Positions 1-64,000 of a DNA stretch of 64,000 bases are shown here, piece after piece. The notes under the pieces are model-generated. The model was not told the origin of the DNA, searched no databases, and saw only the letters and a list, made by a program, of their open reading frames with translations. The stretch is from Polytrichum commune (taxonomy: Eukaryota; Streptophyta; Polytrichopsida; Polytrichales; Polytrichaceae). The DNA is taken from positions 39,948,527 through 40,012,526 of the forward strand of contig OX485808.1 of NCBI GenBank assembly GCA_950295325.1, given 5' to 3'. The translations under genes and the position numbers were made by a program. Within the stretch, counting starts at the first letter, position 1; every line of letters starts with the position of its first letter.

Positions 1-160
1 CTCATGAAAATTACCAATCATTTTAGAGAATTTAGAGAATATACCTCGAATCAATACAGAAATCCCAGAAGATGTCAGCATGTAACCGGTTGAACTTGGA
101 CACACTAGGATCTTGACCAATTCTGTCCAAAAATCTCCCCGGACACTGGCCATCAATGTA
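1..160 (+). repeat. Dispersed repeat family A, copy 1
   Basis: This stretch matches segments at 35935-36175 and 52405-52590 on the plus strand and, reversed, at 19497-19680. All copies share blocks such as AGGATCTTGACC, a gap, then CCCAAAAATCTCCC, and most contain an AACCGGTT-like core. The left end lies at or before the window edge. No coding capacity is conserved between copies, so I read it as a non-autonomous or LTR-derived element of unknown class. Confidence 0.6.
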
Positions 161-424
161 CACAAGAAATATCTTCAAAGACAGGTGTTAGTCTAGTGAA
201 CGAGGTTTCAAAACCTACACTAATTAAGTTCCCTTGCAGATTTGACTACCTATAGTGTCAACCGCTGAATGTTGTCATCATACCAACTATATATATATAT
301 ATCCCTTATTCAAATTCAAACCCGGTTAGACTAGGCTAGGCCCCGTCATGGACTCCTAAAGAATTTGTTGGAAACCATCTTGAATCCCTAGCCTCTCAAC
401 ATAACGTATGCAAACACTAGTCTC

Positions 425-575
425 GTGCAAATGCCTATATTTGAATGGTATATGCCAAGCTTTGTAGTTAAGAATGAACACCAAAAAGACACGTGTTACG
501 ATGAGATTGGACTATGTGTTTAGAATAAGGAATATATTGTTTTAAGTTCATTAGTTAACATGATTGGGAGGACTT
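425..575 (+). repeat. Dispersed repeat family B, copy 1
   Basis: This segment shares an ordered series of blocks with 46850-47000, 58615-58800 and 60935-61095: a TGGTATGTGG-like start, then AAGACACGTGTT, then GAGATTGGACTA, then GTCAACATGATT-like. The copies differ by many substitutions, so the family is old. No open frame is conserved. Confidence 0.55.
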
Positions 576-3500
576 ATGTGAGAAGGGAGTCACTTGGGGG
601 GGAGGAGGAGAAAGAAATCTTATTTAACACTCCCATACCATATGATTGTTTTGCAAGATTGGGACATGTATCAACGGTGCATGAGTGTTTTACCCAAACA
701 AAACAAAGTAATATGTAGAGTCCCTCGAAGAGGGATGAAATCCTTCTTTCAGAAAACTCTATTAAGAGTGTGTTAGCTTGTCATGTATCGGAGCCTATTT
801 TGAAAGTTGGGTGAAACTTTCAGGACCTCCAATTTCCATTTCTCAAACTTTGAGAGAAATTCATGTCATGCCCATACTTAATGGTGAGTATAGCCAGTGA
901 ACGGCTCCCACCATCATGGGCATTTTTTTGTTTGCATTTAGTCTGCAAACAATCAAAATACATCTAAATAGCATCTAGTGATTGGCGAAAAACGAATGAT
1001 AAAAATGCCCCATGCTAGTGACCATGTGCAAAAGTGGTCGGCAAGCACTTCTTTCAAACACACATGCCCTGCAGTGATGTTCAGCCTGTAGCACGAGGTA
1101 AAGTGCAGGCAAGTCCAAGTTGAGGCCAGGGCAAAACAAGGTCTGGGCTCCACCCTTGATTTCGTTGGTTTGCTTGGCAAACCATTTGGGTAATTGCCTA
1201 GTTGCTTGTAGTGAAGAGGATAGGCCATGGTAGGGCATGTAGGCCGTGGATAGGGCCATCATGGCGTGGAGGAGGGGGTTTGAGGAGGAGGTGGACCGAG
1301 GGCCCTTTTTTTGGCTTTGCCCGATCAATGTACCCGGCTTGCCCTTCAAAGAAATTGTCTAAATACACTAGGGAATGTGTCGCATGACAAAACAACATTG
1401 AAATGTGCTTGGAAAGCTATGAAATTTTGCATTGTAATTTTGTATTACACGTTCTACCTATCTACCGCTAGGATTGGTATTTGGAGTTCCACGGCTACCC
1501 AACAACAACAACACAAATGTGATTTTGGATGCAAAATGAAGTCATACATATTGCAAGGACTCACAACCAAAAATAAAAATATAAAAAAATTGCGCCAAAC
1601 ATCGAAATTCCTAGTCCCAAAGGTTCAAATTTTAGTTTAGAATTTGATGCAATAAGTCTCACATAAAACATATATCAACCCGTCATCCATTCACTCAAGT
1701 CACCAAGGTTCATTTTTTTTCAAGTAGTTGCCCCGCCTTGTTACCCCTTCACACATACCCTAAAGTCTCACACATGTTGACACATGGACGGTTGGTATTT
1801 TTCCACATAACACCCACAGTGGTCCGCATAATATCCGTACAATTGGATGTTGAAGAACACCTTCAAATCTTGCTTCAAAAAATCTCAACTAGAAAGTGTG
1901 AGTTCAAGTTGATTTTGAGAAGAATGCAGCTTGAAGATTTGAAAGTTAAGCGGTTTGAAAACTTGGATGATTTTGTGTGAATTCTCATAAACTCATGGTT
2001 TGGGACTAAACCCATGGGTTCATCCACTTTACTTTACAAATAACTCCAATGAGTGGACATCTTTGGCGTCCAACCCAGGGCCAAATTATGATGGCGTCAT
2101 CCAAACTCAAAATCAATCACCTCGGAGGCCTCATCATGCACGGTTTCCAGCCTGGATGGCTGCCAATAAGTCTATTTGAAAACATCCATACAACTATCAA
2201 AGACCCGGCCCTTTGTTTTGTGTTGTTTCAGGCACACAAACTGACTCAAGAAAAGAGAAAAAAATTAAAAAGAAAATACAAAGAGATAACTTGGCAATTG
2301 TGTCTTCATAGCATTACACATCTCTTTCGTTGCGTTCCGTGGGATTAGGTATCACATGAGCATAAGTATCCTTATATTTTAGGATTCCTCAGTTATGGGG
2401 TCACTCCGGTTGTGTGTTATGAACTTTTTGACAAGAATCTGTAAATTATCAAAGTTTTTCAATCACATCCTCTTTCTTTGGAAAGAGACCATCATGTAAC
2501 TGCTTAATAATTTTATATCACCAACGTGAATTTGAGCATGTTGATTTATTGTGCTCAAGAGTATTCATATACAAATTGAAGTACTTGCAAAAGGAAAGGT
2601 AAACCCCCCCCCCTTTGTTTTTGAACCAAAAAAGAACAATGTACAAATTTGAGAATACCCTATGTAGTTGTCAAATTAGATGTAATAAATTTTTTGAGTC
2701 AATTGTTAATTGCTATAAAAATGTAAAAAATAAAATCATGGAGATTTTGAAGGAGTTGTAGAGCAACTTGTTTACCTGATATTGAGAATTTTTTGTGCGT
2801 GAACAAATATTCATAAAACTTGTAAAATACATATGCTCGAATGTATTGGACATCTAAGTGCATGTAAACTACTAAATGATAATACACTACTTGCCTTTAA
2901 ACCATTCACGTACTATTAATGCACATGTTCACCACGTCCAAGATTTCAACATCTTCAAATAATGCATGAAGTGTTGAAAGTACTTATGCCATGTTCTCAA
3001 AACCTTGAATATTCTAGCAAAAGTGCCTACAAACTCACCTTGGTCTCAAAATGATTAAACATTTGGCAAATCTTGCCCAATATGGGCCCAACGTACAATA
3101 ACAAGGTATGTGAACCTATTGTAAGCACTTCCAACTCCACAAAGAATCGACCATTGGATCAACTTGGGAATTGTCTGCGTTGATTAGCAACTACAAATCA
3201 CACATATTGTCATCTCAAGTATCAAAATCTAAGTCGAGACACAAAAGTTATAGGAGGTCAACATGAATTTTATTTCCCCCCCCCCCTCTAAGTGAGCATA
3301 TATAGACCCTCCCAAATGTATTAGCGGTTGAACCTAACATGGTGCCTATACATATATATGTATTTTTAACACATGGTTCAATCTCAACGTAACACGTGTA
3401 TGTTTGGAATATGTTATTAACAACAAGCATTGGCATATAGCACTCAAATGTAGGTTTAGAATTAAGAAAGGTGACCACATAATGCCCACATACCATATGG

Positions 3501-3845
3501 TTTTATGCCTTCTCAACCACAACCACAAGTGCATCTTCCTCTACATACGCATGGCACACCCTATGCAAGGCCCAACTTCCCAAGTGAACCCATTCTCTTG
3601 AAACAACATGGTGACTCGGTGGACCATAACATGGTCAAAGATACGACCACAAAGACAACCACAACTACCCAAAGTAGTGTACACTATCCTTTTGTCATGT
3701 GTTCCCAACCATAACTTTGTCATCTAAGTTGAAGAACTAAGACTAGTCAATGTTGGCCATGCCTTATGATGCACACGAAACCGAGGTCTATTGTTCACCA
3801 ATAGGTGCCGAGGTTGACAATGTGTTTAAAGTTATAAAGTCACTA

Positions 3846-4140
3846 CACTAAATAGTCTTATTAGTGTGGTTGGGAAATTATTGTGGGCCGCAATATTTTT
3901 CCAGTCATGAAGAGGAATAAGGTGGGTCGACAAATCCTCTGGGTCATCTTGGAGAATTCTAACCAACACCTTAAGTATGCGTTCAAGGACAAAAACAACA
4001 TACAAAAATCATTGACTTCAATTTCTTACAAAAATATTTCATGTGGCTCGTACTAATTTAAAACTAAAGATTTGGTGTGGGCTAAAATCAAATGTGCATT
4101 CTAAGAATTAGTGTGACCCACCTTAATAGGACTACTTTGT
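3846..4140. mobile_element. MITE-like element (family C), copy 1
   Basis: The left end reads CACTAAATAGTCTTATTAGTG and the right end contains CCACCTTAATAGGACTACTT, which is an imperfect inverted match. The same ends recur at about 17440-17795 and, more degenerate, at 55250-55560. The internal sequence is non-coding. I infer a non-autonomous DNA transposon; superfamily not assigned. Confidence 0.45.
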
Positions 4141-4233
4141 GTACCTCTAAGAATGCAATGGTTTCCCTGAAATTTAAACTTATAGTATAACAATCATCCA
4201 TCTAAAGAGCAACAACTTAACAAAAATATATAA

Positions 4234-4394
4234 TAACCAACTTGACATTGAAATTAACATCAAAGACCTGAATTTAACACAGTTGAAAAGTTAAATTGAT
4301 CACAAAAGTTTTATACCAACTTGACATTGAAATTAACATCAAAGACTTGAATTTAACACAGTTGAAAAGTTAAATTGATCACAAAAGTTTTATA
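4234..4394. repeat. 80-bp direct tandem duplication
   Basis: Two nearly identical copies of about 80 bp lie head to tail. Both run from ACCAACTTGACATTGAAATT to ACAAAAGTTTTAT. They differ at one position in the part I compared (GACCTG against GACTTG), so the duplication is recent compared with the other repeats here. Confidence 0.85.
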
Positions 4395-4499
4395 TAGATA
4401 TACACACACCCTCTCTTTCTTCGAAGACGGGGGTTTATAACGACAACGGTAATACCACAAAGCTCTAGCCAACCAAATGATGCCTTCTCGAACAAAATG

Positions 4500-5400
4500 G
4501 AACAACGTACCCTAACACCATAGAATTGGAGGTTCTTGACTTCGGATCGAACGTTGACATCCAAATTCAAAACTCGAGGACCCCCTCTCCCACCATGAAT
4601 CCCTAACATCAAGGCCCCAATGTAGGATAATGTTTGAAACCCCAAGCAACCGGTTGAGTCAACGATTGTTGAGCAAAGGACCCAAACGACGCCCCATGAC
4701 CTTGCCAACCACCATAAGTCGATGATTGGTGTCGACAAGTAAGAGTGCCATAAGAAGACTCCCATGTGGGATTCAACATGATCTTAACCAATGTAAATAC
4801 AATATGGTGCAAATCTATTCCCCATAAACGATCATTTTGTGTTGAGCAAGATACTACCCTATGGTAGAGTCATCAACCGCAACCTGAGACCTTGAGGATG
4901 ACCGAGCTCCCACCTCGGGCCGGATGTTGTCATCCAAATTCAAAGATTGAGAAACCCTAAACCCCCCCCCCCCCAAATGTAGGAGTGTGTTTGTAACCCT
5001 AAGTAACCGGTCAAGCCAAATCATTGAGGGTGGACTACCCGATGACGCCCCCGTGAACTTGGCACCACCGTAGTGATGTTTGGTTCAACACTCGAGAGTG
5101 CTTGAAGTAATTTCCACGTGGGATTAACACGATCTTCACCAATGTGGATATATCATAGTGCAAATATATTCTTAGAAATAACAATTTGTATCAAACTAGA
5201 TAGGTACCCTACGGTAACGCACACCTTCCCATCAAACAAAACATCATACCTAGAATAGATGAGCTGCTATCCACTTGGCCGAAATGTTGTCATCGAAATT
5301 CAAAAGTTAAGTAATCAGGTCCCCACCATGATGCACCCCTAATGACGTTCCCATGACCTTGCCAATAGACAAAATGATGTTCAATTCATAAAAGCCCTGA
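4500..5400. repeat. Degenerate ~365-bp tandem array, about 2.5 copies
   Basis: The anchor GTTGWCATCCAAATTCAAA occurs near 4553, 4927 and 5287, a spacing of about 374 and 360 bp. Each unit continues through a C-rich stretch, a GTTTGAAACCC-like block, a CCCATGACCTTGCC-like block and a CCACGTGGGATTNAACA-like block. One further single copy lies at 10940-11080, just upstream of the Arg/Ser-rich gene. The C-rich stretch has expanded to 13 C at 4962-4974 in the second unit. Confidence 0.7.
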
Positions 5401-5424
5401 CTCATATTTTCTTTTGGTAAGAGC

Positions 5425-7395
5425 GGGGGGAAGCTAAGATGTGAGCAATGAGCGGTGAGATATGAGGGATGAGTAGTAACACATAAGCAATGAGTGGTAA
5501 CATGTGAATGATGAAGCGGAATTTAGTAGATATGCACGGCATTAGGGTTCATTCTCTAAATTTGGCACTATTTAAATTTCAATCTTAGTTGTAAAGTACT
5601 AAGATTTTGAAAGAACAAGAGTGAAGTGGGCATATAACCATGGATGCTTCAAAAAAAAACTATAAGTGCATTGTTGAGATTTACTATAACAGTCCATACA
5701 AATACATGTCACTTATTGACATTCTCAAACAAACAATTGAACACAACACGTGAAACATTACTCACACTATAGAACACCGGCAAGTACGTTGGAGCCTGAA
5801 TGAACTCGTCACTATTGTAATCCACCTTGCACAAAAATCTTAACACATAATATAAATGTTTATAGTGCACCCTTCTTCTTCTTCTTCTTCTTCTTTCCTT
5901 CCAAATCCTGAGAGGACATTTTTGTGAACTTCAGGCGCGTGCAATGTGGGATGTCGCCAAATGTGATGCGGTAGGAGGTGTCCTCCTTGGAGGTGATGCT
6001 TGGGGGGTACACCCTCTAGTATTTTTTTCATTATACATGTGACCAAGAGGTCTTTACCCATGGGATATTACTTGGGGTTGGGGGAATAACAAGTACCAGA
6101 TTATGTTCTAATTTCCTAATAATCGGGTTTATTGGGCCCATAGCAATAATTATAATTATGATCTTATTGCAATTAAAGGGAAGCTATATTAGTTTCAAGT
6201 TGCAGACTTGTGCAAAAATTGCAATGAGACATTAAATGTGTGAAGAACATCTTTTAGTCTTGCTCAAGAGCAAATTGCAACTGGACATGACCCCAAAAGA
6301 GCATTAAGAGTCTCAAAGCCTCAACTTGCTATCTAAAGTGTTTTTGTTATCTAAAATTATGAATATAGTAAACATAGAGAGAAGGGAGGAGAAAAGAGAC
6401 GATGCCAACCACATATGTTGGAGTGATTGAGGGATGCTTCACCTTGGTCATAGTCGCAAGCTCATATGTAAATCCGGAGTATGTTTATTAAGTAGAGCTA
6501 TGGGACAAGTGTTACTGCCTCGTGTTGGAGGTGGTCCCCAATTGATGGAGGGCATTGTAGGCCCATTAGTGGGAATATGTCTTTTGTCTAGCAATGTTGT
6601 GCATCTCAAGTGTGGGTGTACGAGGGCATGGTGTCTTAAATTGTTGCAACCTAGATTGGGTTCAATTCTCGAGGTATCTTTGGGAGGTCGTTCTTTATCC
6701 CTTAATATGAGCTAATTGACTAGCTTTAGGCATCATGTTGTAAAATTCATTATTGGAATTTTGTTGTGTGTATGTGGTTTTGGTACTTGCTTAAATGGTT
6801 GTTGGCGGTTTTCCAGTTTACGTTTGTTGAGCATGAATAGGGTGAGGTATTTGATAACCATTAAGTGGATTTGTTGCATGCATGCATGCATGGGCATTTG
6901 TGGGGATGTAGCTTGTTCACATAGGTTGGTGAAGCTGATTCGGAAAGAAGCGTCTAGTATTTCACCATCGACTCCCGGAGTTTGATTTCTGGAAGTATAA
7001 TATAAATTATCTACAACAATTATTTGAGAAGTTAGTGTTGTTCGTGTGTATGCCTCATTGGATGCATACTATGAGGATGGTGAGTGTTACATATAATCTA
7101 GCATTTTCAAAGGTGTCCACCAATGTTTGGTATTTCAACTTCTTCCTTTGGACTATAGTGGTGGGTTCACTGTCTTGATAGAATGTGAATTCAATGAATT
7201 GTAAGCTCGAATTTTGGGTTGTAGAAATATCATCTTATGTGTGTCCAAATACACTTTCAAGGTAAAAATAGCATGGTAATAGGATATTAGTGCATGTAAA
7301 AACCATGAAAATTTTCTTGCTCATTGCTCATATGTTACCGCTCATTACTCACTGCTCATTACTCACTGCTCACTACTCACATGATAGCACTCCCT
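5425..7395. mobile_element. Possible transposon with inverted GAGCARTGAG arrays at both ends
   Basis: At 5440-5515 the plus strand carries repeated GAGCAATGAG/GAGTGGTAAC-type words. At 7320-7385 the same words appear as the reverse complement (CTCATTACTCACTGCTCATTACTCAC). Facing sub-terminal arrays about 1.9 kb apart suggest the two ends of one element. The interior has only short frames (6434-6985) without recognisable transposase motifs. I found no clean target-site duplication. Confidence 0.35.
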
Positions 7396-7994
7396 GGTAA
7401 GAACAACGTAAGCACCTTGCACAATGTAATTCCTAGATATGGATCACAAAAAGAATTCAAACATAATGGCATATGAACCATAGATCGTGGCATGCTTCTC
7501 ATGGCTAAAATATGATATAAGACTTTACACGCTCAAAACATTTTCGCAAATTGCTTTGGTCCTTAGCGCGTTATCCATCACAACACGTAAAACCTTTAGA
7601 GAAATTTATAGTGTAAATGACGGATGCCTTATGTTGCATAATTGCCCATCGTCAAAACCACTTGGGTAAGCTCTACAGACGACTTCGAATCTTTGATCAC
7701 CTGGTTGATTCTCTAGAGAGCTTTATGCTCGATAATGCTATCAGGCCAGGGCCTTCCACCGATTATACTGATTACATTTACACAATGGAACTTGTGTTGT
7801 ATCAACAAATTCACAATTAGCAGAAATTGGATCATGCATCGGATCTTTCCTAATTTAGTTATGGTTATTGGAAGTGCACGGTTGTTGATTTCTTAGTTGA
7901 ACACATAGGTTTTGCTTATTCTATTCGTCACGAAGTGTGGAGTAGTTAATAAAAATCGAAGGTGTAGACCGATATCTTCCAAGCATGTGTATCA

Positions 7995-8376
7995 GGGCCA
8001 ATTCACATGGGTCCCAAGTCCTAAATCTCGAGTCACTTGAGGTCAATTTGTGCAATCTCGGTTGTTAAGAGCATGGAAGTTGGGACTTACTACTTCACAC
8101 GGGGCCCCAAGTATGACGTGGATGCCTACATGGCCACACTTTTTGGAGGTGGGGCTTGGGACTTGTGTTGAGAGTCGGGTCGAGCAAAAAAACTAGACCC
8201 AACTCTCAACACAAGTCCCGTGAATATTTTCGCATGAAAGGATCAAGATCCGACTTTAATGAAAATTAACCATATTCTAATGGTTTCTCGAGGCTCAACA
8301 ATTGGGACTTTACCTCCGCGTGGGGACTTGCTAACATGAGTGGGACTTGGGACTTGAAACCCCGTGTGAACCGGCC
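7995..8376. mobile_element. MITE with terminal inverted repeats and a central hairpin
   Basis: The left end GGGCCAATTCACATGGG pairs with the reverse complement of the right end (GGCCGGTTCACACGGGG), and CCCAAGTCC / GGACTTGGG blocks follow inside both ends. In the middle, 8158-8181 and 8196-8219 are 24-bp inverted arms with one mismatch around a 14-nt A-rich loop. TCA before the left end and TTA after the right end could be a diverged 3-bp target duplication. GGGCC ends with a TWA target would fit a PIF/Harbinger-type MITE; that assignment is inference. Confidence 0.6.
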
Positions 8377-8771
8377 TTAGAGTGTTTGTTCTTCGATCCT
8401 TGCCTAACCACACACACCAAGTCAAATTTATACATGCTCGATGGGAAAAAATAACCACATAACACCCACATACCTTGTGGGCATTGCATGCCTTCTCATG
8501 TTGAACCACAACCCGAGACCTCTCTCGAACCACAACCGACGGAGCTCAGTGTGTATGTTTGACAAATTTCATTTCACATTCAATTTCAAATCCGAAGTGT
8601 CACGTGACGTTTTCAAAAACAAAAATAAATGTCAATTGATGTATACATTTTTTTTTCTAAAATGTCACCTCAATTTTGGGTTACAAAATATTTTAGAAAA
8701 AATACAATTTTGGTTTGTAACCACAAAAACTATCAACCAAGCGTAAGTATCCTTCGGTCTCACATGCTTCT

Positions 8772-9212
8772 TCAAATATTGAAGATTGTAGCCCAATCCA
8801 TTGCATCCACTTCAAGCCCACAAAGGGAGACCCGCATAAGAGTTTCAAGGGTCTTCAAGTTCAACCCATTGCGCAAGTGGATTTTGATTGCATTTTGTTT
8901 GGAAAATCCTCTCTCACAAATAGCTCTACTTGATGGAGTGAGTATAATGTTTTGCCAAAGTTGCACAAGTTTAGGCCAATTTGTGTGCCATTCCAATTTG
9001 CTACCACATATGTGCCAAACCTCAAATTTTGTTTCATTCTCAAACTCATGTTGAAGTGTTTCCGTAAATTCCATAAGTTCTCCCTTACACATGTCACTTT
9101 CTTCTTTAGTGTATTGGAACTTCAACAATATCCTTTCGAGCCACAATTTGGTATTTGTGATTTGGTCACTATCATCATTTGAATAATTAAGAGGGTTGAA
9201 ATTTGGCTGCAT
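8772..9212 (-). pseudogene. hAT-family transposase, C-terminal dimerisation fragment
   Basis: The minus strand encodes about 146 residues that end in a hAT dimerisation-like domain. Diagnostic blocks are WPKLVQLWQ, then PSSRAICERGFSKQNAIK, then LRNGLNLKTLETLMRVSL. The family's usual pattern is SSAACERGFSxMNxIKxxLRN followed by L..LMRI. The fragment lacks the BED finger and the catalytic core, which would lie at higher coordinates. A short frame at 9187-9462 (-) may be part of the same gene in another frame. It is truncated and surely non-autonomous. Confidence 0.7.
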
Positions 9213-9399
9213 TGCTATCTACAAACACCTTAGAGCACGCACTACTTATCTTGAAATGTATGGTAAATGGGCATGTATCCATGAATTCACTAATACTCAG
9301 TAAAAGAGTCGCCTCTAACCAATTATCAAAGTTGGCAAAATAATGCATGTTTTGGGAATTAGTACCACACATGATAATTAGTGTAGTTGAGCAATGACC

Positions 9400-10420
9400 A
9401 TATAAAGTATCTACCATGAGTGTAGAGGGTAAAACTGATGAGAGTGGAATATCTCCCAACATTGTAGAAATTGGGACATATTAGGTGACAAACTTCAAGG
9501 CCTTGTGAACACTAATAGAAGTCCAATAGTCCAATATCACACCCAAATGCACAACTACTGCTCTTTCCCCTTTGATAGAATCATACGTTTCTTCATATCC
9601 TACGTGATCCTTGAACTTCAACTCAAACATTGTATTGAAGCATTATGATTTTCACATTGTACATTGAACTCAATTGAAAGGAATCCTACACCATGCAAGC
9701 CTACCACATCAAATCATCATGTCAAGCTGAGATGGCTAATCAACCTAAATGACCAAAGATTGGACTAGGTAGGAACTAACCAAAACAAAGTATCTAACAT
9801 AAGTGTAGATGGTACCATTGGGGAGAGTGGAATGTCTACCATTATCCTAGATATTGGGACAAACTTAGGGGATGAACTTCAGGGCCTTGCGAACACTGAT
9901 AGCATTTCATTCGTAGACTCAACAACACTATTGATTCCAATCTAATTTCAACTCGAGCATTGCAATCAATCAATGAGAATTTCACATTACATATTAAACT
10001 CAATTGAAGGGGAGCTTTGCCCTATGCAAGACCTCAAAATTCAAGTCATCCTGAGCTAAGACGGCTAGTTTCCCCAATTTTCAACCAAACAAAACACTCT
10101 AGATCTCCTCCCATTTTTAAAACTTCAATTCAAGTAGCTTAGGCCATACAAAAGTATCTATCACAAATGTAGGTGGTGCCAATGGTGAGAGTGGATTGTC
10201 TACCACTGACCTAGAGGACATGACAAACTTTAGGGACTTGTGAACATTGATGGCATTTAAATCACAATCCTAACAACAATATTGCTTCCAATCTAGCTTC
10301 AATTCAAGCATTGTGAATTGTACATTGTACATTGTACATTAAACTCAATGTGCAGGGGTTCTTTGCACTATGCAAAGTCTACCTCAAATCATCCTAGTGT
10401 CAAGCTGAGACGCCTCAAAA
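9400..10420. repeat. Three degenerate ~370-bp direct repeats behind the hAT fragment
   Basis: The anchor TCTAMCATRAGTGTAGANGG followed by GAGAGTGGAAT recurs near 9411, 9792 and 10158 (spacing about 381 and 366 bp). Each unit continues with a CCTTGTGAACACTGAT-like block, CAATCTARCTTCAA, TTRAACTCAATT and AAGCTGAGACGGCT-like blocks. The first unit overlaps the hAT-derived reading frame, so the array probably arose by tandem duplication within a transposon remnant. The third unit also carries a small ACATTGT triplet run near 10320. Confidence 0.65.
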
Positions 10421-10939
10421 CTAACCCGACATTTAACCAACCAAAGCACCACTCTTCGAGATTTGCTGGGGCACGTTGCTCAAGTCACATACTTGCACAA
10501 AACAGTCGTGGAACACATATCCGCAAGAGACCGGGAACAACGGTCTTGTCGGCCTTGTACTTAGCCTCCACCACCTCTCTGATCACGTACCGTCTTAGAT
10601 GTAGCGCCATCATGGTTACAAAGAAAACTACAAGAACAAAGGCTGAACTCAAGTATGTAAGCGAGTGTAAGAAATTCTCCTACTGTTATGGGTTCTTGAG
10701 CTGTAGTTTACAATACTCAAGTTGCCTAGTAATACGTGCCATTTCAATTTCTAACGTGTCAATTGACGTTTGTGTTTTTTTCTTCGCAAATCACAACACG
10801 TGTCAACTTCTAAATTGTACATGTCAATCGACGTGCTTTTCTTTGTTTTTTTTGCGCAAGTTTTTGCGTGTCAAAAGTGAAAAGACTTGCAAAAACTTTG
10901 TCAAACACACACACTGATGGAGCTCGCTCGCTCGCTTGC

Positions 10940-11470
10940 TTCCACCCGGGTCGGGTCGGGTTGGAAATGATGTTGCCATCCAAATTCAAAAGTTGATGGC
11001 GTAACCCTAGGCCCCACCCCCCATGATGCACCCCTAGGATTGAGGCCCCCCTGACGGAGTGTGTTTCAAACCAAGGCCCTCCAACGTACACTTCGCCAGC
11101 CCAGTGTCGTCAGCCCCCCCCCCCCCCTCGTCCCACCCCCCTCGCCTTGCGTCGCCTCGCCTCGCCTCGCCTTGGCTTTCGGCTTGCGTTCGTTCCCCTG
11201 CCATTCCTCCCGCTTCCCGGGGCCTCCCTTCAATGCCCTTCAATGCGCCCCACTCCCGCACCCCCCCTTTTCTCTCCCCCACCATCGCCATCGCCCCACT
11301 CCACCTTTAACTGACTTACACTCACTCATCACTCCCTCCTCGCCCCTCCCCCTGCCATATCATCCCATATCCCGACTCCGCCCCGCACACACAATTATCC
11401 GCACCCGCACCCGCACCCGTCCCCATCGCCACGGCGAGCCATCTGGGAGTGCATGTGCTGCGAAAATTTG
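10940..11470. promoter_or_regulatory. C-rich putative promoter/leader of the Arg/Ser-rich gene
   Basis: The first ~140 bases are a single copy of the repeat arrayed at 4500-5400. From 11085 to 11420 the plus strand is very rich in C and CT, with a run of about 14 C near 11114, CTCGC-type repeats and CCGCACC triplicates. This differs sharply from the AT-rich surroundings. It is followed by a leader that reaches the start codon at 12660. The frames open here are low-complexity and I do not take them as genes. Promoter identity is inferred from position and composition. Confidence 0.4.
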
Positions 11471-12304
11471 AATGCGGGATTGGGAATGTGACGACGATCA
11501 AACCCTAGGGAGGGGAGGGGAGGGGAGGGGATCTCTGTGCTAAGCTGTTGTGTGGTCCCCCTGTTGTGCACTGATTGGGTGGAAGTGTGATGTGGTGTGA
11601 TGATGACAGGGGTGTGGGGAGGGAGTAGATGAGGTGGACTTTTGAATGTGCGGGGCGGTTGGAGGTGTGAGTGATTTGTGAGTTGTTGTGTGTGAGCCCC
11701 TATTGATTTGGATTAGTGGTGCGTTTTGGAGACTGTGTTGTTGTGAGGGGAGTGGTTTGGTGTGGTGTGGTATGGTGTGGGGTGATGGAATTTATCAAAT
11801 GGGAGGGAATGTGGTGGGCTCTGGGGAGTTTTGATTGTTAGGGTTTGATTGCTTACGTGGTTCGATGGAGGTCGAGGTGCGTCGGGGGGACGCGGAGTGA
11901 GTGAGTGAGTGAGGGTGGAGTGGAATTGGAATTGGAGGAGGGGGCAGTGGAAGTGGAAGATTTGGCGAGTGATGATGTAATTTGCGAGTGTGCAATCAAG
12001 CAGGAGGTGAGGTGGAGGTGTGCTGGTGCGGGGGCCGCCAGCGATTGAGCCTTTGAGATTCCAGCCAGCAGGCAAGAAAAGCTTAGTCTCTGTTCTGGAA
12101 CATTGTTGCTCGCAATTGTGATGATGATGATAATGATGATAATGACGAATAAATGTCCTTGTCTCGTTGCTTCTTCATCATGTCATGGCATGAGCTCTTG
12201 ATCTCGGTGAGGAGGGGATGTGGTATGATTTTGTAGGCTCGTGCATGTTCTCGGCTGTTTCTAATTACATTCTGATTTGGTGTGGTTTGATATTTGATTA
12301 ATCC

Positions 12305-12659
12305 CCCCTCCCCCCAGAGTGTGGGAAGGGAAGTCAGATTATCGAATGTTCTTGTCTCGCGCCTTATCATGTTCTCGGTTGTTTCTAATTGAGCCCAGTT
12401 ATTGTGTTTTTTTTTTTTGACATTTGATAATTTTGCCCCAGAGTGTGGGAAGGGAATTGAGATGATCATATGAATTTGTCACTCTCCGCATCATGTCTTT
12501 ATGTCATGGCATGAGCCTTCGATTGAGGAGGGGATGTGGTGTAATATTGTAGGCTACTCCATGGTCTCTGTTGTTTCTAATTATGCTCTGTTCTATCTTT
12601 TTTTTTAGAATTTGAAGGTTCCCCCCAGAGTGTGGTAAGGGAAGCTCGCTGCAGCAAAG
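12305..12659 (+). promoter_or_regulatory. Leader with three repeated acceptor-like segments
   Basis: A T-rich tract followed by CCCCCAGAGTGTGGGAAGGG occurs three times, at about 12309-12332, 12436-12456 and 12621-12642. The last copy is preceded by a strong splice acceptor (T-run then AG at 12607-12608), leaving a 51-nt leader exon before the ATG at 12660. A second block, GAGGAGGGGATGTGGT then TTGTAGGCT, is also duplicated at 12210-12240 and 12525-12555. The region probably holds the end of a 5'-UTR intron that grew by internal duplication. Confidence 0.5.
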
Positions 12660-14873
12660 ATGGCGGTTTCGTCATTCAGGTCGACAAGTAGGAAAATGTA
12701 TGACATTCGGGGGGTGGAAATTGAAGTCCCAGCAACTCCATCACGCACCACAAGCCCCACGCAGTCGAGAAGATCTGTTTCCCGCAACACGAGTCCAGTG
12801 CGGCGATCCATGTCACGCAACCCCAGTCCCACGCGGCGCACAATGTCACGCAACACCAGTCCAGTTCGGCGATCGATGTCCCGCAACCCCAGCCCAACGA
12901 GGCGATCGATGTCTCGTAACCCTAGTCCTCCGAAGCGATCCGTATCTGTGAGCAGGAACAACAGCCCTAACAGCCGGAGTAGGAGAGGCACGTCACGGGG
13001 TCCAAGTCCTTCGAGGCGAGGACCTCCTTCCACTCCTTCCGCGCGGTCTCAATCGAGACCCACGAGTCCCACAAGGCGCATGTCAATGGGCTCTCAGCCT
13101 AGTAGGGCTACCTCTCCACAAAAGGCTAGTAGCAAGCCAATTGGCCGTGTGTTCAGAAGAACTCAAAGCTTTGCAGATTTGTCTTTCTCGCCTTACTTGT
13201 CAGAAGCTGCTGCTGCCACAGTCTCCGATGCCCCCGTGGCTGTTACAGCTGCTCCACCTCAAGTAAGTGCCGGAGATTGGCAATGATGATGTTTTTGGGG
13301 GAATTTAAGTAGAAAGTTGCTGTTTGCAGGGTTTGGCAATGCTGGTGCATGCTGGGAGGTAGTGTTTGAATTTGAATGAGGAGAAACCTAGTTTGTGCAT
13401 TCCGTCATAATTTACTGAATGTCATTCTGATTTGTTGTACTTGGACATGATCTAGTAGTACCATTGGTCACGTAGATGTCTAGTTAGAACATTTGCAAGA
13501 GTTCTTGGAAACTGTACTTAGTAATGTTGCTTAAATATCTATTTTCCCAGAGCAATGTAACTGTCAGGCCTTCAGCACGTACGTCGCTCGTGAGTGACTC
13601 GGAAAGTGATGCCGAGCCAAGGTATTTGCGACGACTCGACAGGGGCACACGGCGTGACAGCTCTGATACTGAAAGTATCCATTCCACAAAATCTTCCAGC
13701 AGAAGAGCCTCTGGGCAACGAGCAGGAAGTTTGCGAAGGAGCACGAGTATGAATATGGAGATGCGAAGGTCTCTGAACCAGATGGAGCTTGCAGACGCAT
13801 CTACTCCTGTATATTACCAAAAATCGAAGCCTGTAGCGGATGAGGACCAAGTAGCACAAGATGATGGTGATGCACATATTGAGGAAAAGACTGTTGAGAA
13901 GACAATTCAAGAAGTTCACACGCAAACTAAAGTCCAGTCCTTGTGTTATAATTGTCTATATGAAGTGTCATCATCTGCAGAACTGCCTCCGGAGTTTGTC
14001 TCACCTAATGGTGTGAAGATTAAGGTGCTGGGGACCGCAAGGGAGGCACCATCCGGTGAGGTGGATTTTATTGCTTTGTACAATGCAAGGTGTGCTGAAG
14101 TCCGACGTGCAGTATCAGAAGCCCGCAGTGAGCTTGAGAATGTTAAGGAGCCACATCTTCAAAAGGAACTCAAAACCAAGCTCGAAGAGTCGGAGAAGAA
14201 AGTCTCTGAGCTTTGGTCACAGTATTCCAAGGAGGAGCAAAAATGCCTTCATCTAGTGAAGTGTGTTCAAGATGTCAAGGACGGCAATCCCCTAGAGACT
14301 GACCTCGAACTAGAACCTGAAAAGTTAAAGCCTCACAAATCGGATCCTGTGGATATGATAGATGAAGCAGATTTCATTAGGCAGTCACTTGATGAAGAGG
14401 CGGCCCGATATTTTGAAGAGTGTGTGATCATTGCGAATTTTGATGCACACGTGGTGGATGATATATCTGTCTTCTCTGAGAGATCCTCTCTTGACAATGA
14501 TGCTGTAGTTTGTGATGAAGGAAGTTTGCAAGAAACTAGACACAGCACTTCAAGGTCCAAGAGCTTTGAGTCAAAGTCAGGTAGATCCAAACACTGCTTG
14601 CCTTTGGACGACGAGGGAATGCTTCTTCCTTGGTTGGATTGGGAGCCTGAAGTTGACCTCGGACGCAAGGAGAGGCTTGAAAAGGCAGTATGTGACTTCA
14701 GAGAGTGGAAGAGTGCCTGGGCACGTAAATCTGTGGAATGGGGCAAGAGCTCGAATCGAGAGCGAGGCAAGGATGAGGGTGCAGCCAATGTTGACGAATT
14801 TCTATTTGAGAGGACCCGCCTGCAGCCTTACATTGCGAATGGTAGGATGATTGTATGTGGTGGGAAACGATGA
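12660..14873 (+). CDS. Arg/Ser-rich repeat protein with C-terminal coiled coil (641 aa, two exons)
   Basis: Exon 1 is 12660-13262 (201 codons, donor GTAAGT) and exon 2 is 13551-14873 (acceptor TTTTCCCAG); both borders are phase 0, giving 641 residues. Residues ~40-121 hold about six to seven copies of a 10-residue basic unit, MSRNPSPTRRS and variants (SPVRR, SPPKR, SPSRR), followed by a further basic Ser/Pro region. SP dipeptides next to Arg suggest dense phosphorylation by proline-directed or SR-type kinases, as in microtubule-binding or splicing-related basic regions. Exon 2 has a Ser/Arg/acidic start, a charged helical stretch (genomic about 14065-14280) likely to form a coiled coil, and a Trp-rich tail with PWLDWEPEVDLG. 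I do not recognise the family. The start codon follows a spliced 51-nt leader. It is surely a real gene: codon structure and splice sites agree. Confidence 0.82.
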
Positions 14874-16090
14874 GTTGGGAGTAGTAAGGAGTAGTTGCAT
14901 ATTTTTCCGCGACCATTTTGCTCTAAGAAACTCTACTGCTTAGTGGATATCTCCAGATCTGTTTATTAATGACTACCAGTAGAGATCCACCTTCCCGTAG
15001 TGTCGTCTCTTGTATTTTGACTTTCTGAGTTACCACCCCTTATTCAAAACAAATTTTGCATAAAAAGAGCGGTAGGAGAGATGATTATTGATACCATACA
15101 GCTGATTGGCTTAGCACATACAAAAATCTTTGCTATGTAGGGAGCCTTTCAATTTCCAAGTCTTTATCAAGAGAGAGAGAGAGAGAGAGAAAGAGAAGAC
15201 CATGTGACATGTTTGTCAATGTGGTTTGCTATGTAAAAGTTTCCTCACTGTGTGAAGTACAATATTTAGTTGAGCTACTTTTGGAGCCTGCGGTACTGGG
15301 TGGTTGGAAATGGTGAAAGCCTTCTTTGCCTTACTGATTGGCACTGAATCATGGTATTGTGATCTCATAATTTACTGTAAAAGCAACCTTGATTGACATG
15401 GTTGTAGACTGGATGACCTTGTTACACTGGTATTGAGTTGGTGTTTCCAGAACAGAATTGTTTCATGCAAAACCAGGGAAATTTCAACATCAACCATTTC
15501 TTGCTTCTGCGATTGTGTCCCTGATGTGGTGATGCCATTCAAATCCTTTGCTAACCCAAGGTGAGAAACCTGGCTCCACATATTCACTTGTTGTAGATGG
15601 CTATAACATGCATAGAATGTATCAAGGTTTGTGAAATTTATGAAATTTTGGGCAGTGGAAGGTGAGTGGAGAGTGTGTTTCTGATTTTTAAACTATATCC
15701 CTGTCTTTATTCGGCAGTCTCGTCTCTAGTCTCGTCTGACTTGTAAGTAGCTCTAGTTGGATCTGATATTTCTCATCTAGTTGAATTCTAGTCTAACTCA
15801 ATATGCAAGTTTCGATATGCAATGAGTTTCTATTTAGGTTAGTGAGGTCCAAGTACCCACATTCGTGATACTCTGTTTTAGATGGATCAATCGGTTAGGG
15901 TTTAGATTATGGAGCATTAAGAACTACTTCAGAATAAAACAGTTAAATCCTATTCTGGAGGGTCTTTTGTCATTATTGTTTTGTCATTAGCAGCGTGGCA
16001 GAACTTGTAAATCCCTTTGTCACAAATGAACATTTACTGACATCTGGATATTCCCAGTTCCCCTTCAGTTCAATCTGTTTTGTCACATTA
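14874..16090. other. 3' flank of the Arg/Ser-rich gene, no further gene
   Basis: The first few hundred bases are the probable 3' UTR. A (GA)n microsatellite lies near 15172-15191. The rest is AT-rich with no exon-like signal I can support. Confidence 0.5.
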
Positions 16091-16936
16091 ACAGTATTGT
16101 TCTCCCTCTTTAGTATGACACGTTTGGGAAACAAAAAAAATGTCGTATTATCGAGGTGTTGTTTTCTCATTAATATGACAAATGGCGTAAAGTCGTTGTA
16201 TTATTGAGGGAATACGAAAACATAAGTAATATGATTTTAAAAATATATAAAACGAGTTTAAGCAATGTAGATGGTATGAAATAATAACCTTTAACTCCAA
16301 ACAAATACAAATGTTCTCCAGAACTTTTGAAATAGGAGTACAAAGATCCTTGGTGTTGCCTACCCAAGTTAGCATCTGTCATCTTATCTAAATCCCCTAC
16401 TAACTTTTGAAAACTAATAATTTCATTAACACCAAAAAATATAAAGAGGTCTCTAATAAGAAGCTAGACAACAATTATGCATGATGTTTAACATTACTGA
16501 GCTGTACTGTAGGTGGAGCAACATCTACTGAATCTAGTTCAACATTAAGATCATAGTCTTGTGCAGAATTGGTTCCCAAAGCAACATCCACCAACTCATC
16601 AGGACTCAATTCTAGCTCAATAATCTCTTCCCTAACCATGTCCATTCTACACTAGTAGCCCTAATTCTCATGAAGTTCCCAATGATAAGTGAAGTTCTCA
16701 AATAGTTCCCAAGTGAAAATGAATGTATTTTAGATGTACATAAGATAGATGAAAGGAAACCTAGGAGAGACTACCTCTTTAATATGACAGAACGGAGATC
16801 CTAAACGTCGCATTATCGAGTGTCATAGTCGTATAAAAGAGGGAGTTTTGAACTAAAAAGTTTAGTCTCGCAAAAATGTGTCGTAATATTGAGGGTGTTG
16901 TCTAAACGAGTGTCATATTAACGAGCGTAGACTGTA
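16091..16936. mobile_element. pogo/Tc1-mariner-like DNA transposon relic
   Basis: The right end, read inwards on the minus strand, is TACAGTCTACGCTCGTTAA then TATGACACTCG. The left end has ACAGTATTG, then CTCTTTAGTATGACACG. Both ends are followed by further TATGACA and GTCGTATTATCGAGG-type blocks, which pair as inverted sub-terminal repeats. TA flanks both ends, as expected for a TA-targeting transposase. Inside, a minus-strand frame at about 16646-16494 starts MDMVREEIIELELS and continues DELVDVALG; this acidic stretch may be a piece of transposase C-terminus. The element is too short and broken to be active. Confidence 0.5.
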
Positions 16937-17439
16937 TGTCTGGCACTTTTAGCTTACAACTGATTACTTTCTCTGAATCTGGCTATCGATTTGACAATGA
17001 ACTAGAGATTGCCAATTAGGGGTCCACTTCAATTTTCTTTTTCATATATAGCCTGGGATGATTGATTCATTGAATTAGATTTTATGGTCTCGAGTATGGT
17101 TTGTGGTTGTTTCACAGCAATTGGATCTTGAAGATGTGGACGGATGCACTTGCCATTGCTTCTAATTCTCATTACAGATGAAGCCTAATGTGGTTTACAT
17201 GATATTTCAACCACATTACATTTCCATTAACTCCATTAATTACCCATTGTACTGAACAGGCGCACTAGAGTACATTGTGTAGTGCCCAACACTCTCATAC
17301 ATCACGCGTCCAATTTTGGTTGCATCATATTGGCATTTATGGACTCCCAATTATTTCCCTTTTGCACGGAAAGTAGATTCGGAACAATAAGGTTCAGGTA
17401 AATTCCATCCTATGCCAGGCCTGACAGTCCATGGAAGTT

Positions 17440-17795
17440 ACACTAAATAGTCCTATTGCTGTGGGCCACAGTAGTTTTCTAGAGTCCATGATAAGTTTCA
17501 TAATGAGAGTTGATGTGATCCACATTAATTTTCAACCCACACTAAATTTCAAGTAGAAACCTAGCATGGGTCATATTTTCTTTTTCTTTTTTTTCTCATG
17601 AAAACTAATATGGATGATTGTTTTGTTTTGTGTTTCGTCTGTCCTATAACTAATATTCAATGTGTTGGTTAGAAGTCTTCATGAAGACTTAAGGAAATAC
17701 TTGGGATCTTGGGCCCATGTTAATTTCATCTTCACTAGAAAATTAGTGGGGCCCATGCTAATTTTTTACCCACACCAATTGGACTAATAGAGTAT
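17440..17795. mobile_element. MITE-like element (family C), copy 2
   Basis: The left end is ACACTAAATAGTCCTATTGC, then TGTGGGCC. The right end contains GGGCCCATGCTAA, then CCCACACCAATTGGACTAAT. The arms are imperfect inverted repeats of each other and match the ends at 3846-4140. The interior is non-coding. Confidence 0.5.
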
Positions 17796-17935
17796 TTAAT
17801 GTTCTCAGAATGTAGCACACATGATTCTGGATACCTTTTGTGACATCACCGACTTATGAATCATGTACATTAAGGCATGTGGGCACTCGTAACCCCGCAA
17901 ACAACTTTCACCATCAGATCAACTTGGAAATGGTC

Positions 17936-17974
<39 letters not shown>

Positions 17975-18110
17975 ATCATTATTGAGATAAAAGGCCAACT
18001 GGTGAGCGCCAAAGGAATCAAGAACCAGGGAAACATGCTCACTTTGTGGGGAGGTGGGGTTCCTTGGACACGAAAAATTGTCATGTAAAGAGTAACAAAG
18101 ATTGGACAAG
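17936..18110 (-). mobile_element. SINE-like fragment with (TTA)n tract
   Basis: A (TTA)n run at about 17937-17974 is followed by a ~31-nt segment (GAGATAAAAGGCC, then GAGCGCCAAAG) that aligns with the tail-proximal part of the SINE at 45347-45527 (GAGACAGAAGGCC, then CAGCGCCAAAG). The rest is too diverged to align by eye, and I found no target-site duplication. It is a weaker third member of that family. Confidence 0.35.
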
Positions 18111-19496
18111 GATAGGTTACCCCCCACCCTACTAATCAAGGACAGCCCCCAAACCACCAAATGGCCAAGACATGTGTCAAACTATTTATGTATGTTGTTG
18201 TTTCTAGTTCCAAGTGATTTTCATCTTATCTCTCCCACAACAAAAGTTTTTAGCACTCCATGTTTGGTCGAAACCTTGGAGCAAAGCCTCAGCCGAAAAG
18301 CACTAATCATTGCATTCTTTACTTGAACCCTCTCCCAAGCAACCTTGGCGTACATAACGAGGTTGTTCCGAATAAGGTATTTAACCTTGGAATCATGCCA
18401 TTGCACTTAGTTAAAAACTTTACCATTGCATTCAAACCAAATTCTCCGGAGGATAATACCACAAAGAAGGTGCCAAATCTTAATCTTTTTAACAAAACTT
18501 GGGAATATTTTTGCCAAAGAGGGCATGCTTCCAATGATAGCTATTATATTTGCTTGTCCTCACCCCACAAAGTTTTTGCATGATAAAAGTGGCCCATCAC
18601 TAGGCTCTCCTAGCCTGAATGCACTCTTGAAACTTGTGTTTGATCAATTCACTCATGTTCGGAAGGCCAAAAATACATTGCTTGGAGATGGATGCTAGTG
18701 CAATTCATTAACCTTGAAATTGGGAATGGTTTGATCCGATGAGCAATTGCGGGTCAAGCAAATTATTATTCGAAGTTTCAAAATTGGAGTTCAATGTACC
18801 TAATTTGGTCGTATGTTTCTAGGGCTTTATGGGGCCTACAATAGCCATCAAAGAAATAATAACACTGAGCTAAGTTAAGAGATCCCAAACTGCCCAATTT
18901 AGGAATAGAAGTGAGCCGTCTTCCATGAAGGTCTTGCCTTCCCATTGTGCACAATACTTCTATAAACAAAACCTCCTAATTTGGCTAATTAAGTGAAGTG
19001 TGCCAGTCAAGGTTGGGACAAGGTGGCAACCATTATGGGCAGGCATGGTTGTCCCTAAAGTCATGCTCTGTGATCTCCTTATAAGCTTGTTGGGTCCACA
19101 ACACGATCTAGAAGGCAACCATCATAGGGTCACTCAACGAGCAAGCAGGGGGAGGGGGGCAATTGCACTTTGGTAAATCATAATACCTAGAGAGAAGCTT
19201 AGAAAATTATGGAGATTGTTTCCGAATTCCGCAACTACATTTGCAATTCCACAAAAAGTCAAGGCGCTTGATTCCGAGTACAAATCCAAAGCAAAATAAG
19301 CATAAAAGTGACCATTTAAGACATGGTTATTTTATAGTATGAAGTTGGTACCCCCTGGCGTGATGCCGGGGAAACGGTGACTGCAGGCTGGAAGACGTTG
19401 CAAAAGTCCTTAGACAAGTACTCTCTGACATAAATCTCCTACAACATAACCCTTCACCTTCCTGGTAGCTGAGGCGTTGCTTGCAGTGTCTGGAGA

Positions 19497-19680
19497 GATT
19501 TTTGCGCATAATCGGACAAGATCCTAGTGTTTCCAAGTCCAACCGGTTACATGTTGACATGATCTTTAAGTTTTTCTTTATTGATTTGATCAAATTCCCT
19601 AAAATGATGGGTAATTTTCCTGAAATTTTGAACTTCAACAGATTATATCTCAAACTCAGCCGGTTCATCTGTAACTAGCT
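19497..19680 (-). repeat. Dispersed repeat family A, copy 4 (inverted)
   Basis: The reverse complement carries the family A blocks: a GTTGAAGTTCAA-like start, GGAAAATTACCCATCATTTTA, ACATGTAACCGGTTGGACTT and ACACTAGGATCTTG. It is the only copy on the minus strand that I found. Confidence 0.65.
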
Positions 19681-19963
19681 GTCGGTTCTCCCCGTTCATT
19701 GGTTGCTTGTCGAGTTCACTTTGAAGTTCGTCATCCTTGCAGACTCAAAAGTGAGCGTCGGGGGTGACTCTGCGGTTGTGAGAGGGTCCATTCTATCAGA
19801 GTTTGCTCAGCAGGCTTATAAATTGGCTCAGCAGATCAAAGAGTTGTGGTTCAATAAGGTTGTTGTTCCTCGTTTCTAAAGCTTGGTTTTGGAGACTAGA
19901 CAGGCTGAGAAAGAAGTCGTAAGAGCGCTTACGAAGACGACAAGTACTGACAGGAATCTGTAA
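19679..19963 (+). pseudogene. Unassigned open stretch with one internal stop
   Basis: Frame 19679 stays open for 66 codons to TAA at 19877, then continues in the same frame for 27 more to TAA at 19961. The text looks protein-like: SAVVRGSILSEFAQQAYKLA, then QQIKELWFN, and after the stop ETRQAEKEVVRALTK, which is helical and charged. I do not recognise it. It could be a decayed exon or a retroelement gag fragment. It lies directly beside a family A copy. Confidence 0.25.
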
Positions 19964-21017
19964 ATCTTGCGCAAAATTTCATAGCTTTGTATTTTGAGAC
20001 GCGGTTCATGTAGTAAATGTATATTGTGCACGCCGGTGCATGCAAATTGCGACAGATGAGGCACATTGGTTGCATCTCAGGCATCCCACGGCGGCGTTTG
20101 TATGCTACAACAGATTTGCTCAAAATGTCCAGTCCAACATAATCTTTTGCTCTGTTTTTGTGAATTTGTCCGAATAATCGCACAAGCATCGCAAAACTTG
20201 TTACGATCGTCATGAAGCTGTTGGGTGGGGGTTGGGTGCATGAGGTCTCCCGAGTGCTACCAATTTAAAGCTGGGAGGTCAAGGGTTTTTAAACCGTATC
20301 CCCATTGTAGCTTACAATACTGTTGGTCTGCCAACCGGAAGATCCAGGATGTGTTTTCTCCAACAATCCTGCCGCAGGATCTTTGGATTGTACACTTCTA
20401 TTGACAAACTTCACCTTTCTCAGAGATCCACCTGAAGGGCACGGCTTTGGCATGTTGTGGTGAGGAATCTCCCCGGAATCTCATACGTTAGTAGAATCCA
20501 GAGCATCATATGATACCTACCAGCAAGTGGGAGATTGAACAAGAGTGATTGACTAAAACATCTTGGATATATGTATGAAATTTGCGAGATGTATTTTCCA
20601 AAGATTTTCTGGGTTAAGTTTGTTTAGAATCACTGGAAAGCATTATGCTATGGCTTGCTTTGAGTGCTTTGCTGGTTTGTAGAGAAGAATTCCCATGTTG
20701 AGACAACACCAGAGAGAAATATCATCTCAAGGGTGTGATTTGCAAGTGATAAAGATTCTGCAGCCTAGCTACATGCAACTGAGAGAATTTTGTACTCTAA
20801 GAAGTTTTCTAGGATGCCGCCATCTTGGAATCTCTATTATCTACATTTAGGGTAAATTGGCGTTCAGGGTATTTTGGTGGCCATCCTGTCAAATGTCACA
20901 TACTCTGACGGAGTACAGATGTCGGTGGAGTTTCATTCCTCAAACAAAGAAATTAAATCTCAGCCGGAAGACTTCTAAGATCGATTACCTAACTTACTTA
21001 GTGGCTTCCGGGTCGGA

Positions 21018-22751
21018 ATGGAGTCCTTTCAGGGCGTCGAGATGAAAACACCAGCCGAAGGTGAGTTAACATAATTCCTCCTCCTACATCATCCCATGCT
21101 TTGTAAGATTCCCATGGTATTGTCAAATTGCAGAGATTTAGACACAAAGTTGAGTCCCCGTCGCCGAATTTGATGAACACTCAGCTTGCATCGAGCCCAT
21201 GGATGCTCCAACTGATAAAGTTTGGCTTTGTGATTTACGGTGATGGGACAATCAGATTGTCTGGACCAGGCAACAAAAATATGTCTGGAGCGTTCACTAC
21301 AAAGATTGGCTTCATCAAGTGGTCCTCAAGTTCACCGATTGCAATGTGAATATGTGGTGGGAAAACTGAAGACTGCTGTGGAGTGTGTCCGAGAGTGCTT
21401 CAAGTACTTGGCTGTTGAAGAGATCCTGAACTACCATCATATTTGTAAACTGCTCCTCCAAGCTGCCATGAATGTGAAATCAATCGTTAGCGATTGCTGC
21501 AAATCCCGTTGGATTCTAGCTGCTGTCTTGTTGCCAGATTCCACTCATCATTTTACCTCATTGGCCTACGAATTGGAAATGTGCACAAGGCTAATGCACA
21601 ACAGTTGGCGTCGGATTGGTGCAACGCAAACTTTGAGAGAACTTCAGGAAGTCAAGAATGTTGAAACCAACAGACTCATCGACATGGTTGTCCGTGATCG
21701 GAAGGCCCTGCTTGAGAAATTGGCAGGATGTCAGGCTCGGAGTACTATCAAGAAAAGAGACTTGGCAGAGCAATTGATGAAAAGAATCCAAAATGCTGGC
21801 AAAATGACATACGGTCATGTTGTTGACGATCATGTCAAGTGTTGGCACCTGTTGGATTCCAAAAGTTTGGTAAGGTTGGGGAGTCTTGGCAAGGGTGTGG
21901 ATAAGGTGAAGTGGTGTGGACAGCATTTTGCTTTAAAGACATTTTTTGGATCAGAACACCAAACCTTCATGAACGAAGTGTCAATTTTGGCCGGACTGTC
22001 GCACCCAAACATCGTATCCTTGGTTGGCTTTATCATCAACACCCGCAACCGCAGTTCTTCCATTCTTTTGGAACTGATGGATCAGGATCTCTATCATTAT
22101 ATGCAAGAGAAGTTGGCCAATGATGATTCAGACGGAGTTCCATTTAGCCACATGGAAGCAACTGACATTATGCTTCAGATTGCGGAAGGCGTGCAATATC
22201 TTCACGAGAACAAGATTGTCCACAGAGATTTGAAGTCGTTCAACATCATGATTAATCGTGTGAGACGACAAGGAGTTCATGAGCATTTGCAAGTCAAGGT
22301 GGCTGATTTTGGACACTCAAAATTGAAACAAAATAGCCACACATATTCCAACCAGACCCCCAACATTGGCACAACAAGATGGATGGCACCAGAGTTATTC
22401 TGCTGCAAGTCGACAACTCGGAGCCTTCAAAGTGATGCTATGGAGATTCCAGAGGCAAAACATCCATTTAAAACTGATGTCTATAGTTTTGCAATGGTTT
22501 GTGTAGAAATTTTGACAGGAGACGTGCCATTTTCAGCCAATGTGGCATTGGGAGGTCTTCGAGAAAGTATTGTGGATGGTTTGCGACCGGAGTTGCCCTG
22601 GAATCAATGGCCAGAACGCTTGTGCGCTCTAATTGAGAAATGTTGGCTGTTTGACCCAATCGAGCGTCCCTCGTTCGAAACAATTGTGTCCGAGTTGAAA
22701 TGTATAAAATGGTCGTTGGCGCTAGGTACGAATTCGACCTTCTTAGTGTGA
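21018..22751 (+). CDS. TKL-like protein kinase with N-terminal helical domain; possibly the 5' part of a longer gene
   Basis: The main exon encodes about 500 residues. The first ~190 are alpha-helical and Cys/Leu-rich (LLLQAAMNVKSIVSDCCKS), resembling the helical bundles in front of seed-free-plant TKL kinases. The kinase domain keeps its catalytic residues: the beta-3 lysine in FALKTF (21936-21938), HRDLKSFN (22221-22244), DFG (22305-22313) and GTTRWMAPE. The glycine loop is degenerate (LGSLGKG). So it is likely active and soluble. Start: the main exon has an ATG at 21243. A preferred alternative is a short exon 21018-21060 (MESFQGVEMKTPAE, donor GTGAGT) spliced in frame to 21256; that acceptor has a weak pyrimidine tract. 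End: the stop is at 22749-22751, but a donor at 22726 (CTAG/GTACGA) joins in phase to the acceptor before 23397, fusing this kinase to the next coding region. Confidence 0.8.
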
Positions 22752-23419
22752 CCAATTCTATCTGTCTTGCTCAATACTGATTGTAAACTGGCCGTGTAGT
22801 GTCACCAACACTCAATGTAAACCTAACAATATTTGTCATTCCTTGTAAGTTTTTTTGGGCATTAGAGATTTATATTGCTGCAATTACTGTCAGTTTCTAA
22901 GTGAAATTTCATGCATATTTCAATCATCGATGATGATATTTCATAACATCAATGTTAGGATGCATAATATATCAAGTTGTGTTTCAATGAATTGACATCT
23001 GGATGAACTAAAAGTTGCGATGACAGTACTTGTAAACTCATAATCTTGAAGTGTTACCACGATGACATAAAGTACCATATGACACTGAATATAATATTTA
23101 GTGTAGTAGCCAAAATGGTGCCCTTTCACATGTATTGATGAGCTCCTTAGAATGATGGGAGACCAAGGAAGTTATTGCATATGGAATCCACTAGGACAAA
23201 TATATCACACATCATGATATAATATTGATAGTTATGCATTCTAGAGTGGCTTACATTCTTCTGTATATTATTGTGCATTCTTCATATCTTTCACAATTTT
23301 ATGTAGATTTCTTTGAAATCCTTCTTCCAATTGTGCTTCATCTTTTTGGTCTTTTCTTCTCATCATTCTAAAGAGGATTATGGGGCAATTTTGCAGTCAT
23401 TCGCAAAGGACCAAGCTCA

Positions 23420-25715
23420 ATGTTAGGATGGAATTTGTTGGCAAATAGGTTGGAGCACCTTGAAAGTTTGCAAAATCTACTAGCACCAACAAACATTTTG
23501 GTGGGTTTGATGGGGGAAATTGCTAGATTGACCTACAACATGTTGGAAGCCAATAGAGCTAGCAAAGAAAACCAAGTCCTTGTGGAGCAATTATCTGAGT
23601 GCACATATGCGCTTTTTAGAAAGTTGGAATGTTATATATTGGAACCAAGGAGTTGGCCAAAGGAGAAATTATTCCCAAAGTTTTTGTACAATTTCCAAGA
23701 GACTATGGAGAGTGTCTTGGGTTTTGTGAGGAAATTTAGTGTACCAGACTATGTCGTCCTACACATTGATGTAAAGTCGCAATTTTCAAACCTCCGACAA
23801 CATCTAGATGTTGTAGAGGTCGACTTCAAGTTCCACGTGCTTCGAAAATTGTGCTTCAAATACAAGCCCGTAGGCCATTGGAGGTTGGGGGAAATGTGGA
23901 AGCCTGGCCTAGGCAATGTGATCAAGGCGAATTGGGCTCGGTTTTGGGATCAAATGATGCTTGGTTTTCCTAGTACAAGTCAATTTTTATTGGATCCATC
24001 GGCTATCGAGAATAAGTCAAAACTCGAAGCCAAACTCATTGCATGCATGTTTAACACATTTCCATGGGACATCGAGAGTAACAACATTTGTAGTTGTGCT
24101 TCTATTGAGGAGATTCTTATCAACCTCCTTGTTGCCAATGAGCATGATCTAGTTGTCATTGCAATGGAAGCTTCACATGAACAAAACCAGGTATGGGAGA
24201 CATACCCTTGTATCAAATTGAACATGAACTGCATGTCAAAGCTTTGCATGGATTTAAAAACATTAATATGTGAATATTGATTGTGATTTCGATCATACTA
24301 GAAGACGTGTTTTTAAAATTTTAACTATATTCTTCAAGCACTTGTTTCTGGTACGTACTAATTGAAATACCGTTAATATGTCTAAAAACATGGAAAAGAT
24401 TGTAACTTTGAGATTTCTCCAATGTAATTATGAGCTTCCTTAGCTGCAGATCAATACCTCAACTGCAGATGCTGCAAAGGAGGTGATATCTTGGAACGGG
24501 TACTTTATGAATAGCTCGGGCACCAAGGGTGATATGAAAGCAGAGCTTTTCATTACATCGGTCCATAACATATATGGCGGCGGTAGTGATGACATCGGGG
24601 ACTTCACATGGACAGGTAAATTACAACAAATTACACACTCCTAGCCCTCTATAAATCACATTCACGAAGGATAACTCTAGGGTTTGAGATTAGCTTAACG
24701 TTGTGGTTTGCAAGGCTCATCTTGTTGTTGTATTGCAATTTTCTTTGATGCTACGGTGGGTACAGCTGCACGATTTTCATTTTTTTGCAGATGATAATTT
24801 TATGCCATCATAATTTCATTGTCATTTATAGGTTGTTGTCAAGACACTCGGGTGAATATCATCAAGCACTACATCGATCAGCATAAACTCAAATATGATG
24901 GTGTCATGGAGGGCGCCAACATCACTGGCACTTGGAGATTTCTCTTTTCTCACAGCATGGGTGAATTCTTCCTCGAGCCGCAACTCTACAAATCCAATGG
25001 GAGGGTAGCTCAATTCGTGGAGGCTGGTAAGATAAAACGTTGGGATGGATACTTCAGGGAGGACGATAAAATCTCAGACATGAGTGCACAAATCATCTTC
25101 ACAGAAAATGGGAGCATCTACAGCACCGGAGGCAAGGACAACATGGGCTCGTTTAATCTCCTAGGTGAGTCTGATGCACGTGGTTATGTGAAAAGATTGC
25201 AACTATGTTAAAATAAGTAAATCTAGACCTGGGCATGAATTTTGGACATGATGAAATTCTGTATGTGCACTTTTATCAATGGATTCTATGATAGGAATGA
25301 CAAAAAGTGAGCCTAGATGTGGATTGGATTTCTTGTTGTAGCACGTGTTAATTGCATGCACACTTGTGTTATTTGTGGGAAAATATAGATCTAGAGAGAA
25401 TATCCTACCATGTTATTTCTCAAAGTATGCATAATTGGGAATTTCAAAGTGTGTATAGTCGGCATTTCTTTTCTTGGAATCGTTCAATCATTTTTGTGTA
25501 ACTTGATGCTCTCATATGTTCCAGGTCGCTATTACCTAGAATATAATTCAGTATCACTTTCTATGGTAAAGCAACCGCGAGCCGGAATGCCTGCAGTGTA
25601 CTTTTGGGGTGTGATGGCAAAAGAAGGAAGTTCAAGTGACGTGGTGATTGAGGGCTCATGGGTATATTGGAATCAGATGGGCACATTCCGTCTTGTCGCA
25701 GGAGCATTTCCATGA
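23420..25715 (+). CDS. HeLo/MLKL-N-like helical protein with two tandem beta-barrel-like repeats (4 exons)
   Basis: Exons are 23420-24190, 24450-24615, 24832-25164 and 25525-25715; all borders are GT/AG and phases agree (0, 1, 1), giving 486 residues. Residues 1-257 are helical, with IARLTYNMLEANRASKENQ then LVEQLSECTYALFRKLE, a pattern like the HeLo/MLKL N-terminal bundle (I..L...ANK..C..L..R...L). Residues ~271-364 and ~382-486 are two copies of a beta-rich domain: SWNGYF...DMKAELF...IYGGGSDDIGDF and RWDGYF...DMSAQIIF...IYSTGGKDNMGSF, each ending in a G-x-W then G-x-F strand pair. It recalls avidin/lipocalin-like small barrels. The open frame continues upstream through IRKGPSS to an acceptor (TTTTGCAG before 23397), so the ATG at 23420 may be internal to a kinase fusion. 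HeLo-type bundles in MLKL and NLR-like proteins drive membrane association or cell death; that role here is inference. Confidence 0.75.
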
Positions 25716-28700
25716 AGGTTTTACTATCACCGGAATTGAGTCGAATCCTCAAAGGAACCCACAAAACATTCCCAAGGTGACACCTTTGCTATTGAAAAGT
25801 TTATATTTGGAAGTCTATGGTGCATGTTAATATCCTTCAAAAGTTTATGATGTAACAAAATTAAGATCGTGTGAAAGTGTACCAAATACAAACCTATAGA
25901 ACTTCAATACGTATGGTATGTGGCCACTTTAGAGTATTGTAAAGAAATGTAGTACATATAATTGGTGATTAATAATAAGGAAAACCATAAGAATAGGGAT
26001 GCTTGTACATAGTATAGACTTGTTTCATGAAATAATTAATAAAAAATTGGATGAGTATGCATGTTCATTCAAATGCTTGTGATTAATGAAGACAATGTTG
26101 TGTATGGGAAATGTAAGTTAGGGTTTTGAAATTTAGGTGGTGCAATGTTGCCTCTGAAGCCCTTTCGAAGGATGGGTTTCAAAGCTTTTGTTGTTGTTTT
26201 GTGAGGATTTATGCAAAGAGAGGTGATGGATGACATACTAGTTTGTACAATGTGTGCAAAGATGCTTGAAGGAATTGAGTACTTGTGGTTGCCAAAGTTC
26301 AAAGCCACGAAGAATGACCTATTTACTTATGATGGATGCAATCACCACCCACATTGTAATACTTTGTGGGTGTCTTGCCTTTTGAGCATCTGTTTCCAAG
26401 AGCAATGTTCAATGTAGGTGTACGTGTTTTATGTTTCATGCAGAAAATGTGGGAATGTGAGAAATTGCGGATGTTGCTCTTTGCACAAAACTTCCATGAA
26501 CATATGGAAGGGATAATTTACCTTAGACAAAGGAGAGAATGTCAAAGAGGTTGTTGATGAGTCCTTGCCAAGTTTAGGTAGTATGGTCGAAATTGTAGGG
26601 CAGCGTGGATCATTTCCATCATTTAGGTAGAAAATGAAATCTCAAAACCCTTACCATGGCAAAGAAACAAAAATCAGCCGATGAATTCCTTGAATTCACT
26701 AGGCCATCATGTGAGACGGTCTAGTGCCAGTGTTCTATTGATGCTCTTGATATAAAGAGTAATGCAAAATATATGTCAAGTGAAGTAAAAAGCCAGATAA
26801 GTTATGAAGCACATACGTACTTCAAGATTTGGGAGATTACTGTCTGATTTCAAGTGTAGAAGGAAAGGAAAAGGGTTTATGGGTGATGTAATGTGTGCCT
26901 GACAACAAGGAATTCTCACCTCAACAATTTGGTAACCTTGAAGGTATGTAGCTTCCTTCCATCAATTTATCTAATGAGGCTTTGTCCTCTTTAGCTACCA
27001 CTTATTGTCTTGTATCTTCATAAAATGCTGGAGCCACCAAACAACAAATAACATGATTAAGAGTATATCTCCTTTGATCTCAAGTCGTGAGTCGCAGCTT
27101 GAGATCTTCTCCGGTTGTGAATTGTGATGCTATTCCTTTACAAGAACCATATGTTTGTATACAACTTCCACAAGCTAGAGTAGACACCACAACTAGAAGT
27201 GGGCAAGTTGCAACAACATTTATGACATGCTAATGGAAGACAATTTATGCAGTTTATGTAGGGTGGCAATTTTTCTTCCAATTTTCTTTGCACTCGTTAT
27301 TAATGCTGAATTTCACATTAAATATGAAAGATGTATAATCGTCATGTCTTTGATTAAGTAACAAGTCGACCACCCTGTGATGATTTGAAGAGTTGCCACC
27401 CTGGACAAGCATTTCCTCGACAGATACACAGCAAGAAAAATTGCAATACTAGCCTCTGGATCCAGACGGCAAGTGAACATGAGTTCCTTGTCTAGATCTG
27501 TGTACGTTGGCAATCAGTTGATCTCCACAAGCTTTTGACAAGCCAGGCCCTAAAAGGAGCTTGGTAGGAACCCATTACTTATCATGAGAAACTTTGTCCA
27601 AGGATCTGATGAGGAACAAACAATCCTCGAGCAACAGCAATCTAATGGCCAGAATGTTCATTTGAAGCTACAATTTTGCTCGTCAAGATCCAGGCCGCTT
27701 GGATTGTGGACTATGCAGATGGGACTTACCTTAGGGCCTCAGACCAAATGGATGCATCTTAGAGATCTAGTCGTAATAAAAGCAACACAGCTCCTTTTAG
27801 GAGTTGATCATCCAATCCATGATGAAATGCACATACTCATACTTTTTATTTGTCCATTATATGAAATCTCACAGTTTTCTACAAATGTTTGAGCTGTACA
27901 ATACATGAACTGTTGTGATTGACTTTGATGTGAGTGGTAATTGAAATGCACCAAATTACAACAGATTCTATTTCAGGTACTTCAGAATTTCGAAAGCATT
28001 GGCTGTGGAGAGTCCATTTGAAAGGTCTCACAATAAGATGAACTCAATAGTGTCAAATCAAACCAGAAACCACATAGGCACTAAAGAAACTGACCAATTG
28101 TTCATCAGATGCGAGAACTTCTGCTTCCGTCAAAAGTCTGCCTTACAAGCTCAGTACCACAAAACTGGAACTACCCGTGTTTCTGCATTTCACGTATATT
28201 AGGCTAATAATGCTAAATGAGTCAACATGCACCAGGTGGATGGCTTCAGCACTCAAAAGACAAATTCCTACACATACAAATCCCTCAACTATCCACGTCC
28301 ATAGACCACACATCAGGTCATACTAAACTGATTAATCTGCACCTACATTTCTAACGACTTTCCGCATTCATCTTGCACAGGGCATTTGGATGATCAGTGA
28401 ATGATCACCTGCTGATCATTGTTTGATTTAGTACTCAGACTAGCTAGCTTCCATCACCACTCGCATGCGATCAGTATATTGCTCATGTTACAACCAGCAC
28501 AATCACTCGGCATGAATCTGGTCTAATGTACAATGCATGTCAGAAGCAAATATAGAGCATCCCAACCAACGAATCCACCTTACCAGAATTAACCTTAATT
28601 TTGATAATTCTGCTGGGCTCCTTATTAATCCTCCACAGCAGTGGTTCCGCCTGCCTTGTAATTTAATCTGGAATGTTCGGCTGCTGCAGGCAAGGGCGCT

Positions 28701-29040
28701 ACGAACCAATCCAATGATCAAATGATATCTCACTCGATTTTTTCAGTGGTTGATCTAAAGGCAGTGAACTTTGAGCAGGATGATTTCATGTTGCAGAGGG
28801 TCTGAGTCGATTACGTGGCAGCCTTCACATGCGTTTCTTCATGACCTCACTCGATCGAAAGCCACGAATTTCAAATGCAAGTGATATTAAGGGGCCCTGC
28901 AATACGGTCCGGCCACGCCCGCAAGCAATCAACCCCAAGAAACTAAGGGCAGAGAGATGGGGTCCCAATGTGAGATGGGGTTTTAATTTCTTACTGACAC
29001 TAGAAGCAGAGAGAAAAACAATCTTCTCTTGGTCGTCGGT
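25716..29040. other. Intergenic region between the kinase locus and the receptor kinase
   Basis: Short frames at 26211-26557 and 27584-27892 have no motif I recognise and look like decayed sequence. I see no splice-consistent exon chain. The interval near 28380-28430 is rich in GATCA words in both orientations (TGATCAGTGAATGATCACC), a weak fold-back. Confidence 0.4.
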
Positions 29041-29364
29041 TCATTGAACTATGTGATTCACCATGGCGAGGAAGCTCCAGTTGCCAGTGAACTTGAACCA
29101 ACATAGTTGCCTGTAGCAAGTAAGAAAAACGACGCCGCCCAAGTAGGAACTTGACTTCGTCACCGCAACACGAGGAATCTGCTTAAGAATGGGAAGGCGG
29201 CCGTCAGGTAGGTTAGTCACCACAACACTCAGATGCTGGAGAAATGGAAGGCGGTTGTGTGCACCGTACCACACGTATAAGTTGAGAGCAATCTTCTTCA
29301 AGGGGATGCCAATCTTCTCCTTCGCAGGAGTGCAATCATCATCATCATCATCCCAGGTGTGCAC
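29041..29364 (-). other. Small open frame in the 3' flank of the receptor kinase
   Basis: A 107-codon frame begins MHTWDDDDDDC and has no family signature. It lies about 200 bp past the stop of the receptor kinase on the same strand, so it may just be 3' UTR. The CATCATCATC microsatellite that encodes the Asp run argues against a real gene. Listed for completeness only. Confidence 0.15.
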
Positions 29365-29558
29365 TTGAGCTCTTTTAGGGAATATTAGTTCACTTTCGTC
29401 ATGATGGCGTAGATTTATCCCTTGGTTTAGTTCCTTTTGCTAAACCTTTGTAGCATGGGAGAGGGGAACTAGTGCTACAGGGGACCCAGCAAACAAACAT
29501 AGGGGTTCCCGATGTGAGATGGGGGTTTAGGGTTTAGTGGGCTTCTTCATCATCTTCT

Positions 29559-31484
29559 TCACCCAGAGATGGAGATCTCGATGGACCTGCCCCCACCGTT
29601 GTTGTTGTTGTTCTTCCGATGTCGAAACAAGGCAGGGAGATCATCGTCGGAAGGGTCAGTGTAATTGTACTTCTCACCAATTGCACGAAGCACCTGGTAA
29701 ATCTCCACCATGCTCGGCCGATCCTTCGCCCCCAGCAAAACACAAGAGCAAGCCAACTGAAAAACCTCCAGAATCTCATCGTCCACACCTTTACCTCTGA
29801 TCACCTGATCCACGCCCTCACCAACCCGGCTTGTGTTGGTCAACATGAGCACATAATCCACCAAATTTCCAGAAAATTCTGGTCCAACACTAACCTCAAC
29901 ATCCAGGGGTTTTTGCCCCGTTACAAGCTCCAGAAGAATCACACCGAAGCTGTACACATCGCCCTTCGTGTTCGCCACCAAAGTGCGCAAAACCTCAGGG
30001 GCCACATAGCCCGGTTCACCGTATTCGCCGTTCACCAAAGTGCGCATGTGCGTATCAACAGGGTTGATCAATCTCGCAAGACCAAAGTCAGTGATTCGAG
30101 GCTCATTGTCATCATCCAAAAGGATGATATGTGAGCTTATGGTGCGGTGAACCACCCGAGGGGTACACCCATGGTGCAGCCATGTTAACCCTCGCGCAGC
30201 ACCCGTGGCGATCTTCACTCTCTCCGCCCAGTCGAGTGCATTGGTTTCTTTCGCAGGAAATGTATGCAACCTGGTCCAGACACATCCATTTGGCATATGT
30301 TTGTATACAAGGAGCCTCTCACCGCTCACCACACAATAGCCGAGCAAAGGGACGAGATTGCGGTGACGAAGGTGCCCTAGGGCTTCGATCTCAGCTTTGA
30401 ACTGACGGTCACTGCGAGAGCAGACCCTGAGCCTCTTGATGGCCATTTGGGAGCCATCTGGGAAAGCTGCGAGGTAGACCGTACCCGTCCTGCCTGCACC
30501 GATGATGTTATCTTTGCTGAAATTGTTCGTGGCAAGCATAAGGTCAGAGAGCTTGATGCGAACAATGGGCTTCTCGAACATGGTGACGGTCACAGACCTT
30601 GGGTTTCGTATCTGCTTAGCCCATTTGCCTTCATCACGCATCATCATGGCTGCGTCTAATGTTTGTGACCTCGCCATGAAGTACCATAGAAGAAATGCGG
30701 CAAGGATGACTAACCCGAACCCCCCAATGCCTCCTCCGAGAATCACCCCCCAATTCGATATTTGTTTCTTGGTGTTGGAAGATCCACATGTTGCAAGCGG
30801 TGCACCACATAGGGCAGCGTTCCCTGTGAAGCTGGAAGCTGGGAACCCTGATGCTCTCGCAGAAGTCCCATGCAGAAGTGTGCTTGGGATAGGCCCCGAG
30901 AGATCATTGTAGCTCACATTGAAGCTTTTGAGACGCTCCATGGGCCCTATCTGTGCTGGAATTTCCCCCTCGAGGACATTGTTCTGCAGTAACAGATCGT
31001 TCAGGTATTTGCACAAAGAGAGCTCTACGGGGATCACCCCGCCAACCTTGTTGTTGGCAATGTTCAAGCTCACCAAATTGGGGATATCTGTGCACACATT
31101 GCTGGGAATCGGACCTGTGAAACTGTTGCTGGATAAATCCAGTTGTTGGAGCGCTGAGCAGTTGCGGAGTCCCTCAGGCCATGTCCCGGAGAGATACAAA
31201 CCTGGTAGGTTTAACCTGTACATGGGAGGCACATTGTTGCCGTAACAATCCACTCCTTTCCACTTACAAATGTCGTCTGGATTCTTGATGGGGATCACCC
31301 AGCTTACCAGCTGGTTCTGTGGATCCTGCACTGAACTCTTGAACGCCGTGAGGCACTCCACATCGCTTTGCAAAACGCCGAATGCTACTTGCAATAAGCA
31401 GGAGATGGCCAAGGCGAAAATCACACCAGCTATGGTGCATGTGGCCATGGCTGATGAGCACCACATCTCGTTTACCTCCTCCAC
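29559..31484 (-). CDS. BIR-like leucine-rich-repeat receptor pseudokinase (641 aa, single exon)
   Basis: Domains in order: signal peptide at about residues 13-37; LRR N-cap with ECLTAFKSSVQDP and CKWKGVDC at 40-80; about five LRRs at 88-205 (LQQLDLSSNSFTGPIPSNV); transmembrane helix at 245-270; kinase-like domain at 325-600. The glycine loop (GAGRTGTVY) and beta-3 lysine (AIKRL) remain, and DFG and the APE motif are present. The catalytic HRD is HRT (30141-30149) and the following LKxxN is replaced by ISSHI. This matches the BIR group (LRR-X), whose members are inactive kinases that bind BAK1-type co-receptors and restrain immunity and cell death. Length fits the family (about 600-640). Three Met codons in the first 13 residues leave the start open; residue 13 gives the cleanest signal peptide. 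The Asn/Gly-rich tail is low complexity. Confidence 0.9.
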   Translation of the reverse strand: MEEVNEMWCSSAMATCTIAGVIFALAISCLLQVAFGVLQSDVECLTAFKSSVQDPQNQLVSWVIPIKNPDDICKWKGVDCYGNNVPPMYRLNLPGLYLSGTWPEGLRNCSALQQLDLSSNSFTGPIPSNVCTDIPNLVSLNIANNKVGGVIPVELSLCKYLNDLLLQNNVLEGEIPAQIGPMERLKSFNVSYNDLSGPIPSTLLHGTSARASGFPASSFTGNAALCGAPLATCGSSNTKKQISNWGVILGGGIGGFGLVILAAFLLWYFMARSQTLDAAMMMRDEGKWAKQIRNPRSVTVTMFEKPIVRIKLSDLMLATNNFSKDNIIGAGRTGTVYLAAFPDGSQMAIKRLRVCSRSDRQFKAEIEALGHLRHRNLVPLLGYCVVSGERLLVYKHMPNGCVWTRLHTFPAKETNALDWAERVKIATGAARGLTWLHHGCTPRVVHRTISSHIILLDDDNEPRITDFGLARLINPVDTHMRTLVNGEYGEPGYVAPEVLRTLVANTKGDVYSFGVILLELVTGQKPLDVEVSVGPEFSGNLVDYVLMLTNTSRVGEGVDQVIRGKGVDDEILEVFQLACSCVLLGAKDRPSMVEIYQVLRAIGEKYNYTDPSDDDLPALFRHRKNNNNNGGGRSIEISISG

Positions 31485-33000
31485 TTTACAATTTAGCCAT
31501 ACACATCCGTGTTCTCTCTGCTTCGGAGTTCATACCTGTGAAGCTAGAAACCGCCATAGCCACTTCAAACCAACTCTCCTCTCTTCTTGCAGGAGTAACC
31601 CAATCTCCACCTTCTATGCGTTCCTTTTCTGTGCAGCCTGCTCTTAAGCTAATAAACAAAAATTTCAGACTATGGTCACTGGGTATAAGCCTTTAACGTC
31701 GGAGACTACGAAGAGTGTTAAACTCTTACTTCACCTTCAATCAACCTTACAATGTCTATGTGTGGCTCCACCGAAGCATTGTCTCCAAAAACACCACCTA
31801 ACCCCTTCGCTCGGCCCGAACTTCTAAATTGCTATGATCACAAGTGCTTCTTGTTTTGGCTTCTCAGTACCTACAGTGATAAATGGCCCTACCCACAATG
31901 CATACGTGATTGATGTTTACCTATATGACTTCAAGCCTCATGGAAAACGTAGGATACCTACTCCACACGAAAGACCGACGAAAGCTTTAATGCTGTAGAC
32001 GATGGCTATAATAGATGTTTCCAGATGAAATGGGTTTAAGAGCCAGCAGTACCGGAGGTTCGAAGCACTTAAACTTCGGGTTTGCCCATGGTGCCCAGCT
32101 TCTTGGTAGTGCTCGTGTAGAGATGAGCCGCTATGCTAAGGAAGCAGACTGAAAGTCTCTGAAAAGAAGCTCAACAGAAATGAAAGCTTGCTTACTCTGC
32201 ATGTTCTGTGCCATGGAAGTTGCAGCATTGAACCCAAGAAGCTGTCTGAGGCTCGGCTTCACTCCACTCTACTCCACTTCACTTCACTTCACAGCGAACA
32301 AGAAAATATGGCATAGCTACAGAAACATCCTCCCAGATATTTTTGGCGGCATGAAGACTTCCAAGCTCGCTGGCTACTTCCGAAGAAACGCAAGAACAAA
32401 GAGCTCCAGTACTCATCAGCAGCTGGGTTCAGTGCAGGAGCTTCCCCACTAAACCCCTCAGTGATGATGCACACAAAGAAATGCCTGCAACAATACTGTC
32501 GATGTCGGTGTCCCTCGGAGCTCCAGAAAACAGTCTCAATTCTCACAGCATCATGGCAAGAAACCAAGTCTCCAAAACATTATAACTACACCAACAACAC
32601 CTCTCTGACGTCACTCCAGCTGAAGAAAGCTCGAACTGGAGCTGCAAATAGGTGATCAGCGTCACCTCCAGACGCAGCACATTAGGAGGTAAATGTGCAT
32701 TCGTCCGAAACAATGCTGCAAGTGAAGGGTTTGCCTTTGGAAAGTTGGAGAAGGACCAGAGGAAAAAAATCTACAGCATCATGGCAAGAAACCAAAAACA
32801 ACTATAACAACAACCTCTCTCACGGCTGCAGTACGACAGCTCAAGAAAGCTGGAACTGGAGCTGCAAATAAGCTGATCAGCTTCACTTCCAGACACACAT
32901 TAGGAGATATGTTACTGCATTCCTCCGAAACTATTCTACAAGTTAAAGGTTTAGAGAGGGAAAAAGGCCATAGCTATGGAGAGGGGGAGTGGGAGTAGTG
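31485..33000 (-). promoter_or_regulatory. Leader and upstream region of the receptor pseudokinase
   Basis: No coding exon is supported here. The part next to the start codon is CT-rich on the plus strand, with CACTTCACTTCAC-type runs near 32265-32290. A tandem duplication at 32548-32955 is listed separately. A 5'-UTR intron is possible but I cannot place it. Confidence 0.35.
32548..32955. repeat. ~228-bp tandem duplication upstream of the receptor pseudokinase
   Basis: Two copies start with GCATCATGGCAAGAAACCAA at about 32548 and 32776. Both continue with AACAACACCTCTCT-like, GAACTGGAGCTGCAAATA, TGATCAGC and CACATTAGGAG blocks, and then TCCGAAAC and CAAGTNAAGGGTTT. Identity is well below 100 percent, so the duplication is not very recent. 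Confidence 0.75.
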
Positions 33001-35930
33001 CAAGAGTAAGAGAGGAGAGGGGAGGGGAGAATGGGGATGGCTATGGAGCTGTGTGTGCAGGGTCAGTGATGCGAAGTGTTTTGACCAGTCTGTGCAGGCT
33101 CAGGGGCAGCCTTGAAGGCATGGCAGCAGACAGGAGAGACGGACAGGCACAGGTCCCACAGTTGCATTCTGCATTTGCCACATGAGCCTGCCACCATAGC
33201 CACAGGTTTCTCGCAACTAAGTAAGTTATTCCCCACTTGAAAACTTATACACACACACACACAAATGAAAAAAAGTTGAAGAAATGCAGACCTTGTTTTC
33301 AGTTTCCAAGATTTTGCACAATCTGAGTCTCGTTGACTGACTCGACTCAGACTCGACTGGCCCCCGCCCCCACGAAATACTTGTTAATTCCTGCAGCAGT
33401 GAAACACAAGCGACAAAAATAAAAAATAAAAATCATCTCATCAATCAACGTGAGGTAAGTTTGATACATACATACAATGTACTTACACTAGGGAATCACG
33501 GGAAACACCTTGCTGAGTTTTGTTCGGGTAGGGGCTTGGCCCCTTTCAACTGTCGCCGTGAAACTCGATCAAAATGCAGGGATGTCAGGGTCAGGGTTAG
33601 GGGAGGGAGTCATGGGCAGTAATTTTTATTCCTGCAGGGAAAAGTATGGAATTACTCATGAGGTACTACAGATAACTTATGCTGTCTGTCTGTCCCGAGG
33701 CTTACTAAGTTATGCCTTCCTGTGCATTCCAACGCAGAGCGCCAACAGACGGAAGCCGGGCAGGCTGACAACAATGAGGAAATGGAAGATCCTCTTATGC
33801 CACCATGACCAGGAGAAAAACAGGGTGCAGCAAGTATTTGAATTTTTTTTACCATAGGAAGTCAGAGACCCAAGTATTATGGACTCATACTGTCTGTAGT
33901 ACCAAATGCTGGATGCCATGATGTGTAAAGTGTGAGAGCTGATGATGCCGTAGCTTGAAACCATGGATCTTTCACAGAACAACTGAGGGCTGAGGCAAAG
34001 TTCACAAACGGCAGGTAACTCTGGTGCAGTAAAACTACCAGGTAATCAAATCCATTTTAAAAAATCCACTGAATGAAGTTAAGAGATGAAATTCTTGAAG
34101 CTGTCGTAATTCCAAGGGTTTCCATTTTCACACTACGTATACACACAGGCCATGGTATTTATAGAGTCTCCACACAAAAAGCAGGAACAGGTGGCAGAGT
34201 TGACGAGGAATTTTTTTTTGGAATTATTCCAGAACATTTAAAAAAAAGAATGTGGCAGTAAGAACTGAAGAATTTACACCGCCAAACAAAAAGGCAAGCC
34301 ACAAACTGATTATCTCAACGACCATGGCTGTCTGCCTAAAAATTATACGGATGCTTGCAAACAGGAAACATATGAGAGAGTTGACTAGGAAGATTCTTGA
34401 TGCCACGATACAAAGAGCATGAAATCTTCTTAAAATGCCATAGTGACATGGATAACACGAATATTCAACCGAATCAAATCCATAATTATTGCTCTTGATG
34501 AGTCACGTGACGGTGTAAAGCAAGAACCCACAGTAATTTGACTGCTCAAGTTTTCTTCCTGCAGAAAGCATGAACTGAAATAAGTTCTCATGCTTGAGCA
34601 TCACTGCCTATTGGTTGCTTATCAAACCGGGCCTCATGCTTTCCATTCCGTGATCCCTAACAGGAAGCAAAAAGCAGTAGTATGAGGGTGTTGACAAAGT
34701 AGATGCTCGATCAACACATCAGCATAAAAACCATGAAATCTTGTTATGACGCCACAGCATGAAAAACACGCCAATTCTTCCTGCACAGATAGGAAAAATA
34801 AAAATCACGTGCTCGAAAGTGGGACCCCGGCCAGGCCCGGTTGCTTCGTAAGATACAACTGCCACAACTTCCAAAGTAAGAGCATCTACTTATGACAACA
34901 CACTACTTCTGAGCATCATTTTTTTCTTCAATTTTTTGTGTCACAAGCCTGCACACCGCTTAATTAGTACTTTACAACTCCTTGCATCATCATCCCCATC
35001 GTGCCAGATTAAGTATTGGATCCAAGTTATAATCGTTCGGTATTAAAGTTGTCTATTGGTACTTAGTTACTTAATGTTCTATTTCACGAGTTCACATGAA
35101 GAGACAGTCCTCGATCTGATCACCCCAGGTCCCCGATGTCGTAACTGCCAGTGGAAGGCTCATTCCCTGAAATTAAGGGGAGCGTTTACCTCATTACGTA
35201 CATACAAAATAGAGCTCCTGTTTACATTCAGTGTAAATTAGTAGCACAGTAAAACCTGCTAAGAAACTCTTACCAACTCGCAAAGAAGTGGTGTTGCCCA
35301 AGCATAGTTTACGATGCTTGTCTTGAAGAGGGGACGGATTTTCGAGGCGTTGGCGATGGGTCCAGTCATGCCCATGGGCAGGACATGCAGTGACATGCAA
35401 TATTTCAACATGAGGTTAACCCATGATTAACATGTCTACCATGTTGGCAGTGTAACATCATAATAGTGTTCCACATGCCAGTGTTTTTATTCTTGTATAC
35501 TAGGCATGAGATGATGGATGCCATGATGAACATTGTCATGAGCATGATGACATGTGTGATGGGATGCCATGATCTGTCATTGATACCATCTATCATGCCA
35601 TGGATGATAGCATACATGAAACATTGTATGCTTTGATGTATTGTAATGGATATGCCTCTAGAATATGTTGAAGGCGGATACATCCATGAGAAGGATTGTT
35701 TAGGGTTTAGGTTACTTATTGGTTTTTCAGTGAATTGGTGTATCATTTGAGTGTTATGATTGATGAAGTGACAATCTCCTCCATGGTTGTCATTAATGTT
35801 ATGCACACTCAAAAATTATAGGGTATTTCACCCAAAAAAAATTTCCGTTCGCAATAGAAAGCCATCACTGCGCATAGGTGCAGTGCTTGAAATTGGAGTT
35901 CAAGAATGTTCTTGTAGACTTAGTGATGAA
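33001..35930. other. Intergenic region, no supportable gene
   Basis: The left edge is purine-rich (GAGAGG/GGGGAGGGG near 33000-33040) and there is a short (AC)n at 33252-33263. Frames at 33510-33857 and 34073-34261 lack motifs. Between 35440 and 35640 the sequence is dense in CATGATG/CATGAT words, a degenerate low-complexity patch. Confidence 0.4.
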
Positions 35931-35934
35931 ACAT

Positions 35935-36175
35935 GGAGCCTATGATTGGGGGAAACCGGCAATTAGTTACAGAGGAACTAGTTGAGTTTGAAAAATAACC
36001 AGTTGAAGTTCAAGATTGTAGGAAAATTACCGATCATTTTAGAGGAATTCATAGAATATACCCCAATTTAATAAAGGAAAACTGAAGGATGTCAACATGT
36101 AACCAGTTGGACTTGCAAACACTAGGATCTCAACCGATTATGCCCAAAAATCTCCCTGGTCACTGCATGGAGCGA
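35935..36175 (+). repeat. Dispersed repeat family A, copy 2
   Basis: This is the closest match to the window's first 160 bases: AAAATTACCGATCATTTTAG, GATGTCAACATGTAACC, ACACTAGGATCTCAACCG and CCCAAAAATCTCCC occur in the same order. An upstream extension with GTTGAAGTTCAAG is shared with the copy at 52405-52590. Confidence 0.7.
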
Positions 36176-39000
36176 TTGTCTCCTTTACCGTATAGTGGTC
36201 ATAGTTGTTGAAAGAGTAAAGATGCCACAATACTCCGTCGGCGAGGACAATGGAGCGGATACCGAGTGCTCGTGGGTTGGTTGAAGTGAATGCGTTCAAG
36301 TTTGGTATGATGGTGGGTGCCCCGACATTGTTTTCGCTTCCAAGTATGTGGCTCTTGTTCTTCTCATTTTCAACGAAGCACTAAACATTGTTGTGTTCAT
36401 GAAGATGCATGCTTTTCCAATGCGGCATTGTTATCGAGAAAATTACCGTGGAATGTTTGAGGGTTTTAGTCCAACGTCTGTCCTGGTGTTTTACTTTCAG
36501 TGTTTTGCAATCTCATTGCGCATGACCTTGATGCAATTTTCATTGTGCAAGGTTGCAAACAAAGCACAACAAGAGCAATTTCTAGGAAGAGGTAAGATGT
36601 CGCCAATGTCAAGTGCTACTTTACCACAAAAGAGGAGAGGTTAGGTTCTACGGAACCACATTGCAACCAATGTGTCATTTGAAGTCAATGCCACGTCACA
36701 CAATGCCGAAGTTCAAGGAGGTCTTGTAGACAGTCTGCATCAACAGAAGAACATGTACCCATAATCTACAAGAACGCACATGAGTGCCAAAAACTTATTC
36801 AGGAGGCCAATGGGTGTCGGGAGAGGGAGGACACCACAAAACGATATGGATTCATTTGTGTATATTGCAACGAGTAATTCACTAACAAAAACCATATCAA
36901 TGTCCATTGCTAGAAAGGAAATGCCCAGCTGCCTAGGACACCGAGGGGAAGAGGATCGAGCTAAAACCCTATCCGAGCTTGGGATGAGATCAAGGGAAGA
37001 AAAAAATGAGGCTATCTTCAAGGATGACACCATTGTGCTAGAGAAGGTTGCATCAGGAAAAACAACCCAAAAAGCAACAGTGAGGAAATCTAGGCACATG
37101 ATTACAACAAAGTTAAGGGGATGGGGTCAACCTTAATGGACTGACTGCTACAATTGACTAGGAGCAATCAAACTCTCGGAAAAGTAAAATAAAGCAAAAA
37201 ATAAAAATAAAAATCAAGAAAAATCTAGATGGTTAGATCTTGCATCTTACAAGATCTAACAATCTAGAATTCTTGATATTTATGGGAATTTGGATTTTTC
37301 TTAAGAAATCAACCAAAAATGTAAAGTTTATTCACAAAAAACGGCCGCAAAAAATAAATTCCACATCAATATGCATCATCATTTGTGACATGACATGATG
37401 GGTAGAGGGCGTGTCACGTCCATTTGCACATCCCCTTGCCCAACACCGTCCATTGCAAATAGCCTTCCTGCACCAACCAACACAACTATAGTGGATGTTG
37501 ATGTTCTGAAGTGTTTGTCGATGTTGCACTTCGCGAATCCCCGAAGTGTGGGTCTAGGTCACCCCCAATGTATCACCCATTGCACCCATGTTACTTGATT
37601 ACTTGGAGGAGAGACGCATATTGTAGGTTGATAGCCAGTCTAGCACAGCTATGCCGAATAATTATTTTAAAGTGCCAAAAATTGGTCCGGCATTTCAAAA
37701 TAATAATTTCAAAAATTCCAATACTTTTCTTGTGACTTTTTTTTTATAATACCGGCTTGTTCACAAATATTTAATCAATGTGTATAAGGTGTTCACATTA
37801 CACATCATATTAGCAATACGTTTTAGTATATGATTCCTCATGAGGTGTCTATAATCCATGTGGAATATGTAAACTTGAGAGATGAAGCCGCGGTAGTCCT
37901 CTCGTATGAATTTGTCTGTTTATTTTGCATAGCAACTTTAAATTTCATTTTGATGTTGTTGGAGGTGATTCTATGTTTCATTGTCTAAGTTTTCTTGGTT
38001 TAGCACAACTCCAAAAAAAGTTTTCATCTTAGCACAATCAAGCTCTAAAAATCTATTCATAACACATTTTCTCTTCAAACCTCCCCACTTTTTGAAAATG
38101 CTTATTGAAATTCATTTCATATCGTTTCCACAAAATTTCAAAATTACAAAGTTATTCTTGGATGTAGTACTTTGTTTAATGTACCAACTTTCTCTAGTTG
38201 GACACAATTCCAAATAAGTGCATTTTCTATGTGGAATTGAGGTCTTAAAGTTTATTAAGGACATAGAGCAAGCTCTTAGTACATAGTCTTGCAATTTCAT
38301 GGAAACTCATATTCTTTGTGATGACTAAGGACAACTTGGAATATAATGCAAACCCTTCCTTCATGTAATTACCTACAATGGATTATTAACACTACATAAG
38401 CTTGTGTAGAGTGAGAATTTACCATATTTTGGCAAAAGTGTAAGGAAATTGAAGTAATTTTGGCAAATTGTCCCTATCAAAATAATCTGACATTTATTTT
38501 TAGAATTATTTCATACCAGACCAGTGTTTAACCTATGGTATGAAAGGCAACGTTCTATTGCGCAAACAAATATTGTCGACATCCTCCTTCAAAAGGCAAT
38601 AAAGCCCCAAGCGCAAATAGCTTTGGATTTATAGTGTATCATTATGAGCAACATAGGGTCGGTTGATTGGGAGTGGAGAACCCAAACCTTGGGCTATTTC
38701 AGACACGACTTCCTCAAGTACCTTTCTTCTTCCACATGGCCCACACAACTTCTGCGGGCTGCTAGGTGTTTGTGAATATTGGAAATGGTAAGTTTCTATG
38801 CACCAATGTTTTATTTTGTACTCCTAGTTTTAATTCTACATACAACCATGTGCATGATTTGGTCGTCTCTCATTGTTTTGTCTTTGTACTAGACAACATT
38901 ATTTTTAATTCATTCTTCATTTGCCATGCATTTTTAGCATAAGGTAGAATCTAGTCCGCAAACGCACTAATTGGTGACACATTCCAAAAGCTCATTGAGG
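36176..39000. other. Intergenic region with unassigned short frames
   Basis: Frames at 36348-36644 and 36780-37136 (+) are 98 and 118 codons, without a family signature; they could be decayed transposon text next to the family A copy. The rest is AT-rich with no exon-like signals. Confidence 0.35.
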
Positions 39001-39029
39001 CTAGACCCAAGGCACACACCTCCGATGAT

Positions 39030-40110
39030 GTTTTGTAGCAATACAGTCTGATTCCTACAATTATTTTGCATTTAAATCCTACGTGCAACATTGTTGATAG
39101 ATTTTTAGGGTTAGACAAAAATTATGTGCTTTATGTAACACTGCATGGTCATTCTGAGTGTTACATAACAACTGAGATTCTTTTTCCTATACATAAATCT
39201 TGTATATGTTGCCAAACTACAATTTAAGGTTATGTATAACATTGCAGTCTATTTCTTGCACTCATAATGCATTTGAATTATGCGTGCAACATTGCCAATA
39301 GATTTTCAGGGTTGCACAAAAATCATATGCTTCATATAACATTACACGTTTATTCTCAATATTACATAACAATTAAGATACTTTCTACGACAGATAAGTC
39401 TTGTATATGCTGCCACATTGCAATTTAATTATGTGTGTAGCATTGCAATTTGATTCTTGCAATCATATTTCATTTAAAGTTTGCATGCAACACTTCAAAT
39501 AGATTTTCAATGTCGTCCAAAAATTATGAGTTCATGTAACACTACAAATAAATTTTTATTTCATATTGCAGTTTCATTATGCATGAAACACTACAATTTT
39601 CATAGTGGCACCTCAAATTTGCACTTTGTGTTACAGTGCAACTTAATTTTAGGTGCTACATTGCATAGACCAAGTTAATACGTATTTGTTACATTGCACA
39701 CTGGAAATTAATTACTAGTTTGCATTGCACACTTCTAAGTAATTGTATGCGTTCTACTATGGCTCGATCATTTGTGCTACACTAAAATTTCTTTTTATTG
39801 TTCCACTATAAATTTCTTTTTCTATTCAAGTGCAATTTTATTCTTTGTTGTACTCCAATTTCATTTTCTGTGCTCTGCAATAATTTAGTTCTTTGCCATA
39901 TACTACAATCTTATGGTATGTGGCACATTGTAATGTAGGCAATTTTGTATGATTGGAATTTTGTGGGGTGTGCTACACTGCAATTAAATTTTTTTATGTC
40001 ACATTAGAATTTTATTATGTGTGTTACAAGAGTATTCAATTCTTAATGTGATAATGGGATTCCACTATTTGTGTTACACTAATATTTTATTCTTTGTGTA
40101 TTGTTGCAAT
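39030..40110. repeat. Satellite-like field: ~200-bp units passing into a ~30-bp degenerate periodicity
   Basis: A unit with ACATTGCAGTCT, then GCATTT, then GTGCAACATTG, then RATAGATTTTCAGGGT and TTACATAACAA starts near 39042, 39239 and 39439 (period about 198-200 bp). From about 39540 to 40110 the text turns into loose copies of TACACTGCAATTTAATT plus TTTGTGTTA-type words every ~30 bp. The long unit appears to be built of the same words, which points to a nested repeat. There is no coding capacity. Confidence 0.6.
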
Positions 40111-40437
40111 TTAATGCCATGTTCGCACTGTGACTCAATTGAAGAGACATTGCATGTACCCTCCATGTTACAAACAAGGCACAGTTCATAAAGGTCCTCT
40201 TAGTCCGACAAAGAACTCCGAGGCAACAAACCCCCCACCCCCCACCCACCCTTTGATATTGGTATTGAGAATGCACATGTTTTTCAAGTATGGAGGGCAT
40301 AGATGGTTACAATGCCCTTTCTACGACTTCAATGTGGACAATTGTTGGGATTGGTGCCAAGATGTGCAAGGTAGTCGTGTCTCAGGCAAGTTGTCTCCTC
40401 ACTCCTACGAGAGGGACATTATTTGATGGGTGGTAGA

Positions 40438-40522
40438 TCATGGGTAACATGATCAGTATCGGGCTAACAGGCTCACATTCATGCCGGTACATGGTACGGG
40501 CGTTATTTTTTCTTTTCTTTTC
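40438..40522 (+). mobile_element. Short retroposon insertion with 14-bp target-site duplication
   Basis: An 85-bp segment is flanked by perfect direct repeats of TGATGGGTGGTAGA at 40424-40437 and 40523-40536. It ends in a T/C-rich tail (TTTTTTCTTTTCTTTTC). Its body (GGCTCACATTCATGCCGGTA, then ACGGGCGT) matches the insert at 53506-53623. It is probably a 5'-truncated SINE or similar retroposon. No A or B box is visible in the part present. Confidence 0.75.
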
Positions 40523-40536
40523 TGATGGGTGGTAGA

Positions 40537-41600
40537 ATATTGGTTGAGAATTTTGAGTCCACCATGTTGTGCGAACTAGATGCTATCCAGCAAAGAAGAA
40601 GAATTGCGGAATTGGAGGAGCTTCAAGCATGAGGGGCATTTGTTTGAATGCGCGCTTTGAGGACTTGGCGGTCTTCAAGCTAGAGTGTTTGTGCGAGTTC
40701 TAGGAGACTAAAACATCCAAGGATTGGGAGCAAATCCTCGGGGGGGGGGGGTAGTCATTGGTTGGAGTAGCAATATACGTGCGAACAAATGATAGGGTAT
40801 TTTAAAAACATGGGGGCTAAAAATTATAAATGGACTTAAGAGTAATATAGGGTATCAAAAATGGCACTGGACATCTTTAAAGTACTATAGGGTATGGAAT
40901 AATAGGTAATTTGGAATTATAAGTAATGCAAGCCATTTTTCTATTAACCCAAAGTAGAAATTTACATAATGATAGCATGTGAAAAAAAGAAGAGAATTGA
41001 AAGTAATACCCCCCTATAAAATAGTGGTTGTTTGCACCTATATCCTTAACTTTTTAACACACTGCCCCCCCCCCCAAGAGCAAATCTTGAAGACATTGTA
41101 TTATTTCATGAAGAAAAAACAAAACATGGATATCGGGTGGCTAGCATAGTTGCCAAGTGTGTCCCCGTACATGAACTTTCATTCCACTCATATGCATACC
41201 TCTGCTCACAATGTACACAACATCTTCTTTGTCTATGAAGATCCATCAATTTCATAATATTCCGTATGTATGTAATTGTTTGTAAAATGCAAAGAGCCTC
41301 TATGATCCCTTTAATTGACTACAACAATTGTTTGCTCAATTAGAGTAACAATACCATACAAACATTTTGGGAGGTGGTGCGAGAAATAGAAAACCAAATC
41401 CTAGAGGCCACCCATGCACTTGCACACACGTAACATTGGCACAATCGGTGAGCAATGGCTCGTACAGAGAGCATCTCCCTTGTTGCCTATACAAACTCCT
41501 TGAAGTACATATTGGAGCTCCAAACTTCTCTAACTCTCCCACATTCATCTTTTTCTAGGAAGTGTTGTTCATAGTTGTAGCATTTGGATAGGGCAGTGTT
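40537..41600. other. Intergenic region, no gene seen
   Basis: Contains a G-run at about 40740-40751 and a C-run near 41065-41075. No exon or recognisable repeat end is visible apart from short GGGTAT-type words between 40790 and 40920. Confidence 0.4.
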
Positions 41601-43450
41601 TTGTGGGATTCCTAAGAGTCAATTATGTTTGGGTTCAATTCTATGGATATTGCAAGCGATGGATTAAGTAGTTGGAGAACTTTGAGACAATGTTTGCAAA
41701 TATAGCCCCTTTGTGCATGCACACAATTGCAACTTGACCACTTCATTGTTGGCTTGTGCATGGTGTGTGTCATGTGCGGTTGTTTTGCAAAATGCATAAA
41801 TGCAAGGCACATTCAAAGTCACATTTTCAAGGAGGATAATCCTGGCAGCTAGCAACGCACCCACCACAAAGGATTGGTGTTTCTTGTTTGTGATGAAACC
41901 ATGTTGTTTTCTTAAGTTTTGGTACAAGTAGTGTGTTAGGACCTCTCAAGTTGGCTCGTGAATAATCCGATCCATTCAACTACCTACCATTCTACTCTTT
42001 CTAGATTTGAGCACCACCTTCAGTATGCCATGGTAACCCTTGATTGTGGCATTGGTGCCCTGACCCACGTAAGGGATGTTTTAGTTACCAATGACCCACA
42101 AGTGGGCTATGAGCAACCACTAATCCACAATGTCATCCCAAAAAGCTTTTGCCCAGGGTAAAGATAGAAATAAGGATATAAGTCGAGCCATAGCCCAAGG
42201 CTCCATTGGCGGACCTAGCAACCCCTTCTTGTCATACATGATGTCTCCCATGTGCTTGAGGACTATGGATTGCAACTCCTCGTCTTTGATTTTGATGCAT
42301 GTTTGATTCTGCCACAATTGTTTTCCATGCCATAGGCACAAGAATATGCACACATTGGGTCAAATAGATATGTAATGACAGAGGCCAATGTAATTATTTT
42401 GTACCTAGTGTTTTATTACAGATAACCAAGGGGTTGAGTAAAGTGCTTTACATTAGTCTTTGCGAGCACAACATGCGGACAAAGCGGGCATGCAAGTAAT
42501 GGGCATGAAATGGATGGACAAGGGCATAGATGGTATTTTATTACTTTGATCTTGCCCACAACACAATCCACAATAAACGCGTTGGGATGCCAATCACTTT
42601 GGATTCTCAAGAGCCTTTCATTCAACCTTGACAGCCAAGGCGTCAAATTCCCATGTATGGATTTGGTTGTGATGCAATACGCCATTGGACTTTGTTTTGC
42701 CACTCATCAAATACCATCAAGTTATATAGGGGGAACATGGAGGTTAGGCAATGTGTAAAGAAGTTTGTCAGTTGTGTTCTACATCCAGTGTTGTAACATA
42801 GCCGACAATTCAACAGTGAAGCAAATGTTGAGGGAAGGAGTGTTCCAAAGGGTAAAAGAAATGTTAACTCATTTTTTTATCATTCGTCCCATGTGTTGTG
42901 TCTAGAGCAACTCCACTCATGTGACCATGGTTCAACATCATCTTCATTCGCCATTTGGTTTGTACCAATATTAAAGGGCATGTTGTCCCCATTTAATGCA
43001 CCTCCCTCAAGTTCAGTAGTTTCCTTGTAATAAAACACCCAAGTAGTGTTTTGCTCAGTCCACATACAAATGCTCATGGCATCTAATTTGTGCAATTGGT
43101 ATGTCTTTTTTGCCTTTTTGTCAAACAAGAAGTGAACATCCTAGTCACTCAAAAAGAAGTTCTTTCTTAGTTTTTATTTTCCCTCCATCACAGCTTGTAT
43201 GTGAATGGTGGTGCTTAGACATGATTTGGGAGATTGTAGTGCCCATATCGATTTGAATCTTCACCCACTTTCTCATATGGAGGGATGGATGTGTATTGAA
43301 AGTTCTCTTTGACCCAACTTCATGTCCCCTTGAACTCGAAGACTTGCAGCATTGTAGTGTTTTCTCTAGATGAATGCAATACTGCAACATGATTTTGTAG
43401 ATGAAAGACCTTTGCGGTGAATTATGCCTTACAACCATTCTTCATTGAGC
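41600..43450 (-). pseudogene. MULE (Mutator-like) transposase relic with SWIM finger
   Basis: Short minus-strand frames, read from high to low coordinate, follow the order of a MULE-type transposase. At 43128-42880 there is KKTYQLHKLDAMSICMW and VFYYKE. At 42703-42416 there is PMAYCITT, then SDWHPNAFIVDCVVGKIKVIK. At 42353-42120 there is IFLCLWHGKQLWQN, then KHMGDIMYDKK. At 41812-41612 there is CNCVHAQRGYICKHCLKV, a SWIM zinc finger (CxC...CxH). The catalytic FIVD aspartate is visible. Frameshifts and stops break the gene into at least four pieces, so it is inactive. I could not find its terminal inverted repeats. Confidence 0.7.
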
Positions 43451-45300
43451 CGCCCTATTGTACCTTTGAGTCATAGTTGTCACTGTAACCCTCGTTAGTG
43501 TGCTCCATCTTCCCCTACATTGTGTATTTCCATTTCTTTAGCTTCATGGCCTTTGTATCACCTTAATGACATTGGTGTGGTCTTGCAAACCCTGTTGGCA
43601 TTGATACCTACATGACAAGAGAGGTGCGTATTAGCAATTCACAACAACATCTAAAGCAATTGCATAATTACAAGTCAATGTGGAAGGCAAAGTTGAATTT
43701 GAATGAGCACAATGTTTTATATGACCACTCACATGTCAACATAGAGGGCGTTGTTGATGAGAGGATGTAGCAGTGGTTGTTGGGTGTTATCAAAATTCTT
43801 GTGCACACGTAGTGGCACTTGGTGCCCTTGAAGTTCTCCTCATCCACCACAAAATCCTCTATCCAATTTATTGGTGTGAAGCACTGCTCAACAAACGTAG
43901 CTTTTTGGTATCAACCATAGTGTCTCATGTTGACCTCCCAATGTAGATCTCTACAATCAAATGGTCCACATGGGGGTACTTGGACCATACTCTCTTGCAC
44001 TTGGAGGTTAGTGGAATGCAAGTCCCTGAAGATAACCGCATAATTCATGGGTGTTTAGGATTTTTGTTATCCCTAGACGTAATGTGATGGGTGCGTGTGA
44101 TTATGTAAACAAACGTGGAAGTGTTGGTCACAATTAGGAAAAAAACAAGAAAAAAAAAGACAGTGAAACAATGATTCGAACACTATTGATTTGGCGCCGT
44201 TCCAAACAAAAGGCTCATGTGTTGCCCCCATGAGTTCAAACAACATCCTAATTGTGCGCTTGTGGTTGGGTAGCAGTGTTCTGTAGTGCAGTATGAGAGC
44301 AATGTATTGCATGATTTCTAATATGTTGGAAGGTCTAGCTATTGAATCAACCATTTTGGGAGCATAACACTTCAAAAACTACAAAGATGTAGGGACCTCA
44401 AAACATGAACATTATTTGTGCAGGAGGACGATGATGCACATTACACTAGATAGCGCAAGATGTTATAAATGTGCTACATTGAGTGTTACATACATGGGGC
44501 AAAACACTACCAAAACATTTCTGTCACATCACACTTGAACATATGGTATGTTCCACATGATCAACGGGAAACAATGATGGAAGTAGGCTACAATGGCATG
44601 TGGGAAGGAGTGCTTTCATGTGTACATATAACATTCCATACGAATAACTAATCACCTGTGGATTTCTAATTAGTGATGCCCTAATATGCCCCTTAACCCT
44701 ACCCCATGCCACCAACCCCATCCTAACCCTAATTACAACTCAATGTTACATAGGTGGTAGTGTGCTTCCAAAATTAGCAAACTTCCGGGATGGGAGTTCC
44801 CATGGCATGCCATAGAGGATACCACATCCATGATGAGCACCATAACTAATGTCAATCATGGCACATGCAACCATTGGCCATGTGTGGGAAAACATTGGAC
44901 CATGTGAAACACTAGAACATTCATTTTGCAAAACATTGTGTTGATCACCCGATCACGCTTGGGGTAACCAAGGGTGACTAGTCACCCAAATCACTAGCCT
45001 TCCACGCGATCACCATGGCCTGATACGCCTTGGCCTTGAAGACATGCATGGTAAACTATGCTTGGGGTGGTCTTGGGCATAACATTACTCACCAATAGGT
45101 TCTTGCATCATGGGGCCGGAATGTTTTTGGACATAATGCCCCTTTTATGTTCGGTCCCCCTTGCATAATGAACAATACTCAGGTTAAGTATTGTGCACTC
45201 TAACACACTTAACCGATAGGTGGGAACTTCCGGGCTTAGCTTTATTGAGAATTTCCAAGTTTAACATGTACTCAAGCAACATTGGAGTTGGGGGGGGGGG
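43451..45300. other. Intergenic region, no supportable gene
   Basis: A minus-strand frame at 43668-43850 might be an N-terminal extension of the MULE relic but shows no motif. The rest holds only short motif-free frames and ends in a run of about 16 G at 45290-45305. Confidence 0.4.
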
Positions 45301-45346
45301 GGGGGAGGCAAGTCACTGCCGACGCAAGGTAACTATGGTTGAGATT

Positions 45347-45527
45347 TTTTTTTGAGACAGAAGGCCGATAGGCCAGCGCCAAAGCACAAGAGGCAGTTCA
45401 CCACCTGGCAAGTTTTCCGTCAAGTAGAGAGGAGATTTCACAGCCGGGATTCGAACCGCCAACCTCTTCCTTGAGATTTGGGTATCTCTCCACCATCATC
45501 CGGTAGTTTAAGGTCATCTCCGACCAT
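45347..45527 (-). mobile_element. tRNA-derived SINE with perfect 14-bp target-site duplication
   Basis: On the minus strand the element starts with tRNA-like promoter boxes: an A-box-like GGTGGAGAGATACC (45481-45494) and a B box GGTTCGAATCCC (45446-45457). It continues with CTCTCTACTTGACGGAAAAC and ends in an A-run (plus-strand T-run at 45345-45352). CTATGGTTGAGATT flanks it exactly at 45333-45346 and 45528-45541. A second copy lies at 50518-50674. The intact target duplication shows fairly recent retroposition. Confidence 0.88.
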
Positions 45528-45879
45528 CTATGGTTGAGATTCAAAGGCCAATATTATTGGCCAGCTACTTAGCCTTCATAAACCCTTCTCATTATAAGCT
45601 ATAGGTTTTGTATAGTTATGGCGCCCAATGTTGGAGTCATATCATTTCTTAAATTTCACTTGGGTATTAATATTGAGGATTTTGTATATCATTTTACAAG
45701 GGTAGGGTACGGGTATACCAAGGTATTTGCAGATTTCCTTTTTAGTACCATTTGATTGTATATATGGGGTCTATATACCATCCAAGACATTCATAATTAG
45801 TTGCAGATGTCCTAGTATGAATGTGGTACTGACCCAAATCATGACAGCTTGGGGTTTGTGGCGTATATGTAAATTCATC

Positions 45880-46100
45880 CATAGTAGATGAAGGGGCTCT
45901 TATAAAAAAACAATCCCCTATAGATTGAGGCCTCTGGGATGACTGTATTTTCCCAGTTCAACGTCTTCAATGCCATTTCTTGAGTTGAATTGTCTAAATC
46001 AAATGTTATCATTTTCACGCTATAGAATAGTTTGTTGTATTCACCTTCCTAATGAATGAGTTTGCTCAGACATCATGAATTCATGGCCAACTGAAATAAA
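45880..46100. repeat. Dispersed repeat family E, copy 1
   Basis: A degenerate copy of a family also seen at 47770-48130, 48540-48650, 49670-50060 and 59760-59960. Shared blocks are a TTGACTTNGGAATG-like start, GAGAGACCTCAAATTA, GGAATGAATTTGG, CTTCATCCA, ATGGATGAGTTT and GCATAGACGCCA. No frame is conserved. Confidence 0.4.
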
Positions 46101-46849
46101 TTGAGGTGATGTGGCCGCCCCAAAGGGTGGCATTTCGGGAAGAGGCTATAAGCCTCCTCCTCGATGAGTGAGAGGGAATGATCGCATACAAGCATAACTC
46201 TAGTTCATCTAATATAAAAGGCGTGAAATGGTATGCACTCTGGAGGTTACCTTTGGTTAGTTCATTTGGCACTGGAATTAGCTACTAGGGCCTCAATTTA
46301 GTCTAGTTGAAGTCATATAGAGCCACAAACTTGTGGTGGTCAAGTTTGTATGTTGGATGAGAGACACGCTCTTGTATGCAACGAATCCATTTCAACAAAC
46401 TAATGCCTCGAATGGTGCAGAGTACTTCGTCTTGTGATACCCACCAAGTACTAATATTTTCTTGGTATTATAATGTGTTGAAAGTACACACCTTTACACC
46501 TAGTACAATGGCCTCATTGTGGCCCCACTGCGGCCCATTATAATTTTGGTCAAATGGATTTTTTTTTTGACCCCACAATATTATATGCTCAAAACTAGGG
46601 ATATGAAATCGATTTGTTTAACATGCATGAATTAATGGGGGTTGAAAAATAACATCAAGATAATATCAAAAGATCAATATTTTTGAACATTTTATTTTTT
46701 ATTTTTTATTATTGTAAAACCCACTCGTGTTTTCAATCCACACATAAAAGAGAGTTGAACCATGGTATTTTCTACCCACAAGGCTGACTTTCAACCCACA
46801 ATAAGAGGTGTAAATGGTGTCGATACCATTCACTCACCTACACTAAAGT

Positions 46850-47000
46850 AAACGTGCCTAATTCGATTACCTATCTTAATCGGACACCTCTAATTGAATG
46901 GTGTGTGGTTTGGTGTGTCTTTCGGCCTTTAAGAGATTGGAGTGTATGCTCAAACTATGTTATAAACTCAATAGTAAGATGCTAACTAGAAGAACCTATA
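46850..47000 (+). repeat. Dispersed repeat family B, copy 2
   Basis: Starts CCTAATTCGATTACC, then CTTAATCGGACACCT, then GGTGTGTGGTTTGGTGTG. The same start occurs at 58625 and 60937. The 3' half is more diverged than in the other copies. Confidence 0.5.
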
Positions 47001-47860
47001 TGGCCATTTAATGACCAACAGGAACTCCAGTTTGGTAAAGAACAAGATATTCATATGAGGAGAGAGAGAGAGAGAGAGAGAGAGTCCTCGACATAACAAT
47101 ATTCAAATCCATAACAATGTTATGTGAGATTGATTATATTCCATGGAATATTCCCCACAATATGTTATGGATGTGGATGTGGATGTGCTACTTATCTTGT
47201 ACTAATCACATGTTTCATATCCTACGAGAAGTGGGCTAGTGGGAAGAAGTAATCATTTAAGACCCAAAGACTATCTTACACTAGATAAGTCCAAGTTCCA
47301 ACATTCAAGGGGTCGTCTCAACACGGACCGCACCCATAGGTACATATGGGTGTGAAACCCATGCCGATATAATTAAGTAAGTACCAAGCCACCCGCAACC
47401 TTAACATAGGGGAATCTAGTTGGGGCCTCACACATGAATGTCGGGTTTAATGCTCCAAAGACTTGTCTCGATCGGTCTTCCCAAATTAATTAAGCAAGCC
47501 GGTCGTGAAGCGCATTTGGTAACCAAGGAGTCTTACGGTTGACTGATATAATGAAGCGGGAGACCGGAGATGAAGGAGCTCTTACACCTTGTAAGGCTCA
47601 CACTTATTACACCACCCGTTCAAATGTATAGAACTCCGTGTAAAGTACTCTCTCTCTCTCTCTCTCTCTCTCAATTGTCAGGGAATGCAACCGTACCCGC
47701 TGGCTATGGAGTCGTGGTGTGTAATCCATATCTTGCGAGGGTGAAAACACAGTGGATTATATTATAGTTTATAAGTGGCTATTTTTATATGATTTGACTC
47801 CGGGAATAGGATCAAAGACCTCGAATTAGTCGAATGGAATACAGTTACACTGTAAGCGTA
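47001..47860. other. Intergenic region with two dinucleotide microsatellites
   Basis: A (GA)n lies near 47061-47083 and a (TC)n near 47649-47673. The sequence between has no motif I can name. The two arrays are each other's complement about 590 bp apart, but the flanks do not pair. Confidence 0.4.
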
Positions 47861-50060
47861 GGAGTCCTAGGCGGTTGACCTATGTCACTGGAAACTTGTC
47901 TTATGTAACTAGACAAGTCTGCAAATCTAGCAGGGTGGTGGATGTGCATTGTTCTTTCATCGATGTGGGAGGATTGCGCAGGGCTCGTATGCCTAGTAGT
48001 GTTGGGATGGGTCAGGCCTCAACTTTACGTGGGACTTGTTTTTTTATTTACTTTTATTAGAGCCTCTTCATCTAGAATGGATGAGTTTGCATAGACGCCA
48101 CGGATCCCAAGCCATGACCACTGGGGCTCTGGCCTCCCAGAGTGGACACTACGTGAATTACGGCTCCTTACCACTTGCTATTTGTCACTGGAAGGCCTTG
48201 GGTCTATGAATAGGGATGAGAAATCTATTGTCGTTGTAGACCATGAAGCCATACATTGGAAGAGAACCAATGGCAAGGAATCGCAATTCATGCAACGGGG
48301 GTTGTGGTAAAAATATGTCCCATGTACATGTTGAGGGACAGTTAATTCCAACTAGATTTAAATTGGGATAATGCCATTTTCGTAGTCAAATCATCTAGAA
48401 GCTTATCAAACTTGGACAACATGTTATGTGCCAGTGAAAATTGCCTTGCTTCGTTGAAGACTTTGTAAATCTATCAAAGTGGTAGATTTGCATATTCTTT
48501 CACTGATGCAAGATGTATTGTCCGAGTCTCATATGCTAGTAGTGAATAGTTCACTTTGGTTTCACTTTTCCAATAGTTTACATAGACACCACGAATCCCT
48601 AGCCAACAACTTTGTGGTGTCTAGCTAAACTTATCAATTGGGAAAGTTACAATGCAATGAGCTATTCACTACACTGATTAACCCCATTAGTGTGTGTTAT
48701 CCCAATTGGTTATGCAATGCAATAATGTCTTACTCAAGAGTTCAACTTTTACTACTGAAAGTTCAGTAGGTTGTTTGGATGCTATAGATTATAAATGACT
48801 TTGCTTGGTAGAAATATTACATTCTCATTGAATAATTATAGGATTGTGTAACTTAAAATAATAACACGCACTAAATGAGATAATCAATGTACCAACATAT
48901 GAGTCATAGGCGGCCGTCCTACATTGGTGAAAGAACAATGCAAATCTATCATTGTAGTAGATTTGCAAGTTTTCAGATGACATTGGATAAGTTTTAAATG
49001 ATGCGAGTCAATCGCCCAAGGACTCATGCTTGTATAGATTCTATAGCCTAAGGTTTTCTAGTTTGCTTGATTTGATTTCACAAATGACATCAAGGACCCT
49101 GAATTTATTGACTAAGATCCAACCCCATGGGGTGACTTATTAGAAACATTAAGCTAGAGTGGTGCAACCAAAGATGTGGTGTAATTTATTATTTTTTACC
49201 TAAAATTTTAAAATTTCTAGAGGTAAACTATGATGGATAAAATATGCCACATTGGATTATAAGTAGTATAAGGTCTTATAGAAGATATCCAAGTAAGTTT
49301 CTTTAGATATAACGTACCATGTGGGATAAACTATCTTCATGTTGATGATGGAGCACTTGTGTGTTGTTTGTGCCATTGTTGTATAATGGCAACAATTCTG
49401 AAACCTAAGTTATTGAAGTTAAGAATTTATGATTGTCAATACAAAAGAAACCATCATTTAAAAACTCAATGCTTCCTAGTGCCATTCCTTAATAATTTAG
49501 TCTTAATTTTGGCACTCAAATTGTTAGAAATACTAGTGTCTTTAATCTTTGGATTTCACTTTCCTAATTTACTACAGTTTGTTATAATAAGTTAAAGGGC
49601 TGACAAATACCCCCTTCACAATTTGTACGTGATTATATGAGCCCTTAAAACACCATGAATTAGATAATTAGGTGATTGAAAGGTATAATGGATCCAATTG
49701 GCATGAATCAACCTTCAATCTAAGAGGGGGCTTGCTTATAACAAATCACCTTCATCCATGATGGAGGAGTTTAATTAAATGCCATGTAGTTTGAGCCTAG
49801 AGCCTCATGGTGTCTGCATAAACTTTTCTACGAGGAAGGTGAAAACGTAGTGAACTATTCTTGTGATAACACACATATCTATTTTTATACCGTTTTACTT
49901 TGGAATGACATGAGAGACCCCAAATTAGTTTGATGGGGGTTGGAATGAATTTGGCCTTTGAATTTAGGGGGCTTGTTTTCCCTAGAGTTCCTTCATCCAC
50001 AAATGGGTGAAGTTAGCAAGACATCATGAAGCTCCAAGCCAAAGTAAAGAGTCATAATTT
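47770..50060. repeat. Cluster of family D (palindrome-cored) and family E repeats
   Basis: Family D copies lie at about 47860-48000, 48415-48560 and 48895-49045. Each has a palindromic core of the form GCAAATCTAYC-N-GGTAGATTTGC (clearest at 48941-48968 and 48466-48494) and outer arms like AGTCCTAGGCGGTTGAC. Family E copies sit at 47770-48130, 48540-48650 and 49670-50060. The D copies appear nested in or beside E copies. No protein-coding potential is seen. Confidence 0.55.
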
Positions 50061-50517
50061 TATCTTGGAACCCATTTCATCTCATTGACCAACTATGACT
50101 CATATATCTAGAGGGCGAAAGGGTTAACAACTATTTTACATCCCGAATACCATTATTTTCAGTCCACTAAATATGATATGTACTGTCATATGGTATTATG
50201 TGTCACTATGGTAACTTTAGGATGACACTTCTTATGAATATGTGAACAAATATTGTCATGGATGAGGGATGAGTTCACCCTTTGGCCTAAACCTTACCTT
50301 CTCTTGTCGGCCACTTATGATGAACTATTGTCATGGATGGTTGAAAATTGGATGAAAAATCACTTGGTAAGTGACAATAATTGCACCACTGTAGATCTAT
50401 AACCAATTCAGAATATCTACAAGGAATGACAAATAATGTTGGGTTAACATTTAGTGTTGGTGGCACTTCACCAAGGTTTATAATTAGTATTGAGCAACAC
50501 AATTAGAATTGGTGACA

Positions 50518-50674
50518 AACTACGAGATGAGAGTGGAGAGATACCCAAACTGAACGGAGTGGTTGGCGGTTCGATTCTTGACCATGAAATCGTCTCTCTA
50601 CTTGACGGAAAACTAGCCAGATGGTCAAGCGCTTCATGTATTCCCAAAAGAAAAAGAAGAAAAGAAAGAAAGAA
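50518..50674 (+). mobile_element. tRNA-derived SINE, second copy, 13-bp target-site duplication
   Basis: The plus strand carries GTGGAGAGATACC (50533-50545), a B box GGTTCGATTCT (50568-50578), CTCTCTACTTGACGGAAAAC and an A/G-rich tail (AAAGAAAG repeats). AGAATTGGTGACA flanks it at 50505-50517 and 50675-50687. It aligns along its length with the minus-strand copy at 45347-45527 but differs in the middle, so the two come from different source copies. Confidence 0.85.
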
Positions 50675-50689
50675 AGAATTGGTGACACT

Positions 50690-51315
50690 AAATATCATAT
50701 TTAGTGTAGTTTCCAAAGACCGGACTGAATCAAGTGGGCCCCAGATGATTTAATCACAAACCTATAAGAGACGTATTTTATTAGAAGTGTATTAGGGAGG
50801 GAGGGGGGGGGGGGGGGGATGAAGTAGCATAGAGGCCACTCAGTCAATGCGAAGCTCAAGCAACTCTTATGTTCCTTTGTGTACCTTCTACTTACATAGT
50901 GCCACTTCTATAAACGGGTGTCATTAAACACAATTACCAATATTAACACACTAAGCAAATTTCTATAATCAAAAGACATCCAAGGTACTCCACTTTACCC
51001 TTAATTGCACCATTATGATATGGACCAATGTGATGCACCATCGTCACTTTCTTAATTAAGTCGGTGTTGCTTGCTAGTGACTTGACCCTCGTGATCCTTG
51101 TCGACTTCTTGTATATACTCTTGAATGTATGTGTAGAACTACACCTCCTCCTTTGATACGCATCGATACATAGGATCGAACCACCAACAATAGATTGGGA
51201 TGGTGGGTGTATGTTAGTGGCCACATCACCTTGTGAGTCGAGGAAAAGGTGTACAAATGGAGATCGGTGTAAATTAGGACAAGGTATGTTTTCACATGTA
51301 TGGTGGAATCGCAAT
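50690..51315. other. Intergenic region, no gene seen
   Basis: Contains a run of about 16 G at 50803-50818. The minus frame at 50943-51386 is motif-free and enters the tandem array on its right. I see nothing else to call. Confidence 0.4.
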
Positions 51316-52072
51316 GGGACCAATCCGCTCCCCGTTAAGGACCACTTCACACACGAGGCTGAGAACCCGTAACCATTACACTTCAAGCACTCTCATTGGT
51401 GGGAAAAGGCGGAGCCGGTCCAAGTTCAAGCACTCTCATTGGTGGGAAAAGGTGGAGCCGGTCCAAGTTCACTTCACACTACGCTTTACGGACCAACGGA
51501 GTATGTGAATGTAAGGTGGATGTAAAGTCTACATGATGGGACCAATCCGCTCCCCGTTAAGGGCCACTTCACACACGAGACTGAGAGCCCGTGACCATTA
51601 CACTTCAAGCACTCTCATTGGTGGGAAAAGGCGGACCGGTCCAAGTTCACTTCACACTACGCTTGAGGGACCAACGGAGTATGTGAATGTAAGGTGGATG
51701 TAAAGTCTACATGATGGGACCAATCCGCTCCCCGTTAAGGGCCACTTCACACACGAGACTGAGAGCCCGTGACCATTACACTTCAAGCACTCTCATTGGT
51801 GGGAAAAGGCGGAGCCGGTCCAAGTTCACTTCACACTACGCTTGAGGGACCAACGGAGTATGTGAATGCAAGGTGGATGTGAAGTCTACATGATGGGACC
51901 AATCCGCTCCCCATTAAGGGCCACTTCATACACGAGACTGAGAGCCCGTGACCATTACACTTCAAGCACTCTCATTGGTGGGAGAAGGTGGAGCCGGTCC
52001 AAGTTCGCTTCACACTACGCTTGAGGGACCAACGGAGTATGTGAATGCAAGGTGGATGTGAAGTCTACATGG
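51316..52072. repeat. 178-bp tandem array, four copies
   Basis: Copies start with GGGACCAATCCGCTCCCC at 51316, 51538, 51716 and 51895. Lengths are 222, 178, 179 and about 177 bp. The first is longer because a ~44-bp block (CAAGCACTCTCATTGGTGGG onwards) is duplicated inside it. Copies are over 90 percent identical by eye, so the array is young. Diverged half-copies of the same words (TTCACACTACACTTGAGGG-like) continue near 52280-52325. Confidence 0.9.
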
Positions 52073-52404
52073 ATTCCTACACGGCATCGAATGAATCATG
52101 TTTCATTGTCACTTGGTTTACTTTCAAAACCACCTTTTGGAGGTAGGCCTAGCACAAAACCGGGAGACCATGGCACTTGGAACGCTCATAACTCTTGGAT
52201 TATTCTATTTTATCATATGTGAGGACCCCGCGTGGAGAGAAATTCATTGAAATAGCGTTTGGTTGAGGGCCCGGTCACATATGGCTTCACATTACACTTG
52301 AGGGTCTGTGACCACACTACATGATTTTGGAGGTATCTTGGGACAACCTTTGGACATTTTCTTTTGGGCTCTCACAATTTCATGGTCACGGCTCTTGTGT
52401 TTGA

Positions 52405-52590
52405 GAAATACCCGGTTGAAGTTCAAGGCTTCAGGAAAATTACACATCATTTAAGGCACATTTATGGAATATGCTTGAAATTAATAAAGAAAAAACTGAA
52501 AGACCGCAATGTGCAACTGGTTAGACTTGGAAACACAAGGATTTTGACCGATTATGCCCCAAAACCTCCCCGGAGCCCAAACAAGGGGCT
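52405..52590 (+). repeat. Dispersed repeat family A, copy 3
   Basis: Shares CCGGTTGAAGTTCAAGGCTT-type start, GGAAAATTACACATCATTTA, ATTAATAAAG, CTGGTTAGACTTGGAAACAC, GATTTTGACCGATTATGCCC and CTCCCCGG with the other copies, in the same order. Confidence 0.65.
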
Positions 52591-52599
52591 GGGTGTTTC

Positions 52600-53500
52600 T
52601 GGATGAATTTCATCCATCCACACGAAACTGTTGGTACAGAGATACACCTCAAAAGCGTGACACACCTATGTAGTTGCACCGGACCTTACATCACATACGG
52701 ACTCCTATTTCCTAAGACAAAGAATCGAGGTACAAGGAACGGTCAAAAGCTTTATTATTTGGCCCGGGCCATTCATGCACAAATAGTTACCACAAATCAT
52801 GGTACAACTAGCACATAGTTATGAATGCTCTTATAGAAGCATAGTTGTGTGACAAATTTAGTAGTACGGTGCACATTAATTGCCCCCCCCCCCTTGGTTC
52901 ATCCGTGTAAATGAAAATTTTGAAATATTAGGCTCAAGAGTACAAAATAGGTACACAAGACGGTAGATGGTGCTAAAACCGTCGCTTCAAACGCTAAGCG
53001 TATGTATATGTTATAATTAGATGTAGAATTTTCAAATGGATATTGCTAGCAATGGATACGAGATTTCCATGCACTAAACCATGTCTTATTTGAATCCCGT
53101 ATACAAAAGTTACGAGGGTTCAAAGTTTTATTGATACGTGACCCAAGACCAACACATGAACTTCATGTTAAGATGGTGGATATTATGTGAATCAATGTGT
53201 GTTTATTGTGTAAGATTTGAGGGCGTTGGGTTTAGCACCATCTACATGTTGTGTGGGGAAAAGAAACCTCGTAGCTCGCACTACTATTCACTATTATAAT
53301 GTACTTTGTGATCCAAGATGATTGCCTCACACCTTTTATCACAAGGAATGCACGAACCCTAGTGTGGTCCACATGTTAAAAAATCCTCAAAACTCTTACA
53401 TTGGGGGACAACTCACAATAGAATGGTCACTTAGACTTGTCCACTCCCTGATGTCAGTCACAGAAAACAAGTGGGTGGTTGACATGTCCGATTGACATGA
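52600..53500. other. Intergenic region, no gene seen
   Basis: Short frames only; a C-run lies at 52883-52893. No repeat ends are visible. Confidence 0.4.
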
Positions 53501-53505
53501 CCTTG

Positions 53506-53623
53506 ACGGAGGCATAAATCTCTTGCTGCATCACGGGACACCGTAATCAGCATAAGACCAACGGGCTCATATTCATGCCGGTATTTAGTTACGGGCGTAA
53601 TTTTTCTTTTCTTTTCTTTTCTT
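53506..53623 (+). mobile_element. Short retroposon, second copy, 9-bp target-site duplication
   Basis: The insert ends in a T/C-rich tail (TTTTTCTTTTCTTTTCTTTT) and shares GGCTCATATTCATGCCGGTA-like and ACGGGCGT blocks with 40438-40522. ATGACCTTG occurs on both sides, at 53497-53505 and 53624-53632. This copy extends about 30 bp further 5' than the other. It has no recognisable promoter box. Confidence 0.6.
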
Positions 53624-53639
53624 ATGACCTTGTCAGTTG

Positions 53640-56600
53640 GATGACGTAAGGGTGAGTATCCATGTAGGCTACTCGCCCCACCAGATTTAGTGGGAATAAG
53701 GACAGATGTAGATGGAATCTTGTGGGGTGGTATTCATATGTGTCAATCAACTTTTGTTATTTCAAGTGTTTAGTGGCCGCATGGAAGTCTAGTGGCACAA
53801 GGCCCTTGCCCTCTATATTCCAGTAAGCCACCAAAACGTTGGTTGGTTTAGTTGCTTCTATTATCTTCATGAGAACACCTCCAAGCCATTTTTAATCTAG
53901 AATCTAGTGGGCGAGCTGCCACTATGGAGCCACTTCATGTCTTCGTCCAAGGGGCTCATTTGGCATGGGAAATATTTAATACTTCAAGAATAGATAGGTG
54001 CAAGTCTTGTTCAACTTCAATTTAATTTAAAGGAGAATGATGCTCCAAAGTTTTTTTGAAGTTCGTAGAAGGTCACTAAGACTTGAAGGAGAAGCAAATT
54101 TTCATGCCCGGGTGCAACCCATTGCAAGGATCGACCATCTTCAGCAGTGTGGCAACATCCTAAACCAAAAATGTTTCAAAATCAAGCTCAATTTGAGAGG
54201 CACTCATCATCTGGTCAACAAACTTTGACCACCTCTAGAATAAGCATATGAACTCTAGATTTGGAAATTCAAATCCTCACACATTCGTATCATAAAAATA
54301 TTATATATACATCAATATGTACATATATTTTTTCAATTCCCTCATCCATCCCTTCATCCAAACTTAGAAAAAATAGAATTGTCATTAGCTGCCCACCTTA
54401 AGAACTTCAATTTTGATGAAACGAATTTTTTTTTACTTTGCCTATCTTCATAATGGATTTGGTTCCTAGATGCAAGCAACTAATCATAAAATATATTAAT
54501 GAGAGTGGACTAGATTGCCCTCGACATCAAGGGCGGTATAAAAATTCCAAGTTCATTGGAATGCACCCTTTGGGCAATAAAGGATTGAAGGCCACAACAA
54601 GTAAGAACACAAGTTCATGGTTCAAGTTCATTTGGTCTTGCCTTTGCCAATTTTTTCTTCTTCTCTAAATTGTACTTCATGTAGGAAGACAAGGAATGTG
54701 AAATGATTGAAGACCCTTGGTGGGGACCTTTGACACAACCCAAATACATGAAGATGATGAGGATGAGAATGATTGTGGTAATAAGTTGGCATGAGTGCAC
54801 ATAGTTCATACATTTAGAGCAGCTATGTACATTTATAATATACAAAAGGGACAAATTCTAGTCGAAAGGAATGTCCTATCAATGTATATAAAAGAACCTT
54901 CCACAAATTGTCTCATGATTACCCACATAAGAAGTCAAATTTTTATCTAACGTCGACATGCTCTATTTAACTAGCGTTTCAACCATTTTGGACTTTTTGG
55001 CCAATTCTAGCTTAAGCTACCGCTGCATGCATGTTTTAATATCTCTACTATGGTGTCAAACATGTGCACACATCATATCCACTATCTTTTAACATACGAT
55101 CACTTACATAATGGCTACATGACAAGTACAATAACAACACTTGAAGCATGAGTGCTCACATTTTTTAAAATGGCTTACTTACTTCTGAACTCATCAAAAG
55201 CTTAAAAATACCTGGTAAATACCAAATGTTTCATCGTTACTACATTGTTTTGTCTAATTAGTGTGGGTGGGAAATTCATGTGGGTTGGAATTTAGTGTGG
55301 CTCACTTTACTTTTATAGTACCTACCTTGGTCAACATTAGTAATTTTTATAGTACTTGCCTTGCTTTGAATTTTTATCCAAATGTGCAGGTGAAGAAAAC
55401 CCACACTAATTTTTCACACTGCAGATTATAGTGGGCCACTTCAAATTATAATCAATACATAGTGTGGGTAGTTGGAATTAGAAAAAATAGTGTAATGTGA
55501 ACTTGAATTTTCCACATAGGACTAAAGTGGGTCTCAGCCAATGTAGGAATGACATGTGACAAATTTTGAAGGGAGGAGGTAATTGTTCCTTTGTCAGAAC
55601 AAAAAGCCCTCTACATTGCTCATTTCAATATTTGTTGTGTTTCACTCACTAAATGATATTGAGGATTGCAATGGGTGTTTCTCCAAGTGCTCTGTAATTG
55701 TTGAAGAGAGTGAACCAATCTTTAGATGACATGCATGTAAGGTTTAACCTCAGTAATGGATTCAATATCCCCAAAAGGGACTCTCAACTTCATAAATTTG
55801 TATCTTACTTAGACTCAAGTTACTTTTTATAGGACTATTTTCCTCTCTCAAATCTAGATTTTTAATTTATTTTTCACTTTTAGAAATTGATCAAATATCT
55901 ATGGCATTACTATCTTCTATGCTTCATGAAGTGCTCACATACCAAGGAGATGTTTTTGACAATTTTATCACTTTAGATCATATGATGGTTGCAACTCTTC
56001 ACCAATTTGTAGTAAATATGTGTTGTTAGCCAACCACATGATTGTCCTCATCAAAACAACGAGTTTGTAATTATGGTGAGATCTTTTATTTTATTTGCTT
56101 CCACTATCATTATGGGAGGACTAAAAGTGATTATTGTATTTCTAATGGTATGAGTGCGGTCCTTTGATGGTTGCTCATAATATCTCCTTGTGATGATTAT
56201 CAAGCAACACTTGGAATTGACATTTGTAACACATATTAGAAAATGAAGCATCCTTCATGCCCTTTTGAAGAGCTTTATATTATACTAACCCATGGTAGTA
56301 GTCCATCCATTGTAGATACCATGAATACATTGATTTGTCCTATTAGTGTGAATTATTATTTGAAATTACATGTGTATATTGATGTGGATACATAAACAAC
56401 TAGTATACACATCAAAGAATGTGAATAACTTGGTATGAAATGTTCTTCTTAGAAAAAAATTATAACGATGTGTAACTCCAAATGTAACCCACACCAATAG
56501 GTAGGACAAAATTAGTGCAATACTTAGTAATTCAGGATCTGGGGGGGGGGGATCACATAGTGTAAAATGTTGCATATATGTGCGTGCAACATTCAACATA

Positions 56601-57090
56601 TTTTAGGGGGTATTTTTTTTGGGCATACATTTTAAGGACCCTATAATTACATAGTATTGAAATTCAAGCCTTTGGATGGTACGTTAATCATAAATCTTGA
56701 GAGCTTTTATATCCATAATCATATATTTATCTCAAGAAATCATAAATATAAAGGTCACCCTTTGTTAATTCTAAATTTGTAACTTTTATTTTTGAAGATT
56801 AAATGCCACCCTATGTTATATTCCTCCTCCTTTTGAAAATATTGGAAGTATGCCCCTCCCCCCCCAAAGTTTAGGATGTAGAAAATGGGCAGAAATTGAT
56901 GCCAAACTTCTCAGTACTTTGAATTCTCGGTATTGTTCGCAATGCTAATTTGTTAGTTTCTTTTTCTTGTGCTTCAGTCTTTCTAATGTTTATGTGAGGC
57001 GATCTAAGTGACATTGGTGTGTGTGTGGAAAGTCCTCAAGTAACAAAGATACACTACAATAGTTTGCATACGGGTTTGACCAATGAGGTT
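53640..57090. other. Intergenic region, no supportable gene
   Basis: Frames at 54037-54228, 54438-54668 and 54615-54854 lack motifs. A degenerate family C element lies at 55250-55560. There is a G-run at 56541-56551. The strand composition and short frames give no sign of exons. Confidence 0.4.
55250..55560. mobile_element. MITE-like element (family C), degenerate copy 3
   Basis: Contains GTCTAATTAGTGTGGGTGGG at the left and CCCACACTAATTTTTCACAC, GTGGGCCAC further right. The ends are less clear than in the copies at 3846 and 17440, so limits are approximate. Confidence 0.35.
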
Positions 57091-57094
57091 TTAA

Positions 57095-57245
57095 CCAATA
57101 ATATCACTTCCAACATATGATTCCTGAACGAATCATCCTAAGTCAATGATTCAAGTACAAATGCAAATCTACCTCTCGGATAGATTTGCGGATTTTGCAG
57201 TGACGCACGTCAGTTGCCCAAGCCGCATATACTTGTAATGTTTGA
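57095..57245. repeat. Palindrome-cored repeat (family D), distant copy
   Basis: The core ATGCAAATCTACC, five bases, then GATAGATTTGC at about 57162-57190 matches the cores in the 47.9-49.0 kb cluster. A CAGTTGCCCAAGCCGCATAT block to its right matches the outer arm there (CAATCGCCCAAGGACTCAT). Confidence 0.5.
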
Positions 57246-57249
57246 CATG

Positions 57250-60200
57250 GCAAGTGCATATTCTAGGACATTGTCTTTAATTAGTGAAAATTAACAAGCG
57301 TCCATGACCATTTGACATTATTGCACCACCTTATAAGCTAAATAAACCATTTTTTTGGTGGCAAAGTTGGTACAAGAATATTGAAATATGTGCTCACTAA
57401 CATATGACACACACGGTAGTACAAAGTTAGGAGTTATGGTACAATTGGACAAACTTCATAATTCGTGCTAGCTTCCAGTTGACATCATCTGCTTTAACTA
57501 TATAATACTATCTAATTAAAGTACTACAATGTTGTCATTAACCCTAACCTAGCTGTCACCTATGACCTCAATCTAGCGTGTTCTCTTCGGTGGTTTTGAC
57601 ATTGAAATGAAATCGATTTTAAAGTCCACGAAGCCAAAAAGTCTAATGGGACATTGTAGGCTACCTTGGAATAGGCTTTTCACTTTTAAGTTGACTCTTT
57701 GTAGACATAGAAGTCATAACATAACTACACAACTCCTTGGCTGCGTTCTGTGGGACCAAGTATCACATGAGCATACCAAAGTTCGGGAAGTTTTTGAAGC
57801 CTTAGTGGCTAATTGCCGGTAGTTGCCACGAAGGGTCGGATTTTTTCCAATTTACATCGGCAAGAGCCGGTCTTTTGTAAAATCAATCCACCAATTGCCT
57901 ATATTTTCATATTTTCATTGGCCAATATCCGATTGAATGGAATTCATATCAGCACTAATTGTTTAAAAAATGTATGAAAAGTTATTAGAAATCATTTCTT
58001 AGTACAAAATCTTGAATAAGTGAAAAGAAAGGCATGTTCAAAACTTTAAATTTGAAGAGTTAATATCCTTGGCAGGAATTGAACCTAGCAATGCCTTCAC
58101 CGCTTGAAGGCCAAGAGTCCCCCAATTCTCCATAGAAGCAATTGGATTTGGTCATGGAAAGGTTGCATAATTCAAAAAGTTTAAGGTTTAGGGTACTTCC
58201 TCAAGTGCATCATCAGATGCCTCAGACAAATAGCGCTCTGGATGCTTCCGGCTGAAATCCAGTAACTCACAAGAAGAATCGGCTACATTTCCGGGACATT
58301 TTCTGGTTCATCGGCTAATTGTCGGAGGATTGAAATTACAGTCGGATTGCCATCCGATGGTTGGAAATTTGGACCGGCCATGAGGGGAAATCCATCGGCT
58401 GATAATGAACTAGCCGTCGGTTTTCCCCGAACATAGGAGCATACAACAAGTCTCTTTTGATTTATGGGGAGCATTTAGGTTGTATATTGCGAACATTTCA
58501 ACAAACATTTGTAAGATATTAGAGTTTCTAATCGGAGTCTTTTTCTTTGGAAAAAGAACCAAGTTGCTCAGTAATGGTATGAAGCAAGACAAAAGATTGC
58601 AAATTGTACAATGAGGAATAAGTTAGTCGTGCCTGATTCAGTTGTTTATCTTAATCGGACACCTATATTTGAGTGGTATGTGGTTTGGCGTGACTCCAAG
58701 AATGAATACCAAAAAGACACATGTTTAAATGAGATTGGACCACATGTTCCAAATATGATAATCATTTTAGGGTCAATAATCAACATAATTTGAGGGGTAC
58801 ATGTATGACCACTTAATGAGCATGAGAATGAGCCACTTTGATAATGAAGAAGATATTCACAATGAGCTCCCAAAATTACGAGGATAGTGTCTACAACCTC
58901 AATTTGGATATACTAACCATCTTGTACTAATTGTGTGGTACATATCCTAGTCAAAAAAATTAAAGACTCATTTACCTTACAATTGGTAGAGGGTGCTCTT
59001 TCCAACTCTTTGGGTAATTTAGCCTATTTTGGAGTTTACATGGATTAGTAGTATGTACGATTGGCTTAACAAGATGGCTTAGACATGGTATTCAAATTTA
59101 TAATTTAAATAAATGCACATTTTATAAAATACTTTTTTTTTAGTTACTTACACTAGCTACTTAATTTCCTCCCTAGATTCATACTATTTCCACTGCAAAT
59201 GGATCCCAAAAGCATTTCAACACTCGTCCAAAGTCACACACATTTTTTGTTCAAAATCATTACCATTTTCTCCCAAAACTAGCCCCACCTATCACCCAAA
59301 CCAACCCTGCACTAAAACCAATGTCCACCCAATCAAATATTCAAGCCCTCATGACTTTTGTATACCACATTCAAAAAAAACACATGAGTATCCCATCCCT
59401 AACTACATTCTGAAGCTTGCCCAAAATCAAGCCTAAATTCTCCCAAAACCACCCGTACTTTGCACTAGAGACATTCAGACGGTTTGAGATGTGCTCCAGT
59501 TAGAAGATTAGGAGGCATGCATAGGACATGCTTGTGGGGAAGGGAATGGAAATAGCACACTCTACCTTACACCTAAAGGCCCAAGGTGCCATTATGGGTC
59601 TCAAGGTGTCCTACAAACGCATTCAACCCTTAGAAGCCTAAATGGCTCAAAAAAAGATTGGCTACCCAGAACATACTTTCTAAATTCATTCCCCCCACCC
59701 ACTGCCACCACCCATTTGACTTAGAATTTTCCATATTTAAGCAATTCAACTCGGACAATGGCTTTAGAGACCGAAAATTAATGTGATGGTGTTCAATTGG
59801 AATGAATCAGCCCTCAAACCTACACATGGCTTGTTTTTACAAGAGCCCTACATCAATTGATGGACGAGTTTACATAGAGCCTTTCAACTGTATGCAAATT
59901 TTGACTTCCCGGACTTGAAAAACAATTTCATTTCATAGACGCCACAAAGCTCCATCCACCTTGCCTTCCAAGGGTCAAATTTTAAATGCTACTTATATGT
60001 AAAGAAACACCAAATTCAATTTTCATTGAATATTCTTGGTTTATTTGTTACTGAATTAGCTCTAAAGACACTGGTTTAGTCTAGTCCAAATCATTTGATA
60101 TGAATTGGTCACAAACCTATAGGGACTAATGTTTTTTTATGTTGGATGGATGGGAGGTTCGCTTGTATGCAATAAATCCCTCTCTCCATTGATAAAGTGC

Positions 60201-60850
60201 CCACATTCCAAAGGCACAATCCACAATGGTCTCCTTAAAAGAGGACAGGCCTGTATGGGTCCTGCATTTCTTCCCAGGGGATGTTTTTGGTCCAACATTG
60301 CACAAGCCACATCACATCAAATCACAGGCTCGTTGATTTGAAAAAATGCTTGCGATAGAATGGACCATGCAAGCTCACCTGTCATAGGCCTTGCACTAAG
60401 CTTAAACAACTCCAACAACTAGGAATTACAACCCACATCCTTTATTTTTGACGAAAAATTCCGAGTTCATAGTAGCATTCATATATCTCAAGTTTTCCTT
60501 CATGTAACTTACAAGAAAACAGGACGAGATGGGTCCTGCTAGAAGTGTGAGAAGAGAAGGCCAATCCTATGGCAGTAACAAACAGCATGCAACAAAAGTA
60601 ATGTCCTTCATTTACATCAATAGGGGCGGTACCTGAACTCCATAATCAATATTGCAATGACATGAAATTCCATGTCATCGTACTCCCAGAGTGCAGCATG
60701 GTTTGCATTTCATGAACTACTCCCAAGGTGGGGACCTGTGCCAAAGGGCACTGCCATCATTTCCACAGGATTTTTCTTATGTATGGAACAACACCCATGA
60801 AATACTGACTGCATGCACTCTCTACAAACCCATATGTTCATCATACCAGA
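57250..60850. other. Intergenic region with repeat copies
   Basis: Family B (58615-58800) and family E (59760-59960) copies occur here. At 58075-58085 the minus strand has GGTTCAATTCC, a tRNA B-box-like word, but no tRNA fold. Between 58240 and 58440 CGGC/CCGAT-type words repeat loosely. The right part, below 60860, is the probable 3' UTR of GET4. Confidence 0.35.
58615..58800 (+). repeat. Dispersed repeat family B, copy 3
   Basis: Has CTTAATCGGACACCTATATT, TGGTATGTGGTTTGGCGTG, AAAAAGACACATGTTT, GAGATTGGACCA and GTCAATAATCAACATAATTT, in the order seen in copies 1, 2 and 4. Confidence 0.6.
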
Positions 60851-60859
60851 CCTTCCACC

Positions 60860-63854
60860 TCAGTCCTCTCCTGCAAACATCTGCACATAAAATTCCACCA
60901 GTGAATTAGATGCCGTTCCATGAGGTGCACAGACCTAATTCGCTTACTGCAATTAGTTGGACACCCATATTTTAGTGGTATGTGGTTAGGTGTGCATCTA
61001 AGAATGGAAACCAAATAGACACGTGTTTCAAAGAGATTGGACTACTTGCTCAAATTTGTTAACCATTATAGACTGAATAGTCAACATAAGTTTGGGGGAG
61101 GAGGGGCGCTCTATGTGACTGAGTTATGGCTCATTGGCTGTCACGCTTGGAAGTTCGTATCAATTCAAGGCGGGCTCCAAATTTCTCTGTGCTTGAACAG
61201 GGCTTCTCCATTCACATTCCAAAATTTAGAGTTTGCAAATCGGAGCTATTATTACATGGCAAATATGGTTAGTAATCATTTAAGTCCCGTCTACCTTAAT
61301 GTACACTAGGAGAGCAGTGAAGCAATGAATCTGTTGTTGTGTTTCATACCTTCATGAAGTCACCCAGCATGCCTTGCATGCCGCCCCTGCGCTGTACATT
61401 ATAGAAACGCTCACCTATTTCATCCAAATACTGCCATTCACGCACCCACAAATTCATTATCAGGGCACTACTCAAACATGTAACATGAACATAGTGAGAA
61501 AGGCCATAAATTTGGCACTAAATGGAAAAAAAATCTAGCATTCCAGAACTTAGAAACTCTTGCTAACAAGACATATAAATTTACTTTTTCATAGAGGAGT
61601 AGGAAGTTATCCATGTTTGGTGCATGACAGGCATTCAAAGGATATTTTAAGACAAGATAAGAAACTCTTTGTCAAGAACTCCAGTTCACCTCATCAAGAG
61701 AAGGATCACGATCAAGGCTAGGCTTGTACTTTTGCCGAAGCATTCTAAACAGTGGCAACGCATCTCTCTCAAGCCTGTTGGAATAGGTAAGAGTTAGAAA
61801 ACTTGGGAGAGATCAAGGCCAGCAGAGATCCACAATACCACCATTCCCACCTTCTCAAATCACATCTTGGCAATGAGGATTGTTACCCCTTGAGCAATGA
61901 CACAGAACTTATAGAAGCTTCTGTCAAGTTTCTAATGAGAAGCATATGACTGATATGAATTCACGCCTTTTAAGAGCCAATGTTTTTGAAATGTCCGCTA
62001 TAAAATACCATTACAATGTACAGCTCTGCAAGGACAATATAAATGGAACTTTCCATGCTTTCAGAACAGAAGACAGACACAAAAGTACAGAGGGATCTGC
62101 AGAAAGGTGCAGGATGGTCAACAGCAGATAATTGAACATCAAAGCTTCACTTACGTCAATAGAAGAAACTTGATGAAGTGCATAAGCGGCGTATCCTGCC
62201 AATCTTGTGATGACCCATCTAGTCTCTGCTTTATAGCATCCCATAGCCGATTTGCGTCTCTCAAGTTACCAAGCGACAAATATCTATACACAGACATTAC
62301 TTTATGAGAACTCTAAAAGTAATAAGTGCACTGAAGCAAGAGCTAGAAAATGGTGTTAGAACTTACAGCAACACTGCCCTTGCAATCACCAGATCTGCTT
62401 CTCCAGGGTAACACTGCAACCCCATGAATACTCTGTTCAGGATCTCGTATAGCTTGGAAAAAAGCATTTATGGGATGGAGAAGACTCTTAGCAGCAGTAC
62501 AAGAAAAAGAAAAAGAAAAAGAAACACCATTCTATAGCCTTCCTATGTTTGAAGGTACTGCCAGGACAAAGCAATTTAACCTCCCTCTTGTGTGCAAATT
62601 AAGAGCAACTGAACCAAGTTTACAATCACAGCTTATAAAATAAATTCACCTTCACAGAAAGGAAAAAGCGCATAGATTTGGAATCTGTACCTTGTCAATA
62701 CACTCAATAACTACTTTTGCAAATACTTCTGGTTGACTGCCTCTCACAAAATGTTGTGACGTTTTCATTATTTCCTGCAAAAGAAAAAGAAAAAACGTAC
62801 AAATTTATTACTAGTGTAAGCTTGAAATAAACTTCTGCACCAAACCCTGCAGCTGCCTTGCACATCTGAGTTGGAACCTTTTAAAATGTTGTAGACTAGT
62901 GCTTGATGATTAAACTTCTCTATACAAGAGCATGACAGGTGACACATACAATTCTGTGATCCATTCACAAAACCTATTGGAAGCATGTGTGCTTGTGTGT
63001 ACAAATGCGTATACATAGAGGTATGCTGTGTAGGTGCAGCACTCTTTTCCAATTAAACCTGGTCATAGATCTGGGAAACTGTTTATACTACATAGTATCG
63101 CATTTCGGGTGAAGGTCAATGCACACACAATGGTCACCTGCAAAGGACCGGTCTATTCCATATGCTCCTACTTTCTGGGAAATATTTGGTGGGAAGCACC
63201 AAGTATATACAAGTTCATGGAAGTACAAAAGTTAGGGATTATACTTCAAAGTTTGTCCAAATCCTCTTTGGTGAGGAGGAAGCAAGACTTGGTTCTCAAA
63301 GCCCCATGTTTGATTACCCAATTCAATCAATATCCTTTCATCTTTCTACTTCCAGGAGCACTAAAACTGTACAAAATGTGAGCCCTGATTCATGAAAATG
63401 GAGCACACACCGCATAAGGAGACTCTGTCCAAATGTATTCGCCCAGCATATCATGAAATTCTGGAGCACCTCTGGACTGGCCTCCTGCCTCAATCGACCA
63501 CCTACACGTATGATGTGAGAAGTATGCACCTTAAATTCCTGTGCAATAAGAGTAGGAATAACAATCTCACACTGCCACCTTCAGACTAAATCAGTCAAAG
63601 GAAAAACAGAAAAGAGGCCTACTTCCTGAATTGACATTCATTGTTTCAATACAACAACAAATCCTCCAGAGAATTTGAGTGGAAAGAGAGAGTTTCATAC
63701 TTAAGTGCGGCTTTCATGAAAGATGTGCACCCCTCCACGCGGGTCCTGGCAGCAACTACTGCCTCGGAAGTCTCTGAACTTGAATCACTCGCCTCTTTCT
63801 CCAGTTCAGTACCACCAACGCGTGGATATGCACTAAAAATTGCTCTGACACGAT
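60860..63854 (-). CDS. GET4: GET4, guided-entry-of-tail-anchored-proteins factor 4 (3' eight coding exons; 5' end outside window)
   Basis: GET4 (DUF410/TRC35) is an all-helical solenoid that, with GET5/UBL4-type partners, passes tail-anchored proteins to the GET3 ATPase in the cytosol. Coding exons on the minus strand are 63854-63701, 63501-63411, 62774-62691, 62413-62367, 62283-62155, 61774-61690, 61430-61350 and 60880-60860; all borders are GT/AG and phases join without a break. Key stretches are TRVEGCTSFMKAALKWS, MLGEYIWTESPYA, QHFVRGSQPEVFAK, CYPGEADLVIARAVL, YLSLGNLRDANRLW, LERDALPLFRMLRQKYKPSL, RFYNVQRRGGMQGMLGDFMK and the tail MFAGED. They follow plant GET4 end to end. About 229 residues are present; the N-terminal ~100 or so must lie beyond 64000. 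The 21-nt last exon is short but its phase, acceptor (TTATGTGCAG) and family-like acidic end support it. Confidence 0.93.
60935..61095 (+). repeat. Dispersed repeat family B, copy 4, inside the last GET4 intron
   Basis: Begins CCTAATTCGCTTACTGC and continues GGACACCCATATTTTAGTGG, ATGTGGTTAGGTGTG, AGACACGTGTTTC and GAGATTGGACTAC. It lies within the intron between 61350 and 60880 of GET4, so at least one member of this family is inserted in a transcribed region. Confidence 0.6.
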
Positions 63855-64000
63855 CTGAAATGAAGAGATATATAAAGGTAACGTTTTAGCATATCTGCAT
63901 CCATAGTACACATAGAATCTGGAGGGAATACTCATGTAACACAGGTTTAGAATGAACTCTATGCTGCACTCTAACAATTTGTTCCTTATGTACAGCATTG

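Follow-up and report, generated by a model that had tools for sequence, protein, structure and literature searches.

Positions 21,018 to 25,715 of the window, the 64,000-nucleotide stretch of Polytrichum commune DNA analyzed here, probably hold a single six-exon gene, and the 998-aa protein predicted from it would represent a new variant among plant kinase fusion proteins. Read from its N-terminus, this apparently intracellular protein would begin with an MLKL/RPW8-like helical domain, continue with a protein kinase and a helical region of orphan status, and end in a pair of barrel-like repeats. The explanation as a whole, which joins the single gene and the four-part protein with a family context and a mechanism, is one that we favor with moderate confidence.

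The six exons proposed in the initial annotation were recomputed. They lie on the forward strand and total 2997 nt, all five introns are GT-AG with matching phases, and the joined frame is open over 998 codons with a single stop at its end. Exon 1 (21,018–21,060), where the N-terminal helical domain begins, is less certain; it is not needed arithmetically, because exon 2 owns an in-frame ATG at 21,243. We nevertheless favored its inclusion, with its GT-AG intron and fitting phase, because its end (TPAE/D..LD) resembles the start of the relatives described below (PAE..LD), as in KPAEWYLD of L002 and TPKRYL of L006. Exon 2 (21,256–22,725) encodes the putative MLKL/RPW8-type helical domain, up to about position 21,791, and then the kinase, as judged from Pfam, the family alignment and a pooled profile. 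The donor CTAG/GTACGA at 22,726, eight codons ahead of the kinase stop, was confirmed, and the frame upstream of the exon 3 ATG is indeed open, back to 23,372, with the acceptor TTTTGCAG/TC ending at 23,396. The probable intron between them (22,726–23,396) is of phase 1. Exon 3 (23,397–24,190) encodes the orphan helical region and contains a possible separate start, ATG 23,420. The first half of repeat 1 is encoded by exon 4 (24,450–24,615), its second half together with the first half of repeat 2 by exon 5 (24,832–25,164), and the remainder of repeat 2 and the stop by exon 6 (25,525–25,715). The intron between the last two exons (25,165–25,524) harbors a dispersed repeat at 25,215–25,446. No Rfam family matched at the gathering score within 20,900–26,000, and no tRNA was found within 22,600–25,600.

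The N-terminal 246 residues match at least 55 places in this genome, the window itself included, with 150 of 226 candidates scored. The neighborhoods of 33 matches were fetched, and 27 helical-kinase sequences, that of the window among them, were aligned. A tree of these 27 sequences separated a clade of 12 from a group of 14 that contains the window, with L024 placed beside the 14; partial or broken loci and those not read to their end (L001, L010, L016, L017, L025, L026, and L032) were left out. The group of 14 received a support of 94/93, which is just below the mark of 95/80 given for the tool, and long branches were flagged. In the clade of 12, the helical-kinase unit is followed by an NB-ARC domain, recognized by Pfam in L014 (NB-ARC-LRR) and by eye in the other 11. 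The unit has apparently been joined to different partners, namely NB-ARC-LRR, a second kinase and the orphan module of the window. L001, a helical fragment with 56% identity, was rejected as a relative gene, as its frames are broken and no kinase or barrel match lies nearby. A region ahead of the helical domain of L011 that by eye suggested an Hsp70/actin-fold ATPase was confirmed neither by Pfam nor by the PDB.

To judge the junction 22,725/23,397, 36 kinase ends besides that of the window (19 + 17) were read. Thirteen first kinases carry GGT at the position of the window donor; a further six ends belong to second kinases and 13 are of the kinase-NLR type, while three (L010, L024, and L032) are without the donor codon and one is truncated at the locus end. 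The 13 donor-bearing relatives and the window are the same sequences that form the group of 14 in the tree. The donor reads AG/GT in 11 of these 14 and TG/GT in the remaining three (L002–L004), and it extends to GTAYG in all except L021 and L022 (12/14). Since the exons of these 14 sequences use GGT for 92 of their 336 glycines, its constancy across seven lineages, if these are taken as independent, would have a chance of about 1e-4 by our own arithmetic. In L009 the donor DNA is intact and the frame is shifted ahead of it. Some kinase-NLR sequences read IGTYS at the same position, so conservation at the donor may concern the glycine as such.

Downstream of the donor, both the residues and the distance to the stop vary widely among the relatives. 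A second kinase follows in six of them. In L023 the second-kinase ORF lacks any ATG upstream of residue 119, with its glycine loop at residue 50 and phase-1 acceptors present; because no ATG precedes its N-lobe, this second kinase is probably spliced to a preceding exon, unless it is a pseudogene. In L005 an ATG at residue 32 stands directly ahead of the glycine loop, and in L006, L008, L009, and L018 the second kinase is preceded by ATGs of its own. The downstream part of L002–L004 carries its own helical domain, and in the stretch read after L007, L011, L021, and L022 neither a kinase nor a helical domain was found.

The frequency with which neighboring frames can be joined by chance was determined for same-strand ORF pairs of at least 60 aa lying less than 2 kb apart, a pair being counted as joinable when AGGT[AG]NG occurs at most 30 nt before the stop and the following ATG is preceded by an in-frame YAG. 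Only one of 171 pairs in the window was joinable, and it is exactly the pair under study. Among 283 pairs from 24 LHC loci none was joinable; the 34 family loci offered 312 pairs, of which three were joinable, one of them being the kinase end of L007.

The sequence between the kinase stop and exon 3 bears on the same question. Positions 22,743–23,106 are a copy of a dispersed, MITE-like, high-copy element with inverted ends (40 of 3040 candidates scored, 12 copies aligned). The kinase stop at 22,749–22,751 and most of the gap 22,726–23,396 belong to this element, and the distance from donor to acceptor shrinks to 307 nt once it is subtracted; about 18 nt are missing at the left end of the copy, a sign that it may not have inserted cleanly. 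Four TGTAA motifs lie between the kinase stop and exon 3, all of them inside the element. This motif is about twice as frequent in the 3' regions of LHC genes as in the window (3.6 versus 1.6–1.7 per kb), a modest enrichment that amounts to 23 occurrences in 16 regions of 400 nt versus 11.2 in shuffles; the 16 include L057, whose identity as an LHC end is uncertain. We did not take the motifs to prove that the kinase has a poly(A) site here, since they sit in the inserted element, although they could act as a poly(A) signal.

These observations allow the single gene to be weighed against two adjacent genes, that is, a two-exon helical-kinase gene ending at 22,751 and a four-exon helical and double-barrel gene starting at ATG 23,420. 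Each half has its own ATG and stop, the C-terminal half is unlike the kinase family, the kinase stop is followed by the four TGTAA motifs, and some relatives have no recognizable C-terminal exon downstream. However, stop and motifs are part of the inserted element, without which the 307 nt would have to accommodate a 3' end, a promoter and a 5' leader; moreover, the donor recurs in 13 relatives and joinability is rare by chance. We regard two genes as unlikely. Alternatively, the locus could give rise to two products, the spliced fusion next to a kinase-only form ending, and perhaps polyadenylated, in the element. The unspliced frame does end eight codons past the donor inside the element, where the four motifs also lie, but TGTAA is no more than modestly enriched in LHC 3' regions, and we consider two products rather unlikely; this estimate is set apart from that for the best explanation, with which the two-product reading overlaps. 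The donor at 22,726 is probably spliced to exon 3, a reading that gene structure and relatives support. The proposal of a single 998-codon gene thus gains support, short of proof, from the recurring donor, the inserted element and the rarity of chance joins.

The kinase of exon 2 matches Pfam PK_Tyr_Ser-Thr (9e-41), and in the family alignment it retains the beta-3 lysine as well as HRD and DFG. Its glycine-rich loop (LGKG, then VDKVKW) is about four residues shorter than that of L002 (LGTGSSAAVHKAKW). The earlier description of the kinase as active-looking holds for the catalytic motifs and less well for the shortened loop, and catalytic activity is at most predicted.

With regard to the N-terminal helical domain, a profile pooled from 26 family sequences was compared with 177,635 PDB sequences, and its best matches were two Arabidopsis MLKL structures, 6LBA (8.3e-5) and 6KA4 (0.0024), which we take to be MLKL2 and MLKL3. 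The next match was a bacterial-type ULP protease chain (0.022). The profile of the window's clade alone matched no MLKL in the PDB and only a designed binder (0.021), while that of the NLR clade matched best the ULP protease chain (0.0097) and reached two MLKL chains without significance (0.71–0.72). When the 26 sequences were searched singly against Pfam, RPW8 (best 3.1e-6) was matched by four, MLKL_N (0.0013) by five and DUF1221 (3.8e-4) by four; other models also scored, with ATG17_like (1.9e-5) in three and SPOB_ab (0.0037) in five. The helical domain of the window alone matched no MLKL, RPW8 or DUF1221 model, and DUF1221 (0.0048) was found in 2 of 13 sequences of its clade. A single-sequence AlphaFold2 model of the helical-kinase exon had a mean pLDDT of 37.8, too low for the fold to be read. 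Kinship with MLKL is accordingly likely for the helical domain of the family and unproven for that of the window itself, whose clade profile alone finds no MLKL.

The initial annotation had placed a HeLo-like bundle in exon 3. This was not supported, as the region shows no significant similarity to HeLo, MLKL_N, RPW8 or the helical domain of the family (hhalign 0.4%, 2.7 bits against the latter). Up to an E-value of 10, the only Pfam match was TPR_ESP1 (0.015), below the cut-off of that model, and exon 3 had no match in the PDB and no second copy in the genome; its only match elsewhere in the genome (E 0.77) was discarded because the stretch looks by eye like a Ty3-type retroelement. No relatives were confirmed in prokaryote contigs, and the single-sequence AlphaFold2 model (mean pLDDT 39.8) was again too low for a fold to be read. 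By sequence comparison the exon 3 region is an orphan, a status that says little about plants, the present genome being the sole plant genome compared. The suggested MLKL-type executor thus finds its counterpart, at the family level, in the N-terminal helical domain and not in exon 3.

Exons 4 to 6 encode two repeats with 31% identity and 29 shared columns. Each repeat is cut at the same glycine by an intron of phase 1. This shared position and phase indicates that the duplication took the intron along, and it vouches for the exons concerned. The tandem internal duplication behind the two proposed beta-barrels is real, while the barrel shape, perhaps avidin/lipocalin-like, stays a prediction. 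The repeat profile gave one PDB match (E 0.45) and nothing better, and no relatives of the repeats were confirmed in prokaryote or viral contigs. The C-terminal half as a whole matched no NCBIfam model and no Pfam model above its cut-off, had no second copy in the genome and showed no similarity to the kinase family.

The moss kinase-NLRs (PNL or Pkn-NLR) have a kinase homologous to that of the window gene, and those of this genome also carry the same helical domain ahead of it. Unlike in those genes, Pfam recognized neither NB-ARC nor LRR in the 998 aa of the window gene, and its junction after the kinase is of phase 1, whereas the intron between kinase and NBS in PNL is given as phase 0 in the accessible part of PMC3352924. 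Available excerpts describe kinase-NLRs as expanded in mosses, with the action of the kinase end unsettled (PMC10952240), and report that the response seen in N. benthamiana with a Physcomitrium kinase domain was modest and variable (PMC11218826; PMC10952240).

Plant MLKL and wheat Pm13, as far as the accessible texts describe them, have the order of helical domain, linker and kinase in common with the window gene (PMC9950082, PMC10951266); MLKL, with its HeLo domain, is described as conserved across seed plants (PMC9950082), and Pm13 keeps its main catalytic motifs, as does the window kinase (PMC10951266). The window gene differs from both in an extra C-terminal helical region, the two repeats and the shortened glycine loop. 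The kinase is the C-terminal domain in Arabidopsis MLKL. It is C-terminal in Pm13 as well, whereas the joined frame of the window runs 494 aa further, and we do not file the gene as an MLKL because its kinase, if this is one gene, is not C-terminal. In the kinase fusion and tandem kinase proteins of the Triticeae (Sr43 and others), a kinase is combined with a second kinase or an unrelated domain that is thought to be an effector trap, and the predicted window protein would likewise pair its kinase with a further unrelated domain; the accessible part of the source calls these resistance genes apparently unique to Triticeae, and the proteins it names have no helical and double-repeat partner (PMC10260397). 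Among titles and abstracts, a scope that leaves subscription papers mostly outside, we found neither this architecture nor an MLKL-type domain ahead of a moss kinase, and both may be in print.

By analogy with what has been proposed for MLKL, RPW8-type NLRs and wheat Pm13, the C-terminal module might sense an effector from a pathogen, or a host target that has been disturbed, and thereby alter the state of the kinase. Freed in this way, the N-terminal helical domain would assemble at a membrane, where it would set off ion flux or cell death. We put this sensor-to-executor mechanism forward tentatively. The protein could instead be a kinase signaling protein without a role in cell death, in which a generic coiled bundle precedes the kinase and the barrels bind a ligand in a non-immune pathway. 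The MLKL match requires pooled clades, the window's own domain matches none of the MLKL, RPW8 and DUF1221 models, other helical models also match some family members, and the kinase retains its catalytic motifs. Nevertheless, we hold this alternative to be doubtful, as the same helical-kinase unit stands ahead of NB-ARC and LRR in L014 and, by eye, ahead of NB-ARC-like ORFs in 11 further members of that clade, and such kinase-NLRs have been published as immune-receptor candidates, according to the parts of the papers available (PMC3352924, PMC11218826).

Returning to the sensor-to-executor mechanism, we further suggest, with similar reserve, that one MLKL-type helical-kinase cassette may serve as a plug-in executor, linked through one junction to NB-ARC-LRR and through the phase-1 junction to a second kinase or to the orphan helical and double-barrel sensor. 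If so, such kinase-NLRs would have to be seen as MLKL-NLR fusions. The window gene would encode an NLR-free receptor, with the executor and a sensor of a new type on a single chain, and the double repeat would be a sensor module that matched nothing in the libraries searched. Should the N-terminus of moss kinase-NLRs be an MLKL-type executor that is reused, together with its kinase, outside NLRs and with exchanged sensors, necroptosis-like executors, tandem kinases and NLRs would converge in one family.

The helical domain that opens the window gene and its relatives was also found in front of the kinases of NB-ARC-LRR genes. This was the case at L014, at L015 and at no fewer than nine further loci at which the helical-kinase unit is followed by NB-ARC-LRR, and some of the helical-domain rows matched RPW8, MLKL_N or DUF1221.

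Two probable introns of the window gene each contain a copy of a different high-copy dispersed repeat, one with inverted ends (22743-23106) and the other at 25215-25446. Elsewhere in the window, the minus strand encodes a receptor-like kinase that combines LRRs with a kinase domain (29562-31529; Pfam PK_Tyr_Ser-Thr, 4.3e-35). An array of 14 light-harvesting genes (L035-L048) spans approximately 95 kb at 1.75-1.85 Mb of contig C5 in genome G000; their scores were equal and their printed C-termini identical, and the array is apparently homogenised.

Among the relatives of the helical-kinase unit, L011 carries an open frame of 772 aa (3686-6001, minus strand) in which a long extension precedes the helical domain and kinase. 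By eye, this extension resembles an Hsp70/actin-fold ATPase, a likeness confirmed by neither Pfam nor PDB. At L024 (3-1691, minus strand), a divergent helical-kinase exon is followed by an ORF with weak matches to both F-box and the KIB1-4 propeller, which represents either an adjacent gene or a further fusion partner of the helical-kinase unit. A second kinase ORF lies approximately 0.5 kb 3' of the helical-kinase exon in gene 2 of L005 and at L023, L006, L008, L009 and L018; at L023, this ORF has no ATG upstream of the kinase N-lobe. These loci look like tandem-kinase genes.
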